NCBI GenBank assembly: GCA_947305245.1
Contig: CAMZDG010000009.1
Span: forward strand, 1-64,000
Direction of reading: 5' to 3'
Source of the DNA: an uncultured Lachnospiraceae bacterium
Lineage (GTDB): Bacteria > Bacillota > Clostridia > Lachnospirales > Lachnospiraceae
Length of the DNA: 64,000 bases
Of this stretch, positions 1-64,000 are shown piece after piece (the stretch's first letter is position 1; each line of letters starts with the position of its first letter). Below the pieces are notes generated by a model. That model did no database searches. It was not told the DNA's origin and saw only the letters and a list, made by a program, of their open reading frames with translations. The translations under genes and the position numbers were made by a program.

Positions 1-36
1 ACGGCCAAAACCATTAATCGCAACTTTTACTGCCAT
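1..36 (-). CDS. gap: Glyceraldehyde-3-phosphate dehydrogenase, N-terminal end only
   Basis: Only the first 12 codons lie in the window, read leftward from an ATG at 36. They give MAVKVAINGFGR, the start of the Rossmann NAD-binding fold (INGFGRIGR) of type I GAPDH. A strong AGGAGG site lies at 43-48, seven bases before the ATG. The enzyme converts glyceraldehyde-3-phosphate to 1,3-bisphosphoglycerate in glycolysis. The rest of the gene is beyond the left edge. The call rests on the match of these residues to a very conserved N-terminus. Confidence 0.85.
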   Translation of the reverse strand, partial: MAVKVAINGFGR

Positions 37-70
37 TTTAGATTCCTCCTAAAATATTAAATTATATTTC

Positions 71-125
71 TTTTGACAATTTTCAGGGCCTTAAGGATCA
101 CCTTCCCCTTCTTAGATTGTCAAAA
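71..125. promoter_or_regulatory. Spaced inverted repeat upstream of gap, possible operator
   Basis: TTTTGACAAT at 71-80 and its exact reverse complement ATTGTCAAAA at 116-125 are separated by 35 bases. They lie in the gap leader, between gap (leftward) and the PHP-family gene (rightward). The arms are long for chance, but the spacing is large for one dimeric repressor, so DNA looping or two overlapping -35-like boxes are alternatives. No regulator is identified. The rest of 37-330 shows AT-rich promoter-like sequence and no gene. Confidence 0.3.
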
Positions 126-330
126 TTTTATCAGCAAACATATTTTACGTGATTCCCTTCGATAATTCAAGAGATAAATCAAAAATAATTCTCTTTTCTG
201 AAATTTTTTACCGTTTGTTCATTTTTTAGCTGTTTTTTTGCCAAATATCCGTTATACTTACTATGTCGGGCCCTTTGGGGGACATTTCTTCGCGACAAAT
301 TATGCACTTTTAACACAGAAAGGACAAAAC

Positions 331-1158
331 ATGAGTATCATCACTGCAGACTGTCATCTTCACTCGCATCACTCCGGCGACAGCGAAGCGCCGATGGAGG
401 ACATGATCCGCCGCGGCATTGAGCTGGGCCTAAAGACCATGTGCTTTACGGAACATAACGATTTCGATTATCCCGATGGCCCTAATGGCGAATCAGGATC
501 GATCTTTCTGCTCAACGCAGACTCCTACCTTTATGAGCTGATCACCCTGAAGGAAAAATATGCCGATCAGATCCAGATCCTCTTCGGCGTGGAGCTTGGC
601 CTTCAGCCCGAATGCATGAGAAAGAATGCCGTATTTGCCAAGAGCTATGACTTCGATTTCATCATTGGCTCCTCGCATCTTTGCCATGGCCGCGATCCCT
701 ATTACACTAAGCACTTTTATGAAGGGATCACCGAGGAGGAAGGATATCGGGAGTACTTTGTCTCCATCCTGGAGAACATTAAAAAGTTTCAGAATTTTGA
801 CGTCTACGGTCATTTGGATTACGTGGTGCGCTACGGTCCGACTAAGGATGACAATTATTGCTATGAAAAATACAAGGATGTGATCGATCCCATTCTCGAA
901 GAGCTTCTGGAAAAAGAAAAAGGGATCGAGCTCAACACCAGCGCCGTCGGGCGCGGGATGCGAGACTTCAATCCCTGCAAGGACATTTTAAAAAGATACC
1001 GCGAGCTTGGCGGCGAACTCATCACCGTAGGCAGCGATGCGCATAGACCTGAACACATTGCGACGGAATATGCCCGCGCCGCCGAGACGCTCGTTGACTG
1101 CGGCTTCAAGTATTACTGCGTCTACGAAAAGCGCGTACCGCACTTTATCAAGCTATAA
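331..1158 (+). CDS. PHP-family phosphatase, histidinol-phosphatase (HisJ) type
   Basis: The 275-residue product starts MSIITADCHLHSHHSGDSEA, the DxHxHSxxSGD motif of the PHP domain, which binds the metals. Later metal ligands are visible in FTEHND (about residue 42), GVELG, SSHLCHGRD and VGSDAH near the C-terminus. The size and motif order fit the HisJ/HisK branch, which removes phosphate from histidinol phosphate in histidine synthesis; substrate is inferred. The ATG at 331 was chosen because AGAAAGGA precedes it at about 317; an in-frame upstream TTG at 238 has no such site. It converges with the fused desulfurase gene, the two stops being only four bases apart. No other his gene is nearby. 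Confidence 0.8.
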   Translation: MSIITADCHLHSHHSGDSEAPMEDMIRRGIELGLKTMCFTEHNDFDYPDGPNGESGSIFLLNADSYLYELITLKEKYADQIQILFGVELGLQPECMRKNAVFAKSYDFDFIIGSSHLCHGRDPYYTKHFYEGITEEEGYREYFVSILENIKKFQNFDVYGHLDYVVRYGPTKDDNYCYEKYKDVIDPILEELLEKEKGIELNTSAVGRGMRDFNPCKDILKRYRELGGELITVGSDAHRPEHIATEYARAAETLVDCGFKYYCVYEKRVPHFIKL

Positions 1159-1162
1159 CGAT

Positions 1163-3493
1163 CTATCTGCATATCGTGCCGCCGCCGAGGACATGGTCGT
1201 CGTCATAGAACACGACGGCCTGACCAGGGGTTGCGGCGCGAACCTTTGCTTCAAATCTGCACTCTGCAAGATCTTCTCCGATCTTCTCGATCGTACAGAA
1301 CTCTCCCCCGTGATTATAGCGGATCTTTGCCTTGACTCGCATCGGCTCCTTCAGGTCCTCGATCGCCATAAAATTCAGATGATCACAGAGCACGCGGTCC
1401 ACAAAAAGCTCCTCGTTCTCGCCGATCACAACCTCATTGCTCTCCGGACGGATCTCCGTCACGAACACGCGATGCCCCATGGGAAGCTCAAGGCCCCTTC
1501 GCTGCCCAATGGTATAATGCGTGATCCCTTTATGTTTTCCAAGGATCTCTCCGTCCTTTGTCACAAAGTTCCCCGGCCCCGGAACACGATTCTTCGCCAC
1601 TCCGTCGATAAAGCTCGCATAATCATCCCCAGGGACAAAGCAGATCTCCTGGCTGTCCGGCTTGTCCGCCACTGGAAGCCCTGCCTCCTTCGCCATCTGA
1701 CGGACCTGTTCCTTATCATATTCACCCACCGGCATCAAGGTATGCGCGAGCTGTTCCTGCGTCAGATTATACAGCGCATAGGTCTGATCCTTCCCGGCCG
1801 TCACGGAATTACGGATCGCAAGTCTTCCGCCCGGGAGCTTTTCAATCCGCGCATAATGCCCTGTCGCCACATAGTCCGCGCCAAGCTCCAAACTCCTTTG
1901 AAGAAGCGCCTCCCACTTCACCTTTCGATTGCAAAGGATACAGGGATTCGGCGTCCTTCCGCGCAGATACTCCTCGATAAAGGGACAGATTACCTGCTCC
2001 CGAAATACGTCCTTAAAATTCATGACATAATAAGGAATGTCAAGGACCTGCGCCACGCGCCTTGCGTCCTCCACGGCCGAGGCGCCGCAGCACCCTCCGT
2101 TCTCGTCAATCCTGCTGGAATTCTCATCCTCCCAGATTTGCATGGTGACGCCAATCACATCATATCCCTGCTTCTTTAACAGCATGGCCGCCACGGAAGA
2201 ATCCACGCCTCCCGACATGCCGACCACGACTTTTTTCCCATTTCCCGGAAGCGCTGCCTTATCTCCACTTTTTTCTTCCGGCTTTGCCTCTGGTGCTTCT
2301 TTTTTCCCTTCCGGCCCAGCCTCTCGCGCGGGCAGATTTTCTTTCACCTGATACCCCATCATCTTACGGATCGATGCGATGATCTCCTTCAGCGCATCCA
2401 CGGTCTCATCGATCTCCTCCTTGGTATTTTCTTCAGAAAGCGTAAACCGCAGGGAACTCTTCGCTTCCTGCGCCGTTCTTCCCATGGCAAGAAGCACGTG
2501 CGAAGGCTCACTGCTCCCGATCGTGCAGGCAGATCCGCTGGAGGCACAGATCCCTCTCGCGTCAAGCTGCACCAAAACGGACTCCCCCTCCACCGGAGGA
2601 ATGCATACGCTCACGTGCCCCGCAAGATGCTCCGTCCCTTCCGCATTGATCCTGCAATCCGGAATCTCCTCCGAAAGCCTTTTCTTAAAATATGCGGAAA
2701 GTACCCTTACCTTTCCGTCATTTTCCTCCATGCTTGCAAGCGCCAGCTCCGCCGCCTTGCCAAAGCCTGCGATCCCGGCCACGTTCTCCGTGCCCGCCCT
2801 GCGCTTCCGCTCCTGGCTTCCCCCGAAAACAAAGGGCGTCAGCCGAAGCTCCTTCCTTGCATATAAAAGCCCGATCCCCTTCGGCCCGTGCAGCTTATGT
2901 GCGCTCGCGCTCAGAAGGTCGATCTTCATCTCCTTAACGTCAATGGGCAGATGCCCGAACGCCTGCACCGCATCCACGTGGAACAGAATCCCCCGCGCCC
3001 TGGCGATCTCTCCGATCTGAGCGATCGGCTCTATCGTTCCAACCTCATTATTGGCAAACATGACGCTGATGAGAACCGTGTCCGGGCGGATTGCCCTTTC
3101 CACCTGCTCCGCAGTCACCCTGCCATCCTCGTCCACGTCGAGATAAGTCACCTTCCAGCCTTCCCGCTCCAGCTCCTTACAGGTGTTTAAAACGGCATGA
3201 TGTTCAATCTTCGTCGTGATCAGATGGCCACCAGGGCGCAGGGATGCGCCAAACCGTAACGCCCAGTTGTCGCTCTCGGACCCGCCGGACGTGAAAAATA
3301 TCTCCTCCGGCTCCGCGCCGATCACTCTTGCCACGCGCCTTCTTCCCTCGGCGATCACCTTTTTTGCCTGACTCCCCAGCGAATACACCGCACTGGCATT
3401 GCCATACATATCCATATAGCATGGCATCATCTCCTGTAGCACTTCCGGTATGAGCTTGGTTGTCGCAGCATTATCCAAGTAGATCACTTTCAT
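1163..3493 (-). CDS. Cysteine desulfurase fused to tRNA 2-thiouridine synthase MnmA
   Basis: One 776-residue frame encodes two enzymes. Residues 1-380 are a NifS/IscS-type desulfurase: YLDNAATT start, PLP lysine in SAHKLHGPKG (about K200) and the persulfide cysteine in SSGSACT (about C323). A charged, Pro/Ala-rich linker (about 380-420) follows. Residues 420-776 are MnmA: PP-loop GMSGGVDSS, the catalytic cysteine in PNPCILCNRK (about C521) and the second one in SQEICFVPGDD (about C618). The desulfurase takes sulfur from cysteine and MnmA puts it on U34 of tRNAs for Lys, Glu and Gln, so fusion would allow direct sulfur handover. In many Firmicutes the two genes are adjacent but separate. The start (ATG 3493) follows AGGAAGG; the frame stays open further upstream without a usable site. 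Confidence 0.9.
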   Translation of the reverse strand: MKVIYLDNAATTKLIPEVLQEMMPCYMDMYGNASAVYSLGSQAKKVIAEGRRRVARVIGAEPEEIFFTSGGSESDNWALRFGASLRPGGHLITTKIEHHAVLNTCKELEREGWKVTYLDVDEDGRVTAEQVERAIRPDTVLISVMFANNEVGTIEPIAQIGEIARARGILFHVDAVQAFGHLPIDVKEMKIDLLSASAHKLHGPKGIGLLYARKELRLTPFVFGGSQERKRRAGTENVAGIAGFGKAAELALASMEENDGKVRVLSAYFKKRLSEEIPDCRINAEGTEHLAGHVSVCIPPVEGESVLVQLDARGICASSGSACTIGSSEPSHVLLAMGRTAQEAKSSLRFTLSEENTKEEIDETVDALKEIIASIRKMMGYQVKENLPAREAGPEGKKEAPEAKPEEKSGDKAALPGNGKKVVVGMSGGVDSSVAAMLLKKQGYDVIGVTMQIWEDENSSRIDENGGCCGASAVEDARRVAQVLDIPYYVMNFKDVFREQVICPFIEEYLRGRTPNPCILCNRKVKWEALLQRSLELGADYVATGHYARIEKLPGGRLAIRNSVTAGKDQTYALYNLTQEQLAHTLMPVGEYDKEQVRQMAKEAGLPVADKPDSQEICFVPGDDYASFIDGVAKNRVPGPGNFVTKDGEILGKHKGITHYTIGQRRGLELPMGHRVFVTEIRPESNEVVIGENEELFVDRVLCDHLNFMAIEDLKEPMRVKAKIRYNHGGEFCTIEKIGEDLAECRFEAKVRAATPGQAVVFYDDDHVLGGGTICR

Positions 3494-3535
3494 CACCGTA
3501 ACGTTCCTTCCTGGCTTCTCGTCCTTTGGCACTAC

Positions 3536-3603
3536 GCCGTTTTCCGCGCGTTTCACCCTTTGGCTTTGCGCCGCTTTCCACGCGTTTCGTCCTTTGGCTT
3601 TGC
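3536..3603. repeat. 34-bp imperfect tandem duplication in the desulfurase-MnmA leader
   Basis: Two 34-bp units (3536-3569 and 3570-3603) differ at four positions; both end in CTTTGGCTTTGC. They lie between the predicted promoter and the start codon, so they would be in the untranslated leader. No function is visible. Confidence 0.75.
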
Positions 3604-3612
3604 CTCCTCTCT

Positions 3613-3642
3613 AGTATAGCATTGCTCGCATGGTTCTTTCAA
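3613..3642 (-). promoter_or_regulatory. Sigma-A-type promoter for the desulfurase-MnmA gene
   Basis: On the minus strand TTGAAA (3637-3642) and TATACT (3613-3618) are 18 bases apart, and the -10 box has a TG extension (TGCTATACT). It lies 120 bases before the chosen start, with no other gene between. The fit to the consensus is good; a start site near 3606 is inferred. Confidence 0.6.
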
Positions 3643-3708
3643 CAGGCACTTTCGCGTATGATGTGGAAATGACCAATCGTTGCCTTTCGGCAGCGCAGGT
3701 GCCTTCTC

Positions 3709-5256
3709 TTGAACAGTCTAATGCTTGAAAAGCTCCGCTCCTTTACGAAACGCCCTCTCCTTGCAGGAACCATGATATTAACCCTCACGGGCCTTGCCAG
3801 CCGCCTGATCGGGTTTTTCTATCGCATCTATCTCTCCCGCCTTTTCGGAGAGGAAAACTTAGGTCTCTATCAGCTCATCAGCCCCGTGATCGCGCTCTCC
3901 TTTTCCTTCACGGCCGCGGGCTATCAGACCGCCGTCTCTAAGCTGACGGCGGAGTTCGCCGCACGCTCTGCCGCCTGCCAAGCCTCCTTTGGCAAGCCAG
4001 GCGCCCAGTCTACTTCTGACACGTCAAGCACTCCGTCTTCTTTCGGCAAGCCAAACACTCCGTCTATTTCCAACATGTCCCGTCGCCTGTCAGAGAGGGC
4101 TCTCTTGCCCATATCGCACAGACCCATGCTCGCCGCGCTGAGCATTTCCCTGCCCCTTTCCGCCCTTTGCACGGCCGCAACTTACTTTCTCGCGGATCCT
4201 ATCGGAACCTTTCTGCTCGGGGACTCGCGCACCGTCCCGCTTCTTCGCATCATCTCGTTTTCCTTCCCTTTCGTCGGGATCCACGCCTGCATCAACGGCT
4301 GGTTCTATGGGATGAAGAAGGCAGGCCTGCCCTCCCTTGCACAGATCATCGAGCAGCTCACCCGCGTCGGCTGCGTCTTTTTTATCACCATGCGCGACGT
4401 CTCCCTTGGAAAGTCGCCCGACATAAGCACCGCCGTCTTCGGACTCGCCCTGGGAGAACTCGTCAGCATGACCGTCGCCATCGTGACCTACCTTCCCTAT
4501 GTTTCTTGCCTCGATCAACGCCCCCTGCGACCACCTCATTCCAGCGCAGGCGAGGCCGGGCCATCCGCTCAGTCGCCCTGGACCGATCTCTACCACGGCC
4601 TTCTCGCCATGGCCCTGCCCCTGACCGCAAACCGCATGACCCTGACCTTTCTTGGCAGTCTGGAATCCGTCGCGATCCCTGCCATGCTAAGGCTCTACGG
4701 CTACACGTCCGAAGGCGCTCTTTCCGTCTATGGCGTTCTCACCGGCATGGCCCTCCCGCTGATCTTCTTTCCCAACGCCCTGACTGGATCGATTGCCGTC
4801 ATGCTACTGCCCATGATCTCTGAAAACTTTTGCCTGCATAAGATGGATGCGGTGCGTGCCCTCACGTTGCAGGCGCTCAAATGGTGCCTTCTGATGGGGC
4901 TGGCCTGCCTAAGTGTTTTCGTCCTTTTCGGTCCCTGGCTCGGCACGGTCATGTTTCACAGTGCGCTTGCAGGCAGGTGCATTCGCACGCTCGGTTGGAT
5001 CTGTCCCTTTCTCTATCTCGACGTCACTCTGTCCAGCATCCTGCAGGGTCTCGGGAAGGCTGGCACGGTCTTCGCCGTCAATCTCCTCAGCCTGTTCCTC
5101 CGCCTTGCCTTCGTCTACCTTGCCGTGCCGATCTTTGGCATCCGCGGCTTCCTTTGGGGCATGCTCGCCGGTCAGCTCCTTCTCACGGGACTTTATGGCC
5201 TTACTCTGGCAAAGGTTTTCACAAAAAAAGAACCGCAGACTTCCCTGCGGTTCTGA
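3709..5256 (+). CDS. spoVB: Stage V sporulation protein B-like lipid flippase (MATE/MOP family)
   Basis: The 515-residue protein has many hydrophobic segments along its length. Its N-terminus (TMILTLTGLASRLIGFFYRI) is typical of SpoVB/MurJ-like exporters, which flip lipid-linked sugars; SpoVB acts in spore cortex synthesis. Residues about 87-127 are a Ser/Pro/Gly-rich stretch with a repeated SFGKP motif and no counterpart expected in the family. The TTG start at 3709 has AGGTG seven bases upstream; an ATG at 3721 is the alternative. The last codons overlap the hairpin terminator of the convergent nrdR gene. Family assignment is firm, but the choice between SpoVB and a general polysaccharide exporter is an inference. 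Confidence 0.75.
   Translation: MNSLMLEKLRSFTKRPLLAGTMILTLTGLASRLIGFFYRIYLSRLFGEENLGLYQLISPVIALSFSFTAAGYQTAVSKLTAEFAARSAACQASFGKPGAQSTSDTSSTPSSFGKPNTPSISNMSRRLSERALLPISHRPMLAALSISLPLSALCTAATYFLADPIGTFLLGDSRTVPLLRIISFSFPFVGIHACINGWFYGMKKAGLPSLAQIIEQLTRVGCVFFITMRDVSLGKSPDISTAVFGLALGELVSMTVAIVTYLPYVSCLDQRPLRPPHSSAGEAGPSAQSPWTDLYHGLLAMALPLTANRMTLTFLGSLESVAIPAMLRLYGYTSEGALSVYGVLTGMALPLIFFPNALTGSIAVMLLPMISENFCLHKMDAVRALTLQALKWCLLMGLACLSVFVLFGPWLGTVMFHSALAGRCIRTLGWICPFLYLDVTLSSILQGLGKAGTVFAVNLLSLFLRLAFVYLAVPIFGIRGFLWGMLAGQLLLTGLYGLTLAKVFTKKEPQTSLRF
5222..5254 (-). terminator. Intrinsic terminator of nrdR, inside the spoVB coding end
   Basis: A perfect 10-bp stem (AGAACCGCAG at 5229-5238 with CTGCGGTTCT at 5245-5254) is followed on the minus strand by a run of seven U. 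It is oriented for the nrdR transcript. Its right arm reaches the spoVB stop codon, so the two genes overlap at RNA level. Confidence 0.8.
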
Positions 5257-5357
5257 TTCCTGCAATGTATGAATTACTTCTCGTGATGCCTGAACGCATC
5301 TCCCATACCTTAAGTGCCTTCATTGCATTAAGCACCTTCCTTGCCTTAAGCCTCTTC

Positions 5358-5807
5358 CTATTTCAGCATCGTCTTTAGCTCATCCATGAAGGTATTGATG
5401 TCCTTAAACTCCCGATAGACGGATGCAAATCTTACGTAAGCCACCTCGTCCAAGTCCTTCAGCTTATTCATTACGATCTCACCGATCACGCGGCTGGGGA
5501 TTTCCTTATCTTCCATGCTGAAGATTTCGTTCTCCACCTCATTTACCAAATTGGTCAGCTGCGTCGCACTGACGGGACGCTTATGACAGGCACGCAGAAC
5601 GCCTGCCTCGATCTTCTCACGATCATAGGTCTGACGATTGTTATCCTTCTTGATGATGATCAGAGGGATCGTCTCAATCTTTTCATAGGTGGTAAATCTC
5701 TTGCCACATTCATCGCATTCCCTTCTGCGACGGATGGAATTATTATCCTCAGCAGGTCTGGAATCGATCACGCGGGTATTTTCCTGATTACAATAGGGAC
5801 ACTTCAC
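5358..5807 (-). CDS. nrdR: Transcriptional repressor NrdR
   Basis: The 149-residue product has the two-part NrdR build: a zinc ribbon (CPYC at 3-6, CDECGKRF at about 31-38) and an ATP-cone starting near residue 48 (IIIKKDNNRQTYDREKIEAG). NrdR senses ATP/dATP and represses ribonucleotide reductase genes. Length matches the family. AAGGAGGAACC precedes the ATG. No nrd gene is in the window. The next gene to the left converges, and a terminator lies 100 bases past the stop. Confidence 0.95.
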   Translation of the reverse strand: MKCPYCNQENTRVIDSRPAEDNNSIRRRRECDECGKRFTTYEKIETIPLIIIKKDNNRQTYDREKIEAGVLRACHKRPVSATQLTNLVNEVENEIFSMEDKEIPSRVIGEIVMNKLKDLDEVAYVRFASVYREFKDINTFMDELKTMLK

Positions 5808-5864
5808 TTTGGTTCCTCCTTGTGCGTAAAATACTCTTTTGTTGTCATAATTTTACGCTTTTTC

Positions 5865-6095
5865 TCAATCTATGTCAACCAGAATAATGTCCGGCCCGAT
5901 CTGCCGAATGTCCTTCCAGCAGATTGAAATTTCCGGGTCACACTTTAGAAAACCAAGCAGCTTACAGCTTCCCGGGACCATGATCTTACAGATGCAACCC
6001 TTGCACTCATCGAATTCCAGATCGCAGATCCGTCCCAGCTTGCGACAGTCCCTGACATTGATTACGTCCTTGCTTTGCAGTTCGGAAAAAGTCAC
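5865..6095 (-). CDS. YlmC/YmxH family PRC-barrel sporulation protein
   Basis: This 76-residue protein (GTG start, AGGGG upstream) has the short PRC-barrel pattern of YlmC/YmxH: SKDVINV, GRICDLEFD, then KDIRQIGPDIILVDID at the end. Members are common near sporulation and cell-division genes in Clostridia; their molecular role is poorly known. Two cysteines in CKGCIC are often seen in clostridial members. It lies 57 bases before nrdR on the same strand and may share a transcript. Confidence 0.75.
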   Translation of the reverse strand: MTFSELQSKDVINVRDCRKLGRICDLEFDECKGCICKIMVPGSCKLLGFLKCDPEISICWKDIRQIGPDIILVDID

Positions 6096-6184
6096 CTGAC
6101 GCTACCCCTGACTGTTTTCTATCAATATATGCAGCTCCGCGCGTTCGTCGCCTCGCACGCGGACTCTGCAGTTGATCCGCCGGA

Positions 6185-7111
6185 TCACTCCACGGCTTCC
6201 ACGCCGCCGCATTTCGGAACAGGATTGATGGAACCGTCCGCATTGTACCGGAACTCTGCCACGCAGACGCTCCGATGGAATAGGCTCCCTCCGGGAAGCT
6301 CTCCCGTATGATAGAAAAGATAGGAATGCCCCTTGAAATCCGCAATGCCAGGGTGGTTCGTGAAGACGCCGCCCTCCTCAGTCATCAGCACGCCGCCGTA
6401 CTTCCAAGGCCCCGTGGGTCCCTCCGATACGGAATACGCGAGATGCTCTTGATGCACGCCCTGTGCAAACGCCGCATATACCATGTAATACAGTCCATTT
6501 CTCTTATAGAACCAAGGCCCCTCGCCGTAGGTCGTTCCCGTCATGTGTCCGCCCTTTCCGAAGGCCTCCTCCGTCATCGGGATCTTTACCACGCCAACGC
6601 TCTGATCATACGAGATCATGTCCTCATTCAGGAGCACGTACCGAAGCTCCGGATTACCAAAGTAGAGGTACGCCTGACCGTCATCATCAATGTAGACCGT
6701 GGGATCAATGTCATTCCAGTCTCCCTCGTCTACCAGCGGATACCCTAGATCCGTAAAAGGCCCTTCCGGCTTGTCTGAAATACCGACCGCGATCGCCATG
6801 CCGCCATCCTTCTTATGTACGGGACAATACAGATAGAACTTCCCGTTTCTCTCTATGGCCTGCGGCGCCCACGCGCGATCATCCGCCCATGCAATGTCAT
6901 CCAGCGAGAAGATCTTTCCGTGATCCGTCCAGTTCACCATGTCCTTCGTCGAAAAACATCTCCAATCGATCATGGTATAAAAATCATTGACCAGCTGATC
7001 CTCATCATGCGTGGTATAGAGATACAGCGTGTCCCCATATACCATCGGTGCCGGATCCGCCGTGTAGATCGACGAAACGATAGGGTTCGTTCCCATTTTC
7101 TTTGCTTCCAT
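6185..7111 (-). CDS. Glycoside hydrolase family 43 enzyme
   Basis: The 308-residue protein shows the GH43 five-bladed propeller signature. The general base is in YTADPAPMVYGD near the start, the pKa-setting Asp in NDIDPTVYIDDDGQAYLYFG (about residue 135) and the acid Glu in EGPWFYKRNGLYYMVYA (about 195). Such enzymes cut beta-xylosides or alpha-arabinosides of hemicellulose; exact substrate is unknown. No signal peptide is seen, so it should act on imported oligosaccharides. The ATG at 7111 is preferred over 7117 because AGGAG at 7119-7123 is only one base from the latter. It lies directly behind the membrane acyltransferase, so the two are probably translated together. Confidence 0.85.
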   Translation of the reverse strand: MEAKKMGTNPIVSSIYTADPAPMVYGDTLYLYTTHDEDQLVNDFYTMIDWRCFSTKDMVNWTDHGKIFSLDDIAWADDRAWAPQAIERNGKFYLYCPVHKKDGGMAIAVGISDKPEGPFTDLGYPLVDEGDWNDIDPTVYIDDDGQAYLYFGNPELRYVLLNEDMISYDQSVGVVKIPMTEEAFGKGGHMTGTTYGEGPWFYKRNGLYYMVYAAFAQGVHQEHLAYSVSEGPTGPWKYGGVLMTEEGGVFTNHPGIADFKGHSYLFYHTGELPGGSLFHRSVCVAEFRYNADGSINPVPKCGGVEAVE

Positions 7112-7113
7112 TT

Positions 7114-8271
7114 TCATTCTCCTTTTTTATCTCTTGTCAGCTTACCGCCGACGAATGCACGGATCTTGTCCCAGATGGCCTTAACGCCAAGGGGCCCCAG
7201 GATGCCTGCGACCACGTAAAGCAATTTAAGGTTGATACTCCATTCCCAGAAATACCATTCCGTCGCCTGGAATGCCTCCACGTTAAAATACGGCAACTCG
7301 ATCAAGTGCATGCTAATGAACATAAGCACGCAATTGAGGAGATTAAAGAACATGATTTGCAATGCCATGATCCAGAAGGTATTACAGGACATGAAATTTA
7401 CGAACTTGCTTTCATAAACAGGCTTCCCAAGCAATTCAACCATGGTCAACCAAAATAGGATCCCGACCAGTGAAGACACAAGCGGCGTGATCAGATATGG
7501 GCTGGTAAATCCCGACAGATCGTCCAGGGAATCAAAGGCCACGTCATATGGTGCAGGCAAGTAAACGGTACGGATCATGTTGATGAGGAGCAATGCAAAT
7601 AACAACGCGATCTTCCATCCGCCGGAAAGACTTTCATGCTTCTTTTCCAGCCGCTCCCGGTAAAGGATCCCCAGCTCCAGAAAGGGCAGGAAAAACATAC
7701 ATTTCACCGGTAACAAGAAATAGGGCGAAGCCGTCGGCAAAATGTTCTTTGCCAGATACACGGAAAGCAAATGAAGACAGATAAAAATCCCCAAAGCAAC
7801 ATAGCTATTCCAAAACCTGGCGAGGAATTTCTTGATCACGGCATATAGGATCAGGACCGTAAACAACGTAAGCACAAACCATGTCGGCTCCGCGATGGGC
7901 GCAAACGCTCCGATGGTGAGCACACGTTCTAAGGTGTATGACAAATACCATGACGCGATCGCTGGCCTTTCTCCAAGTTTATACCAATCCATCAGCTGCT
8001 GGATCAGAAAAACAAAGCAGGACAGCCCAAGGAAGGGCACCAGGAGTGTTTTGACCTTCTTCCATACGTAGGCCGGCAATTTCGTATTGGAATCCACCTT
8101 GTTAAAATATCCGGAGATAAAGACAAACATCGGCATAAAGAAGGAATTATAAGGAATAAAATCTCCGAAAAAATGAAATGTCGTAAAGGTGTGTGAATCC
8201 ACCACCATAAATATGCCGATTGCAGACAAAACCATAAATTTTTTATTGGATTTACTGCGCTGCTCTTTCAT
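7114..8271 (-). CDS. Acyltransferase-3 family membrane protein
   Basis: The 385-residue protein is a multi-pass membrane protein with about ten hydrophobic segments. VDSHTFTTFHFFGDFIPYNSFF near the start and FMPMFVFISGYF match the usual Acyltransferase-3 N-terminal pattern (SH near the catalytic site, then FISGY). These proteins O-acetylate or otherwise acylate surface sugars. A second member of this family is at 36.9-38 kb. It precedes the GH43 gene with almost no gap and starts 28 bases after the end of the large signalling gene. Confidence 0.75.
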   Translation of the reverse strand: MKEQRSKSNKKFMVLSAIGIFMVVDSHTFTTFHFFGDFIPYNSFFMPMFVFISGYFNKVDSNTKLPAYVWKKVKTLLVPFLGLSCFVFLIQQLMDWYKLGERPAIASWYLSYTLERVLTIGAFAPIAEPTWFVLTLFTVLILYAVIKKFLARFWNSYVALGIFICLHLLSVYLAKNILPTASPYFLLPVKCMFFLPFLELGILYRERLEKKHESLSGGWKIALLFALLLINMIRTVYLPAPYDVAFDSLDDLSGFTSPYLITPLVSSLVGILFWLTMVELLGKPVYESKFVNFMSCNTFWIMALQIMFFNLLNCVLMFISMHLIELPYFNVEAFQATEWYFWEWSINLKLLYVVAGILGPLGVKAIWDKIRAFVGGKLTRDKKGE

Positions 8272-8299
8272 GACTTACACAACTCCCTTTCCCCGGAGT

Positions 8300-11200
8300 T
8301 TATTCTTTTATTCTTTGTTCCATCCCGAATTCCAAAACCTTTTCCGGCGAGATCGGCTTCGCGTAATAATACCCCTGGAAGCTAACCACGCTATAATCCG
8401 TCAGGATCTCTCGCATGCCTGCCGTCTCGATCCCCTCGGCGCAGACCTTCGCCTTGAATATGTTGGCGAGATTCACGATCGTCAGGATCAGCTGCCTGTC
8501 CGTTTCGCTCTTCTCGATGGCCTGCACAAAGCTGCGATCGATCTTGATGACGTCAAACGGGATCTCCTTGAGAATGCCCACGGCAGAGAAACCAGTTCCG
8601 AAGTCATCCAGTGCGACTTGGATCCCACGCGATTTCAAGTTCACGATCTTATTTCTCAAAAGGTCCATATCGAGCAGACGACAACGCTCCGTCACCTCCA
8701 GGCAGAGGTGCTCCGGCGGGTAATCCAGTTCATTCAGGGTCTGGACTACCATGTCCACAAATCCCGGCTTCTCCAACTGCGAATAAGACAGGTTTATGTT
8801 GATCACAAAGTCCGGAACCTGCTTCAAAATCTGCTTGGCCGTAAACAGGGCTTCCCGAAGGATCCATTCTCCCAGTTCAGGGAACAACACGTCATTTTCC
8901 AACACCGGAATAAACAAGTCCGGCGGAACCAGACCAAATTTATCATTCTTCCAGCGAAGCAATGCTTCCGCCCCGATCATCCGCTCCGTCTTCGCATCCA
9001 CAACCGGCTGATAGAGCAAAAAGAATCCTTCATAACCACGCGTAATGGAGGCGCGGATCGCATGGAGCTGCTCCTGCCGCTGATGACTCTTTCCGTCCGT
9101 CTCATTCTGGAACTCGACCATCTCACCCTTTCGCCGAAACTTCGATTCCTCATAAGCAAAGGTCAGGCAGGCATATACCGTCTGGGAGTCGATCTCAAAA
9201 TTCTCAACCCGCAGCGCACCGCTATAAAGGTCGAGCAGAATGTCCTTCCCGTCCACCTGAAAATCTTCGTGCAGATAAGCGCGAAACTCATTATATCTCT
9301 CCCGAATCTCCGAAATGGACAACGTATTGCTGATCACCGCAAACTTCGTACCGTCGATGCGGTAAGCATGCCCCGTATTCCCGACAAGCTCAAAGAGCTT
9401 CCGAGCGTAGAGCTGCAGCACGCGGTTGCCAAACTTATATCCAAACATCTCGTTGATCTCGGAGAACCTGCCTATGCCAAGAAGCATCACGTTAACCTCG
9501 GCATTTCGCTTGATGCAGCCCTCCAGGTCCTCGAAGAATCCATATTGATTTCGGAGGCCCGTCAGCGTGTCCACGTGCCCCTGTATGCCATGATTTCGAA
9601 TGGTTCCTGCAAAGTAATCCGGCTCCCCCATGGTATTTCTGATCACGACCCCGCGACAGGTACAAACGTCATATTCCCCGTTCACGCGTCTTGCGCGATA
9701 CTGCATGTCATGTCCCGCGGCATTTCCGGAAAAGATATCGTCAATCCCCTGGTGATAGGCCGCCCGGTCCTCCGGATGAATGTGATTCTCCCAAATGTCC
9801 CCCGCACCATACATATATTCAGAGGGCAATCCATAAGTGTCCACGGCATTCTTGGACCAGCGAGACAGATCATATTTCATGTCGCAAAGATAGACGTAAG
9901 TTCCCTCCGAAACTATTTCGAAGGCCTTAAACAACGCATCCAGCATGATCCGCCTCTCCTCACTGATCATGCGCACGTTCGCCTTATCCTTTAAGGAATG
10001 CGTCTCCCGGAGCAGCTTATCCTGCTTCAGACGAGCCTTCACCTCGTACATCTCGTTGTCGGCACGATTAAATACGTCCAGAACGCCGTGGTCCTCGCTC
10101 GGCAGATACTCCGCCAGACCGGAGGCGACAATGGCTCCTTCTCCCATGCGGACGTTCTCCTCCACCTGCCGCCGGAACGTGGCGATGAGACTCTCCCGAT
10201 TCACGTAATCCTGCCCCCGAAGCACTGCGACAAATTCATCGCCGCCGATGCGATATACGGGGCTGTGGCGGAACACATTGCAGACCAGCTTGCTGGAGGC
10301 CCTAATATAATCATCTCCCGCCTTATGTCCCTCGGTGTCATTGATCAACTTCAGACCATTGATGTCGCAGACCACAATGCCAAAGGAAGCCGTTCCCTCC
10401 TCGATCTGCCTTTGCAGCTCCGTCTCCATCTCCTGATAAGCCGTCTTATTCTTCGTTCCCGTCAACTCATCACGCCTTGCCATCTCATTGGCCGTGGCGA
10501 GCGCCGACAGGTGCTCCTTCTCCCTTTGAACGTCCTTATCACGATTCTCAACACAAATGACAAAGTGACTATGGTCAAAGGAATAAGTCACCGTCATTCT
10601 CGTATATTGCAGCTTCCCGCCGTCCAGATTCATGCGGTAATCTTCTGACAGCTGCCTTCTGGCTTCCAATTGCGAGATCAGATGATCCCTGTCGAGGAAG
10701 AGCTTGATCCTGTCCCTGTCTTCGGAATAGACCAGCCTGTCCGCATTCTTATTTGCGGCCCCAAAGAAATCATCTCCCTCTTCCTGCACCTTAAGCTCAC
10801 CGGAGATCTGCTTCGCCGAAAGCTCGGCATAATGCGCACTGCGGCAGTCAACATAATAAATCAGGTCAAAATGAGAGGCCAGCAGCTCAGCGATCTGCGT
10901 ATAGGTGACGCTCTTCTCACGATCTGCTTCCATCGCAAGCCTTGCCTGTACCTCCGCATCAATATTCTTGATGCAGACAATGATGTGCTTCCCGTCTCTT
11001 GCCATGATCTCCGTATGCCGAATATACTGGATCTGCCCGTTCACGACAAGGCGCCAGTCTCCCGAGAAGGAACTCCCGTTTTTCAGGTTCTCCAGCATCA
11101 CGTCCTTATAATGGAGATTCATCGCCCGTTCCTGATCCTCGGGATGCACGTACTTTCGAATGCTTCTCCGGCTCTCGGCAAAGAAATCATTTCCCGTTGC

Positions 11201-11371
11201 AGGCACGTTCAGCTTCTTATATGCATCCGTCGAGGAGATCTCAATGTAAGTATTGGTTAGAATGTCTATGTAATACAAGGTATCATACTGCTCGGCAAGA
11301 CTTGCAGTGATCTGGTCATATGACTCACGCCAGTCCAGTCGATCCACGCCATTATTCTCCATGATATCCAT
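8300..11371 (-). CDS. Cyclic-di-GMP signalling protein, PAS-PAS-GGDEF-PAS-GGDEF-EAL
   Basis: The 1023-residue protein seems soluble. Two similar N-terminal PAS-like domains (about 20-140 and 160-282) precede an intact GGDEF domain (motif RIGGDEF, 376-380). A third PAS domain (about 475-600) and a degenerate GGDEF domain (RIDGTKF, 673-677) follow. The C-terminal EAL domain has EALLRW (802-804), DDFGTG (922-927) and CAEGIET. It should both make and break c-di-GMP. The first GGDEF lacks an RxxD inhibition site just upstream. The start at 11371 has GGAGG seven bases before it; the frame stays open 24 bases further. Confidence 0.9.
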   Translation of the reverse strand: MDIMENNGVDRLDWRESYDQITASLAEQYDTLYYIDILTNTYIEISSTDAYKKLNVPATGNDFFAESRRSIRKYVHPEDQERAMNLHYKDVMLENLKNGSSFSGDWRLVVNGQIQYIRHTEIMARDGKHIIVCIKNIDAEVQARLAMEADREKSVTYTQIAELLASHFDLIYYVDCRSAHYAELSAKQISGELKVQEEGDDFFGAANKNADRLVYSEDRDRIKLFLDRDHLISQLEARRQLSEDYRMNLDGGKLQYTRMTVTYSFDHSHFVICVENRDKDVQREKEHLSALATANEMARRDELTGTKNKTAYQEMETELQRQIEEGTASFGIVVCDINGLKLINDTEGHKAGDDYIRASSKLVCNVFRHSPVYRIGGDEFVAVLRGQDYVNRESLIATFRRQVEENVRMGEGAIVASGLAEYLPSEDHGVLDVFNRADNEMYEVKARLKQDKLLRETHSLKDKANVRMISEERRIMLDALFKAFEIVSEGTYVYLCDMKYDLSRWSKNAVDTYGLPSEYMYGAGDIWENHIHPEDRAAYHQGIDDIFSGNAAGHDMQYRARRVNGEYDVCTCRGVVIRNTMGEPDYFAGTIRNHGIQGHVDTLTGLRNQYGFFEDLEGCIKRNAEVNVMLLGIGRFSEINEMFGYKFGNRVLQLYARKLFELVGNTGHAYRIDGTKFAVISNTLSISEIRERYNEFRAYLHEDFQVDGKDILLDLYSGALRVENFEIDSQTVYACLTFAYEESKFRRKGEMVEFQNETDGKSHQRQEQLHAIRASITRGYEGFFLLYQPVVDAKTERMIGAEALLRWKNDKFGLVPPDLFIPVLENDVLFPELGEWILREALFTAKQILKQVPDFVININLSYSQLEKPGFVDMVVQTLNELDYPPEHLCLEVTERCRLLDMDLLRNKIVNLKSRGIQVALDDFGTGFSAVGILKEIPFDVIKIDRSFVQAIEKSETDRQLILTIVNLANIFKAKVCAEGIETAGMREILTDYSVVSFQGYYYAKPISPEKVLEFGMEQRIKE

Positions 11372-11443
11372 GTCACGTCCTCCTTTCGCCGGCAAATGCG
11401 AAAACTTCGGATTTCCACGACCTTACAATATGTCCATGATATC

Positions 11444-11472
11444 ATTATACTTCATCTCAAGCCAATTTACAA
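11444..11472 (-). promoter_or_regulatory. Promoter for the GGDEF/EAL gene
   Basis: Minus-strand TTGTAA (11467-11472) and TATAAT (11444-11449) are 17 bases apart, 73 bases before the start codon. The perfect -10 box and ideal spacing support it. Confidence 0.6.
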
Positions 11473-11509
11473 TCTTCTAATTCTCACGCGAAAACCTTTC
11501 CGGTCCTCC

Positions 11510-11579
11510 GATCACCAATCGCTGTCCAAAGTCCTCCGACCCCCGGGCACTCAAACCCTCGGATCACCAATCGCTGTCC
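11510..11579. repeat. 18-bp direct repeat at a gene 3' end
   Basis: GATCACCAATCGCTGTCC occurs at 11510-11527 and again at 11562-11579. The second copy contains the stop codon and last codons of the gene ending at 11564; the first lies 36 bases beyond the end of that gene. It looks like a short duplication of the gene end. Confidence 0.8.
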
Positions 11580-12367
11580 CAGTCCCAGTCGTTATCGAAA
11601 TCATAGTCCCAATCGTTGTCGTCGTACCAGTCGTCGTCATCGTCCCACCAGTCATCATCGTCATCATCCGAATCATAGGAGGAAACATAACACGGTTCGA
11701 TCCCCGCGTCCGAAATGTCAACGGCATATGCCGCATACTCATCAATGATCTCATCCACCACGCTAAGACCTACGGAAAGCCAATACCCGTTGTTATAACA
11801 ATACCAATCATATCCGTCGGAATAATAATATTCATCCTGATAATTATAATAGCCCCTGCGGTACTTCGGCTTCGTGTCCCCGGAGATCATGCCGATGATT
11901 GCTATGCCTGCTGCCGCAAGCGCGCATCCCGTGAGCACCTTTTTCAGCCGCGACTTACTCCTGCTTCCCATAGCCGCGTGATCCCTCTCATACTCCGCCG
12001 CCGTATAGGACGAACCATCCTGCCAGCCTGTCCCAGAATAAATGCCATCCTGCCGGCTCGTCTCAGCGCCAGTATCTTCCATGCCGCGCGTCGCTTCAGA
12101 ACCCTTGGCAACAATACCCATCTCCCGCATCTTCAAGTAAATCTCGCGAACTGCATACGCCTCATCTTTGCCGCGGTATCGGATTGCCCTGCTCCCGTCA
12201 GCCTTATTCTTATAAACGATGAATTCCTCCCCGTCCTTATATATGCCAAAGGCCTTAGGCCATTGATAATCCGTGCCCAGATATACATGAAGCTTCTCCA
12301 GCGGGATCTGACGTTCCGCCGCAAACGACTTCAGTTCTTCAATTGTCCTTGGTATCTGAGTTCCCAA
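11564..12367 (-). CDS. Uncharacterised protein with one membrane segment and an acidic-aromatic tail
   Basis: I do not recognise a named family. The 267 residues begin with a small folded-looking domain (IPRTIEELKSFAAERQIPLE to about residue 95) rich in Tyr and Lys. A Gly/Ser-rich stretch follows, then one hydrophobic segment (about 145-165, LTGCALAAAGIAIIGMISG). The last 35 residues are almost only Asp, Trp and Tyr, ending near WDSDW. The start is taken as the TTG at 12367 because AAGGAGGG sits six bases upstream; the open frame reaches 12421 but overlaps the previous gene. It probably forms an operon with the gene ending at 12399. Confidence 0.7.
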   Translation of the reverse strand: MGTQIPRTIEELKSFAAERQIPLEKLHVYLGTDYQWPKAFGIYKDGEEFIVYKNKADGSRAIRYRGKDEAYAVREIYLKMREMGIVAKGSEATRGMEDTGAETSRQDGIYSGTGWQDGSSYTAAEYERDHAAMGSRSKSRLKKVLTGCALAAAGIAIIGMISGDTKPKYRRGYYNYQDEYYYSDGYDWYCYNNGYWLSVGLSVVDEIIDEYAAYAVDISDAGIEPCYVSSYDSDDDDDDWWDDDDDWYDDNDWDYDFDNDWDWDSDW

Positions 12368-12398
12368 ACCATTACCCTCCTTATTTCGGTTCCATCCT

Positions 12399-13166
12399 TC
12401 ACTCCTCACCGCGCTTACCAATCACTTTCTTGATTGCCGCATCGCTTGCCTGCGGATATAGCTTCTTCACCTGCTGAAAGATCCTGTCCCAAGACACCTT
12501 CGGCGACTCCGAATACGCGGCGGTCACCCTGTCATAGCCCCAAAGCGCCTCCGGCGAAAGCAGGATCGATACCGCCATGCCATACTCTTCCCCGCGCTTA
12601 TTCCTGCGCCGCTCAAAATCCGCGATCACAAGATATGTCTGCATCTGCAGGCCCGTGATCACGCCGGGATAATTCTTCTCGCCCTCTTTCCCAAAGCCGG
12701 CCATCTTCTTAAGCTCCGTGGACAATATGCGGTCATCCCGATATATCGTATCGCCCTCAGCATTCTCCCCGAGATAAAAATCCATGATCTTTTTCTCCCG
12801 ACGACTGGCAAGCCCGTCCTGATACCGCGCATCAAAATCATATCCATCCCTGCGACAATTCACGAAGTACGGAAGCCACTCCAAACTGATGAATCCGGCC
12901 TTATTTCCGAAGAACTTCCCATATGCGACCTGATGACTCGCCGCTATGATCTCGCGCCACTCCCACGGATCTTCCTTGCGATTCCCCGTCCACCAATACC
13001 TCGCCGAAGTGTGCTCCTCCGCCGAAAAACCTTCCACCTCATTTCCAAAAAGCGGAAGGAATCCAATCTCATTGATCCAATTGATAAGCTCCTGCCAAGT
13101 CCGGATCCGGTACGGGTCATTCCAATCCATCCCCTTCATGATCCACTCGCCATTTTCAACTGACAT
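12399..13166 (-). CDS. Conserved hypothetical protein, possibly AlkZ-related
   Basis: The 255-residue protein is rich in Trp, Arg and Tyr (ARYWWTGNRKEDPWEWR; DGYDFDARYQDGLASRREKK). This pattern recalls a protein group common in gut Clostridia and labelled AlkZ-related, though I cannot confirm that link and no catalytic motif is visible. The GAGGTTAGG before the ATG at 13166 supports the start. The next gene starts 31 bases after its stop, so co-transcription is likely. Confidence 0.65.
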   Translation of the reverse strand: MSVENGEWIMKGMDWNDPYRIRTWQELINWINEIGFLPLFGNEVEGFSAEEHTSARYWWTGNRKEDPWEWREIIAASHQVAYGKFFGNKAGFISLEWLPYFVNCRRDGYDFDARYQDGLASRREKKIMDFYLGENAEGDTIYRDDRILSTELKKMAGFGKEGEKNYPGVITGLQMQTYLVIADFERRRNKRGEEYGMAVSILLSPEALWGYDRVTAAYSESPKVSWDRIFQQVKKLYPQASDAAIKKVIGKRGEE

Positions 13167-13296
13167 ATCCTAACCTCGCTTGCCCCCATGACTTCATCGC
13201 CACTTTGGGCATCCTCTTTCCACCAAACACCTTTGAATTCAACGCCTCAGTTTCAATTAAAAAAGTAATTTTGCTCTGAAAAATGAAGGAAAGCTT

Positions 13297-13977
13297 TCAC
13301 TTGTTCCTCGTATACCTGCACTCAGGGTACCCCGTGCACCCCCAGAAGTCTCCGTATCTCCCGCTCTTAAGCCGCAGCACGCACCCACAGCGCGGGCACT
13401 TCTTCACGTTCAGCGCCGCCTCCGAAGGATTTGCCATCTCCTTCGCAAGACATTCAAAAACCTTCTGATTCATCCGACAGTCATTCAGCGCCCTGTGCGC
13501 CCCGTCCGAGCCAATGCCATAATGCAGCGCCAGATCCGTCAGCTTATAATGATGCAGTCCCGGAAGATATGCCTGCGCAATCTGCAACGTGTCAACATAA
13601 TTATTTCCAATCGTCTTCCCAAATAACTTCAACGCATCGCGGCATATAAACTTCATGTCAAAAGTATGTATGTTGTGTCCAACCAGAACCTGATCCCCGG
13701 CGAACTTAAGGAAGTCCTCCAGCGCCCGATCAAAGGTCGGTGCATCCGCCACCATGTCATCCGTGATCCCATTCACGTCACTGGCATAAATCGGTATGTG
13801 CACGCACGGATTGACCAAAGTCGAAAACTCATCCGCGACCTCTCCGCCCACAACCTTAACGGCAGAGATCTCCACCACCTCGTCCTTCAAGACGGAAATT
13901 CCAGTCGTCTCAAGATCAAAAACCACATAATCTTTCACATAGACATGTAACAGCTTTCCAGCCTTTGCAGATAACAT
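13297..13977 (-). CDS. DnaQ-type 3'-5' exonuclease with C-terminal zinc ribbon
   Basis: The 226-residue protein is a DEDDh exonuclease: FDLETTG (D21, E23), GHNIHTFDMKF (about 98) and GAHRALNDCR (about 161) hold the catalytic acids and His. The last 35 residues are a topoisomerase-type zinc ribbon (CPRCGC ... CTGYPECRY). Such DnaQ-like proteins act in proofreading or repair; the zinc ribbon suggests binding to single-stranded DNA. GGAGGTGG precedes the ATG. A diverged copy of its last 50 codons lies about 2 kb away at 15351-15509. Confidence 0.85.
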   Translation of the reverse strand: MLSAKAGKLLHVYVKDYVVFDLETTGISVLKDEVVEISAVKVVGGEVADEFSTLVNPCVHIPIYASDVNGITDDMVADAPTFDRALEDFLKFAGDQVLVGHNIHTFDMKFICRDALKLFGKTIGNNYVDTLQIAQAYLPGLHHYKLTDLALHYGIGSDGAHRALNDCRMNQKVFECLAKEMANPSEAALNVKKCPRCGCVLRLKSGRYGDFWGCTGYPECRYTRNK

Positions 13978-14019
13978 CTCTTGCCACCTCCGTCCAATAA
14001 CGGTTAATTCATCTTCGCA

Positions 14020-14898
14020 TCACGGCAAAATTAGGTTTACGTATGCTTCCAGATAGGGATTCCAGTCCTTGACCAATCCCGCGTCCCTGAGCATATACGC
14101 AAGGCGCGAACCCAGTTCTTCCGCATACGCCACCACTTTGTCGTTCCGGGCCGCAAGCTTTCTTATCAGCTTCGAGAATTCCCCTTCTCCGTCCAGCTGC
14201 GCCAGCCTGTGGTAAGTCCACTTATAATACGGCGGATACTCCCGCTTTAACAAAAAGAACAGCTCCATCGCAGCCTCAATGCCCCTTGCGCGGCATATTT
14301 CCGCAGCCACTTCATCTCCCCTGGCCATGGAGCGGGCGTAATTCACCTGCAGGGTTGCCGAAAACTTATGACATTCCTCCGCGATTCGCCTGCGCCAAAC
14401 GGCATCCGGATAATAGGATAAAAGCAACTCCCGAAATGCCGTGAACCCACCCAGGTCGTCCCGAAACACCGTCCCGTTCACCGCCGTTGCGAGACAGCTA
14501 TGGTCGATCTTTAGCCAATCCGACTCGCTCATGTGACAGCCTTCTGCATCCAGCCTCACGCCAAGAACGTTGGAGTAGAACCCGTTAATCGTCATGACTC
14601 CCCTTCGCTCACGCATCCTGTCGGACAGGTTGCTTCCTGGCTGGCGTTCCACAAGTTCATTATACGCTATGGACAGCGGCCGTCCAAAAATCTCCATGTC
14701 TCCTTCCGTAATCCAAAGGCAGACGCCCGTTCCGAAATCATGATCCCTGGAGATGCCGTCATCATATCCGAAACAGTCCGATCCCTCTCCCGCAAGACCA
14801 ATCGCAATCCTGTCTTCCCACTGCGGGAACAGGTCGCGGATCATCCCCGCCACCTGTTCCTCATAAAATCTTCTGCTTTTCTCAAAATGTTCACTCAT
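14020..14898 (-). CDS. DUF4037 domain protein (nucleotidyltransferase-like fold)
   Basis: The 292-residue protein matches the DUF4037 pattern: GLAGEGSDCFGYDDGISRDHDFG holds the Gly-Ser and acidic pairs resembling a nucleotidyltransferase active site, and HKFSATLQVNYARSMARGD lies in the helical C-terminal half. Function is unknown. The ATG at 14898 fits the family start, but its AGGAAG is very close; a GTG at 14961 with AAGGA five bases upstream would add 21 basic residues and remains possible. Confidence 0.7.
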   Translation of the reverse strand: MSEHFEKSRRFYEEQVAGMIRDLFPQWEDRIAIGLAGEGSDCFGYDDGISRDHDFGTGVCLWITEGDMEIFGRPLSIAYNELVERQPGSNLSDRMRERRGVMTINGFYSNVLGVRLDAEGCHMSESDWLKIDHSCLATAVNGTVFRDDLGGFTAFRELLLSYYPDAVWRRRIAEECHKFSATLQVNYARSMARGDEVAAEICRARGIEAAMELFFLLKREYPPYYKWTYHRLAQLDGEGEFSKLIRKLAARNDKVVAYAEELGSRLAYMLRDAGLVKDWNPYLEAYVNLILP

Positions 14899-15074
14899 TC
14901 TTCCTGTTTGGCGCCTCCGAAGCCCTGTCTGCATCAATTTACGCTTATATAATTTTATCACATATTCCTTCGTCCTTCAATGGTTGATGCCAATGAGGCA
15001 AACCCACCAAACCCACCTATCCATTCCCGTGAATTCAAGAAAAATGCCGTGTCGCACTCCGAATTTAAAGAGCA

Positions 15075-15292
15075 TGTGACTAAAACCTTACGCAACTCGC
15101 ATTTTAGCCACATCCTTCTGCCTTACAAGCATGAAAAATGCCGTTCCAATAAAGAAAACTTGTGACTAAAACCACGCATACCCCGCATTTTAGCCACAAG
15201 CCTCGTTCCACCAACAAGAAAAAAGGCAATTCCGATCTGAAAAATGAAGGAAATCTGTGACTAAATCTCGCAAATCCCGCATTTTAGCCACA
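15075..15292. repeat. Three tandem palindromic intergenic repeats (TGTGACTAAA family)
   Basis: Left arms TGTGACTAAA start at 15075, 15161 and 15256; each is matched after 15-17 bases by ATTTTAGCCACA (15101, 15187, 15281). Arms pair except for one fixed A/G difference. Units repeat every 86-95 bases and the last is preceded by GAAAAATGAAGGAAA, a motif found again at 15332 and 13280. Related copies lie at 32506 and 32684. There is no U-run, so these are not standard terminators. The stretch 14899-15545 otherwise holds only the exonuclease fragment. Confidence 0.75.
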
Positions 15293-15350
15293 ACCTCCCA
15301 TGAAACAAGCCAAAAAAAGCAATTCCGATTTGAAAAATGAAGGAAAGCTT

Positions 15351-15509
15351 TTACTTGTTCCTCGTATACCTGCACTCCGGGTACCCCGTGCACCTCCAAA
15401 AGTCTTCGTATCTTCCGCTCTTAAGCCTCAGTACGCACCCACAGCGCGGGCACTTCTTCACATTCAGCGCCGACTCCGAAGGATTTGCCATCTCCTTCGC
15501 CAAACATTC
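15351..15509 (-). pseudogene. Fragment copy of the exonuclease zinc-ribbon end
   Basis: Read leftward this gives ECLAKEMANPSESALNVKK and on through the same zinc ribbon and RNK stop as the exonuclease gene at 13297, with a few substitutions (GDFWGC becomes EDFWRC). The similarity runs past the stop into the flanking GAAAAATGAAGGAAAGC motif. A stop codon lies just upstream in frame and no ribosome site precedes the internal ATG. It is therefore a dead duplicate, most likely made by recombination through the flanking repeat. Confidence 0.8.
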
Positions 15510-15545
15510 TTATCGCCATCGAAAACTCCCCATCATTCCATAATT

Positions 15546-15746
15546 CTATGTTTTACTACACTTGTTGCAATTATCGCAGACGAGCCTACCGCCCGAGTAA
15601 ACAGTGAAAGGACCCGTCACACGGCAACTGGAGCAAGTGCGAGTAATCTTTTTAGGTATGCTATCATTTCCGCCTTTATTTGTGCCGCCCAAAACTTCTT
15701 CAAGTTCTTTTTCCGACAATACTTTACTACTATTTTTATCGTCCAT
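15546..15746 (-). CDS. Double-glycine-leader peptide with CxxC zinc-ribbon-like core
   Basis: The 66-residue peptide has a leader MDDKNSSKVLSEKELEEVLGG ending in Gly-Gly, the cleavage signature of C39-type ABC exporters. The core has CSSC and CDNCNKC pairs. This is the form of a bacteriocin or RiPP precursor, but the cysteine spacing also fits a small zinc ribbon. GGGGG lies five bases before the ATG. Its first 11 bases overlap the end of the upstream peptide gene (15736-15996), so the two are translationally coupled. No exporter or modifying enzyme is in the window. Confidence 0.7.
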   Translation of the reverse strand: MDDKNSSKVLSEKELEEVLGGTNKGGNDSIPKKITRTCSSCRVTGPFTVYSGGRLVCDNCNKCSKT

Positions 15747-15996
15747 CTTTTCCCCCTTGGTGCATATCTCTTATCATCTTAACGTAATCCCAGGTAACCA
15801 CCTCAGAGCTGGCTCCAAGCCCACCTGCCGCAGCAATGGCCTCCTCCTTAGTTGCGAAAGCCTCCCTTCGATCTCCAGTACGATCATCCAGCACCTCCCA
15901 AGGCTTGCGAGGATCCGAGCCAGGAATCTTTGATGCGTCTAAAATCATTCCGCCTGTTACTCCATCCAGCGCACTGTCATCTAACTTCTTTCCCAT
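15736..15996 (-). CDS. Double-glycine-leader peptide, 86 residues
   Basis: The product starts MGKKLDDSALDGVTGG, again a (L/V)-x-GG leader with the LDDSALDGV pattern, then a 70-residue hydrophilic core (Trp, Asp and Arg rich) without cysteine. The start is the ATG at 15996 because AGGAGG is nine bases upstream; the ATG at 16005 directly abuts that site. Role is unknown: secreted peptide, bacteriocin or peptide substrate of a maturase elsewhere. The leader similarity to its two neighbours suggests one export route. Confidence 0.65.
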   Translation of the reverse strand: MGKKLDDSALDGVTGGMILDASKIPGSDPRKPWEVLDDRTGDRREAFATKEEAIAAAGGLGASSEVVTWDYVKMIRDMHQGGKDGR

Positions 15997-16049
15997 ATCA
16001 ATCATCCTCCTATGTCCTTCTTTCCAATATCAATCATCTTCCTATGTCC
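15986..16049. repeat. 32-bp tandem duplication carrying a ribosome site and start codons
   Basis: Units 15986-16017 and 16018-16049 differ at two bases. Each contains, on the minus strand, AGGAGG (or AGGAAG), ATGATTGATAT and GGAAAGAAG. The downstream unit supplies the start of the 86-residue peptide; the upstream one forms the last codons of the reading frame ahead of it. Confidence 0.85.
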
Positions 16050-16305
16050 GTATATACGAATCATCCCATAAAAATCCACGCAACACTTATCCCCGATGAC
16101 GTTGATTACATTCCCTGCATTTTCCTTCATTATCGTGAAATTAATGCCAGCTTTAACAAATTTTTTCTCTCCCCGTATTGCGTCAAATAGTTTTAGCGCG
16201 AGAATGGCCAGGAAGGAAGAAAGCATAATATTCTGGTGCGCCAGGGATACGGTTCCTTCAAAGGCCAGATCAAATGGCACCACACTTACGATAAACTTTT
16301 TCCAT
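16002..16305 (-). pseudogene. Possible frameshifted small gene of unknown function
   Basis: An open frame gives about 90 residues (VPFDLAFEGTVSLAHQNIM, then IRGEKKFVKAGINF and CCVDFYGMIRIYG). It lacks a ribosome site at its own GTG start, but an ATG at 16305 with GGGAG upstream would enter it after a one-base shift near 16283. No family is recognised. It ends inside the 32-bp duplication before the peptide genes. It may be a decayed gene or noise. Confidence 0.35.
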
Positions 16306-16333
16306 TGTGAAATTTTCTCCCATCCGTTATAAT
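16305..16333 (+). promoter_or_regulatory. Promoter for the plus-strand double-glycine peptide
   Basis: TTGTGA (16305-16310) and TATAAT (16328-16333) are 17 bases apart, 46 bases before the peptide start. Good consensus fit. Confidence 0.65.
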
Positions 16334-16378
16334 ATTCCTAGCACCTAGAACTCATCGCCAACCATGGAGGTACACACT

Positions 16379-16558
16379 ATGAGCGAACTCGAAAAAACCC
16401 TTGAAAACGCGAAGTTGAATGAAAGCGAACTTGAAGACGTTCCTGGCGGGCTTTTTAATCCTGCTGATAAGCAGTACATTCCCGTGGTATGCGGAGGCTG
16501 CAGAAGACATTTTGTAATAACCAGCGACACAAAAGAATATATTTGCACCTGCGGATAA
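16379..16558 (+). CDS. Double-glycine-leader peptide with four cysteines
   Basis: The 59-residue peptide reads MSELEKTLENAKLNESELED then VPGG, a leader close to those at 15.5-16 kb. The core has CGGC and a C-terminal CTCG, a possible zinc knuckle or thioether/disulfide pattern. GGAGG lies eight bases before the ATG at 16379, and a consensus promoter lies upstream, so it looks expressed. It is on the opposite strand from the other two, so they form separate units. Confidence 0.7.
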   Translation: MSELEKTLENAKLNESELEDVPGGLFNPADKQYIPVVCGGCRRHFVITSDTKEYICTCG

Positions 16559-16639
16559 AAAAAACACTTTCTCAGGTTAATCCCGCCGCCCTACAATCCG
16601 CCAAAGCAAGCCTTCAGCACGTTCATTCGCATATGTGGT

Positions 16640-17050
16640 TCAAACCAGTATCCCTTCAAAATGATCCATCTCATGCTGGATGATTTCTGCCGTGAATCCT
16701 GAATACTTTCCGTGCTTTGGCTTAAAGTCGCGATCCAGGTAATCCACCTCTATCTCCTGCCACCTTGTGCACGGCCTTACCCCGTCCAGGGACAGGCATC
16801 CCTCTTCCGTCTCATACTGGCCTGTCCTGTTCGTTATGACGGGATTCACCATGGGAAACATAAAGGGTCCCATCGCCACAACGAGAATTCGCTTTCTTTC
16901 TCCTATCATGTTCGCCGCCATACCGACGCACCTGTCCTGATTCGCCTTGAGCGTGTCCAGCAGGTCCGTTATCACCTGCCCGTCGGCCTCGGTCGCGGTC
17001 ACGGACTTTTGCCGCAGAAACATGGGGTCGCGAACGATCTTTCTAACCAT
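16640..17050 (-). CDS. Peptide deformylase-like protein
   Basis: The 136-residue protein has deformylase motif 2 (EGCLSL, metal Cys) and motif 3 (QHEMDHFEGIL, metal His pair and Glu). Deformylases remove formyl from new protein N-termini. Motif 1, normally GxGxAAxQ, reads VGMAANMIG, with Asn where the oxyanion-hole Gln is expected. The protein is slightly short for the family. AGGGG precedes the ATG. It stands alone, away from fmt or other usual partners, so it may be a second, specialised deformylase. Confidence 0.8.
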   Translation of the reverse strand: MVRKIVRDPMFLRQKSVTATEADGQVITDLLDTLKANQDRCVGMAANMIGERKRILVVAMGPFMFPMVNPVITNRTGQYETEEGCLSLDGVRPCTRWQEIEVDYLDRDFKPKHGKYSGFTAEIIQHEMDHFEGILV

Positions 17051-17084
17051 TATTCTTTACCCCTCCAAATCAGTTAAGCTACTC

Positions 17085-17182
17085 ATAAGAAAAATAGCCG
17101 CCAACTATTCGGAGTAGTTGACGGCTAAACGCTAGTTTAGCACAAACTATCGAGGGTAGCCGCCTCTATGGCTTTCCCCTTT
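17085..17182 (-). ncRNA. Predicted structured small RNA, repeat copy 1
   Basis: A complete transcription unit of about 97 bases is predicted: promoter at 17189-17217, conserved head GGGGAAAGCCATAGAGGCGG (plus CTACCCTCGATAG), a perfect middle hairpin GCTAAAC/GTTTAGC at 17124-17141, and a terminator with a 13-bp stem (TAGCCGTCAACTA with TAGTTGGCGGCTA, 17095-17127) followed by U-rich sequence. The 8-mer GGCGGCTA occurs both in the head (17157-17164) and as the terminator 3' arm, so the head could compete for the terminator 5' arm. No open reading frame is conserved with copy 2. The element lies in the 17051-17323 gap. Confidence 0.65.
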
Positions 17183-17188
17183 AACAAG

Positions 17189-17217
17189 ACTATAGCATAC
17201 AATTATTCGCCATGCAA
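17189..17217 (-). promoter_or_regulatory. Promoter of small RNA copy 1
   Basis: Minus-strand TTGCAT (17212-17217) and TATAGT (17189-17194) are 17 bases apart. Both boxes and the spacing are kept in copy 2 at 21.9 kb. Confidence 0.7.
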
Positions 17218-17323
17218 GAGAATTCTTCGCGAATAGGCATGTTGCTGAAGCTGATACATTTAAGTATTTTTGTTTCACTTATAAGATATCACCTATTCCC
17301 TTTTATTCTTCCGACCCAATCAG

Positions 17324-18649
17324 TTATTCATTCTCATTCCTGATTTCTGTTGTTTCGCTGCCATAGCCATATATAAATGCGATAACTTCAAAAAACGCAT
17401 TCATAAGTTCGCGCGTATTATTCTCATTTGTGTTATCTAAAATGTCTCTTTCATATCCGTCTACAGTGATGCAGACATCCCAATGGCCAATGTGTGTCTT
17501 ACGGTTTACTAAAGCTATCTTGTTAATATGCTCTAGATAACACGCAAGATTAGGCTCTAATGGTGAACCATAATACAAGCAAGACTTAGTAAGTATCAAT
17601 CCATACTTCTTTGACAAGAAGCTTAGCAAAACAACCTCCTCTTCATTAACACCTTTAGCATAATGCTCAATGGATTGTTTGCATTTTTTTGAAAACTCCT
17701 TATCACCCGGGGAAAAAACGCGGTAATCTTTTTGGAATATCTCTTTCGTTTTTACATACTCAACAATTTCTCGGGTATCATGTATCGGCACACATGTATC
17801 ATTTTCTTTGATTATCTCTATCATGTCTGGTTTACGGATTATTCTGACTCCGCTATTGTTTCTATCACCAGAAGATACCTCCAATGCGACACTCTTCGCT
17901 ACAGGTTTGGTTAAATCGATTGGATTCTTTTTAGCATTTCTTGATAATTTTATTAATTCGCATGGTACAAGAAAGAGAGTCGAGTAGATGGTGCCCTTAA
18001 ACGGTGCAAATACATAATACGGCTCAATAAAATAACATGGAATACAATATACACACGCAACAAATGTAGAATAAAAGAAAAACGGGACATGAGTCAGCCT
18101 ATACTTAAGTGTCTCTTCTTTTTTTGTTGGCTTTTTGAAACTCGAATCCAAGCCAAAATATTTTCCGATTAACAAAGAAAAACAAATTCCCACCAATTCA
18201 AGCTCATCAAAGAAATAAGCAAATTCAGCGCACAGAAGAATCGCCATATTAAAGAGTAATGAACTAGGCATATCAGGATCTAACCGCACAATGTCATCAT
18301 TATGTTTTTTTTGAAGGCGCCGATTCCATCCATTCATCATGGATTTATAAAGCAACCGCGTCAGCAATCCGAAGATTGGCACCATAATTGCGAACAGCAA
18401 ACCAGAATTAATGAATAGCACATTATCGATATCACTGAGAAAATAATAGTAAAAGATCAATTCAAATAGCATTATGCCATAATACATCACCACAGCTAAG
18501 CCGACGGATACGCCATCATAGAATCCCGCATAGCGCACTTGTCGATTATTTGCTTCACAATTTGCTATAGGCAACCCGTGTTTGCGATATACAATCCACC
18601 CAATGATTTCAAAAACAGTAAAAAACAAGACTGCAATTTCATATATCAT
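17324..18649 (-). CDS. Uncharacterised multi-pass membrane protein
   Basis: The 441-residue protein has about six hydrophobic segments in its first 250 residues (e.g. IYEIAVLFFTVFEIIGWIVY, VGLAVVMYYGIMLFELIFYY, FFYSTFVACVYCIPCYFI), then a soluble C-terminal region of about 190 residues (from VRIIRKPDMIEIIKEN). No family is recognised. Codon use is AT-rich compared with the flanking core genes. The start at 18649 follows GAGGTGG; an upstream GTG at 18658 lies inside that site. The gene to its right ends 34 bases upstream, so the two may form an operon. Confidence 0.65.
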   Translation of the reverse strand: MIYEIAVLFFTVFEIIGWIVYRKHGLPIANCEANNRQVRYAGFYDGVSVGLAVVMYYGIMLFELIFYYYFLSDIDNVLFINSGLLFAIMVPIFGLLTRLLYKSMMNGWNRRLQKKHNDDIVRLDPDMPSSLLFNMAILLCAEFAYFFDELELVGICFSLLIGKYFGLDSSFKKPTKKEETLKYRLTHVPFFFYSTFVACVYCIPCYFIEPYYVFAPFKGTIYSTLFLVPCELIKLSRNAKKNPIDLTKPVAKSVALEVSSGDRNNSGVRIIRKPDMIEIIKENDTCVPIHDTREIVEYVKTKEIFQKDYRVFSPGDKEFSKKCKQSIEHYAKGVNEEEVVLLSFLSKKYGLILTKSCLYYGSPLEPNLACYLEHINKIALVNRKTHIGHWDVCITVDGYERDILDNTNENNTRELMNAFFEVIAFIYGYGSETTEIRNENE

Positions 18650-18683
18650 ACAATCCACCTCATTTCACATATTAAAACCATCA

Positions 18684-19445
18684 TCAAATCAACAGCTGCC
18701 AATCATCGGTCATGCATGTTTGAGGTGCCCTCAGCGCCCATTGCCCTTTTCCATATTTTTTAAACAATTTATACTCCAACTCCTCACATACCTTAGCAGG
18801 GCAACACTGCCATGACACATATACATCATCTCTGTTATCTGGAGTGATAGACCAATAGTCTCCCTTTTGAGCCCTGGCATCATAATTCAAGTTATAATAC
18901 TGCGTCAATCGCCATTTTACGCCCAAACTATATGCTGCCCTGCCACATTTCATTTTTCTATTTCCAAGCATTAAAACATAAACGCCCGGTTCACTATTCG
19001 CCATCGTAATTGCTTCTTTTAACGGAATGTATTCTTTAATCTGAAAATCTTTAGGTTTCTTATTTGACGGCAATGCCTTTCCCGCATACTCTCTGTCTGT
19101 TGTTCGTTTTCTGTTCGCCGTTTCATTTCCGTCACTTGACGGGGATTGTGAACCCGATTTCACTGCGCGTGATGAAGCCGAACCTCTTGATGAATTACCA
19201 TTCTTTAAATATTCATTTGATTCATTAATGATTTCCTTGTAATGTCTTTTTCTCTCCTCGGATTGTTTTTTCTCTTCATATGACATTCCAGGACTATTCT
19301 TGGCTTTTTCATTTTCTCGGTTGAGTCTGCGCACGGCTTCCTCTTTGTTCTTCCTGGCAACCTCTTTGTTAACTCGCTCTACATTCTTTTCACCCTCAGA
19401 CACAACATATGATCCTACGCCTTTAACAATATCCCATATTGACAT
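18684..19445 (-). CDS. Protein with coiled-coil N-terminus and GIY-YIG-like C-terminal domain
   Basis: The 253 residues start with a charged helical region (EGEKNVERVNKEVARKNKEE to about 75), a Ser-rich linker (about 85-115), then a folded domain from about 140. There, GVYVLMLGNRKMKCGRA resembles the GIY...YIG core of T5orf172-type nucleases, with YIG replaced by CGR and a Glu in CEELEYKLFKKYG. Nuclease activity is uncertain because the core is altered. GGAGG lies seven bases before the ATG at 19445. AT-rich, part of the accessory block. Confidence 0.55.
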   Translation of the reverse strand: MSIWDIVKGVGSYVVSEGEKNVERVNKEVARKNKEEAVRRLNRENEKAKNSPGMSYEEKKQSEERKRHYKEIINESNEYLKNGNSSRGSASSRAVKSGSQSPSSDGNETANRKRTTDREYAGKALPSNKKPKDFQIKEYIPLKEAITMANSEPGVYVLMLGNRKMKCGRAAYSLGVKWRLTQYYNLNYDARAQKGDYWSITPDNRDDVYVSWQCCPAKVCEELEYKLFKKYGKGQWALRAPQTCMTDDWQLLI

Positions 19446-19733
19446 GCCATCACCTCCAAACAAAAAAGCATCTGAACTGGCCCTGCGGTCAATCCCGATG
19501 CTCTATATCACACATTGCAACTGGCTACCATTTTACAGGCCCTACTAGCTTTGCGTCGCAGCCTTTCGACTGTTTTGCTGATTCGTATTACTTTTCTATT
19601 TTGAAATTATTATAATTCAATCATGCGAATTCTGTCAAGGAAAGCATTAAGCCAAATAACTAAAACTCAAACACATACTTTATTCTGGTCATGCCTGCAT
19701 TTTGGGGTTTACATTAATATGCCTCATGAAAAA

Positions 19734-19784
19734 TAGCCGCCAACCATTCCCAGTAGTTGACGGCTAATACAAGAGAATTCTTTG
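19734..19784 (-). repeat. Deletion derivative of the small RNA element (copy 3)
   Basis: The terminator hairpin is present (arms 19734-19746 and 19754-19766, U-rich end kept) but is followed directly by AAGAGAATTCTTT, the sequence that in copy 1 lies beyond the -35 box. Promoter and RNA body are missing. It thus marks both ends of the repeat unit. The gap 19446-19826 holds nothing else that I can identify. Confidence 0.7.
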
Positions 19785-19826
19785 TAGAATTCATGCTTAT
19801 TTTGCAATTTTGTGCCCTCCAGGTCA

Positions 19827-20159
19827 TCAGTCAATGAACCCGTAGCTGTGAATCTCGATTGCGCCTTCCCTTTCAAGGTCCTTTTCCATGATGCCCTGCA
19901 CGGATTCCATAAATCCCTGATCCCATCCGTCCGAACTCAACCCTATGTCCGTTGGGCCTAAGCTGAACTGATGTCCATAAAGCATAAAGGTTGTTTCCAC
20001 AAATTTGGCCGGCCAGCCGGGATCCTGGTCCCATTTCATCTTTCTTTCAATAAACTTCAGCTTCCACATTACGCACAAGCGCCTAACTACCCGTTCTGCC
20101 CTCAGCCTGGCATCCGTGTCCTTGCAATTTTCTAGGTACTCGTTCTCTCTTTCCGTCAT
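19827..20159 (-). CDS. Hypothetical protein, 110 residues
   Basis: No family is recognised. The first half is a basic amphipathic helix region (DARLRAERVVRRLCVMWKLK), the second is acidic and ends in EIHSYGFID. A clear GGAGGG site lies before the ATG. It stands alone between a repeat element and flavodoxin genes. Confidence 0.6.
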   Translation of the reverse strand: MTERENEYLENCKDTDARLRAERVVRRLCVMWKLKFIERKMKWDQDPGWPAKFVETTFMLYGHQFSLGPTDIGLSSDGWDQGFMESVQGIMEKDLEREGAIEIHSYGFID

Positions 20160-20263
20160 GGTGCATCCCTCCTTTGTCCTGGCTTATCATTCCTTACAAG
20201 CCCATCATAAGGCAAGGCACCCATTTATGACAGCAACCATGCGTTGAAAATCGCAAAGCACAT

Positions 20264-20704
20264 TCAATCCAGGCTTGAATAGAATTCCACTGCCCCTTCG
20301 ATCTCCCCTTCATCTGGGTGACCCTTGGCCAGCCCGCCGACCAGTTTAAACGGCCCGAAGGTGTCAAACCCAAGGCAGAGGTACTCCCCCAGACTTTTGC
20401 AGTTCTTCTCCTCCGTAACCTTCTTGATAGAGTTAAAGTAGCCCTTCATCGGATTCCCACAGGTTGCGATGAAGAATGTCTCCCTGCCCTCCGGGAGGTT
20501 GACGCTCGCGAAATACAGCACCTGCTTTGCGAACCCGCCATAATAAATCCCTGACGCGAACCCGATTCTGTCATATTCGGACAGATTCACCTCCGTTTTC
20601 TCCGTCACATCAATCAACGTCACCTCAAACCGCTCCGCTATGGCCTTAAGGAGCTTCTCCGTGTTTCCATGGTGCCTTGAATAATACGCAATTGCAGTCT
20701 TCAT
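20264..20704 (-). CDS. Flavodoxin-domain protein
   Basis: The 146-residue protein opens MKTAIAYYSRHHGNTEKL, the FMN phosphate-binding loop of short flavodoxins (YYSRHHGNT). FASGIYYGGF and TCGNPMKGY match the later flavin-contacting loops. It should carry an FMN and act as a low-potential electron carrier or NADPH-independent reductase. AGGATGA precedes the ATG. A second flavodoxin domain is encoded 50 bases upstream in the SMI1 fusion gene. Confidence 0.8.
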   Translation of the reverse strand: MKTAIAYYSRHHGNTEKLLKAIAERFEVTLIDVTEKTEVNLSEYDRIGFASGIYYGGFAKQVLYFASVNLPEGRETFFIATCGNPMKGYFNSIKKVTEEKNCKSLGEYLCLGFDTFGPFKLVGGLAKGHPDEGEIEGAVEFYSSLD

Positions 20705-20754
20705 TCATCCTTCCTCCGTGTGATTCTATCCAGCATTCCGTCAGTCAATGAATC

Positions 20755-21702
20755 CTAATCCATGATCTTCTTCGCGAACTCTGCCACGGCTTTCATGTCC
20801 GCTTCGTCAGGTTTTCCTTTATGGATTCCCTTAAATTCGCCCTTGCAGTGAAACTCCCTTTCATCCATCGGTATGCCTACCTTATCAGCTTCCGCTTTCA
20901 CTTTCTTATAAGTGGAATTCAGCATCGCCGCCGATCCAAAGTTTACGATCTTTCCAACCAAATCCTTGTCAAGCGACTTGACGAAATCCCGCACCTCGGG
21001 ATCGATGTTGAATGCATAATAAGAATTGCCCAGGAACAACACATCGACCGCTTCCGTAACTGGCGTCGTTATCGGCAAAGCCTCCACGCCGATCGCATTG
21101 GCAACGGCCTCAGCCAACCGTTTCGTGTTGCCTGTTTTTGTGTAGTATCGAACTGCTGCTTTCATCGGTCTTTCCTCCTTTGTCAATGGGTTTTCCTCCT
21201 TACTCAGCGGTTTTTCATCTATTTTCTCATTCCGATAAATCATTCCCAGAAATTCTGCCAGATTCTTCGCGACAAAACGCTCTTCATTGTCAAACTCATT
21301 GTCGATCCTGATGATGATCGGTTCTCCGTCCTCAGACACTGTGCGGAAGTCCATGTAATACATGTCGTGCCCAGCGGACTGCGTTTCGCCAAAAGGAATC
21401 CCGACGTCAGGGTATTCCCATTCATCCCGCCAGTTTTCAAACATATTCTCCAGCGCGCCGTATCCACCCTGCTCCGGGGCGATGCCATAGATTGTGGTTA
21501 GCCAGCTTTCTTCATAATCATCCGCTATGACGCCGCCATTCCAAGTTTTCAAAAGCTCCACGTACGAAGGTGGAAACCGATACCCCAGTTTTTCCTCTGC
21601 GCGCCTGATCATTTCGTCCGTCGGGGGATCAAAATGAAACTTCTTTCCCCAATCACTTTCTTTGTCGAACAACTCAGTAACGTCAAAATCAAATGCCGAC
21701 AT
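20755..21702 (-). CDS. SMI1/KNR4 domain fused in frame to flavodoxin
   Basis: The 315-residue frame joins two unrelated domains. Residues 1-155 are SMI1/KNR4-like (AEEKLGYRFPPSYVELLKTW, then WNGG and GYGALENMFENW), a fold used as immunity proteins against polymorphic toxins. Residues 180-315 are a flavodoxin (MKAAVRYYTKTGNTKRLAEA). The joint KPLSKEENPLTKEERPM holds two copies of AAGGAGGAAA; the second is an ideal ribosome site for the internal ATG at 21165. The flavodoxin can therefore be made alone (20755-21165) as well as in fusion, and the fusion probably arose from loss of the SMI1 stop codon. Start at 21702 follows GGGAGGAG. Confidence 0.8.
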   Translation of the reverse strand: MSAFDFDVTELFDKESDWGKKFHFDPPTDEMIRRAEEKLGYRFPPSYVELLKTWNGGVIADDYEESWLTTIYGIAPEQGGYGALENMFENWRDEWEYPDVGIPFGETQSAGHDMYYMDFRTVSEDGEPIIIRIDNEFDNEERFVAKNLAEFLGMIYRNEKIDEKPLSKEENPLTKEERPMKAAVRYYTKTGNTKRLAEAVANAIGVEALPITTPVTEAVDVLFLGNSYYAFNIDPEVRDFVKSLDKDLVGKIVNFGSAAMLNSTYKKVKAEADKVGIPMDEREFHCKGEFKGIHKGKPDEADMKAVAEFAKKIMD

Positions 21703-21802
21703 TTCTTCTCCTCCCATTCCGTCCATTCCCCCATGAACTATTCCAATTATTGATTTTCATTGTCGCCCTTATTGGACTTTGTTACAAAGTTCTTAGGGAT
21801 GA

Positions 21803-21900
21803 AAAGAAATAGCCGCCAACTATCGCGAGTAGTTGACGGCTAATACATGATACATTAGTTTGATTCTATCGAGGGTAGCCGCCTCTTTGGCTTTCCCCTT
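21803..21900 (-). ncRNA. Predicted structured small RNA, repeat copy 2
   Basis: Same layout as copy 1: promoter 21907-21935, head AAGGGGAAAGCCAAAGAGGC followed by GGCTACCCTCGATAG, middle hairpin (CTAATGTA/TGTATTAG, about 21841-21859) and terminator (arms 21810-21822 and 21830-21842, identical to copy 1). The middle hairpin differs in sequence from copy 1 but still pairs, which supports a real RNA structure. It lies between the SMI1-flavodoxin gene and the small gene at 21941, on the same strand. Confidence 0.65.
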
Positions 21901-21906
21901 AATATG

Positions 21907-21935
21907 ACTATAGCATACAATTATTCGCTATGCAA
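21907..21935 (-). promoter_or_regulatory. Promoter of small RNA copy 2
   Basis: TTGCAT (21930-21935) and TATAGT (21907-21912) with 17-base spacing on the minus strand, the same boxes as copy 1. Confidence 0.7.
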
Positions 21936-21940
21936 GAGAG

Positions 21941-22198
21941 TTATTTTCTTTGCAAATACTTAGAAACGGCATCTACAATTGATGGATGCCATGCATCTGC
22001 ATCAAACACGGGTCCGCGAAATATCGTATATTGGGCTCCTTCTTTCGTGGTAAGCCAATGATTCCCATAACGCTCCTGAAGTCCCATCTCCTCTAAGATA
22101 AGATTTAATGCGTGAACATTTTTTACATTATGCCCCTTTTCATTAAGCTGACCAACGACTTCGCATTTATATAAATCACCCTGGTAATTGAATGGCAT
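21941..22198 (-). CDS. Hypothetical protein, 85 residues
   Basis: No family is recognised. The short protein is mixed in composition (YQGDLYKCEVVGQLNEKG, then NHWLTTKEGAQYTIF), without membrane segment or cysteine motif. GAAAGGGGG lies upstream of the ATG. AT-rich, in the accessory block. Its stop is six bases from the promoter of small RNA copy 2. Confidence 0.55.
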   Translation of the reverse strand: MPFNYQGDLYKCEVVGQLNEKGHNVKNVHALNLILEEMGLQERYGNHWLTTKEGAQYTIFRGPVFDADAWHPSIVDAVSKYLQRK

Positions 22199-22280
22199 AT
22201 TTAGTCCCCCTTTCGAAAAGCAACATCTTAGTGATTTTTACTCAAATCACCTTTGAAAACATTCTATTCACATCCACAGT

Positions 22281-23270
22281 TTAATTTTTTAAATAATAGT
22301 AGCCATTTTCGTCTTGATCAACCACATGACCTTTTTCTCTTACCAAGTCAACAATGTGCCGCAGGCCCTCCGTTATATCTCTGGCTTCGCCATGTTCGCC
22401 CATCATGTATTGAGTTATGTTCTCAATGACTTGCCTTGATAAATCTCTTTCTTTATCTGCCAGCATTAGCAATAATCTCTTTTCTAAATCCTCGGAAATA
22501 CCCTTGCAGGCAGAAAAAAAGGCAGCCCAATCATGCGCCAAAGTTATGCCAGCATCTGAAGCCATCTTAAAAAACAGATATGTCTTCGCTTGAGTATACT
22601 CGTCTAATCGCTTAGCTTTGTACTGAGCCAAGTATGATTCGCTCAGATTAATCCATGTCCAATACTTGTCTTGTCCCTTCTTATTACGAGCGTCAATATC
22701 CTCTAAAACCGCTTTTATGTCTTTTTCTACTTCTCTACGCATTCCAATATACGATATCCGCTCATCATCCAACAAATCCGAAAGATTTTGGATCTCCTTT
22801 ATGTATTTCTTTCTGTATTCGTCACGGATGGCTTCATCTATTTCAGTCTCTTTGTCATCAACAGTTCTAACAAAGTCTTTCAAGTTGAGAAGTGAAACGA
22901 TGCCCCTAAGATATAATTCTTCATTGGGTTCATTTTCATTTAAGTGCGAGGAGGAATTGTTCCGGTCATTGTGTATAGCTTTCAATTCCCTCTTTACCTC
23001 AGACGAAACATTTGCAATACCCGTATACAGAATAACCGCAATAATTGCAGACACGTCCATATAATCAATCGCATAGTTATCTACGCCTATATCCTTCATC
23101 TTCGAATACATTGGTTTGTAGGTGGTTAAGTACTGATTCTGCTCCACTTGTACTTTTACATATTTATATAAATCTTCTTTCCAATTGGGCCGTATTACCA
23201 TCTTGAGGAAATCCTGTAAAGTCTTACACCTAAGGCCATCTACATCGGCTAGTCTGTTTCGAATGTCCAT
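22281..23270 (-). CDS. HEPN-like domain protein (R-x5-H motif)
   Basis: The 329-residue, mostly helical protein has HNDRNNSSSH at about 100-109, an R103-x5-H109 pattern as in HEPN ribonucleases, placed after hydrophobic helix VSAIIAVILYTGIAN. HEPN proteins act in toxin-antitoxin and phage-defence systems by cutting RNA. The C-terminal two thirds are helical with no named domain. GGAGG lies seven bases before the ATG. It sits close to a PIN-domain gene and a small second HEPN-like gene, which supports a defence role; assignment from one motif remains tentative. Confidence 0.55.
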   Translation of the reverse strand: MDIRNRLADVDGLRCKTLQDFLKMVIRPNWKEDLYKYVKVQVEQNQYLTTYKPMYSKMKDIGVDNYAIDYMDVSAIIAVILYTGIANVSSEVKRELKAIHNDRNNSSSHLNENEPNEELYLRGIVSLLNLKDFVRTVDDKETEIDEAIRDEYRKKYIKEIQNLSDLLDDERISYIGMRREVEKDIKAVLEDIDARNKKGQDKYWTWINLSESYLAQYKAKRLDEYTQAKTYLFFKMASDAGITLAHDWAAFFSACKGISEDLEKRLLLMLADKERDLSRQVIENITQYMMGEHGEARDITEGLRHIVDLVREKGHVVDQDENGYYYLKN

Positions 23271-23409
23271 GTTACATCCTCCTCGTTCAAATAAGTATTA
23301 ATTCCAGACCACTTTTCCGTCTCTTTTGCGTTATACTTCTTTTATTCTACTATATCACATATCATCCCTTGTGGCACCATGAAAGTGATGGTATTGAGCT
23401 TGTATCTCT

Positions 23410-23841
23410 TTAGCGTTCTACTACATATGCACCGTTCTCTTCGTTTTCTTCCTTTAGACCCATGTAATTCAAAAACCTCCGCATCACGGGGGAAGGTTTG
23501 TCCGGGTAATTCGAAAAACTCTTTGCGAAATCCTCTGGTATCAAATAAGGATTGTGTTCATCCCCTAAAACTTCTATAAGTATGGTATTGTCGCATTTGT
23601 CCAAGACTCTAAAACGGTCTCCATCCCGAACTTCAAAAGACTTTCTGCCCTTTTCTTTGTGTCCAGCCCGCCTGCTAGTTACATAGTAAAAATGGCATCC
23701 ATTAGCTCTCCATAATCTTAATTCTTCCTTTTTTCTTTTAAAAGACACATAGGCTTTGCAAATGCAATAGCCCGAGATCATACCTGCAAGAACGGCCATA
23801 ATATACGATATAGTAGTTTTGCATTTTCCTAGTCTTTTCAT
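23410..23841 (-). CDS. Membrane-anchored hypothetical protein, 143 residues
   Basis: One hydrophobic segment near the start (about 9-32, TISYIMAVLAGMISGYCICK) is followed by a basic soluble domain (FYYVTSRRAGHKEKGRKSFE, then RVLDKCDNTILIEVLG). No family is recognised. GGAGGATAAG precedes the ATG. It lies between the HEPN-like and PIN-domain genes on the same strand, so it may be part of one unit with them. Confidence 0.55.
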   Translation of the reverse strand: MKRLGKCKTTISYIMAVLAGMISGYCICKAYVSFKRKKEELRLWRANGCHFYYVTSRRAGHKEKGRKSFEVRDGDRFRVLDKCDNTILIEVLGDEHNPYLIPEDFAKSFSNYPDKPSPVMRRFLNYMGLKEENEENGAYVVER

Positions 23842-23946
23842 ACTCTTATCCTCCGATCATCAATAATTATATCTGGTTATGGACTATGTTACGGTTTTTG
23901 CAATGTTCAACCATTAGTCTTAGAATGGCTCAAATATCTTATAAAT

Positions 23947-25083
23947 CTACACAGATCCTCCCTTATGCCTCCTATCCAATTCCTCTGCACTAAATAGCAA
24001 TGGCAGAATCGCTTCGTCCCATTCAATATTTGTAAAACTATAATCATACCTGGTTGTTTTCCACTTCATTTCACCAAGTCCCTTTCCCAATTCCGTAAAT
24101 ACTAATTCCCCTGACGGCAATCTTTCAGCCAAGCCTCGGCTAATAATACGGCGATTAATCTCTCGTGCAGAACATAACATTTTTGCGCCCAGCTCCCGGG
24201 CAGTATACAGATTACCAGTCAGTTTAAAATTACTCGGAATAATAGTTTGGCAAATTGGAACAACAGCCTGTTTAATTTGATTCATGCGGTCAGGTATCAT
24301 CGCTTTTCCACCTTGCGCAACTTTATCAACCAGATTACCTGTAACTACTTTCTCAGCTGCTTTTCGCACGCCATGAAAGCATGAGATAATTGCTTTCCAA
24401 TTTCGGCGAACAACAAAACCACCTACGGCAACCAATACCATTGCACCGCATCCGAAGATATACTTCTTATTACATTCAAACCAAGTCTCTTCGCTAACAT
24501 TAGTTTCATTTGGCCGTGATACATACAATGACTTTTCAACTTTGCGAACTCTCACTTGCGGTTCCGGCGAAAGAGCTGTTATCGTCTTATTTGACATCAG
24601 CAAGACTAAATCTCCTGAATATTGCAGACGGCATACGGCAACACGATGTCCCCGGCATGATTTTAGGTTATTAAGATTCAAGACATCATTCGCCAAATCG
24701 TCATCATTAGTGATTAGCAACTGATTATGTTGTGTTATGTTTTTCGTCAAATCTGACAAAATATCCTTGTCCGCTAATGCCGTCCAAATCTCTTCCGTCC
24801 TTATTCCCCTGCCATCGATGAGAAAAATATTCCTGTGCATGTTGATTATACAAATGGCTTTTGTTGCCTTTTCTTGCTTTTCTTCGTCCCCGCAGTTGTA
24901 CATATGTAACAATTCTGCCCACACCGATCTGTTCACAAGTATCTTTTTCCCATACTCCAGTAAAGTCTCTTCATGGTTTTCAACAAATCTCTGGAGATTC
25001 TCGTCGTTCATCAGCGCAGATGTATCAATCGTGATCAAATCATACCTTGCCAAAAGGCACTTAACATATTCCTGATTGTTCAT
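23947..25083 (-). CDS. PIN-domain protein with membrane segment and winged-helix-like end
   Basis: The 378-residue protein opens with a PIN ribonuclease domain: acidic residues D20 (ITIDTSALM), E57 (VWAELL), D105/D107 (ADKDIL) and D127-D129 (LLITNDDD) form the expected metal site. A hydrophobic segment follows at about 208-228 (FGCGAMVLVAVGGFVV). The last 90 residues contain a helix-turn-helix-like stretch (LGAKMLCSAREINRRIISRG). PIN domains are typical RNase toxins; the membrane anchor and DNA-binding-like end are unusual. The ATG at 25083 has AAGGAG upstream. It is divergent from the XRE regulator at 25238. Confidence 0.65.
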   Translation of the reverse strand: MNNQEYVKCLLARYDLITIDTSALMNDENLQRFVENHEETLLEYGKKILVNRSVWAELLHMYNCGDEEKQEKATKAICIINMHRNIFLIDGRGIRTEEIWTALADKDILSDLTKNITQHNQLLITNDDDLANDVLNLNNLKSCRGHRVAVCRLQYSGDLVLLMSNKTITALSPEPQVRVRKVEKSLYVSRPNETNVSEETWFECNKKYIFGCGAMVLVAVGGFVVRRNWKAIISCFHGVRKAAEKVVTGNLVDKVAQGGKAMIPDRMNQIKQAVVPICQTIIPSNFKLTGNLYTARELGAKMLCSAREINRRIISRGLAERLPSGELVFTELGKGLGEMKWKTTRYDYSFTNIEWDEAILPLLFSAEELDRRHKGGSV

Positions 25084-25141
25084 AATAGTCTTTTCTCCTT
25101 CCCACAAATGCGTTTAATTGACTGTAACTAATTAATTTGGG

Positions 25142-25170
25142 TTGACACTTCGTAATTATCATATTATATT
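25142..25170 (+). promoter_or_regulatory. Promoter of the XRE regulator gene
   Basis: TTGACA (25142-25147) and TATATT (25165-25170), 17 bases apart, 67 bases before the regulator start. A 7-bp inverted repeat AAAGTAA/TTACTTT (25187-25193 and 25210-25216) lies between promoter and start and could be its operator. Confidence 0.65.
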
Positions 25171-25237
25171 ATTTATTTGGAACCGTAAAGTAACTTCACT
25201 AATAAATATTTACTTTTAAGGTAAGTTGGGAGATAAA

Positions 25238-25978
25238 ATGAAATATTCGGCAAACGAAATAGGTAAGCGCATCCGCGAGGAACGAAAACGCATGAACTTA
25301 ACGCAAGAAGCCTTGGGGAAAAAGATAGGAATATGCGGAAAACAAATCTCTGAATACGAAAGCGGAAAAAATGAAAAGATTCCTCCTCTCGATAGCATGT
25401 TAGAACTATGCAATGTTTTTAACTGTGAATTGGGATATTTATTATGCGAGGAAAACTATGAACTAAAGACACAGACTGACACATACATTCATAAGAGCCT
25501 TGGGTTATCTTATGATGCCATGAAGAGTATAAGAACCATAACAAATCCTGGTAATCTGTCCATATCCAAAAAGCAAGTAACTTTTTCCACTGAAATTCCA
25601 AGTCTAGCTTTTAAGCATAAAACCGCTCAATGCACTAACGTTCTTAATTCCTTTCTGGAAACGCCAGAGTTTTTAAATCTAATAGCAAAGCTTCAAGAAT
25701 TGGATGAGTACCGCAAGGATTACCGATCTATTTTTGAACAAATCGGAAAAAAATTGGGTAATGAAATGTTTGATTATGCCCTCGATTTATTTCTAAACGA
25801 TAGGTACAATACCTCAGAACCTGATATCAAACCTCTTGACGACCGAGTCAAAAACGCTTTGCTCGAGATATCAAACGGGTTTGATTACAGGCGCGAACTC
25901 GAGGACAGAATAAAAATCACGAGATTTGAATTGTTCGAGATCCATAACAAACTTGTTGATCGTTTGTTTCCTCAGTAG
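25238..25978 (+). CDS. XRE-family transcriptional regulator
   Basis: The 246-residue protein starts with a classic Cro/CI helix-turn-helix (IGKRIREERKRMNLTQEALG, then GKQISEYESG) in residues 5-60. The rest is helical with no clear ligand domain. It is divergently placed to the PIN gene over a 154-base AT-rich region, which suggests it controls itself and that gene. GGGAG precedes the ATG at 25238; a TTG at 25226 overlaps that site. Strong hairpin follows the stop. Confidence 0.85.
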   Translation: MKYSANEIGKRIREERKRMNLTQEALGKKIGICGKQISEYESGKNEKIPPLDSMLELCNVFNCELGYLLCEENYELKTQTDTYIHKSLGLSYDAMKSIRTITNPGNLSISKKQVTFSTEIPSLAFKHKTAQCTNVLNSFLETPEFLNLIAKLQELDEYRKDYRSIFEQIGKKLGNEMFDYALDLFLNDRYNTSEPDIKPLDDRVKNALLEISNGFDYRRELEDRIKITRFELFEIHNKLVDRLFPQ

Positions 25979-25991
25979 TTCATTCTTTAAA

Positions 25992-26028
25992 ACACCAAGC
26001 CAGCGGCGTTGATCCACTGGCTTGGTGT
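25992..26028. terminator. Hairpin terminator between convergent genes
   Basis: A 12-bp perfect stem (ACACCAAGCCAG with CTGGCTTGGTGT) with a 13-base loop. On the minus strand it is followed by TTTTAAAG, on the plus strand by AT-rich sequence, so it may serve both the XRE gene and the gene at 26120. Confidence 0.6.
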
Positions 26029-26119
26029 CAAATATATGGCCAAATCATCTTATCTCTACAATCTCTACAAGTCTCAGTGCAAAATCATTTTTTATACTTC
26101 ATTCGTTATATTTTCAGTT

Positions 26120-26530
26120 TTAACCCAGAGACAATCCAAGCAGCTTTCTATCAAACAACAATTGTCTGACTTCTTCCGCTTCATAATAATCATTCATCAG
26201 CATTTGAGCGGTTTCTTGATCTACCAATCCTTTAGGCGCAAGATCCAAATGGAGCGTCACATAGCAATTATGGCACCAAAAGTTACGGCGATCGCGCACA
26301 GCATTTAATCGATTAATCTCCTCTTCCGAAAGTATGACTAACTGTCTCTCTGCCTGTATGGCATCTATTTTTCGAATCAATGCAGAAATATTATCCTTAT
26401 CCACTTCCCGCAAGCCAATCAGGAAAGGGGCTTTGCAAATTGAAGCATATAAACCTTCCAGGTTATGTTCTATGTACTGATAATGTTCTATAAGTTCGCT
26501 ATGCATCCTTCGAAATTCATTAAAAATCAT
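26120..26530 (-). CDS. Small HEPN-like protein (R-x4-H motif)
   Basis: The 136-residue helical protein contains DRRNFWCHNCY, an R82-x4-H87 pattern preceded by a long helix (EEEINRLNAVRDRRN), as in HEPN-type RNA-binding or RNase proteins. Such small proteins occur as toxin or substrate-binding partners. GGAGGAGA lies upstream of the ATG. It converges with the XRE gene. Family cannot be fixed from one motif. Confidence 0.5.
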   Translation of the reverse strand: MIFNEFRRMHSELIEHYQYIEHNLEGLYASICKAPFLIGLREVDKDNISALIRKIDAIQAERQLVILSEEEINRLNAVRDRRNFWCHNCYVTLHLDLAPKGLVDQETAQMLMNDYYEAEEVRQLLFDRKLLGLSLG

Positions 26531-26636
26531 TTATTTCTCCTCCATCAAACATGTTTAACATCACCCATGTGAGCGTAATGCGTCAAACCAAGATTCATTT
26601 ACGGCCGTCAGCGAACAAAATTCCATTAAGATCCGA

Positions 26637-26909
26637 TCAGTTCCTCCGCCTTCCTCCACAAAACTTTCTCAGCGTATTCTTCCCCATACTATCCGTCAGT
26701 GCCTCCGCCCCGATCAAGGCTTCGGTTCGTTTGTAAGACAGGCTATGTGTATCCGTTCCGACGAAATCTACCAAGTGATGTTTCAGAAAGAATATCCCGC
26801 GCACCCCCTGCTCATATTCCCTGTCCAGAAATTTCGGTGACTCGTCAAGGACCCACGCGCCGTCATCAATCCCATAGACGACATGCGTATGTATGTCAAT
26901 AACCTTCAC
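26637..26909 (-). pseudogene. Remnant of a CpsB/YwqE-type PHP tyrosine phosphatase
   Basis: The frame starts VIDIHTHVVYGIDDGA, the metal-binding start of CpsB/CapC/YwqE phosphatases, which control capsule synthesis. After about 40 residues it jumps to LVDFVGTDTHS, normally found near residue 190, and then reaches the C-terminus. About 150 internal residues are thus missing, including further metal ligands. A GTG start with AGGAGG upstream remains. It is most likely inactive. Confidence 0.65.
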
Positions 26910-26930
26910 CGAGGCCTCCTCCCTGCCATC

Positions 26931-26987
26931 TTAGAATTCATCGTCATCGTTGTCATCCATAAACTTATCATCCCCAAACAGTCCCAT
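26931..26987 (-). CDS. Possible 18-residue acidic peptide
   Basis: A GGGAGG site seven bases before an ATG opens a short frame giving MGLFGDDKFMDDNDDDEF. It lies just before the phosphatase remnant. The acidic end ...DDDEF recalls another acidic end near 29 kb. It could be a small protein or a leader. The ribosome site is the main support. Confidence 0.35.
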   Translation of the reverse strand: MGLFGDDKFMDDNDDDEF

Positions 26988-27083
26988 AGATTTACCTCCC
27001 ACCTGATTATTTAATAGTGTTTTCCAACACTTCATGGGATCTATCGTCTTTTTAATCTACCAGGCACTTCCGTTGATCACATA

Positions 27084-27251
27084 TTATTTGTTCCTTTTGG
27101 GAACAAAATACCCCAAATGACCTATTGGTACTGCAAAATCGCGATCCTTTTTTCCCGTACTCGTTTTCTCGTCACCCTTGCCACCTTTAGCTTTCTCGAT
27201 CTGTTCGTCCGAGATTCTTTTGTCTTCCTGTTTTTTATTGGTTTCTTTCAA
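27084..27251 (-). CDS. Double-glycine-leader peptide, orphan
   Basis: The 55-residue product begins MKETNKKQEDKRISDEQIEK followed by AKGG, a leader of the same general type as those at 15.5-16.6 kb. The core is Lys/Asp/Gly rich and ends HLGYFVPKRNK, without cysteine. The start is a TTG at 27251 because AGGGG is eight bases upstream; the open frame reaches further but has no site. It lies upstream of the GH2 gene's 3' end and has no visible transporter. Confidence 0.55.
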   Translation of the reverse strand: MKETNKKQEDKRISDEQIEKAKGGKGDEKTSTGKKDRDFAVPIGHLGYFVPKRNK

Positions 27252-27287
27252 ACTTATTTCCCCTTTCACATTTGGCACGGAATCATC

Positions 27288-28973
27288 TCAGACAGTTCTT
27301 ACAGCCTCCATGAGCGCCTGTGCAATTCCTTCCATCTCGCTTGGCTTTAGTTTACATTTCTTTCGGTCATAGGTCAGTATTCCGTTCGTCTCGTCCTCCA
27401 CGTCCGACACCTGCGTAAAGACGGCCGCACACAGTCCCCGCCTTGCAAGCGCTGCAATGTCATTCATGTATATGTCCCTTACGGCACGCGCGTATTCCTC
27501 ACGGCTTGCAAAGATCTTGTAGCCGTAGGTCTTCTCTGTGTTAAAGCTGTGCTCCGGGATCTTGAAAACATATCCACCAAATTCCGAAAGGACCTGCGGC
27601 AGGTCCCTGCGCTTTCCGAGGTGAAGCTTTTCAAAATATGTATGCAGGCTGTCCACGTCGCTCTTATTTTGATGAAACCATCCGCTGGTCGCGTCGATGA
27701 ATCCGTCCACGCCCAGAGCCTTGAATCGCTCGTATGCCTGATCCGCTTCAAACTGTCCCCAGCCCTCGTTAAAGATCGTCCAGTAAACGATGCAGGGATG
27801 GGAAGCAAGTTGCATGACCGTCCCCTCCATTCCCTGAAGGAACGCTTCCCGAGCCTTCGGGTCAGAGTGCATCTTTTTATCGCTCCTGCAATTCATGCCA
27901 AAGGTAGGAAGCACTGTGTCGCGAAGGAATCGGTAATCACCGTTATTTACCATGTCCTGAAGTACGGCCATGCCCAGCCTGTCGCAGTCATAGTAGAATC
28001 GCTCCGGCTCAACCTTTACGTGCTTTCGGAGCGCATTGAATCCGAGCTCCTTTAAAGTATGTATGTCCTTTTCGTAGGCGCCTGGAGTGGCAGGGGTATA
28101 GATGCCGTCGCTAAAATAGCCTTGATCCAAGAGCGCGTGAAAGAAGTATGGCTTTCCATTTAGGCATAGCCTCGGAATGCCGTTTCGTTCTTCCACCGTA
28201 AGGCTCCTAAGCGCAAAATAGGACTGCACGAAATCCTCTCCGCTTCTTAGCGAAAACTCGTATAGTTCAGGGCTCTCCGGGCTCCAGGTTCTTGGATTCT
28301 CCGGTCGGATCAATACCTCTCCGTCTGAAAGTTCATACTCCCGTCCCTCGCAGGTGATCACGCCCTCTAAAACGCCCTCTGCGCGGATTCTGACGCCTTT
28401 TTCATCCGTCCAAATTCTAAGCCGCTTTACGTAGGTTTCCGGTACGGGTTCCAGCCAGACGGTCTGCCAGATACCGCTTACTGGCGTGTACCACATCCCG
28501 CCCCTCTTTATTTTTTGCTTGCCATACGGGCTGATCCCGGAAAGGTCGTTGGTCGCAAAGACCTCCAATAGGTTTTCCCCTCCGCCGTATGTAACCTCCT
28601 TTGTGATCTCTGCAAAAAAGCCCAGGTATCCGTTGTCATTTTCACAGACCTTCTTCCCATTTACAAAGACTTCACACCTGCTGCTTACGGCCCCAAAATG
28701 CAAAAGTATTCTGCTCCCCTCCCAGTCCGCCGGGATCACAAACATTCGCTTGTACCTGAGAACGCTTCCGTAGGAAATCGGTTTGTCGCAAGTCGAAAGA
28801 AGGCTCTCCGGGCAAAAGGGTACCCGAATCTTTCCCTCACCGTTTTCATCCGTACTGAGCGTCCATTCCCCGTTCAGGCATAGCCACCTGCCCCGCCTAA
28901 GTTGCGGGCGCGGGTATTCCTCCCAAGGGATTCCTTCCAACGCTTCCCCTTCCGTCGTATATAATTTCTGCAT
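27288..28973 (-). CDS. Glycoside hydrolase family 2 enzyme, short form
   Basis: The 561-residue protein has the GH2 order: sugar-binding jelly roll (RRGRWLCLNGEWTLS), Ig-like domain, and TIM barrel with acid/base Glu in TIFNEGWGQ (about 400) and likely nucleophile Glu in VLSEFGGYVF (about 475). It is shorter than LacZ and lacks the C-terminal beta-galactosidase domains, so it resembles beta-glucuronidase or small GH2 forms acting on plant glycans; the exact substrate is unknown. No signal peptide. AAAGGAAAG precedes the ATG. Confidence 0.85.
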   Translation of the reverse strand: MQKLYTTEGEALEGIPWEEYPRPQLRRGRWLCLNGEWTLSTDENGEGKIRVPFCPESLLSTCDKPISYGSVLRYKRMFVIPADWEGSRILLHFGAVSSRCEVFVNGKKVCENDNGYLGFFAEITKEVTYGGGENLLEVFATNDLSGISPYGKQKIKRGGMWYTPVSGIWQTVWLEPVPETYVKRLRIWTDEKGVRIRAEGVLEGVITCEGREYELSDGEVLIRPENPRTWSPESPELYEFSLRSGEDFVQSYFALRSLTVEERNGIPRLCLNGKPYFFHALLDQGYFSDGIYTPATPGAYEKDIHTLKELGFNALRKHVKVEPERFYYDCDRLGMAVLQDMVNNGDYRFLRDTVLPTFGMNCRSDKKMHSDPKAREAFLQGMEGTVMQLASHPCIVYWTIFNEGWGQFEADQAYERFKALGVDGFIDATSGWFHQNKSDVDSLHTYFEKLHLGKRRDLPQVLSEFGGYVFKIPEHSFNTEKTYGYKIFASREEYARAVRDIYMNDIAALARRGLCAAVFTQVSDVEDETNGILTYDRKKCKLKPSEMEGIAQALMEAVRTV

Positions 28974-29012
28974 TTACTTTCCTTCTCTTTCTTCGCGCTT
29001 AGAGTCGCCAGC

Positions 29013-29121
29013 TTAGAAGTCATCCTCGTCATCGTCGTCAAAGTCATCCTTGAAATCGTCAGGCTGTCTCGTCCTCTGTTTTTTTGCTTTGAAGCTCTAT
29101 GTTTTTCAACTTCTCATCCAT
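29013..29121 (-). pseudogene. Frameshifted small acidic-tail peptide (uncertain)
   Basis: An ATG at 29121 with AAGGA upstream gives MDEKLKNIELQSKKTEDETA and stops. If one base near 29070 is ignored, the frame continues as DDFKDDFDDDDEDDF to a stop at 29013. The acidic end resembles the 18-residue peptide at 26.9 kb. It may be a broken small gene; evidence is thin. Confidence 0.3.
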
Positions 29122-29163
29122 TTTTCATCCTTTTTTTTGAATAAATCATGCTCTTTCACAGTC

Positions 29164-30183
29164 TTATCCCTTATTGTTTAGCGAAATCTGATATCGTTCG
29201 AGCGTCACGCCATCTCTTTCCCAGAAGACTGTTTCCACGTACTCCCCGCCGTTTGCGAGAATGGTGCGCCTGCTCGCTTCATTGCTCGGCTCGCAGCCGA
29301 CATGGAATTCATGGAATCCGAAAGAGGAAAGGTAATCCTTCGCTTTGGCGAGCATCCTCGTCGCATAGCCTTTCCGGCGTTCTGACGGGCGAACGGAGTA
29401 CCCGACGTGGCCGGTATACCTTGCCATGCTTTCATTGAGCTCATGATGTACCTGCATGCTGCCTACCATCTTCATATCCGATCTTCTGATGCAAAGAAGG
29501 ACCGTTCCCCTTGCGCCGCGTACGCCCGTTTCCCTTGCCGGATTCGCCCAGCCGATGCAGTAATCCGTGTACTCTTTCATATCGGGCATGCGCTTTAATG
29601 AAAAACATCCGTCGAATTCGGAATTTGCCTCCAGCATCTCCTGCCTGTAGGCAGAGATTTCGTCTGCGTAATCCTGCGTTGCTTCCACGAAAAGAAGCGC
29701 ATCACTGGCGGGATCGTCGCTCCCGCCTTGCGGATATATGACGGTGAATTTCTCGCATACGACCAGCGACTCGTCGGTAAACGGGATGCCGGATTCCTTC
29801 GCGCACTCCGCAAAGAACTTCCGGTGCACGTCCCTCCAATAGGTGAGCGACCGATCCCCTTCCCCTTCCGCATAGGCATGAAAATGCGGCACTTCCTTGA
29901 AGGGACGAAGATAGACGTCATAATCCCGGATCACGCATACGGCCTCATCCTTACTGTTCATGATCACGCTGTAGTCTCCTCGTTTTGGGAGCTCATCTAG
30001 TGCGTCTTCCGCGACGTAATCGTCATACGAACTCGCCGTGCCGAACTTGATCCCCTTGGCCACAAGCTCCGCGAGCCTGTCTGCTGTCTCGCAGTCTCCT
30101 CCGAAGGCCCATGCTTCGTACTCCGTATTCACGTCAATTCCGCTCTTTTGGCAGAACTCTGCCCATAACTGTTCTGGTGTCAT
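29164..30183 (-). CDS. ASCH-domain protein fused to a GNAT acetyltransferase
   Basis: The 339-residue protein has two parts. Residues 1-155 match the ASCH fold (ELWAEFCQKSG, YEAWAFGG, GIKFGTASSYDDY, HFHAYAEGEGDRSLTYWR), a PUA-like RNA-binding domain. Residues 175-335 are a GNAT domain (VGYSVRPSERRKGYATRMLA, the acetyl-CoA loop, then GCEPSNEASRRTI). The substrate is unknown; the pairing suggests an RNA-linked acetylation or two functions in one chain. The ribosome site is weak (GGAAAG, 13 bases before the ATG). Confidence 0.8.
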   Translation of the reverse strand: MTPEQLWAEFCQKSGIDVNTEYEAWAFGGDCETADRLAELVAKGIKFGTASSYDDYVAEDALDELPKRGDYSVIMNSKDEAVCVIRDYDVYLRPFKEVPHFHAYAEGEGDRSLTYWRDVHRKFFAECAKESGIPFTDESLVVCEKFTVIYPQGGSDDPASDALLFVEATQDYADEISAYRQEMLEANSEFDGCFSLKRMPDMKEYTDYCIGWANPARETGVRGARGTVLLCIRRSDMKMVGSMQVHHELNESMARYTGHVGYSVRPSERRKGYATRMLAKAKDYLSSFGFHEFHVGCEPSNEASRRTILANGGEYVETVFWERDGVTLERYQISLNNKG

Positions 30184-30220
30184 ATGATAAAATCACTTTC
30201 CGGCTATATTGTTTCTAGTT

Positions 30221-31297
30221 TCATGCCTGAATTGTTCCCCGTTTCAATGCCGCGGGGCACTTGTGTTTCATGCCTGGTCCGTACTGGCAATTTGGGCAGT
30301 TAAAGCACTTGACAAAGGGTGCGCCCGTAAGGGCGGCTTCGCAAAATGCCGGATCGGCAAGCACCGCGCGCCCGAGGTCCACGGTGTCGACCAAGTCGTT
30401 TTCGATGAGATACCGCGCCAGCTCGGGATCCAGGATCCCATTGACGCAGGAAACCGGCACACGCCCCTTGAAATGCTCATGAAACCTAACGCCCAGGGAG
30501 CAGATCAGATTGTAAGGCTCTCCCCGTTCCACCAAGGTCGGATCATCCCACTCGATTCCCGTAGATACCTGAAGGTAGTCGCATCCCGCCTTGACATATT
30601 CCTCCGCGATCCCGATTGCTGTTGCCACGTTCGGTTCCACGCCGACCGTACGAATGGAAATGATGAAATCCTCCCCGCACGCTTCTCGGATCATGCGTAT
30701 GATCTCGGCACCGAATCTGGCGCGGTTCTCGATGCTTCCGCCGTAGGCATCTGTTCTGTGGTTGGTCTTTTGCGAGATAAACTGATTGATCAGATAACCA
30801 TGGCAACCATGCAGCTGTATGCCGTCATAGCCAGCCTTCTTTGCGCGAACGGCCGCATCGAGGAAGAGCCCCTGCATCTCCTTGATCTCCTCAAGGCTCA
30901 TTTCCTTGGAAAGCACGTTAGGGTCTCTCGTGGGTACTGCAGAGGGACCGATGGCCGGCCCGCAGTCCGGATTCGAGGTGATGCCCGTGTGATTAAGCTG
31001 GATCAGGACGACCGCGCCGAATTCATGACAGGCATTGGTAATCGCTTTGTGCCCTGGAATCTGTGCATCCTCCCAAAGTCCCATGTGATTTTTCCAGAAT
31101 CTCCCGCCTGGTGCCACTGCCGTAGCTTCCACGCAGATCAGGCCGCATCCGTGCTCTGCACGCGCACGGTAATGCTCCAGGTGTTTCTCCGTCGCCATTC
31201 CGTCGGCCCCCGCGTAATCGAATTTCACCGTCGGTGCCATCGTCAGGCGATTCTTGATCTCTTTCCCGCGTATCATGATCGGATCACTTACTTTCAT
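30221..31297 (-). CDS. Old-Yellow-Enzyme family NADH:flavin oxidoreductase
   Basis: The 358-residue protein is an FMN-binding TIM barrel of the OYE/dienoyl-CoA reductase group: MAPTVKFDYAGADG near the start, catalytic HGCHGYLINQFISQKTNHRT and YGGSIENRARF. The C-terminal CFNCPNC ... KHKC is a four-cysteine cluster as in 2,4-dienoyl-CoA reductase types that bind 4Fe-4S, but the second flavin/NAD domain of those enzymes is absent. It should reduce activated double bonds. Start at 31297 follows GAGAGG; the frame extends 30 bases upstream. Confidence 0.85.
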   Translation of the reverse strand: MKVSDPIMIRGKEIKNRLTMAPTVKFDYAGADGMATEKHLEHYRARAEHGCGLICVEATAVAPGGRFWKNHMGLWEDAQIPGHKAITNACHEFGAVVLIQLNHTGITSNPDCGPAIGPSAVPTRDPNVLSKEMSLEEIKEMQGLFLDAAVRAKKAGYDGIQLHGCHGYLINQFISQKTNHRTDAYGGSIENRARFGAEIIRMIREACGEDFIISIRTVGVEPNVATAIGIAEEYVKAGCDYLQVSTGIEWDDPTLVERGEPYNLICSLGVRFHEHFKGRVPVSCVNGILDPELARYLIENDLVDTVDLGRAVLADPAFCEAALTGAPFVKCFNCPNCQYGPGMKHKCPAALKRGTIQA

Positions 31298-31337
31298 GTT
31301 CTTTCCTCTCGTTTTCTTTTTAGGCAAAGCCCTTTAA

Positions 31338-31460
31338 ATTCTTATCTCGCGCAAAATAATCTCTGCATACTTTCCAAGAATTCTTATGTCGCGCTAAATA
31401 ACTTCACATACTTTCCAAGAATTCTTGCGTCGCACAAAATCATCTCTGCATACTCTCCCA
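31338..31460. repeat. Three tandem 41-42-bp repeats
   Basis: Units start ATTCTTATCTCGCG (31338), ATTCTTATGTCGCG (31380) and ATTCTTGCGTCGCA (31421), each ending in a CATACTTTCCAAGA-like string. They fill most of the 290-base gap between divergent genes (31298-31588). No open frame or promoter of note. Confidence 0.8.
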
Positions 31461-31588
31461 CAGGTTTATACTAACACATTCTCAGGCAAAAAGGAATGAA
31501 AGAAAATGAAAGAAATTGCGCGAGTTTAAAACTTTATCCCCTTTTATTCGTCTATCTCATCAGAAGGCTAAAACAGGGAGGCTAGATC

Positions 31589-32278
31589 ATGAACAAGTTT
31601 TCTATAATGTTGATTTGGATGATGATAGCGGCGGCGCTGCTCAGCACAGACATGGGCGGCGGATATGCGGGCCGCAACAGTTCCCAGGGTAAGGGCAGCC
31701 ACTTTCTTCTCAATCAGGAAATTTTCCGTTATGACGTTGCGGGAAAGATTGGCTCGCACGTCTATTATTCCTATAATGTCATTGAGGGCAGGAACCTGAC
31801 CGACGAGGAAGAGGCCGAAGTCTGGGAATACTTAAGGCGCGTGGATCAGGAGCTCACGGAGGATGTGTTTGTCACCGGATTTGGAAAATCGAGCATAACT
31901 GGTCGCTGGATCTTCAACGCAGAGCAGTACATAAACGGCGCAGTGGTCCCTGAAGTGCGTTACCGTTCAGACATCGATACAGCGAAGCCGAGTCTTGTCC
32001 TTACGAGGGGAACGCCCCTCACGGAGCTTGACACTTCATGGTCGATCGATCCGCAGGCCCTGATCCCGGACGTAAAGGCGAAGGCCTTGGCGCACTCGCA
32101 CGAGCTTTGCAATTATGTCGCCGACGGCCTTCACGTCAAGTATCTCCTGGCTTACGATGTTCTTACGGACACCCTCCAATACGAATTCATCATCAATGAA
32201 ACCAGCTACATCTACATCGACGCCTTCACCGGCGAAATCCTCAAAGAATACTACTGGGATGGGATTTACATCGACTAA
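31589..32278 (+). CDS. Secreted or membrane-anchored protein with PepSY-like end
   Basis: The 229-residue protein has a signal-like N-terminus (FSIMLIWMMIAAALLSTDMG). The last 60 residues (YLLAYDVLTDTLQYEFIINE, then YIDAFTGEILKEYYWDG) resemble a PepSY unit, where a strand pair ends in DAxTGEIL. PepSY domains inhibit peptidases or bind at the cell surface. GGGAGG precedes the ATG. A strong hairpin follows, so it is a single-gene unit. Confidence 0.65.
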   Translation: MNKFSIMLIWMMIAAALLSTDMGGGYAGRNSSQGKGSHFLLNQEIFRYDVAGKIGSHVYYSYNVIEGRNLTDEEEAEVWEYLRRVDQELTEDVFVTGFGKSSITGRWIFNAEQYINGAVVPEVRYRSDIDTAKPSLVLTRGTPLTELDTSWSIDPQALIPDVKAKALAHSHELCNYVADGLHVKYLLAYDVLTDTLQYEFIINETSYIYIDAFTGEILKEYYWDGIYID

Positions 32279-32329
32279 AGGACTATATCGACTAAAGGAC
32301 TAAAGCCCGCACCATTGGTTTATACCTGC

Positions 32330-32367
32330 GATGGCCCCGTGGCAATGTGAGTTGCCACGGGGCCATC
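32330..32367 (+). terminator. Strong hairpin after the secreted-protein gene
   Basis: Perfect 16-bp stem GATGGCCCCGTGGCAA / TTGCCACGGGGCCATC with a 6-base loop, 52 bases after the stop. It lacks a long U-run (TATAATCC follows), so termination strength is inferred from the stem. Confidence 0.6.
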
Positions 32368-32505
32368 TATAATCCAGCTTCCAACGCGTTCTCTTGGCTT
32401 AATTCTGTCTTGTAAACTTAGCTTTTGTTCGTCTTGCAAGCTTCACTTAATTCCATCGCGTTCTCTTGGCTTAATTCCGTCTCACTGGCATTGTTTTCAA
32501 ATGTT

Positions 32506-32720
32506 TGTGGCTAAAATGCCTGAAACGCCCTGTTTAGTCACAAGCATCTTCCGTCTCCCTTCATTTTGAAGCAATTTTACATTCATCAAAGCTCTTCGAG
32601 AAGGAAGAATTGCATCTAAAATCAGCGTTTTTCACTTTCGGGGCAAAATTTTCCAGAATAATCGAATGAAAATGAAGTCAATCTGTGGCTAAATCACGAC
32701 ATTCTGTCATTTTAGTCACA
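32506..32720. repeat. Two TGTG(A/G)CTAAA palindromic repeats
   Basis: Copy A: TGTGGCTAAAA (32506-32516) and TTTAGTCACA (32533-32542). Read on the other strand it matches the 15-kb copies, including a following AAAATGAAGG. Copy B: TGTGGCTAAA (32684-32693) and ATTTTAGTCACA (32709-32720), preceded by AAAATGAAG. The 32368-32778 gap contains no gene. Confidence 0.7.
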
Positions 32721-32778
32721 TTTCTTTGTTTTCATGGGCGAAAAATGCGATTCCGGCAAAACCATCCTTCAAATCCTT

Positions 32779-33840
32779 TTAATCTTCACTTGCTTCTTTC
32801 ATGCCTTCAACTTTTTTCATGCCTTCGACTTCTTTCATACCTTCAACTTTTTTCATGCCTTCGACTTCTTTCATGCCTTCAACTTTTTTCATGCCTTCGA
32901 CTTCTTTCATACCTTCGACTGTTTTCATGCCTTCGACTTCTTTCATACCTTCGACTATTTTCATGCCTTCAATGATGGCTTGCAGCTCTGCAACTTTCCT
33001 CTCAGCCTCGTCAGCCCTTGCCTTCTCCTCCGCGGTCTTTGCCTTCTCCACGTCAGCTCTTGCCTCTGCCTCGTCAGCCCTTGCCTTCTCCTTCTCGGTG
33101 TTTATGCGCTCCAACGCCTGGCCTTCCTCTAGTGCCTTTCTTCTGATACTCTCTTCCGATTCCCACAGTCTCATATATCGAACTGACACCTCCTCGTCAT
33201 GCTTGACACTATCCACCATCTGGTGGAGGTTCCACAACTCATCCGTAATGGCGTTCTTAGGCGTGCTGCACTCCGCGTACCTCAAGAACTGGCAGAGCTC
33301 CTCTGACTCATCATCCGGATTCCCCTTCGTGTTCAGAAAGATCATTGTCGCGCCGTCGTCATACGGCATTTCCGGGACTTCCAGACAAGCCTTTCTCACG
33401 GTATGCCTCATGCGGTTCAGGCCAAAGGGATCAAAGGGTATGATCATGATCATGATTAGCTTTCTCAGTTTTCCGTATTCCTCTCCGGCCTTCAAGCCCC
33501 GTCCGTCCAGCTTCGCCCTGTAGAACCGCATCCGTTTCGGAATCGCCTTTACAGCCTTTTCATGATCCTCTTTTTCGGCTTCAACGTCATACACTGCCGT
33601 CTCGCCTTCTCCGTCTTCTTCCTCCAAATACGCATCCAGTATCGCGCCGTGCTGGTCCGGGTCGCTCCCAAAATACACGCTTTGCGAAACCACCTTTAGT
33701 TTCCCAATTTCTCAGTTTAAGATGAGTCTGAGAAGATGCCTTGAAAAGGCCTCTCCGTAGTCGGGATGCGTCACCATCGTCCCAAACAGGAAATTGTCCA
33801 ACAGATTCAATTCTTCCAGTCTTCTTCGTTCACTTGCCAT
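32779..33840 (-). pseudogene. Rpn-family PD-(D/E)XK nuclease/transposase-like gene split by a stop codon
   Basis: The start (ATG 33840, GGAGG upstream) gives MASERRRLEELNLLDNFLFG, the typical opening of Rpn/PDDEXK putative transposases. A TGA at 33712-33714 interrupts; the same frame continues EIGKLKVVSQSVYFGSD with the nuclease residues in LDAYLEE and YDVEAEKED. The interrupted residue is usually Arg, so CGA-to-TGA or AGA-to-TGA is likely. The C-terminal part is a coiled coil ending in ten VEGMK(K/E) repeats. Rpn proteins promote recA-independent recombination. Without readthrough the gene is dead. Confidence 0.75.
32793..32975. repeat. 18-bp tandem repeats encoding VEGMKx hexapeptides
   Basis: About ten 18-bp units, alternating two near-identical forms, encode KVEGMK/EVEGMK at the end of the Rpn-like gene. 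This is a coding minisatellite, prone to length change. Confidence 0.85.
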
Positions 33841-34040
33841 AAGCTTTCCTCCTCTAGTCTTCTGGCAAATAAAAGTGAAACGAATAGACTGATGCTTCCA
33901 TTTCACCTGCTATCCGCCAGTATTTTAATGTGTTTTCATATGGGGATAGACAACCGAAATGGTTAAAGAATAGTCCCTGATATGTGATTTAAACATACCA
34001 AGGACTAGCTTATTTGTCAATTACTTTCTTCACGTTATCC

Positions 34041-34096
34041 AGGCCTATTTCATGCATCATTCAGGCCGATTTCATGCATCATTCAGACCTATTTCA
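34041..34096. repeat. 22-bp tandem repeat, 2.6 copies
   Basis: AGGCCTATTTCATGCATCAT (plus TC) at 34041, again at 34063 with one change, and a partial third from 34085. It lies just after the stop of the gene at 34108. The remaining 33841-34107 gap holds an imperfect inverted repeat TAGTCC/GGACTA near 33970-34008. Confidence 0.8.
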
Positions 34097-34107
34097 AGCG
34101 ATTAATA

Positions 34108-34848
34108 TCATTCTGTAATAACGTCTGCGGCCATGGCCACGGCGAGGCTCGTCATCAGGCTTATTAGTAGCTTCGCCGGAGAAGCCGCCGCAAGCAGGTA
34201 GCCTCTCTCCAAATCCTCGTCGCCATACGCATTCCGGTTCGCAGACAGGGGAGATTTGCCTCCTTGTGTATTCTGGCTTTCTGGAAAGGGGAATCCGCCA
34301 TATGCATTCTGGCTTGCGAACAGGAGTGGATCGCCGGTCTCATCGAGCACCTGGTATTCCGTCACCGCTTCGTTTCCGCTCAGCGACCACTCATTAAAGG
34401 CGAGTTCCACCTTTCTCGGGGAGGTGCCTGAGGCATTGACCGTGCCAAGTATCTCTCCATTGATCTCGATCTCATAGTTACGGATCCTATCCTCAGAGGA
34501 GATCATGTCCTTCAGCACGGGAACGGACTCGCGCACCGTCCCGACAACCTGCTTCGTCTGCAAATCCGTCACCGTTATGACGCGGCGCCTCATCTGCTTT
34601 GCCAGCACAATCCGATATTTTGCTTCCTTCTGCGCGTTCCTCGCGTAGGCGATCTCATTACCCGGCTGCGGGCACTCCACGAAAAGATCCGCATGGGATG
34701 GATACTTGTCAAGGAATCTATGGAACCGGATCTTTGAATCCTTGTCCACTCGGTTCATCACGGCCTCCAGCCCCTCTGTCGCCTTCTCCGTAATGGATTC
34801 GGCGAAATTCTGCGCCGCGTTCTTTAATGACTTTTTCAGCAAGCCCAC
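34108..34848 (-). CDS. Conserved hypothetical protein with C-terminal hydrophobic segment
   Basis: The 246-residue protein starts with an amphipathic helix (LLKKSLKNAAQNFAESITEK) like the DUF6935 protein at 38.7 kb. A beta-rich middle (RVITVTDLQTKQVVGTVRES, NYEIEINGEILGTVNASG) follows, reminiscent of LURP-one folds, then a Gly/Asn-rich linker with a repeated NAYG motif, and a C-terminal segment (AKLLISLMTSLAVAMAADVI). Function unknown. The GTG at 34848 was chosen for AAGGAG eight bases upstream. Confidence 0.65.
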   Translation of the reverse strand: MGLLKKSLKNAAQNFAESITEKATEGLEAVMNRVDKDSKIRFHRFLDKYPSHADLFVECPQPGNEIAYARNAQKEAKYRIVLAKQMRRRVITVTDLQTKQVVGTVRESVPVLKDMISSEDRIRNYEIEINGEILGTVNASGTSPRKVELAFNEWSLSGNEAVTEYQVLDETGDPLLFASQNAYGGFPFPESQNTQGGKSPLSANRNAYGDEDLERGYLLAAASPAKLLISLMTSLAVAMAADVITE

Positions 34849-35095
34849 CGTCTTCTCTCCTTTCAAATCACCCCGAAGAATGCAACCGCCGTCCTCAGGT
34901 ATCATTACCATCCCTGGATACCATTACCGTCCCCAGGATCATAATGGATACTGCGGACATTCCATGTCTTTAGAATACAGCTTTCTAGCAAAATTATCAA
35001 ATATTTTTCTTCCTGATTAAACTGCCTCGATTCTGCACATACTTATCCTAACCTTACAAAAGACGGCGAGACAAAACGATCTTTTCGGGGGTAAC

Positions 35096-35878
35096 ATGGC
35101 AATCGGGAAAGTTGAAATCTGCGGCGTGAACACGTCCACGCTGCCAGTTTTAAGCAATGAAGAGAAGGAAGATCTGTTCCGAAGAATTCGGGAAGGCGAT
35201 GCGCAGGCCAGACAAAAATACATTGAAGGGAATCTTCGGCTCGTGCTGAGCATCATCAAGCGGTTTTCCGCCTGTAATGAAAACGTGGACGACCTGTTTC
35301 AGATCGGGTGCATCGGCCTGATCAAGGCCATTGATAACTTTGATCTTGGGCTGGGCGTGAAGTTTTCGACCTACGCCGTGCCGATGATCCTTGGCGAGAT
35401 CAAGCGGTTCCTTCGGGACAATGCGTCCGGCATCCGCGTCTCCCGCTCCTTAAAGGACACCGCCTATAAGGCCATACAGGCGCGCGAGCTCCTGACGAAG
35501 CGTAATCAAAAGGACCCCACCGTGGAGGAGATCGCAGGCGAGATTGGCATCTCCAAGGAAGACGTTGCATATGCCATGGACGCCATCCAGAGTCCCATGA
35601 GCCTGTATGAACCTGTATATACGGAGGGAGGCGATGCGCTCTGCGTCATGGATCAGATCAGTGACAAAAAAAATAAGGAAGAGGCTTGGGTGGAGCGCCT
35701 CTCCCTTAGTGATGCAATTCAAAAACTCAATTCACGGGAACGCGAGATCATTCGTCTGCGTTTTTTCGAAGGCAAGACACAGATGGAGGTCGCCGAAATG
35801 ATCGGTATCTCGCAGGCCCAGGTCTCTCGCCTTGAAAAAAGCGCGCTCCGGACAATGAGAAGCTATCTGACGGCATAA
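35096..35878 (+). CDS. sigG: Sporulation sigma factor SigG
   Basis: The 260-residue protein begins MAIGKVEICGVNTSTLPVLS, the signature N-terminus of SigG, then has sigma region 2 (VDDLFQIGCIGLIKAIDNFD), region 3 and region 4 (EVAEMIGISQAQVSRLEKSA). SigG directs late gene expression in the forespore. GGGGG lies before the ATG. In most endospore formers sigG sits directly after sigE; here sigE is at 61 kb, about 25 kb away and on the other strand. It converges with a glycosyltransferase gene. Confidence 0.95.
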   Translation: MAIGKVEICGVNTSTLPVLSNEEKEDLFRRIREGDAQARQKYIEGNLRLVLSIIKRFSACNENVDDLFQIGCIGLIKAIDNFDLGLGVKFSTYAVPMILGEIKRFLRDNASGIRVSRSLKDTAYKAIQARELLTKRNQKDPTVEEIAGEIGISKEDVAYAMDAIQSPMSLYEPVYTEGGDALCVMDQISDKKNKEEAWVERLSLSDAIQKLNSREREIIRLRFFEGKTQMEVAEMIGISQAQVSRLEKSALRTMRSYLTA

Positions 35879-35917
35879 ACCTCGCCCTGCCCCATCGCAG
35901 CAGCTTTCAAGAACTTC

Positions 35918-36949
35918 CTAGCTCCTGCCCCTTCCCCGGATCTTCTTCGAGATCTGCTTGAGCCAGTAGATAAACAGAAACCATCTCGTATTTTTCAGCT
36001 GCAGGTTGATCAGCTTCATTTCATAATCGTTGACGTCCTTCTGGAAGTATGGGTTAGACCGGAAATTCGGGAAGCTCTCCAGGATTTCGTCGCCGAGCGC
36101 CTGTACGAATTTGGGGTCCTTTTTTCCCGCGCCCTGCATATAAGTGAACAGGGTGTTCCGATAGAACAGCGTGCCATACTGGTACTCGATCACCTCGGGG
36201 AATTCTTCCAGCGCCCCATTTTCCCTGGCGGCCTCGAGCATGATGCGCATAGCCTTCTTTCGGTCCTCGCACTTTTTAAGGTCGAAGTCATGCGTGGTGG
36301 AACCTTGGTGCTGATAATAAAAATAGTTCGCTTCCGGCAGATGTTCAAAGTGCTGAATGCACATGCCGATCGCTATGGCCGTCGCATTGTCCTCATAGAA
36401 CATGCGCTCCGGAAAGCGAATATTGTTGTCGATGAATATGCGTCTGTCATAAATCTTCATGACAAGGGAACCGGGACGAAGCAGGAATTCCCTTCGCCTG
36501 TCATGATCCAGAACGCCGACCTGGGATGGCAGGTTGGCAGGCTCTCTTTCCGTCCTTTCCATGGTATGTGCGTTCACGCGGCAATAATCCGTTCCGACCG
36601 CATCGGCGCCCGTCGTCTCTGCGATCCGGACCATCTTCTCATACATGTCCTTTGCGGCCCAGTCGTCCGCATCCATGAATCCGATATATTTCCCCTGCGC
36701 CGCTTCGATGCCAAGATTTCTCGCACCGCCCTGCTTCCTATTCTCGGGGGACGCAATGACGCGAACCCTCCCGGGATAGTCCTTTTCGAAGCGCTTAAGG
36801 ATCTCTAAGGAATTGTCCGTCGACAGATCGTCCACGGCGATGATCTCCATGCTTTGAAGCGTCTGATCGACGAGGGACTGCATGCAATATTCCAGCTTTC
36901 CGTCGGCTGCCATGTTATATACGGGAACGATCACGCTTAAATCCGGCAT
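35918..36949 (-). CDS. Glycosyltransferase family 2
   Basis: The 343-residue protein has the GT-A fold start LSVIVPVYNMAADGKLEYCM, the VDDLSTDNS loop and the metal-binding DADD (about 93-96). It should transfer a sugar to a cell-surface polymer. Its ATG overlaps the stop of the acyltransferase gene (TGATG), with GGGGAGG upstream, so both are translated together. Together they suggest synthesis and acylation of a surface glycan. Confidence 0.85.
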   Translation of the reverse strand: MPDLSVIVPVYNMAADGKLEYCMQSLVDQTLQSMEIIAVDDLSTDNSLEILKRFEKDYPGRVRVIASPENRKQGGARNLGIEAAQGKYIGFMDADDWAAKDMYEKMVRIAETTGADAVGTDYCRVNAHTMERTEREPANLPSQVGVLDHDRRREFLLRPGSLVMKIYDRRIFIDNNIRFPERMFYEDNATAIAIGMCIQHFEHLPEANYFYYQHQGSTTHDFDLKKCEDRKKAMRIMLEAARENGALEEFPEVIEYQYGTLFYRNTLFTYMQGAGKKDPKFVQALGDEILESFPNFRSNPYFQKDVNDYEMKLINLQLKNTRWFLFIYWLKQISKKIRGRGRS

Positions 36950-38025
36950 CACTTTCCTCCCCGTCTGTCAAAGAGTTTGAAGAGCTTGGAGCGAAGGAAA
37001 TCCACAAGAATGCCGAGCACAAACATGGCCAGGATGGCAAGCAAAAGGCGCGGCAGGAAAAGGTAGATCGGATCATTGACGGAATCCTTCAGACCGAACC
37101 ACTTTTGCCACTCATAGCGGATGGACAGATTCTCCTGGAACAGGTAGACGCCAAGGACATACGGCGAGATGGCGCATGCCACCTTTCCGACCTTCTCTCC
37201 CACCGGCTTTGCGTTCACGAGTGCGGCAAAGAGCCCGGCCGCGGCGATCAGGACAAAGAGGTGATTATATTCGATGCTGACATGGATGATCTCATTCAGG
37301 TGTCCCGTGCGCGCATTGACCTGGTCAATGGCAAAGACTTCCAAAAGAGCAAGCAGGCTCCCGCCGAAATACGCGATCAGGCCAAGACGCGCATTCTTTA
37401 ACGGGCCAAAGCCATGCAGCCTGAAATATGACCCAAGCAAGGCGATCGTGAGATACCACAGGAAGGAATACCCTCTGTCATCCGCCGTGAACCTGAAAGG
37501 CAATACGCTTTTGATCACGCTCTCGTAGATCAGCAGGCAGATCACCATGATCCGAAGCTGCTTTTCCGACAGTGCGCGCACGCCTTCCGAGAGAAGCGGA
37601 ATGACCAGGTACAGGACCAGATAGGACGTCATAAACCAGTAGACGTCCATATGGATGGGAAAAACATATTGCAAAATGAAATAAACATTGAGCGACTCCG
37701 CCGAAACGACGCCGATCAGCCAAAAGAAAAAGAAAAGCCCGATCATGTAAAAGAGCGTCTGTGCCACAAGCTCGATCAGACGCCTTACGCTAAATTTGGA
37801 ATTGATCAGAAAATACCCCGTGATCAGCATGTAGACATTCACCGCGCAGATTGACAGCACTTCCATGATCCAGGCGATCCAACCGTTCAAGGGAACGTCG
37901 CCGCCCAAGGAAATCAGAAGGCCCGATTTCCCCAGTTCGTGCAGGGTCGTCACCATCAGCATGGAAAGGATGCGGAGCAATTCTATATTCGCGTTTCTCT
38001 TCTTATTCTCTTGCACTTTTTCCAC
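36949..38025 (-). CDS. Acyltransferase-3 family membrane protein
   Basis: About 358 residues with ten hydrophobic segments. NANIELLRILSMLMVTTLHE near the start carries the conserved R/H pair of Acyltransferase-3 proteins, and YMLITGYFLI is the usual second motif. It likely acylates a surface sugar. The GTG at 38025 has GAGG eight bases upstream; a GTG at 38046 is possible but lacks a site. Coupled to the GT2 gene by a 1-base overlap. Confidence 0.75.
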   Translation of the reverse strand: MEKVQENKKRNANIELLRILSMLMVTTLHELGKSGLLISLGGDVPLNGWIAWIMEVLSICAVNVYMLITGYFLINSKFSVRRLIELVAQTLFYMIGLFFFFWLIGVVSAESLNVYFILQYVFPIHMDVYWFMTSYLVLYLVIPLLSEGVRALSEKQLRIMVICLLIYESVIKSVLPFRFTADDRGYSFLWYLTIALLGSYFRLHGFGPLKNARLGLIAYFGGSLLALLEVFAIDQVNARTGHLNEIIHVSIEYNHLFVLIAAAGLFAALVNAKPVGEKVGKVACAISPYVLGVYLFQENLSIRYEWQKWFGLKDSVNDPIYLFLPRLLLAILAMFVLGILVDFLRSKLFKLFDRRGGK

Positions 38026-38069
38026 CGTCAAAACCTCGTCAACCACGTTTAGGATTTACCAAAATACAC

Positions 38070-38121
38070 GAAAAGGTTCCGTCGCTCTTCGAAAGCTTTT
38101 CGTGTCCCCGCGACGGAACCT
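38070..38121 (-). terminator. Intrinsic terminator of the DUF6935 gene
   Basis: A 12-bp stem (AGGTTCCGTCGC 38074-38085 with GCGACGGAACCT 38110-38121) followed on the minus strand by TTTCGTGTATTTT. The loop holds a second small hairpin (GAAAGC/GCTTTTC). It ends transcription 28-79 bases after the stop. Confidence 0.75.
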
Positions 38122-38148
38122 ATTCCTGCTTAGAAATTCTCTAGCGCC

Positions 38149-38718
38149 TTATGCCCACGGATCCTCAGCCGCAGACTTCTTGATGCCTACCATAACGAAC
38201 TGCTCCCAAAGGAACCACTGGTCGCCCTTCTTGCGAAGCTTGATCTGACGCTCGGAATCTGCGCCGCCGGACTGAACGTACAGCACGCAATAGCCCTCGT
38301 TGTCATAGGAATAAGGATTGGTGTGGAAGGTAACCGTGAAAGGCTGATCCGGCGTATAATTATTCGCGGGAGTCGCGCCCTTAAAGTATGAGAAGGGAAC
38401 ATACTTCTGATCGCTGAATCTGTCCTTGAGGAAGCTCAGGTCATACGCGCTGAGGGGCTGGGGTCCTTTCAGGAAGTTCAGCATGTCAATGCCGATCTCC
38501 GGTGCAGCCGCATAGGCACAAAGTGCACAGATGGTCAGGGCGGCAGCCTTAAAAGGAGTGTCAAGAGATGCTTCCGGCAGCGCCTTCATCTCTTCTACGC
38601 TCTCAGGAAGTGCCTGGAAAGTAAAGGTCTGAGATTCATTTGCTAATTTCTGAGTAGCATTCTTTACGGCATCCGTTGCGGCCGCAGCCGTCTGCTTCAG
38701 GGAATCAAAAATACTCAT
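38149..38718 (-). CDS. DUF6935 family protein
   Basis: The 189-residue protein starts with an Ala/Thr-rich helix (SIFDSLKQTAAAATDAVKNA), then TFQALPESVEEMKALPEASL, a stretch typical of the DUF6935 group, and ends KKSAAEDPWA. Function is unknown. AAAGGAGAG precedes the ATG, with promoter and terminator on either side, so it is a single-gene unit. Confidence 0.7.
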   Translation of the reverse strand: MSIFDSLKQTAAAATDAVKNATQKLANESQTFTFQALPESVEEMKALPEASLDTPFKAAALTICALCAYAAAPEIGIDMLNFLKGPQPLSAYDLSFLKDRFSDQKYVPFSYFKGATPANNYTPDQPFTVTFHTNPYSYDNEGYCVLYVQSGGADSERQIKLRKKGDQWFLWEQFVMVGIKKSAAEDPWA

Positions 38719-38781
38719 GTTGTTCTCTCCTTTGCATTTTTATTTTGGGGTCGCAATTTTCCCATGCGACCATACATGTTG

Positions 38782-38810
38782 ATTCTACCACAATTCACGG
38801 TTTCTGGCAA
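38782..38810 (-). promoter_or_regulatory. Promoter of the DUF6935 gene
   Basis: Minus-strand TTGCCA (38805-38810) and TAGAAT (38782-38787), 17 bases apart. A hairpin GGTCGCA/TGCGACC lies in the leader (about 38748-38770). Confidence 0.6.
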
Positions 38811-38894
38811 GAAACAAGGGGAAGAAAACTATTAGGATTCTCTTAATTTGACAACGGCATTGTCAATTGCCTGCCTTAGGATCTCCTGTCAATG

Positions 38895-39140
38895 TCAATT
38901 TGCCTGTCTTAGGATGTCCATGATCTTGTCATAGTTCTCTGCCTGGTGCGGGAAGGTACAGTTCGTGCACACCTTGATACGCTTCCCATTCTTCTCAAAG
39001 TAGCTCGGATTCCCCGGGCATTTCTCCAGCCGATACATGGGGCAATAACAGAACAGACAGTTCAGCTGCTCCAGCCCCTGATGACACGGATAATACTTAC
39101 AATCCTTATTTTCAAAAAATCGATACGAGTTTTGTTCCAT
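38895..39140 (-). CDS. Cysteine-rich small domain protein linked to cobalamin genes
   Basis: The 81-residue protein has CKYYPCH, CLFCYCPMY, CPGNP and CTNCTFPH, matching the cysteine-rich small domain family often found next to cobalamin biosynthesis genes. It probably binds metal; its exact role is unknown. It follows cbiA by 73 bases on the same strand. Confidence 0.8.
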   Translation of the reverse strand: MEQNSYRFFENKDCKYYPCHQGLEQLNCLFCYCPMYRLEKCPGNPSYFEKNGKRIKVCTNCTFPHQAENYDKIMDILRQAN

Positions 39141-39213
39141 TTTACTGATCTCCCATTTTCAATCCCAAGCAGGTTTCCGGCTCCTTCAGTGTTTCACAGA
39201 CCAATCTCCTGTT

Positions 39214-40812
39214 TTAGTCACCGGCCGGCTTCCAGTTCCTGCAGGCTGTAACAAACCACGTGGCAAAGTCGGGATTCGACGGATAGTATAGATGTGCGAA
39301 CGCCCAAAGATGTTCCGGCCCGAGATACCCGCATCTCCAGCTCTTCCCCGTCACGGGCTTCACCGCCTTCAGGTCCTCACCGCACGCCGTACTGTCATAA
39401 TAGTGGAATTCGTGCCCCCGGATCTTCGTTGACCAATCTGGTCTGCTTCTCAAAAGCAAATTCGCCCCAAATTCCACTGACTGATTCGGTCTATGTTCAA
39501 GAGCCCGGTCCGATCCCATGTCTTGAGCATGCTCCGCCCGATCCAATCCACAATTTTGAAGTGGATACAGTGCTCCGTTTTGATCCTTCTCCGAGCTGTC
39601 TCTTAGGAATGAAGCGTATCCGAAGCGTACTAGCTTCCCCGTCTTCTCGCATATCCCGTGGATCACGCCGACCATAGGGAAATGCTCTCCCTCCGGCGAC
39701 GCCATCTCGTCATGCAAATACATAAACCCGCCGCACTCCGCCAGGGACGGCATACCTCCCCGGATTGCCTCCCGGATTGCCGTCCGCATCTTTTCATTCT
39801 CGGAAAGCTCCTTCGCCATCAGCTCAGGATATCCCCCGCCAAGCAGAATGCCCTGAATGCCTTCCGGCAGCTTTTCATCCCGTAGCGGCGAGAAGGAAAC
39901 CAGCTCTGCGCCCGCATTCCGAAGCAGCCTAAAATTGTCCTCATAGTAAAAGCAGAATGCCTCATCCAGCGCCACGCCGATCCGAATCTTGGGTTCTCTT
40001 CCATGTCCTTGTAACCAGGTATACTCCCTTGCCGTAATCTCCCCGGCCTCTCTGGCAAGCTTCAGCAGATCATCGACCAGAACAGTCTCCTCCAGTACCT
40101 TGGCCGCGGCTGTCACTTTATCCTGCAAGGCACTGATCTCATTCGGGAGCTTGAGCCCCAGGTACCTGCTCTCAAGCTCTAAATCCTTTTGCGTGGGATA
40201 ATAGCCAAACGCCTTGATCCCCAGCTCCCGCTCGATGATCGGCGCCATGGATTCATAGATGGAGCGACTCACCTGATTCAGGATCACACCCTTGATCAGT
40301 TTCTCGCTGTCCATGGAAAGAAATCCCGCAATCTCCGCAAGCATGGAACGCCCCATGCCGCGCGCGTTTATAATCAGGAGGATCGGTGTCTTTAACGTGC
40401 ATGCCAGATGATAGCTTGACGCCTCTTCCTGCGTCCCCGCAAGGCCGTCATAAAGCCCCATCACGCCCTCGATCACGGAGACGTCGCAGGCATTCGCGGA
40501 AGCATTCTCTTTCATAAAAGCACCATCTTTCTCGGAAGCACCGCCTTTCACGAAAGCATCGCCTTTCTCGATACCGTCATCCTGCAAAAACAGTGCCCTG
40601 GTCTCGTCCTCTCCGGTGAAGAAAAGGTCGAGGTTTCGGGATGGCACGCCGAGCACCCGTTGATGAAACATCGGATCAATATAATCGGGGCCACACTTGA
40701 AGGCACGCACCTTTAAGCCCCGCAGGGACAGTGCCCGAAGGAGCGCGCAGGTGATCAGAGTCTTCCCGCTCCCACTCTTTGGAGCCGCCAGTAAAATTCT
40801 CGGATACGCCAC
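39214..40812 (-). CDS. cbiA: Cobyrinate a,c-diamide synthase
   Basis: CbiA amidates the a and c side chains of cobyrinate using glutamine and ATP. The 532-residue protein has the P-loop PKSGSGKT (11-18) and a class-I amidotransferase-like end with catalytic Cys in SLAECGGF (about C360) and RGHEFHYYDS (about 466). It is about 70 residues longer than usual because of two low-complexity inserts, near 79-107 (EKGDAFVKGGASEKDGAFMK) and near 406-460. GTG start with GGGAGGG seven bases upstream. It follows the cobK-cbiE-cbiT gene. Confidence 0.9.
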   Translation of the reverse strand: MAYPRILLAAPKSGSGKTLITCALLRALSLRGLKVRAFKCGPDYIDPMFHQRVLGVPSRNLDLFFTGEDETRALFLQDDGIEKGDAFVKGGASEKDGAFMKENASANACDVSVIEGVMGLYDGLAGTQEEASSYHLACTLKTPILLIINARGMGRSMLAEIAGFLSMDSEKLIKGVILNQVSRSIYESMAPIIERELGIKAFGYYPTQKDLELESRYLGLKLPNEISALQDKVTAAAKVLEETVLVDDLLKLAREAGEITAREYTWLQGHGREPKIRIGVALDEAFCFYYEDNFRLLRNAGAELVSFSPLRDEKLPEGIQGILLGGGYPELMAKELSENEKMRTAIREAIRGGMPSLAECGGFMYLHDEMASPEGEHFPMVGVIHGICEKTGKLVRFGYASFLRDSSEKDQNGALYPLQNCGLDRAEHAQDMGSDRALEHRPNQSVEFGANLLLRSRPDWSTKIRGHEFHYYDSTACGEDLKAVKPVTGKSWRCGYLGPEHLWAFAHLYYPSNPDFATWFVTACRNWKPAGD

Positions 40813-40882
40813 GTTCGTCCCTCCCCTCCATAAGCCAGCTTCATTCGCTTTCTCATTTCACACATCATTTGTCCTTGGTTTT

Positions 40883-43165
40883 TTATTTTTCCCCTCGTAA
40901 GGTGAACGAGAAGATTGTCACGGGATTGCCCGCCTGCATCAGGTGGTAGTCACCCACCTGCTTTGCCTTGCTGACGTTGACCGTGGTGATCTCTAAATCC
41001 GTCACGGGGTATTCCGCAAGAAGCGTTTGCATCTGCGCCATGCTCTCCAGGCTGATCGCATTCATGACAATGCGCGCATGCGGATTCATATGCATGATTA
41101 CGTCTAGGATGGCCTTCATCTTTCCGCCGCTCCCGCCCAGGAAAACATGCGTCGGCGCGGGAAGGCCCTCCAGTCCATCCGGCGCCTCCGCTTCGATCAC
41201 TGCGACATTCTCCGCGCCAAATTTCTCTTTGTTTCTTTGGATCAGTTCCACCGCCTCAGGCTTTCGTTCAATGGCATACACCCGGATCCCCGGGGACAGC
41301 GCCGCAACCTCCATGGCGATGGAGCCCGTACCGCTTCCCACGTCCCAGAAGGTAGCCGTCTCGGTAAGGCGAAGCTTGCAGATGGAAATCTCGCGCACCT
41401 CCTCCTTGGTCATCGGCACCCTGTCACGAAGAAATACCTCATCCGGCCAGCCGTGGGTGATCGCATACGGCATGTTGCTGCAAGATGCATTGCCGGCAGG
41501 TTCCGTGTTGCCGGACATATTGCTGCCAGGCGCGGAGCCGTGAAGCGCAATGCCGTCGGATGCAATGCCTTCAGGCAGCGCTCCGCGGGCGGCGGGAAGC
41601 AGGAAGCCCGCATATAATCCCGGCTGCATTATTTCCTGCGCATCCCCTGCCGTGAGTTCAAACAGTTCTTCTTCCGGGTAGGACAGCTGATAGCCAAGCT
41701 TGATCCTATAGCAATCGGCAAAGCCCTGCGCCTTCATAATCCTGCCGATCTCCCTGACGTCCTCCGCGCCGGAAGTCAAAAAGAAGATCTTCCTGCCACG
41801 CCGCATTCCGAAGAGGAGCTCGACCTTCCAACGCTCCTTTGCCGTGCCGTGTGTGCTCATGATCATGGCATCCCCCCATGAAACGCCGAATTTGGCTCCC
41901 AGAGCCGAAATTGTGGAAATGCCGGGGAAAATACTAATGTTGACGTTTGGAAGCCTTCTGAGGCCATTTACGAGCTTTTCAGCGCCACTGTAAAAGCCCG
42001 TGTCTCCTGAAAATAGGATGGTGACGCAAATGTTCCCCTGTTCTTCCCGCTGCAACTGCTCAAGACAGGGCACAATGTCCTTTTCCAGATAATAGGGGAA
42101 GCTTCCCTTTTTCACCGCGATGCCGGCGATCATACGCTTCGCGCCAAAGAGGTAGTCCGTCTCCTGCAATCTTTTTTCCAGAGCCACAGTGCGCTCCGTC
42201 TCCGCCCCCATGCCAATCCCCGCAAGGACAATGTCAAGGGCAGCAAGACCACTTGAGTTTGACGCATCACCCGACATCTTTGCTTCTGCGCCGAATGCCG
42301 CATTGGCACCCTGTTTTTCTTCTGCGCCAGCTTTGCAAGTTTCCTTGCCCGACAGGCGCAGGATCTCAGCAAGGACCTCTTCGAAGCTCATTGCCTCGGC
42401 GTCCTCACAAGCCGGCTTACGGATCACGTGGCAGGCAATCCCTGCCTCCTTCGCAGCCTCCAGCTTCTCGTCCGTGCCGCCGATCTTCCCGCTCTCCTTC
42501 GTCACCAGCGCCGTGATGCCATATTGACGGATGGTCGCGAGATTCATCTCCTTCGTGAAGGGCCCCTGCATGGCAATGATCTGTTTGCCTTCCAGCCCCG
42601 CCTTCCAGCAAAGCTCCATGCTCTCCCTTCCGGGAAGCACGCGCACGACGAGGCGCTTACGTAAATTCTCATCCGCGCAGAAGCTCTCCAGCTCTTTGCT
42701 GCCCGTGGTGAGAAAAATGTTTCCCTGCGGAATATTTTCGGCAGAATTCTCCCCGGAATTCCTCGCATAATTCTCAGCAAGTTTTTCCGCACATTCCTGC
42801 GCAGTGTTATAATACTGGCACTGCTTAGTCAGCTGCGACGCCTCCTCCAGATTTCTGGCCAGCCGATAATAGGGAATCGCCTTCCCTTCCATGCTCTCTT
42901 TGATGTTCTTGGTCACTTCCGTTGCATACGGATGCGTCGCGTCCACGACGGCCAGATAATCTCCCTCGTCAAGAAGCTCAGACATCTCTTTCGTCGCAAG
43001 GCGCCCCTGGCGCACAAGGATCCACTGGGACTCCTTTTCGCCGTGCATGACCTCTCGTCCGTATTCCGTTGCCACCCGAACCTCCGACGGGATTTCATTC
43101 TCGGCAAGCTTCCTCGAAAGAAGCCGCCCCTCCGTCGTTCCGGCATAGATCAGTACCCTTTTCAT
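40883..43165 (-). CDS. Fused precorrin-6A reductase / CbiE / CbiT
   Basis: One 760-residue frame carries three enzymes. Residues 1-272 are CobK/CbiJ (LIYAGTTEGRLLSRKL; DATHPYATEVTKNI; EIPSEVRVATEYG). Residues 309-520 are CbiE, the C5 methyltransferase (DIVLAGIGMGAETERT; LFSGDTGFYSG). Residues 565-760 are CbiT, the C15 methylase/decarboxylase (WDVGSGTGSIAMEVA). Ala/Gly/Ser-rich linkers separate them. CbiE-CbiT fusions are known (CobL); adding CobK makes three consecutive steps in one protein. The start overlaps the cbiH stop by four bases, with GGGGG upstream. Confidence 0.9.
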   Translation of the reverse strand: MKRVLIYAGTTEGRLLSRKLAENEIPSEVRVATEYGREVMHGEKESQWILVRQGRLATKEMSELLDEGDYLAVVDATHPYATEVTKNIKESMEGKAIPYYRLARNLEEASQLTKQCQYYNTAQECAEKLAENYARNSGENSAENIPQGNIFLTTGSKELESFCADENLRKRLVVRVLPGRESMELCWKAGLEGKQIIAMQGPFTKEMNLATIRQYGITALVTKESGKIGGTDEKLEAAKEAGIACHVIRKPACEDAEAMSFEEVLAEILRLSGKETCKAGAEEKQGANAAFGAEAKMSGDASNSSGLAALDIVLAGIGMGAETERTVALEKRLQETDYLFGAKRMIAGIAVKKGSFPYYLEKDIVPCLEQLQREEQGNICVTILFSGDTGFYSGAEKLVNGLRRLPNVNISIFPGISTISALGAKFGVSWGDAMIMSTHGTAKERWKVELLFGMRRGRKIFFLTSGAEDVREIGRIMKAQGFADCYRIKLGYQLSYPEEELFELTAGDAQEIMQPGLYAGFLLPAARGALPEGIASDGIALHGSAPGSNMSGNTEPAGNASCSNMPYAITHGWPDEVFLRDRVPMTKEEVREISICKLRLTETATFWDVGSGTGSIAMEVAALSPGIRVYAIERKPEAVELIQRNKEKFGAENVAVIEAEAPDGLEGLPAPTHVFLGGSGGKMKAILDVIMHMNPHARIVMNAISLESMAQMQTLLAEYPVTDLEITTVNVSKAKQVGDYHLMQAGNPVTIFSFTLRGEK

Positions 43166-43914
43166 ATGGAATACCCCCGCTTTGTGATGAGCTTTCCGTT
43201 TTGCAGATAAGACCTCGAATTTCCGATGAACACCGTCGTGAACATGTCCACCTCTTTGTCATGAAGCTCTCCGAGCGTCATCATGTGACTTTCCATTCCT
43301 TCTCTTCCTATGTTTCGAACGTACCCACAGACCCGCTCCGGCTCCGCGCCGGCGTCCGTCATGATCTCAATGGCACGCTTTAGATAGTCCTTCCGTTTAT
43401 GGCTTGAGGGATTATAAATTGCGATCGCAAAGTCTCCCGTCACGGCCGCGCGCAGCCTCTTTTCGATCGTCTCCCACGAAGTCAGAAGATCACTTAAGCT
43501 GATGATGCAATAATCATGATTCAATGGTGCGCCCAGGATCGCCGCACCACTGTTTGCGGCCGTCACGCCGCTGACGACCTCGATGGAAATGCCTTCATAT
43601 CCGGGCCTATTTTCATACTCGGGAAGAAGCTCGAACATGGGCGCCGCCATGCCATAAGTCCCCGCATCCCCACTGCAGACCAACGCGACCTGCTTTCCTT
43701 GCGCCGCCAGGTCATAGCAAAGCTTGCAGCGCTCAATCTCCTGCCGCATGGCCGTCGTGACGTACTCCTTCTCAGGAAAATTCGGCTTTAACAGCTCCAC
43801 GTAAGTCGTGTAACCAACAATCACGTCGCACCGCTCCAAAGCCTCGTTCGCCTGCAACGTCATTCCTTCCCGATTGCCTGGCCCCATTCCGACCACATAG
43901 ATGATCTTATCCAT
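43162..43914 (-). CDS. cbiH: Cobalt-precorrin-3 C17-methyltransferase
   Basis: CbiH methylates C17 and contracts the corrin ring. The 250-residue SAM enzyme shows YVVGMGPGNREGMT, CSGDAGTYGMA and YNPSSHKRKDYL. Length is right. AAAGGA precedes the ATG. Downstream fusion gene overlaps it, so they are coupled. The 600-base repeat region separates it from cbiG upstream. Confidence 0.92.
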   Translation of the reverse strand: MDKIIYVVGMGPGNREGMTLQANEALERCDVIVGYTTYVELLKPNFPEKEYVTTAMRQEIERCKLCYDLAAQGKQVALVCSGDAGTYGMAAPMFELLPEYENRPGYEGISIEVVSGVTAANSGAAILGAPLNHDYCIISLSDLLTSWETIEKRLRAAVTGDFAIAIYNPSSHKRKDYLKRAIEIMTDAGAEPERVCGYVRNIGREGMESHMMTLGELHDKEVDMFTTVFIGNSRSYLQNGKLITKRGYSI

Positions 43915-44194
43915 CTTGATTTATCCTTTCATACTTGATACTTGCGTTATTCTGTGACTTAAAATCCGTTCCCTTGATTCAAGGCGCAAGCCCCTTCCTT
44001 TTTCCTCAAACTGATGCGGGTTTCAAGGCAGTTTAAGGCGGTTGTTGTCTAAGTTGCCGCTTTCTGCTCACTTTAGATAAAGCTTGTTTTCATTTTGAAC
44101 ACCTGAATTAGGCAGTTCTTGTCTAAATTGCAATTGACATCTTAATTTAGATAATTCTTGTTTGCTTACTAAAAGTAGAGTACGACGCGATCTG

Positions 44195-44385
44195 TGGCTA
44201 AGATACAGAATATAGCTCGTTTTAGATGCATTAAGCTTGTTTTGGATAACTGGCAACGGCAAATGTTATGGCTAAGATGCAGGATTTGAATCCCTTTAGA
44301 TGCATCAAGCTTGTTTTGGATAACTGGCAACGGCAAATGTGTTGACTAATTTGCAAGATATGGCTCGTTTTAGATGCATCCCACT
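44195..44385. repeat. 74-bp tandem repeat, about 2.6 copies
   Basis: TGGCTAAGAT starts at 44195 and 44269 and a variant TGACTAAT at 44343. Between the first two, a 35-base string with AAGCTTGTTTTGGATAACTG is identical. Inside each unit GGCTAAGAT and TTTTAGATGCAT form a weak inverted pair, like a distant form of the TGTGACTAAA family. The gap 43915-44508 also contains weaker related units (near 43953, 44046, 44120) and no gene. Confidence 0.8.
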
Positions 44386-44429
44386 TTTCAACAGAAAAGA
44401 AGGGTTGTTTCAATGCTGTTTCCTTGCTT

Positions 44430-44520
44430 ATTTTTGCTTTTTCTTGCTTTATTCTTGCTTTTTTCTTGTTTTTTTCTTGCTTTATTCTTGCTTATTTCAT
44501 CGCTTACTTCATTGCTTTTT
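44430..44520. repeat. Short TTATTCTTGCTT-type repeats after cbiG
   Basis: Irregular repeats of TTCTTGCTTTATTCTTGCTT and related strings run up to and into the last codons of cbiG (KKEAMKKQ). Low-complexity slippage is the simplest explanation. Confidence 0.7.
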
Positions 44521-45711
44521 CATTGCCTCTTTTTTTGCCACGGCTAGCGTCATCCCATTTTTCGCAATCTTCTTTCGGATCAAGCTTCCATTCGTCCCCA
44601 TACCACAAAGTGCAGCGCGCTCGCAGACATTCGAAACGCCTGTCACCTCTTTTACAAACTCGGATTCTGAGAACTCGCCTTCCACTCTCTCCAATTCTTC
44701 CGCGGAGTAAGTGAGAAATGGCAGGTGATAGAATTGCGCCAACTCCCGTAATCCTTCTTCGTTTACCTTTCGGTCTATAGAGGCGATGGCACAGACCCTC
44801 TCTTCCCAATTCTTGGGAAGATTCTCCTCGAGAAATGCCCGTAATTCTTCGAAGGTCTTTCCTCGTTTGCATCCCATGCCCAAAACCCAATCCTTACAAA
44901 TCAAGAGAAGCGCCTGCCCCTGTGCTCCGCATACCTCGTCGTTACAAGTTTTTTCTTTTCCTGCTTCTTCCTTGCCTGCTTCTTCTTTTCCTGTTTCTTC
45001 CCTGCCTGCTTTTTCTTTTCCTGTCTCTTCCTTGCCTGCTTCTTCACAGGCTTTTTCTTCGCAAGTCTTTTCTTTACACTCCTCTTCCTTGCTTGCTCTT
45101 TCTTCGCTTGCTGTCTCTGGGGTTATGATGCGGACGTCGACTTGCGGCTCGTCGAAGGGTACCTGCAAAAGACCCGCGTATTGTGCTATCGTTTTGGCGA
45201 ATTCTTCTTCCCCGGGAATGCCGGGCTCCCATGCGATGCAGATCGTTTCGCCGCGAAGAAGCTTTGCAGATACGCGGCGGATCCCTTCTCGGTTCTCGAT
45301 CCGAAGGCCATGCTCCACGGCGAAAGCATCCACGGAAAACAGCCCTTCCACGTCCGTCGCCGTCGTCAGGACTGCCTCCGCGCCAACTCGCTCTGCAATC
45401 CTCTTTGCCAGCGCATTCGCGCCTCCCACGTGCCCGGAAAGGATCGGGATCACGAACTCTCCCTTCTCGTCCATGACAAGTACGGCGCTGTCCGTCAGCT
45501 TATCCTGCACATAAGGCGCAATCGCCCGAACGGCGATGCCGCACGCCCCTACAAAGAGAATGGGGAGGTGCTTTGCAAAGCACTCCCCCGCCCATTGCTT
45601 CAGGGGAAGTTCGCTGCTTCTCCACTGTGGGATCATTTCTTCCCAATCTTCAAATAACTTGCGGGCCAGGCTCTCCCCCTGCTCCGTAAACGTACAAACT
45701 CTAATGATCAT
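44509..45711 (-). CDS. cbiG: Cobalt-precorrin-5A hydrolase
   Basis: CbiG opens the lactone of cobalt-precorrin-5A and releases acetaldehyde. The 400-residue protein has the N-terminal part (LFVGACGIAVRAIAPYVQDK; LSGHVGGANALAKRI) and C-terminal part (WVLGMGCKRGKTFEEL; LPFLTYSAEELE). Between them, residues 200-266 are a Lys/Glu-rich repeat (KEEAG, KEETG, REETG; 15-bp units) absent from typical members. The start at 45711 has AAAGGA eight bases upstream; the frame stays open 126 bases further inside cbiF. Four bases separate it from cbiF. Confidence 0.9.
   Translation of the reverse strand: MIIRVCTFTEQGESLARKLFEDWEEMIPQWRSSELPLKQWAGECFAKHLPILFVGACGIAVRAIAPYVQDKLTDSAVLVMDEKGEFVIPILSGHVGGANALAKRIAERVGAEAVLTTATDVEGLFSVDAFAVEHGLRIENREGIRRVSAKLLRGETICIAWEPGIPGEEEFAKTIAQYAGLLQVPFDEPQVDVRIITPETASEERASKEEECKEKTCEEKACEEAGKEETGKEKAGREETGKEEAGKEEAGKEKTCNDEVCGAQGQALLLICKDWVLGMGCKRGKTFEELRAFLEENLPKNWEERVCAIASIDRKVNEEGLRELAQFYHLPFLTYSAEELERVEGEFSESEFVKEVTGVSNVCERAALCGMGTNGSLIRKKIAKNGMTLAVAKKEAMKKQ
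44928..45105. repeat. 15-bp coding minisatellite in cbiG
   Basis: Imperfect 15-bp units, read on the plus strand as CCTGCTTCTTCCTTG-like strings, encode the K(E)E(E/K)(A/T)G repeats between the two CbiG domains. Confidence 0.75.
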
Positions 45712-45715
45712 AGAG

Positions 45716-46504
45716 TCATCCTTTCTCTGAAGAATCCTTCCGTGCATCTCCGCTTGCCTTGCGATACGCCGTCTCGAATTCGGGTGCGTAGAGTCTTGAC
45801 CTGGCGTAGCCGCTCTGCGCGATCGCCTGACCGACAAGGATCACGGCGATCTTAGTGACCCCATGCTCCGCGGCCACCTTGGGCAGTGTCTCAACGGTAC
45901 AAAGATAGCTTTCTTCCTCCGGCCAGGTCGCTTTGTAGACGATCGCCGCAGGCGTATCCTTCGCATAGCCCCCCGCGATCAGGCGCCGGGAAAGCTCCTC
46001 CAGCATGCCTGCACTCAAATAGATTGCCATACTCGCGCCATGCGCGGCGAAGCTCTCGATCGACTCCTTCTCAGGAACGCTCGTCCTGCCCGCCATTCTC
46101 GTGATGATCAGCGACTGCGACACCTCAGGAAGCGTATATTCGAGGTTCAAGGAAGCCGCCGCCCCAAAGCATGCGCTAATGCCCGGGCAGCTCTCATACG
46201 CGATCCCGCGCTCATCCAGAGCATCCATCTGCTCCCGCACGGCCCCGTAAATACTGGGCTCGCCCGTGTGAAGTCGAACCGTCGTCTTTCCCTCGCGCTG
46301 CGCCTGTTCCATGATGGCCAGAACTTCCTCCAAGGTCAGCTTCGCACTGTTATGAAATTCACAGCCCTCCCGGCAATATTGCAAAAGCTCGGGATTGACC
46401 AGGGAACCCGCATAGATGACCACGTCAGCCTTCTCCAGCAGGTTCTTTCCGCGCACCGTGATCAAGTCCGGTGCGCCGCTTCCCGCACCCACAAAATAAA
46501 CCAT
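45716..46504 (-). CDS. cbiF: Cobalt-precorrin-4 C11-methyltransferase
   Basis: CbiF methylates C11. The 262-residue protein has VYFVGAGSGAPDLITVRGKN, VIYAGSLV, LHTGEPSIYGA and CPGISACFGAAA, the standard SAM-dependent corrin methylase motifs. GGAGAAAAAG precedes the ATG. It lies 10 bases after the LDH2-type gene and four before cbiG, so all are likely co-transcribed. Confidence 0.93.
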   Translation of the reverse strand: MVYFVGAGSGAPDLITVRGKNLLEKADVVIYAGSLVNPELLQYCREGCEFHNSAKLTLEEVLAIMEQAQREGKTTVRLHTGEPSIYGAVREQMDALDERGIAYESCPGISACFGAAASLNLEYTLPEVSQSLIITRMAGRTSVPEKESIESFAAHGASMAIYLSAGMLEELSRRLIAGGYAKDTPAAIVYKATWPEEESYLCTVETLPKVAAEHGVTKIAVILVGQAIAQSGYARSRLYAPEFETAYRKASGDARKDSSEKG

Positions 46505-46513
46505 CTTTTTCTC

Positions 46514-47629
46514 CTACTTCTCCTCGAATGCAAAGTGATAGTCCAGTCCAAGCGCATCGCGCACCGCAAGGATGTCCTTCTGCACGGCCTCGCCGACGGG
46601 CACGCCCTTGTCCTTTCTAAAGAGCCAAACGTCTCGCTCCTTCTCGCCTGCGGTATAAATACGGCTCTCGCCGGGCGCCTTCTTGGAGGCACGCAGCGCG
46701 CGGCAGATCTCCCCCGCGATCCTCTTAAATTCCTCGCGGCCCATGAACGCTTCCGGATCCACCACGAAGAAGAAATGTCCGAGATGATACATCTGCGGCT
46801 TTCCATTGCCATCCACGCCCGTCAGCGCCTTCATGAACTCGCCGCCGGAAAGCGCCGCGGAGAGGATCTCCACGACCGTTGCATAGCCGTAACCCTTATA
46901 GCCGGCCATCTCATCGCCGATGCCGCCAAGCGGCGCCAGCGCCGCCGTCCCGGCCACCAGGTCCTTTAGGATCTGCTTACTGTCCGTCAGGGCTTCGCCC
47001 TGTTCGGAAACCACCATGCCTGCGGGTACAGGCTTGCCTTCCCGCGCATAATATTCAATCTTTCCCCTCTGCACGATGGAGGTCGCGCAGTCCAGGCAGA
47101 ACGGGAATTCCTCATCCGTCGGGATCGAGAACGTAAGGGGATTGGTCCCGAGCATGTTCTCCACGCCGAAGGTCGGTGCGATGGAAGGTCTCGCATTCGT
47201 TCCGGTGATGCCGATCATGCCCTCGTCACACGCCATGCCGGTCCAATAGCCCGCGATGCCATAGTGCGTGCTGTTGCGGATGGCGCCGCCCGCCATGCCA
47301 TAGGTCTTCGCCTTCTCGATCAGCTTTTTCATCATGTGATAGCTCGCCACCATGCCCATGCCATCATGCGCGTCCATGACCACGGTCGTCGGCGTCTCTT
47401 TTAGAATCTCAATATTGGTCACGGGAAGGAGCGTCCCCTTCACGATCCTGTCGATATAAATGGGCTTAAAGCGATTACAGCCGTGGCTCTCGATCCCTCT
47501 TCTGTCAGACTCAAGCAGCACGTCCGCGCATATCTTTGCATCCTCTCTCGGCACGCCATACCCCACGAACGCGTCGATCATAAAATTGTTCATTTGCTCC
47601 CAAGGTACAAATGGTCTGTTTTCCGTCAT
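46514..47629 (-). CDS. LDH2/MDH2 family NAD(P)-dependent dehydrogenase
   Basis: The 371-residue protein belongs to the malate/L-lactate dehydrogenase type-2 family: DRRGIESHGCNRF, MVASYHMMKKLIEKA, TGTNARPSIAPTFG, TNPLTFSIP. These enzymes reduce 2-oxoacids or related substrates (malate, ureidoglycolate, sulfolactate). Substrate cannot be told. AAGGAG before the ATG at 47629 supports this start; the frame is open 81 bases more. It breaks the cobalamin gene order but is directly joined to cbiF. Confidence 0.85.
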   Translation of the reverse strand: MTENRPFVPWEQMNNFMIDAFVGYGVPREDAKICADVLLESDRRGIESHGCNRFKPIYIDRIVKGTLLPVTNIEILKETPTTVVMDAHDGMGMVASYHMMKKLIEKAKTYGMAGGAIRNSTHYGIAGYWTGMACDEGMIGITGTNARPSIAPTFGVENMLGTNPLTFSIPTDEEFPFCLDCATSIVQRGKIEYYAREGKPVPAGMVVSEQGEALTDSKQILKDLVAGTAALAPLGGIGDEMAGYKGYGYATVVEILSAALSGGEFMKALTGVDGNGKPQMYHLGHFFFVVDPEAFMGREEFKRIAGEICRALRASKKAPGESRIYTAGEKERDVWLFRKDKGVPVGEAVQKDILAVRDALGLDYHFAFEEK

Positions 47630-47710
47630 GTCCCTCTCCTTTTTGACTTTGTTATTCTTGTTGCCAAAATCTCTTTGCATTTTTTTGTCAGATCTCTTCC
47701 TGCCGATCAC

Positions 47711-49387
47711 TTACTTCCAGGAAATGCCACTTTGCAGGCTCCAGTCAAGCTTTGCCGGCGGCTCCGTCACCTGAAAAGTCCCCAAATAATTTGCGCGAAG
47801 CGTTGCATTCCACGCTTCCTCCCCCAGATTCGCAAATCGCACGGGATATCTCACTTCCCCCTGCTTATTTCGCTGCACCAGGCTGCCTGTCTCTTCCATC
47901 CCACTTTGCTTCGCCGGACTGCCCTTTTCATCAATCCCATCCTGATCTTCAGGCGCGGCGATCCGCAGATATGCCTTGTAGGTTCCTGGCCGCGCATCTT
48001 CCGGAATCGTCACCCGAACGCTCACGGTCGAGATGCTCTGGGAATCCCACGTGGTAGGATCCAAATTACATTCCTCCGATGCGCCATAATAAACATCACC
48101 ATCATAAATCGCGCCCTGGGATGCCGCCTGGCTCTTATAGATCTCATACTCCAGGCTCTCATCCCCATCGGTTAAGACCAGGGTCAGATCCTTTTGCTTT
48201 ACCAGATTGGCAAAGCCAACGTTCTCGACGTTCACCTCCAGGATCAGGTCCCAGCCCCGGGGAACCTCCTTCGTCAGGCGCACGCCGCGAAGCACAAATC
48301 GATAGCCCATGTGGTTTCTCAGATAGGTGTCGCCGGACAGGCCATAATATCTCTCGTCATGACCATAATATTTCTCTTCCTTCAGGCGATCCAGAAGCGC
48401 CGTATTCCAGTCCTGATTAAGGTAGGAAAGGTGCGTCCGAAAAGCCTCCTTCTCCAGATATGTCGTGGTCAGGGCGATCTCTCCGTCACTTTGAACGGCC
48501 GCTCCCGCCTCGCCGCCAAAGAGCGTATGCTTTCCCTGACTGGAGAGCCAATTTACGTCGCGCTCGCGATCCATATAAGTTCCTAGGTCAGTGTCGGAAC
48601 AAAGATACCCGTCATCATAAATCCCAACGCGCCATTCCTTCTGCCCTCGCATTGTGATCTGTGAGGTCAGTTCCTCCGGCGAGATCCCGCACCAGCCGCA
48701 GTATTGACTGATCGTTCGCACGCTGATGGGAATGGACTGCGGCAAAACCTCAAGCCACTTGTCGATCACCAGGTTGAAGTTTTCCTGCGTGCAGGCGTCG
48801 GAGCCATGCATCTCTCCCCATTTCCCAAAGATCCCGCATTCCAGCGAGGCGACCGTCTCCGGGTGCCTGGAAAGGATCGCGCCGATCTGCTCCTGATGGC
48901 GCAGGATCATGGCCATGTCAGGCTCATACGTCTTCTTTCCGCCAAACCAGGGATCATAAGAAAACCGAATGATTGCACAGACCTGTTTTCGCTCCATGTC
49001 CGAAAGCAGCGCATCCAGGGAGTCCAGCATGTCCCCTGTGAGTTCCTCATCCTCCCCGCCGTTATACGCCCCCGAAAATTCCGTCAGATCCAGGCGAAGG
49101 TGAACCAGCTTTCCATAATATGTCGGGAGCTCATTGTCACTCTTTTTGTAATGCACGTACGCAGGCTGATAGAAGCCCCTTCCTGGATTTTCCTCTTCCT
49201 CCGTGGTCTCCTCATAGACCGCGTCGTAGATCCAAGCGGACTCGCGCAGGTCCAGGTCCGCGTGAGCATTATAAAGCTGCACGGCAAGCATGCTCGCGGC
49301 CAGCCAGGTAGGGATCGCCATTCTTTTTAGATGCAGCCAAAGCGGCATCCAATCATATAAAACAGGTATTTCAAACAGCGAAAGCAT
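47711..49387 (-). CDS. DUF4874/DUF4832 protein with N-terminal membrane anchor
   Basis: The 558-residue protein has a hydrophobic segment at about 22-38, then EENPGRGFYQPAYVHY, the start of DUF4874, a TIM-barrel-like domain (LRLDLTEFSG; IIRFSYDPW; ECGIFGKWGEMHG). DUF4832 follows (SYLNQDWNT; GYRFVLRGVRL) with an Ig-like end. Members are thought to be extracellular sugar-acting proteins, without proven activity. AGGGGAAG precedes the ATG. The next gene upstream ends 12 bases away. Confidence 0.75.
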   Translation of the reverse strand: MLSLFEIPVLYDWMPLWLHLKRMAIPTWLAASMLAVQLYNAHADLDLRESAWIYDAVYEETTEEEENPGRGFYQPAYVHYKKSDNELPTYYGKLVHLRLDLTEFSGAYNGGEDEELTGDMLDSLDALLSDMERKQVCAIIRFSYDPWFGGKKTYEPDMAMILRHQEQIGAILSRHPETVASLECGIFGKWGEMHGSDACTQENFNLVIDKWLEVLPQSIPISVRTISQYCGWCGISPEELTSQITMRGQKEWRVGIYDDGYLCSDTDLGTYMDRERDVNWLSSQGKHTLFGGEAGAAVQSDGEIALTTTYLEKEAFRTHLSYLNQDWNTALLDRLKEEKYYGHDERYYGLSGDTYLRNHMGYRFVLRGVRLTKEVPRGWDLILEVNVENVGFANLVKQKDLTLVLTDGDESLEYEIYKSQAASQGAIYDGDVYYGASEECNLDPTTWDSQSISTVSVRVTIPEDARPGTYKAYLRIAAPEDQDGIDEKGSPAKQSGMEETGSLVQRNKQGEVRYPVRFANLGEEAWNATLRANYLGTFQVTEPPAKLDWSLQSGISWK

Positions 49388-49399
49388 CGATTTCTTCCC

Positions 49400-50536
49400 C
49401 TAATTTCCAAAGACAATGTCCCGCATCGCCGGATGATAGGTGCCATAAGCGATGCCGCAATTCCTGACGTGCATGAGGAAGACAAAGCTTCTCTTCGAGA
49501 CCGTGTCCATCTGGATGCAGGCGCCGGCTGCGCCGTCCCAGCCAAAAATTCCGGCGGGCGAAGGAGAAGAAACCATCTCAGGATTCATCAAAATCTGCAT
49601 GCCACAGCCATAACCGTAGCCAACTCTCCCCATGGTCGTCGCAATGTCCCTGATCGCATCCGCGCCAAGGAGATTTTGCTTGATGCGCTCCACCGTCTCA
49701 GGCTTTAGGATGCGAACGCCCTTTACGGAGATGCCGCCGCAGGCCAGCGCATCCGCAAGGATCGCATAATCCTCCGTGCAGCTCACAAGCCCCGCGCCGC
49801 CGCTCTCATAGCTCTCCGAGAGCTGATAATTGCAGGTCTGCTCCATGGGAACGATCCCTGTTTCATCACAGATATATTGCTGCGCAAGCCTCTCCAGCCC
49901 GGTATTATCAGGCTTCGCGAAGAAGGTATCCTTCATGCCAAGGGGCTCCCAAAGATTCCTTTTCAGGTATTCGCCAAAGGACGTGCCGCTCACCACTTCA
50001 ATGACGGCCGCAGCCACGTCATGGCTTAAGCTATAGCAAAAATGCGTGCCTGGCTGGAAATTAAGCGGCGACTCCGCGAAGGCATCCACGATCTCTCTCG
50101 TCGTTGCCGCCTGCCCCTTTTCCTTCAGTACGCGGACGATGCCCGGGCGATTTAGGTCATAATCCAGCCCGGACTGCATGGATACCAGGTGCCGGATCTT
50201 AAGCGGCCACTTCAAATCCTCCACGCCGCTTTCCGTCTTCACCTTTGCATCCTTATAAGCAGGCAGGTACTTTGCGACCTCATCCTCCAAAGAAAGCTTC
50301 CCCTGCTCCACCAGCTGAAGCAGCGCCGTCATCGTCTGCACCTTCGTCATCGAAAACATCAAATAGCGCTGATCTGCCGCCACTTCCTTCGTCTTTTCCA
50401 CGTTGACCGTTCCACTCATATGACGGTAGATCTGCTGATGATTTTCATAAACGATCAGGTCCACCGAAGGAATGCCCTGATTCTCCACAAGCCAGTCTAA
50501 GTACTCCGTCATTTTCTCTGCACGAAATTCGCTCAT
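49400..50536 (-). CDS. Serine hydrolase of the beta-lactamase/EstB family
   Basis: The 378-residue protein has the class-C type S-x-x-K motif in FSMTKVQTM (about S72, K75) and a YSL motif (HFCYSLSHDVAA, about 170). The final KTG-type box is replaced by a GWDGAAG stretch. Such proteins are esterases or peptidases; no signal peptide is seen, so it is cytosolic. AGGAG precedes the ATG. Followed closely by the DUF4874/4832 gene. Confidence 0.85.
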   Translation of the reverse strand: MSEFRAEKMTEYLDWLVENQGIPSVDLIVYENHQQIYRHMSGTVNVEKTKEVAADQRYLMFSMTKVQTMTALLQLVEQGKLSLEDEVAKYLPAYKDAKVKTESGVEDLKWPLKIRHLVSMQSGLDYDLNRPGIVRVLKEKGQAATTREIVDAFAESPLNFQPGTHFCYSLSHDVAAAVIEVVSGTSFGEYLKRNLWEPLGMKDTFFAKPDNTGLERLAQQYICDETGIVPMEQTCNYQLSESYESGGAGLVSCTEDYAILADALACGGISVKGVRILKPETVERIKQNLLGADAIRDIATTMGRVGYGYGCGMQILMNPEMVSSPSPAGIFGWDGAAGACIQMDTVSKRSFVFLMHVRNCGIAYGTYHPAMRDIVFGN

Positions 50537-50576
50537 TTTTTCTCACTCCTATGCCTAAAAATACAAGTAACCAAAG

Positions 50577-51803
50577 TTATAAGCTCCATCCCACAAGCGC
50601 GGTAAACGCCCAGATCGTTAGGTACGTAACCATGCCATATAGTACCTTGCGTTTGGTCCCCTTGCTCTCATCCTTTGTCTGAAGCAGGAACATACATAAA
50701 AGACACCTTATGGCAATAAAGACACCGGCAAAGATGCCCGACCAGACGGCGCGTACGAAACCGACGGAAACATAATTTAGCACTCCGGGAGGGATCGGCA
50801 ATGCCGTGATCAGACCTGTCAAAAGCCCCGAAAGCAGCGCTAAGCCGATATGGATCAGTATGGCAATCACAATGTTGCGCTTCGTATCTAAGGAAAAGGC
50901 GATCAGCAGGATCACCGCAACGGCCAGCCCCGTACCAACCGGGGCGGTGAAAACCAGGCTTAGGATTCCGCTCACGACGTTCGCAACAATGGCATAAATA
51001 ACGCACCAACGCTTCTTCCCATCCTTCGGCTTCATAAAGATGGCAAACAGAATGCACTCCGCAACAATGATCCAGAATTCCTTGACAACCGACCTCCCAA
51101 AGAGCCCCCAGCCGCCGCCTCGATCGATCTCATACTTCCAGTTGTCATAATGCAAGGCAGCCTGCGTGAGAATGTTGGCGATAAAGAAGATCGGCAGGTT
51201 CCTCGCCTGATGTAAACGGAACAAGATGAGGAACAGCCCTTCCACCAGAAGCGTTGCCGCCAGATATCTCAAAGCCTGCAGGAAATACTGCAGATCACTG
51301 TTCTGATACGCCTCTTCGTCCTCGGAAAGCTTCCCCGTCGAAAGGTCAAATACAAGGTAGGCCTTATAGCGTGTCGGCCTGATCTCGTTGCTGACGTATT
51401 CCTTCCCATCCTCCGTGATGACAAGAAGCTTTACGGGCTGGTCAGTGTATATGTTATAAAAAGAAAAACTGCTACCTGCTTCGTCCTCGGAATAGCGAAT
51501 CGTTGTTGTTCCATGGCCATAATTCACTTGCCATCCATCCTTGTCATACGCATACATTTTCAACTTGAGTTCGTGCTTTAGGCCGTCCGCATTCGTCTCT
51601 ATTTCCTCGTTAGACCAACGCTCCCCCTTCTCAAGCACGCCCACACAGTACCTTTGCGTCGGAGCGTTCACGAGCTTCACCTTGATGCCAGGCTTCGGCC
51701 CTATGTCCGCGAAGGCAGGCACCACCGCGCTGATCGTCAGGCTACATACCAAAAGGCACCAAACAATAAACTTCCCCAAAGTAGTTCTCGTCATCTTTTT
51801 CAT
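50577..51803 (-). CDS. Signal-peptide protein with extracellular domain and membrane C-terminus
   Basis: The 408-residue protein has a clear signal peptide (FIVWCLLVCSLTISAVVPAF, cut after AFA), then DIGPKPGIKVKLVNAP, an opening I associate with a clostridial family of unknown role. About 150 extracellular residues are followed by seven or eight hydrophobic segments. Function unknown. Start at 51803 follows AGGGGAG; the frame runs open far upstream over the HD gene end, without a ribosome site. Confidence 0.7.
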   Translation of the reverse strand: MKKMTRTTLGKFIVWCLLVCSLTISAVVPAFADIGPKPGIKVKLVNAPTQRYCVGVLEKGERWSNEEIETNADGLKHELKLKMYAYDKDGWQVNYGHGTTTIRYSEDEAGSSFSFYNIYTDQPVKLLVITEDGKEYVSNEIRPTRYKAYLVFDLSTGKLSEDEEAYQNSDLQYFLQALRYLAATLLVEGLFLILFRLHQARNLPIFFIANILTQAALHYDNWKYEIDRGGGWGLFGRSVVKEFWIIVAECILFAIFMKPKDGKKRWCVIYAIVANVVSGILSLVFTAPVGTGLAVAVILLIAFSLDTKRNIVIAILIHIGLALLSGLLTGLITALPIPPGVLNYVSVGFVRAVWSGIFAGVFIAIRCLLCMFLLQTKDESKGTKRKVLYGMVTYLTIWAFTALVGWSL

Positions 51804-51844
51804 GCCATTTCTCCCCTTTGTATTTCCTTCCCAATCCTTCCGCC

Positions 51845-52531
51845 TCAGATCGCAATGTCCTCCCGCAGTGCCTCCATGAACTGCCTTGTGATCCTCGTCT
51901 TTTCCCCCCAGATGGCGATGCCCTCCGGGCTCACCATGGGATTCTCCTCTTCCTGCATCCGCAGCGTATAATTCGTAATGTGCCTGAAGCAATCCTCAAA
52001 CCTCGCATCGCGATTTCGGCTCTCCGTGATCATGCAGTCCATCACGATCCCCAACGCCCCCATGTCATCCAGAAGATCCGCCTCCATCAGCATGAGAAGC
52101 CCAAAATCCAGACCCTCTTCCTTCATGCGCTGCTTGTCGGAATGCTGCGCCACAAGACTGCAGACATAATCGATCTTTTCTGCCGCATAACCCTTCTTTT
52201 CCAGATATGCCTTGGTGATCGGCACGCCCGCCGTCGAATGCGGGATCTTTTGGACGTCTGACACGGCGCGTCCCACGTCATGAAAGATCGTCGCAATGAT
52301 CAGACTATCCAGGTCAATCTTGTCCTTCCTCTCCGACCTTTCATACAGCCGCAAAGACCATGCAAGCACGCGCTTTGTATGATCGAACCTGCTGTAGGCG
52401 ATCTCGATCTTACCGCCTCCCACGTGCTCCGTGGTCTTCTCCGCGAGCGTCCTTTCCACGAAGTCCAGCATCTCGAAATACTCCGGATGCCCAAGACCTT
52501 CCAACATTTTCATGATATTCGTCTCATTCAT
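51845..52531 (-). CDS. HD-domain phosphohydrolase
   Basis: The 228-residue protein has the HD pattern: FDHTKRVLAWS (His), ATIFHDVGRAVSD (His-Asp), and MEADLLDDMGA (Asp). HD proteins hydrolyse nucleotides or other phosphate esters. Its ATG overlaps the stop of the DHFR-thioesterase gene as ATGA, so the two are coupled. Confidence 0.85.
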   Translation of the reverse strand: MNETNIMKMLEGLGHPEYFEMLDFVERTLAEKTTEHVGGGKIEIAYSRFDHTKRVLAWSLRLYERSERKDKIDLDSLIIATIFHDVGRAVSDVQKIPHSTAGVPITKAYLEKKGYAAEKIDYVCSLVAQHSDKQRMKEEGLDFGLLMLMEADLLDDMGALGIVMDCMITESRNRDARFEDCFRHITNYTLRMQEEENPMVSPEGIAIWGEKTRITRQFMEALREDIAI

Positions 52532-53418
52532 CCCCAAGGCTTATTTACGTGCGCTCCCGTAAAGGAAACCACTGCAATCTCCTTCCCCCAATTATCGGTG
52601 ATCATCACTTCATAAAAGCAATTCGTCCTGCCGTCCTTGATGAGCTTCGCCTCCGCATACAGGATGCTGCCCTTGGACATGTTCAGGAACGTCGCCTGCC
52701 CCACAAGGCTCACAGAAAGATTTTCTTTTTCGAAATTCGACGCCACGGCGAACGCAAAGTCCGCAAGCGTATAAATGCACCCGCCCATAATTCCGCCGTA
52801 CGCATTCTTATGATCCGCCGTAAGAGGCATGCTGCACTTCGCGTAGTTTTCGCCAAATCTGTCGATCCGGATGCCGGAAAGCTTTGTCGCATACAGATCC
52901 TTCGAAAAGATCGCCCTTGCTTCCTCCAGCCTTCTGACGTAGGTGCTCGTCTTTCTCACGTAGGTCGTCCGCGTAAACTTCACGTCCGTGCCGACCGTCT
53001 CCCCGATCATGAGATCGAATTCCTCTTTGTCGAATTCCGGGAAGAAAGTGTCACCGCCCTCGATCTCGAGATCCACCTCCGTGACGTACATCGCGTCCAC
53101 GATCGGCATCGCCTCCTTGAACAGGCCATATCCTCCCGAGATAAATACGTCGCGGTCTCCCGCTGCCTCAAGCGCTTCTTTCAGTGATTTCACGGTCAGT
53201 AAGTTCTCTCCCGTGAACTCCTTCGTGTTCGACACCACAATGTTCATACGGTTCGGCAGTGGCCTTCCAATCTCCTCATAAGACTTCCGCCCCATGACCA
53301 CCACGTTCCCCGTGGTCAACTCCTTAAACTGCTTCTGCTCCCCCTTGATCCTCCAGGGGATCCTTCCCTCTTTTCCGATCACGTTATTCTTAGAACGCGC
53401 TACGATCAGTCCAATCAT
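52528..53418 (-). CDS. Dihydrofolate reductase fused to a hotdog thioesterase domain
   Basis: Residues 1-160 are DHFR: MIGLIVARSKNNVIGKEGRI, PWRIKGEQKQFKELT, VVMGRKSYEEIG and FISGGYGLFKEA match folate and NADPH sites. Residues 165-296 are a PaaI/hotdog domain (AKCSMPLTADHKNAYGGIMG; GCIYTLADFAFAVAS; VGQATFLN), usually an acyl-CoA thioesterase. I know no standard link between the two activities. Start at 53418 follows AAAGGG. It begins one base after the cbiD stop and is coupled to the HD gene. Confidence 0.85.
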   Translation of the reverse strand: MIGLIVARSKNNVIGKEGRIPWRIKGEQKQFKELTTGNVVVMGRKSYEEIGRPLPNRMNIVVSNTKEFTGENLLTVKSLKEALEAAGDRDVFISGGYGLFKEAMPIVDAMYVTEVDLEIEGGDTFFPEFDKEEFDLMIGETVGTDVKFTRTTYVRKTSTYVRRLEEARAIFSKDLYATKLSGIRIDRFGENYAKCSMPLTADHKNAYGGIMGGCIYTLADFAFAVASNFEKENLSVSLVGQATFLNMSKGSILYAEAKLIKDGRTNCFYEVMITDNWGKEIAVVSFTGAHVNKPWG

Positions 53419-53419
53419 G

Positions 53420-54547
53420 TCATAAACCCTTTCCGTCAATCAATTGATGAAGCATATCCTCGGCCCCTGCACTCTTTGCCAGCAGCCCATATTGGTTCGC
53501 ATACGTCATGCACTCGATTTTTAGATTCTCCCCGGCGCGCTTTCGCAGGAAGAACATGATCCGCTCCATGACATAGGCCATGGCCGCCTCCAGTTTCCCT
53601 TCTTCCAGGAGAATCCGAACGCCCTCTTCGGTCACGTTCCCATCTAGTATAGCACGGGCACTGTCCGCACTGCAACCTGCTTTTAAGCCTGCTGCGGCCA
53701 GCAGCTCCATGCGGCAGTCACCCTCCTTGGAATGCGTGTTCATCATACCGCCCGAAACCTTGATGAGTTTCCCGATATGCCCCGTGAGAAGCATCCCTGA
53801 AAAGCCGATCTCTTTCGCCATGTCGATCGTATCCCCAATGAAATTGGAACATTTCACGCTCCGGTCAAGATCATAATCATAAGTCTTCTTCATGAACTCG
53901 AGTCCATAATTTCCCGGTGAGACGGCCACGTAGGTCTGTCCCAGGGCACGCTTCTGATTCAGCTCCACGCGGATGGTATCGAGCAAAGCCTTAGAGCTCA
54001 TGGGCTCCACAATGCCGCTTGTGCCGAGGATGGAGATGCCGCCGAGGATTCCAAGCCGCGGGTTGAAGGTCTTTTCCGCAAGCTCCCTTCCCTCCGGCAC
54101 CGATATGATCACGCGAAGCCCCCCGCGGTAATCACAGACGTTGCAAACCTCAAGCACTTCCTTCTCGATCATCTCCCGCGGCACGTGATTGATCGCCGCA
54201 TTCCCGACCGGCTGATCCAGCCCGGGAAGCGTCACTCTCCCGACACCCTCCCCACCGTCGATCAGAATCCCTATCGCATCCGCGTAGGTCACTTCCGCAA
54301 ACACGTGGCATCCCGTCGTTATGTCCGGGTCAGAGCCGCCGTCCTTGATGACCGCGCATTTCACCAGTTCCTCCTGCCTCGTGATCTCCACAATCTCCGC
54401 ATGATAAGGAATCCCCTTTGGCGTCTCGATCGTAATATCCGTCTTTTCTTTTCCCGTGAGGAGCATATAAGTCGCTGCCTTCGCCGCAGCCGCCGCACAG
54501 CTCCCCGTCGTAAACCCAAACCTTATTTCACCCGTATTCTCCGCCAT
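53420..54547 (-). CDS. cbiD: Cobalt-precorrin-5B C1-methyltransferase
   Basis: CbiD methylates C1 in the anaerobic route. The 375-residue protein opens with FGFTTGSCAAAAAKAA, then CAVIKDGGSDPDITTGCHVF, GEGVGRVTLPGL and GNYGLEFMKK, all typical. The ATG at 54547 has AGGTGG five bases upstream. It presupposes anaerobic, cobalt-early synthesis. Confidence 0.95.
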   Translation of the reverse strand: MAENTGEIRFGFTTGSCAAAAAKAATYMLLTGKEKTDITIETPKGIPYHAEIVEITRQEELVKCAVIKDGGSDPDITTGCHVFAEVTYADAIGILIDGGEGVGRVTLPGLDQPVGNAAINHVPREMIEKEVLEVCNVCDYRGGLRVIISVPEGRELAEKTFNPRLGILGGISILGTSGIVEPMSSKALLDTIRVELNQKRALGQTYVAVSPGNYGLEFMKKTYDYDLDRSVKCSNFIGDTIDMAKEIGFSGMLLTGHIGKLIKVSGGMMNTHSKEGDCRMELLAAAGLKAGCSADSARAILDGNVTEEGVRILLEEGKLEAAMAYVMERIMFFLRKRAGENLKIECMTYANQYGLLAKSAGAEDMLHQLIDGKGL

Positions 54548-54661
54548 CATAGCCACCTATAACTCCAACCGCAAACATAGATCACGCTGTATGCGCATGC
54601 TCCAACGTTCCATACATGCCCCTCGCTTCACGTGCATGATCTCGCTTTACACAAGCCCTAC

Positions 54662-55039
54662 TCACTGCAGGAACACACTTGCCATCTCCCCCAGCCCATA
54701 CTGGGTCGCGATATCCTTCAGCCCCTGCTTCACTTCCTCGCGACTGAAATGATGCTCCGCAAGGAACGAATCCGTCTTGTCGTTCAAATAAGAATAAAAC
54801 AACACCGCAACCCCAAGACTCCCCGGATCCGAATCCTCCGTCAGCTCATACACCTGATTCTCCGCTTCCTCGATCCTGCCCGCATCCACCAGATCATACA
54901 AGGATTCCAACGTCTGCCTCTGCTGCGCATCCTCCAGAAGCTCCATCGTCGGTGCCTGCGTATCAACGCCAAATAATAGTTTTAGGATCGCGCGCACCAT
55001 TTCCTTGATCAGGCGCATGATATAATCTTGTTCAAACAC
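54662..55039 (-). CDS. DUF6483 family protein
   Basis: The 125-residue helical protein begins MFEQDYIMRLIKEMVRAILK, the opening typical of DUF6483, a small TPR-like family of Clostridia with unknown role. It starts with GTG, GAGGG eight bases upstream. It lies 22 bases after the YjbR-alkyltransferase gene. Confidence 0.75.
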   Translation of the reverse strand: MFEQDYIMRLIKEMVRAILKLLFGVDTQAPTMELLEDAQQRQTLESLYDLVDAGRIEEAENQVYELTEDSDPGSLGVAVLFYSYLNDKTDSFLAEHHFSREEVKQGLKDIATQYGLGEMASVFLQ

Positions 55040-55061
55040 TTACTAGCCCTCACTCTTTTTG

Positions 55062-55688
55062 TCAATATTTCCACTGGAACTTGCCAAGATCAACCCTTCC
55101 GTCAAAAACCTCCACGCCTTCCGCGATAAGCAATTTCGCCTGCGCGCCGCTTCCCCCGAACGCGAATTCCCCAGCCAATTCTCCCTTGGCATTCACCACG
55201 CGAAAGCAAGGAATCCCATCCGTGTCTGGATTCTTATGAAGCGCATTCCCGACGGCCCGCGCCATCTTCCGGTCGCCCGCCAGCTCCGCGATCTGCGAAT
55301 AGGTCGCGACGTGACCATACGGGATCTTTTTCACCGCCTCATAAATCCGCTTCGCAGGGCTGTCGCTGACAAGGTCATAGCTCTCCGCGATCATCATCTT
55401 TACGTCCTCTTCGGGAATGCTCCCGTCCATGATGACCGTGTTCCAATGATCCTTGTTCTGGTGATAGCCAGGGATCACGGAGGCATAGACTCTTCGCCAG
55501 AAGAACGCCTTGTCCGGATCCACCTTGAGATTCAGGCAGAGATTCCCGTCCTTTTCATAGGTCCAAAGAAACGCCTTCTTATTCCCGGCATACCGCACCA
55601 GCTGCCAGTTCACGTCATGAAACGGCGCGTCCTGATAAGTATCCGGAAAGGAAAGGCCAAATTGTAACACTTCTTCTCTCGTTTCCAT
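55062..55688 (-). CDS. YjbR/MmcQ domain fused to an O6-alkylguanine alkyltransferase-like domain
   Basis: Residues 1-108 are MmcQ/YjbR, a DNA-binding-like fold (FPDTYQDAPFHDVNWQLVRY; FLWTYEKDGNLCLNLKVDP). Residues 112-208 are the alkyltransferase domain (RIYEAVKKIPYGHVATYSQI; RAVGNALHKNP; GIPCFRVV). The active-site motif PCHRV reads PCFRV: the Cys stays, but the His of the catalytic triad is Phe. Full repair activity is therefore doubtful; DNA damage binding remains possible. The start overlaps the cbiC stop as TGATG. Confidence 0.85.
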   Translation of the reverse strand: METREEVLQFGLSFPDTYQDAPFHDVNWQLVRYAGNKKAFLWTYEKDGNLCLNLKVDPDKAFFWRRVYASVIPGYHQNKDHWNTVIMDGSIPEEDVKMMIAESYDLVSDSPAKRIYEAVKKIPYGHVATYSQIAELAGDRKMARAVGNALHKNPDTDGIPCFRVVNAKGELAGEFAFGGSGAQAKLLIAEGVEVFDGRVDLGKFQWKY

Positions 55689-56326
55689 CAAGCTTCATCC
55701 ACCCCATAAAGCAATGCATTACAAATAGCGGCCGCGATATTGCTGCCGCCCTTTCTTCCACGATTGATGATAAAGGGAACCTTTGAATTCAGGAACAATT
55801 CCTTCGCCGGTACCACGTTCACGAACCCCACCGGAACGCCGATCACGAAATCCGGCGTGAACTTCCCCTGCTCCATCTGCTCATACAGCGAGATCAGCGC
55901 CGTCGGCGCATTCCCGATGGCAAAGATCACGGGACCCGGAAGCGCCGCTGCCCGCTCCATACTCACGGTCGCCCGCGTCACCTGTCGCTCCTTCGCCTCT
56001 GCCGCCACGTCATCGTCTGCCATAAAGCAGTGCACCTCTCCGCCATACTGCGCGAGCTTTTTCTTATTGATCCCCGCCTTCGCCATATTCGTGTCCGTGA
56101 CGATATGCGCGCCGCGCCGGATCATGTCCCTGGCGATCCAAATGGCATTCTCTGAATAGACCAGCGTCTCCGCATAATCGAAGTCCGCGCTGGTATGGAT
56201 CACGCGCTTCGTGACGGGCTCCTGCTCCTTGGGAAGCACGATCCCCCGCTGCGCGAGCTCCTCCCCTATGATCTCAAAGCTGCGCCGTTCAATGTCCCCC
56301 GGCAATACGTACTCGATGGAATTCAT
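55688..56326 (-). CDS. cbiC: Cobalt-precorrin-8 methylmutase
   Basis: CbiC moves a methyl from C11 to C12 to give cobyrinate. The 212-residue protein has the catalytic His in VIHTSADFDYAETL and the GNAPTALISLYE and IGVPVGFVNV motifs of the CbiC/CobH family. AGGGGAG precedes the ATG. Coupled to the following gene. Confidence 0.95.
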   Translation of the reverse strand: MNSIEYVLPGDIERRSFEIIGEELAQRGIVLPKEQEPVTKRVIHTSADFDYAETLVYSENAIWIARDMIRRGAHIVTDTNMAKAGINKKKLAQYGGEVHCFMADDDVAAEAKERQVTRATVSMERAAALPGPVIFAIGNAPTALISLYEQMEQGKFTPDFVIGVPVGFVNVVPAKELFLNSKVPFIINRGRKGGSNIAAAICNALLYGVDEA

Positions 56327-56420
56327 CCCTTTTCTCCCCTGTATTTCCCCATTCGGCCGATCAATTTCTCATGCTTCGTCACTTCTGATTTTATCAGCTC
56401 GATCAGCCGCATATATTTCT

Positions 56421-57590
56421 CTATTTCTGCTTCTTCATCAGCTCAATTAGCCGTATGTTCTCGTCATGACGCTTCACCGCCACGCGGTAATATCCCGCGC
56501 CAAGCCCGTCATAATCCCTGCAATCCCGGATCAGAACGCCCTCCGCAAGAAGTGCATCATATAGCGTTGCCTTCTTTGACGCGTCTCTCCTTGCCAAATT
56601 CTTCTGAGACAGGTCATGCATTGGCGCATCCTTCTCCCATCGAAACAGGAGATAATTGACTGCGGAGGGATAAACATAAGCGCCAAGCTTTCTAAGCTCC
56701 GCCTCCAGATAACTCTGCTCCTCGGCGATCGCCCTGCGACTCTCTGCCAGCCAATCTGACATAGATAATGCCGCGACTCCCGCCAGCTGCGCAGGGAGCG
56801 ACACGTTCCACTCTGAGAGCTGCTCCTCCAAGGCTTCCACGGGGATCTCGCTGCCACAAAGAAGATATCCCAGCCGTATGCCCGGCATGGCAAAACTCTT
56901 CGTGAAAGCCCGCAGGATCATAAGCTTGGGATACCCCGCAATCGCCCTGGTCTCTGAACAATCCGAAACCATCTCTTTCATCAGTTGCGACTTCGAGTGA
57001 CCCGAGGCAATCTCTGTCATGGAATATGCCTTCGGATCTTCCACAAGCTCCATAAAGCACTCATCTATCGCAAGGATCGTCCCCGTCGCCTCACATACCT
57101 TTGCAAGCTCCGCCATCCACTCCCGGGGCATCACCCATCCCACGGGATTCGAAGGATTCGCAAGGAAAATGAGCTCCGGCTTCTTCTCGCGTATGGTTTG
57201 TTTCAATTCCTGAAAGGATGCTTCCGAGAGACCAAAGCCCTCTTCCTCCTTGAGGAAAAAGGAGTCCCACTGACAGCCCTCCGCGCGCAGCGCCTTCTGA
57301 TAACCCGAAAATCCGGGAGCCAGAAGGAGCGCCGTCTTCGGTTTTCTCCACCTGCAGATTGCCTGGATCAGTTCCGAAGCACCGTTGCCGCAAAGGATCC
57401 TCTCCGGATCCCAGGAAAAATGCTTGCCAAGCGCCTCTCGCAGCGCTTCGCATTTCGGATCCGGATATGCCTCCGCGAGGTTGCACCCCTCTGCCAGTGC
57501 CTCCCGCACCTGCTCCGGCATACCCATGGGATTCACGTTGACGGAAAAATCCAGCGATATTCGATTTCGATAGACGTCTCCGCCGTGCAT
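56421..57590 (-). CDS. cobD: Threonine-phosphate decarboxylase
   Basis: CobD makes aminopropanol phosphate for the nucleotide loop of cobalamin. The 389-residue PLP enzyme of the histidinol-phosphate aminotransferase type begins HGGDVYRNRISLDFSVNVNP (typical of CobD), with LANPSNPVGW and the PLP Lys in LRAFTKSFAMPGIRLGY (about 225). AAGGAGGAG precedes the ATG. A short copy of its last codons lies beyond the stop at about 56387-56410. The 85-base gap to lacZ has no room for a cobalamin riboswitch. Confidence 0.88.
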   Translation of the reverse strand: MHGGDVYRNRISLDFSVNVNPMGMPEQVREALAEGCNLAEAYPDPKCEALREALGKHFSWDPERILCGNGASELIQAICRWRKPKTALLLAPGFSGYQKALRAEGCQWDSFFLKEEEGFGLSEASFQELKQTIREKKPELIFLANPSNPVGWVMPREWMAELAKVCEATGTILAIDECFMELVEDPKAYSMTEIASGHSKSQLMKEMVSDCSETRAIAGYPKLMILRAFTKSFAMPGIRLGYLLCGSEIPVEALEEQLSEWNVSLPAQLAGVAALSMSDWLAESRRAIAEEQSYLEAELRKLGAYVYPSAVNYLLFRWEKDAPMHDLSQKNLARRDASKKATLYDALLAEGVLIRDCRDYDGLGAGYYRVAVKRHDENIRLIELMKKQK

Positions 57591-57675
57591 GCCTCTCCTC
57601 CTTGGTATAGGATCATCTTTTCATGAAACATCCATTCATGTTACGTGTGAATGACCTTTTGCATCCAGCATGGCA

Positions 57676-60789
<3,114 letters not shown>

Positions 60790-60807
60790 CTAAGTATTTT
60801 CCTGATC

Positions 60808-61113
60808 CTAAAAGGTATAGGAATCCCAGTTTCGGGATGCGGTGTCGAAGCGGCTTTTCTGTTCAAAGAGCACATTGTTCATCCATCCGATGGCATCCGT
60901 CACGCCGTCCTCATCGAAGGAAAACGTCGCACGCGTCTTTTCCTCCTCCGGCGTCGTGATAAAATTGAATGGCTCCGGCCATACCGTCACCAGAAGCTTT
61001 TTCCCCTCCTCGTCCTCCACCTTCTCCAGGCGATAGCGCATCCCCTGATGGCTTCCGGAATACTCCAGTTTCTTTAGATATTCCATGGACAAAATGTCTT
61101 CTCTTTTGATCAT
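60808..61113 (-). CDS. Hypothetical protein, 101 residues
   Basis: No family is recognised. A well-made small protein (LKKLEYSGSHQGMRYRLEKV, then VTVWPEPFNFITTPEEEKTR) with many aromatic residues, ending NWDSYTF. GGGAGG precedes the ATG. It is 36 bases before lacZ and likely shares its transcript. A hairpin GCCGC/GCGGC lies just upstream in the gap to sigE. Confidence 0.6.
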   Translation of the reverse strand: MIKREDILSMEYLKKLEYSGSHQGMRYRLEKVEDEEGKKLLVTVWPEPFNFITTPEEEKTRATFSFDEDGVTDAIGWMNNVLFEQKSRFDTASRNWDSYTF

Positions 61114-61238
61114 GTCTTACGCCTCCCAAAGCAGTGCCGCTTTATGTAACGCGGCATGCTTCCATTATACAATCCCGGGGAGGTTTTGCCAACTTGATTT
61201 TCACTTTCCAGGGGAGTTTTTTCCTCCCCGCCAAGGAT

Positions 61239-61973
61239 TCATTCCTGCAGGCTCATTTCCTTTTTGAGCTGCTTCATGATCTTCTTTTCCAGCCTGGAAA
61301 TATAGGACTGGGAAATGCCGAGAAGCTCTGCGACCTCTTTTTGCGTCATCTCCGTCTGATCCCTGGTCCCAAGGCCAAACCGAAGACGGATGATGAGCTT
61401 TTCCCTGTCATTTAATTTCGAGAGTGCCTTACGAAGGAGCCCCCTCTCCACTTGATTCTCGATGTCCTTATAGATCACGTCCTCCTCCGTCCCCAGGATG
61501 TCGGAAAGGAGCAGCTCATTACCGTCCCAGTCAACGTTCAGCGGCTCGTCAAAGGAGACCTCCAGTCTCGTCTTATTATTCCGTCGCAGATACATCAAGA
61601 TTTCATTTTCTATGCACCGCGAGGCGTAGGTGGCCAGCTTGATGTTCTTGCTGGGCTGGAAGGTGTTGATTGACTTGATCAGTCCAATGGTCCCGATGGA
61701 GATGAGATCCTCCACGCCCACCCCCGTGTTGTCAAATTTCTTTGCGATATAAACGACCAGACGTAGGTTATGCTCGATCAGCGTCGCCCGCGCCTCCTCC
61801 TTTCGGTCGGTTTCCAGAAGATCGATCACCATCGTCTCCCGGCTTGGATCCAGCGGCGGCGGAAGGATTTCGCTCCCTCCGACATAATATAATTCCCCTC
61901 CCTGCTTTTGTATGGATGGCCTGTCTCTTCGGATCCACCGGATCCCTAATCTTGCAGGCAGCTGTAATTGCAT
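61239..61973 (-). CDS. sigE: Sporulation sigma factor SigE (pro-form)
   Basis: The 244-residue protein has the pro-sequence and cleavage region [15 protein letters not shown] (about 27-40) cut by SpoIIGA, then sigma region 2 ([16 protein letters not shown]) and region 4 ([20 protein letters not shown]). SigE directs early mother-cell transcription. The ATG at 61973 follows GGCGGG. Its 5' end lies within the spoIIGA frame for about 206 bases. sigG, its usual neighbour, is not downstream. Confidence 0.95.
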
Positions 61974-62817
61974 GATCACCCGCCCGTTCCCCCTTCCCTG
62001 TTTTTCTTCTTGCTCTCGTTGACTCTGTCAGTATCTTGGGAGGAAGGATCAGACATGCCTCCTCATTTTCTCTCGCAGTTTCCTCTGGGCGGACCGCGAC
62101 AAACACCCCTTGAAGGCGAAGCGGCGGACCGCCCAGTTCCAAAGTAAGATCAGGAAGATAATACCCCCGGAGGATCCCCTTAGTCACCCCAACGGTACGA
62201 TATGGGATCGCGCGCCAAAGGGCATCCCCGCCCCAAAGAGCGGCCGCTTCCATGCCCTGCAGGACGCAGACCGGCTTTCCGGAAATTGGTTCATACAGGG
62301 AATTCCCCGTATCGACGAACGCCTTCATACGGATGCGCTTCCCATCCTTCTCCAGTATGGCAAAGCCCTCCTCCCTCCCCCCTTTCTTCACGCGGAAATA
62401 TAGAAGGATCGTCCCCAGGGCCGTGCCAAGGAGCTCCAGGGGCAAAAGGAGCCTAAGTCCCCCTTCCACCCCGGCAAGGCGCGTCAAAACCCGATGGGGA
62501 AGCACAACTGCGCTTCCAAGAAGAATGCTGCAGCGCAGGTACGCGCCGAGCACCGCCCGAATGCTTCTAAGGTCTCTCTCCCCAAGCGTGACCGAAGCCA
62601 TGGTGCCCATCTCCCCCATCCAAAGCAGTACCTTCAAGGCCGCCCCAAATGGCGAATAGACCGTCAGGGCAAAGGCTGCGGCGCAGGACATTGCCCCCAG
62701 GCAGATGCGAAGTACGGACGGATTTCCCCGAAGGCTTCGCCCCGTCAGCCAAAGCGTGCAGCCATTCCATACGGCAACCTCAAGGAACAAAAGATCATAA
62801 TAAATCTCAAGCTTCAT
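61768..62817 (-). CDS. spoIIGA: Sigma-E processing peptidase SpoIIGA
   Basis: SpoIIGA is the membrane aspartic protease that activates pro-SigE at the septum. The 349-residue protein starts [20 protein letters not shown], has about five N-terminal hydrophobic segments and the protease motif [11 protein letters not shown] (about 190). The usual end is reached near ILPPKILTE; the remaining 80 residues (Arg/Gly/Pro rich) are read in the frame overlapping sigE and look non-native, so a base change probably removed the normal stop. The ATG at 62817 fits the family, though its ribosome site is weak. Confidence 0.85.
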
Positions 62818-62852
62818 GGCACCATTATAGAACGGGATCCTCCAAAAAAATG

Positions 62853-62889
62853 TCAAAAAAACAGCGGTAAGACGAAATTTCTTACCGCT
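62853..62889 (-). terminator. Intrinsic terminator of ftsZ
   Basis: A 10-bp stem (AGCGGTAAGA 62863-62872 with TCTTACCGCT 62880-62889) is followed on the minus strand by GTTTTTTTGAC. It separates ftsZ from spoIIGA. Confidence 0.85.
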
Positions 62890-62910
62890 GAAATCGACTT
62901 GATCTACTTC

Positions 62911-64000
62911 TTACTTTCTCTGAAGGAAATCCGGGATCTTCAAGGATTTCTCACTCACGTTGCTCTTTAAGTCAACAGGCTTATGTACCGGCTGGGAAAC
63001 CTGAATGGTAGGCTTTCCGGAAGGTGCGGGCTGCTGCTGTGCAACGGGAACGGGCGTTACGGGCGCCACGTTAGGCATCTGGGTCATTCTGCTCGCCGGG
63101 CTCGAAATGGGCTGGGTGAACATGGGCTTCTTGGAGAAGTTGCTGCTGAATCCAACCTGAAGGCCATCGGTGATGCCGGTTGCGATCACGGTCACGGAGC
63201 AAGCGTCCTTCATGGACTCATCATACTTCGCACCAAAGATTACGTTCAGCTCCTCGCCGCAGATCTCCTGAATGTAGCTTGCCGCGGTGTTCGCGTCAAA
63301 CAGGGAGATGTCACCGGAGATGTTCAGGATGATGTCGGATGCGCCGCGGATGGAGGTCTCGAGCAGAGGGCTCTCCACTGCCATCTTCACTGCGATCTCA
63401 GCCTTGTCATCGCCTTCGCCGTAACCGATTCCGATATGGGCGATACCCTTATTCTTCATGGCCGTCTGCACGTCTGCGAAGTCCAGGTTGATGATGGCGG
63501 GAACGTTGATCAGATCCGTGATTCCCTGCACTGCCTGCTGCAGTACTTCGTCAGCCTTCTTCAGAGCGTCCGGCATGGTCGTACGCTTGTCCACGATCTC
63601 CAGAAGCTTATCATTGGGGATCACGATCAAGGTGTCAACGCTCTCCTTCAAACGGTCAATACCGATCAATGCATTATTCATTCTCTGCTTTGCTTCGAAA
63701 CGGAAAGGCTTCGTCACAACGCCTACGGTCAGGCTGCCCTGATCCTTAGCCAGCTTAGCTACTACGGGTGCAGCACCGGTGCCGGTTCCGCCGCCCATAC
63801 CACAGGTAACAAATACCATGTCAGCTCCTGCCAGTGCGCTTGCGATCTCTTCCTTGCTTTCCTCGGCTGCCATCTCGCCAACCTCAGGCTTTGCTCCCGC
63901 GCCAAGACCCTTCGTGAGTTTCTCGCCCATCTGAAGGATTCTGGGTGCCTTACACAGACGTAATGCCTGCTTATCCGTGTTCATTCCAATGAAGTCAACG
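62911..64000 (-). CDS. ftsZ: Cell division protein FtsZ, 5' end outside the window
   Basis: The frame is open to the right edge ([20 protein letters not shown]), so about 40 N-terminal residues are missing. It has the tubulin signature [12 protein letters not shown], the T7 region [20 protein letters not shown], a Pro/Gln-rich linker and the conserved C-terminal peptide [10 protein letters not shown] that binds FtsA and other partners. FtsZ polymerises with GTP into the division ring. The order ftsZ-spoIIGA-sigE is common in Clostridia. Confidence 0.97.

What the first reader, a model, noticed from the sequence alone, without database searches (positions are those of the whole stretch)
17085..17217. 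Repeated small-RNA element with its own promoter and terminator
Two units (17085-17217 and 21803-21935) share -35 TTGCAT, -10 TATAGT, 17-base spacing, a GGGGAAAGCC head and an identical 13-bp terminator stem. A third (19734-19784) has lost the body and promoter. All are on the minus strand within 5 kb. The layout resembles antitoxin RNAs of type I systems or regulatory attenuators, but no toxin frame is seen nearby.
Basis: partly seen in the sequence, partly recalled or inferred. Interest (0 to 1): 0.8.

Follow-up and report, generated by a model that had tools for sequence, protein, structure and literature searches.

The report
Toxin-less antitoxin RNA genes
The repeated element looks like the antitoxin RNA half of a small bacterial toxin-antitoxin cassette found in many gut Lachnospiraceae; in this stretch the toxin halves have been deleted while two antitoxin genes look intact.

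Summary
The repeats are real and far from chance: an RNA model built from other loci finds 21802-21903 (85.1 bits) and 17087-17184 (82.8 bits) on the minus strand, plus a terminator-only relic at 19726-19812 (37.3 bits). They look like antitoxin genes of a type I toxin-antitoxin family. The same genome has four complete copies in which a 32-33 aa hydrophobic peptide (Pfam Hol_Tox) is read convergently, its stop codon sitting on the antitoxin's terminator stem. A toxin remnant is present in the window: 21735-21812, plus strand, without the toxin's N-terminus. The RNA occurs in 46 of 200 genomes drawn from the family; no Rfam family matched the units I searched. Of 80 usable loci with a full antitoxin, 19 to 22 lack an intact toxin, with undecayed RNA scores; of 65 strong toxin matches 2 lack a full antitoxin. 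A feature I did not find described: toxin mRNA and antitoxin RNA start with the same 5' head, so the toxin mRNA's 5' end can pair with its own 3' end (49 of 51 predicted folds). New variant of a known kind; no transcript or toxicity was shown.

The parts
17087..17217 (-). Unit 1: toxin-less antitoxin RNA gene, promoter to terminator U-tract
   Evidence: (82.8 bits)
17212..17217 (-). unit 1 -35 box TTGCAT
   Evidence: sequence; consensus match only
17189..17194 (-). unit 1 -10 box TATAGT
   Evidence: sequence; (spacing 17)
17153..17182 (-). unit 1 conserved 5' head
   Evidence: sequence
17095..17127 (-). unit 1 terminator stem-loop, followed by U-rich tail to 17087
21802..21935 (-). Unit 2: antitoxin RNA gene with a broken toxin on the other strand
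   Evidence: (85.1 bits)
21930..21935 (-). unit 2 -35 box TTGCAT
   Evidence: sequence; consensus match only
21907..21912 (-). unit 2 -10 box TATAGT
   Evidence: sequence
21872..21900 (-). unit 2 conserved 5' head
   Evidence: sequence
21810..21842 (-). unit 2 terminator stem-loop; its last three bases are the complement of the toxin stop codon TAG
21735..21812 (+). toxin remnant: 25 codons of a Hol_Tox C-terminus plus stop; the toxin's N-terminus, ATG and Shine-Dalgarno site are missing
   Evidence: 15.3 bits; 45.1 bits
19734..19766 (-). Unit 3: terminator stem-loop only (relic)
   Evidence: 37.3 bits
19770..19782 (.). bases CAAGAGAATTCTT shared with the outer edge of unit 1's promoter (17215-17227), marking unit 3 as an internal deletion
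   Evidence: sequence

Best explanation
The units are the antitoxin halves of a small, multi-copy type I toxin-antitoxin cassette whose toxin halves have been deleted. In complete copies a peptide of about 30 aa is encoded on one strand and an antisense RNA of about 100 nt, with its own promoter and intrinsic terminator, is read convergently from the other; the antisense RNA covers the toxin mRNA's 3' region and (inferred) blocks or destroys it. The toxin mRNA also appears built to hold itself silent: its Shine-Dalgarno site sits in a CCCUCC/GGAGGG hairpin, and its 5' head is complementary to its own 3' end, because the antitoxin gene begins with a copy of the same head. Shown by sequence: the anatomy, the intact relatives, the loss of the toxin. 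Inferred: transcription, toxicity, membrane action, antisense action. In the window units 1 and 2 should still make an antitoxin RNA with no toxin in cis; unit 3 should make nothing.
For: Own genome: 7 places by blastn, 4 of them with a complete convergent peptide ORF. Three own-genome peptide variants score 25.8-27.1 bits in Pfam Hol_Tox, cut-off 23.3. Genus: R1 antitoxin in 43 of 101 genomes, 94 matches; of the 87 I classified (80 of the 87 non-own, plus 7 own) a script found 60 with an intact toxin ORF and SD, 18 truncated or disrupted, 7 none, 2 at contig ends. T-tract after the shared stem on the antitoxin strand in 54 of 56 loci, on the toxin strand in 1 of 56; after the complement of the head on the toxin strand in 39 of 48 (56 and 48 of the 60 intact loci fitted the script's patterns), which places the toxin mRNA's 3' end beyond the antitoxin gene. 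At least 10 head-tail pairs in 49 of 51 folds. Own head-tail duplexes are stronger than exchanged ones, also among 11 dissimilar loci (-44.5 vs -39.6 kcal/mol, none of 20000 permutations as low). A linker hairpin of 5 bp or more in 87% of 84 loci (80 distinct sequences) vs 35% of shuffles. Five viral contigs hold the antitoxin head, 4 of them with an open toxin frame.
Against: No expression, toxicity or interaction data. RNAalifold's covariation term on the 27-row alignment is small (-0.38; 4 of 17 pairs with a two-sided change), since head and stem hardly vary. Folds with shuffled tails still average 8.5 head-tail pairs, so the threshold of 10 is not strict by itself (observed mean 24.4). In 11 representative mRNAs the SD is predicted closed in the full form (unpaired 0.12) and in the 3'-trimmed form (0.00), so 3' trimming alone does not open the toxin start in these folds. 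In the whole-genome search two of the four intact own-genome toxins fall just below the Hol_Tox cut-off (22.4).
Confidence: 0.88

Rival explanations
1. Orphan antitoxins kept by selection: units 1 and 2 act in trans, protecting the cell against toxins of paralogous or incoming (phage, plasmid) cassettes.
For: Toxin-less loci with a full antitoxin are 19 to 22 of 80 and not decayed: model score medians 84.8 (60 intact), 84.05 (18 truncated), 81.9 (7 none), Mann-Whitney p 0.72. Of 65 toxin matches of 61 bits or more only 2 lack an antitoxin match of 45 bits or more beside them. Unit 1 has a 36-nt perfect complement in the C11:61211 toxin transcript. Unit 1's variable hairpin, 3 mismatches allowed, occurs in 3 of 138 genus genomes (own included), each time without a toxin. 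Antitoxin-only orz loci are common in E. coli and one is expressed (PMC11264685, section 9 read).
Against: Cognate pairs have 98-106 nt of perfect complement; unit 2 has at most 21 nt to any of the 4 resident intact ones. Published type I antitoxins are mostly module-specific, with exceptions such as RCd12 for RCd11 and some SprF cross-regulation (PMC6563280 sections 4 and 5 read; PMC6733600 passages). A promoter scan found no decay (8.5 intact, 8.4 and 8.1 toxin-less, shuffled 6.6 of 12) but it is uninformative: relic unit 3, which has lost its promoter, also scores 8. Toxin loss may be recent, and loss of the antitoxin alone would be harmful, which gives the same asymmetry without any benefit.
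Confidence: 0.3
2. Secondary use as promoter or attenuator: the orphan's promoter and leaky terminator now drive the same-strand gene downstream (peptide deformylase for unit 1, SMI1/KNR4-flavodoxin ORF for unit 2).
For: Start codons 36 and 99 nt beyond the unit in the same direction; neighbours identified. A same-strand start within 260 nt is seen in 9 of 25 toxin-less loci and 2 of 60 intact ones, though in intact loci the toxin gene fills that space.
Against: 16 of the 25 toxin-less loci have no such start; the terminators of units 1 and 2 keep a full stem and U-tract; the origin as antitoxin is clear.
Confidence: 0.12
3. Non-autonomous mobile repeat (MITE-like) with the heads as terminal inverted repeats, RNA function incidental.
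For: Several scattered copies per genome, heads are inverted repeats, deletion derivatives including one with the two heads back to back (L302).
Against: The promoters lie outside the heads; ORF, SD site, stop/stem overlap and linker hairpin are conserved. Transposase genes and target-site duplications were not looked for.
Confidence: 0.08

Closest known systems
Hol_Tox (PF16935) toxins; NCBIfam PepG1 (its pairing with SprF1 is recalled and in PMC6563280) as weak hit
   Same: Small hydrophobic peptide with charged C-terminus; three own-genome variants above the Pfam cut-off; PepG1 profile 19.6-21.9 bits.
   Different: PepG1 score far below its cut-off of 70; no functional test; no Rfam family over the units or over five intact loci searched.
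par/Fst of pAD1 (PMC7472228, passages seen)
   Same: Convergent toxin mRNA and short antisense RNA overlapping at a terminator, SD sequestered in the mRNA, a second shared sequence near the 5' ends.
   Different: Fst has DNA direct repeats (the RNAs are complementary there) and one bidirectional terminator; here the repeats are inverted, so both RNAs carry the same head, and the toxin strand seems to have its own terminator beyond the antitoxin gene.
AapA/IsoA of Helicobacter pylori, and hok/Sok (PMC6733600, passages seen)
   Same: Predicted 5'-3' long-distance pairing of the full toxin mRNA plus local SD hairpins.
   Different: Here the 3' partner is the complement of the antitoxin's own 5' head; trimming the 3' end does not free the SD in the predicted folds.
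C. difficile type I modules (PMC6563280, abstract and sections 4 and 5 read)
   Same: Convergent small hydrophobic toxin and antisense RNA in a clostridial host, several copies per genome.
   Different: The sections read describe C. difficile modules and mention TxpA- and Fst-like sequences in C. bolteae and C. asparagiforme, no such family; no sequence comparison with the C. difficile toxins was run here.
orz-only loci of E. coli (PMC11264685, section 9 read)
   Same: Antitoxin retained after toxin loss, orphan RNA seen on Northern.
   Different: Another family; the orz-only loci are highly similar to each other, whereas here many different breakpoints are seen.

Membership tests
type I toxin-antitoxin system | small hydrophobic toxin ORF | tested here: met
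   in 60 of 85 usable loci, 4 of them in the own genome; in the window only a remnant
type I toxin-antitoxin system | antisense RNA gene overlapping the toxin transcript, own promoter and terminator | tested here: met
   sequence level only, no transcript seen
type I toxin-antitoxin system | peptide is toxic and RNA neutralises it | not testable with these tools
   needs an expression assay
Hol_Tox PF16935 | score above curated cut-off | tested here: met
   three intact own-genome variants 25.8-27.1 vs 23.3; two of the four intact copies score 22.4; the window remnant scores 18.4 and 15.3, not met
par/Fst | direct repeats read by both RNAs | tested here: not met
   heads are inverted in DNA, same sense in both RNAs
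par/Fst | one bidirectional terminator | tested here: not met
   T-tract on the toxin strand after the shared stem in 1 of 56 loci
hok/AapA-like regulation | 5'-3' long-distance interaction in full-length mRNA | tested here: met
   predicted only: 49 of 51; 9 of the 60 intact loci were not folded because the script did not recognise the head; 3' end itself inferred
hok/AapA-like regulation | 3' processing frees the start site | tested here: inconclusive
   SD stays closed in trimmed folds of 11 loci
Rfam RNA families | match to a curated family | tested here: not met
   whole window at gathering; 17000-22000 and five loci at E up to 5: no family over the units

The most novel reading that the evidence does not exclude
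A Lachnospiraceae-wide type I cassette in which the antitoxin RNA is a head-mimic of the toxin mRNA: an inverted repeat gives both RNAs the same 5' head, so the mRNA locks its 5' end to its 3' end and the antitoxin can replace the mRNA's own head on that 3' end; toxin-less antitoxin genes, as in this window, are repeatedly generated and kept as standing protection against related cassettes.
Probability: 0.25. Interest if true: 0.7.

Novelty: new variant of a known kind. Interest (0 to 1): 0.5.

Why it matters
It assigns the repeats, and dozens of similar ones in gut Lachnospiraceae, to a toxin-antitoxin family whose RNA matched no Rfam model here, and offers many toxin losses with different breakpoints in which the question 'why keep an antitoxin without a toxin' can be tested. 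The shared 5' head suggests a way to couple mRNA self-inhibition and antisense recognition that I did not find described in my searches.

Tried and rejected
Rfam: only a c-di-GMP-I riboswitch (19513-19589, -) in the window; two near-threshold Clostridiales-1 hits lie beside, not on, own-genome copies. GenBank phages and PLSDB plasmids: no blastn match to unit 2 at E 0.01. tRNA genes in the window: none. Attenuator as origin: rejected, complete copies are convergent ORF-antisense pairs. Simple 3'-trimming switch: not supported by folds. Promoter scan as evidence of selection: dropped, relic unit 3 scores as high. Orthology of unit 1 with the G903 orphan: same neighbours (SMI1/KNR4 gene, exonuclease-like gene) but different junctions and orientation, so not claimed. 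Viral search with the terminator pattern: nothing. Literature: the listings of searches (titles and starts of abstracts, at most 25 papers each) showed nothing on this family or on identical 5' heads; PMC10903887, which names holin-like toxins, was not opened; the library lacks most subscription papers.

Full report
Observation. The two full units and the relic are where the finding puts them (repeats also). Promoter hexamers, 17-base spacing and the 13-bp stem are as stated. To test chance I built a covariance model (R1) from 27 antitoxin sequences that leave out the window copies; it finds unit 2 at 85.1 bits, unit 1 at 82.8 and unit 3 at 37.3 in the 64-kb window, with plus-strand echoes of the palindromic stem at 24.9, 18 and 14 bits.

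What it is. The window lies in a 3.34-Mb, 77-contig genome. The host is very probably a Lachnospiraceae: a congener's contig G046:C18 has the same length, 205,791, as a record titled Acetatifactor sp.; this is an inference. Blastn with unit 2 finds seven places; the four outside the window run on into a convergent ORF. Each encodes a 32-33 aa peptide such as MTMYVTYAELIQIGIFIVALIGLIYAIVKGKGK after a GGAGGG site, and its stop TAG is the first three bases of the antitoxin's stem. Three variants exceed the Pfam Hol_Tox cut-off; in the whole-genome search two of the four are over and two just under it. A further copy on C8 (14059) keeps only the toxin's 5' part. Unit 2 of the window keeps 25 toxin codons and the stop (21735-21812, +) without the N-terminus, ATG or SD; unit 1 keeps none.

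The family. By blastn 43 of 146 genomes of the 'relatives' set (own included) hold it, 42 in the genus and one elsewhere in the order. With R1: 43 of 101 genus genomes and 94 matches, 46 of 200 family genomes, 45 of 199 genera, 4 of 246 order genomes, all in the family, 4 of 348 phylum genomes, namely the own genome and three of one other family with at most 55.4 bits. An exact antitoxin-head pattern gave at least 119 stretches of named genomes, the scan stopping at its limit; of the 80 listed most are titled Lachnospiraceae or genera I know as such, a few are bins titled otherwise, such as Bacteroidales and Muribaculaceae (L065, L092), whose titles may be wrong. Five viral contigs hold it, four with an open toxin frame, one truncated.

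Toxin loss. I fetched 80 of the 87 non-own matches and classified them with the 7 own ones: intact 60, truncated or disrupted 18, none 7, contig edge 2. So 25 of 85 usable loci lack an intact toxin by script. Three of these (L220, L243, L249) may be intact with an odd or missing SD, and three (relic unit 3, L284, L286) score under 60 bits and are no full antitoxin. Among the 80 usable loci of 60 bits or more, 19 to 22 are toxin-less. The other seven matches, weak ones, were looked at: most keep only the terminator stem, L302 only the two heads, L303 is partial, L291 has toxin and stem without head; they are not in the count. Breakpoints vary, including internal deletions of the ORF (L214, L239, L264). 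Model scores do not fall in toxin-less loci (Mann-Whitney p 0.72). A promoter scan gave no fall either, but relic unit 3, without its promoter, scores just as high, so that scan says nothing. The converse is rare: of 65 toxin-profile matches of 61 bits or more, all but G022:C19 and G018:C45 lie beside an R1 match of 45 bits or more; the first belongs to a sister subfamily with its own 3' half, the second has only a terminator. This asymmetry is what harm from an unopposed toxin predicts, so it does not by itself prove a benefit of the orphans.

The shared head. Most of the 31 aligned toxin leaders start with a head like GGGAAACCAUAGAGCC..GGCGGCUUUACCCUCC just after a -10-like box (a few, such as L023, L031 and L044, do not), antitoxins with AAAAGGGAAAGCCAUAGAAGCGGCUACCCU or close to it: the same sense, hence an inverted repeat in DNA. 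On the toxin strand a T-tract follows the complement of the head in 39 of 48 loci and the shared stem in only 1 of 56, so the toxin mRNA probably runs through the whole antitoxin gene and its 5' head can pair with its 3' end. Predicted folds show at least 10 such pairs in 49 of 51 loci; 9 more intact loci could not be folded because the script did not find a head. Head and tail match within a locus better than between loci: 43 of 49, and in 11 dissimilar representatives -44.5 against -39.6 kcal/mol, none of 20000 permutations as low. The variable head base agrees in 42 of the 47 loci where it was readable on both sides (T/T 29, G/G 11, C/C 2, T/C 5); related loci are not independent. Replacing tails by shuffled ones drops head-tail pairs from 24.4 to 8.5 on average in the same 11 representatives (whose printed label says 20). 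Sister Hol_Tox subfamilies show leader against 3'-flank complementarity in part: more than 5 s.d. beyond shuffles in L287, L295, L297, L299; 1.9 to 3.3 s.d. in L288, L289, L290, L292, L306, where in all but L292 at least one of 100 shuffles did better; none in L296. Several of these sisters have a T-tract right after the stop-proximal stem on the toxin strand, so their mRNA may end before the head's complement. Against the simplest reading, the SD stays closed in the trimmed folds.

Between head and terminator lies a hypervariable hairpin: 80 distinct sequences in 84 loci, yet a helix of 5 bp or more in 87% against 35% of shuffles. It is a candidate specificity element (inference). R1's consensus structure does not contain it, and the covariation term of that structure is small.

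Do the window orphans act in trans? Cognate pairs share 98-106 nt of perfect complement; unit 1 shares 36 nt with the C11:61211 transcript, unit 2 at most 21 nt with any of the four resident ones. Published modules are mostly specific, with some cross-regulation (PMC6563280 sections 4 and 5; PMC6733600 passages), so I give this 0.3. Antitoxin-only loci with an expressed RNA are on record for orz (PMC11264685, section 9).

Verdict. Orphan antitoxin genes of a Hol_Tox type I family, a new variant by its shared-head layout; expression, toxicity and mechanism remain to be shown.

Noticed in passing
window 19513-19589 (-): c-di-GMP-I riboswitch (48.8 bits) upstream of ORF 18684-19463, with relic unit 3 about 145 nt further upstream on the same strand. 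C. difficile antitoxins RCd11/RCd12 are also associated with such riboswitches (PMC6563280); whether this is more than coincidence is open.
   Followed up: no
G000:C8:9744-9872 and 11430-11575 (L004 885-1013, 2571-2716): Two Clostridiales-1 RNA hits just under the gathering score (40.4 and 47.2 vs 48) lying beside the intact cassettes.
   Followed up: no
L302 (G036:C56:1487-1601): The two heads stand almost back to back with nothing left of ORF or stem between them: a deletion derivative that could form one long hairpin (by eye).
   Followed up: partly
L287-L292 (without L291), L295-L299, L306: Sister Hol_Tox subfamilies in the same genus, several with a T-tract on the toxin strand after the stop-proximal stem and with leader/3'-flank complementarity of their own.
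   Followed up: partly
window 20755-21726 (-): ORF joining an SMI1/KNR4 (SUKH) domain to a flavodoxin-like stretch (flavodoxin just under its cut-off); in G903 the SMI1 part is a separate 168-aa ORF flanked by two toxin-less cassettes.
   Followed up: partly
window 15353-15509 and 13297-13977 (-): A stretch similar to the 3' part of the neighbouring exonuclease-like ORF (named by eye), a partial duplication: the same piece of G903 matches both.
   Followed up: no
window 15546-15746 (-), 15736-16005 (-), 16364-16558 (+): Small ORFs with GG-type leader-like ends (for example ELEEVLGGTNKGG, ELEDVPGGLFNP) that could be peptide precursors; judged by eye only.
   Followed up: no
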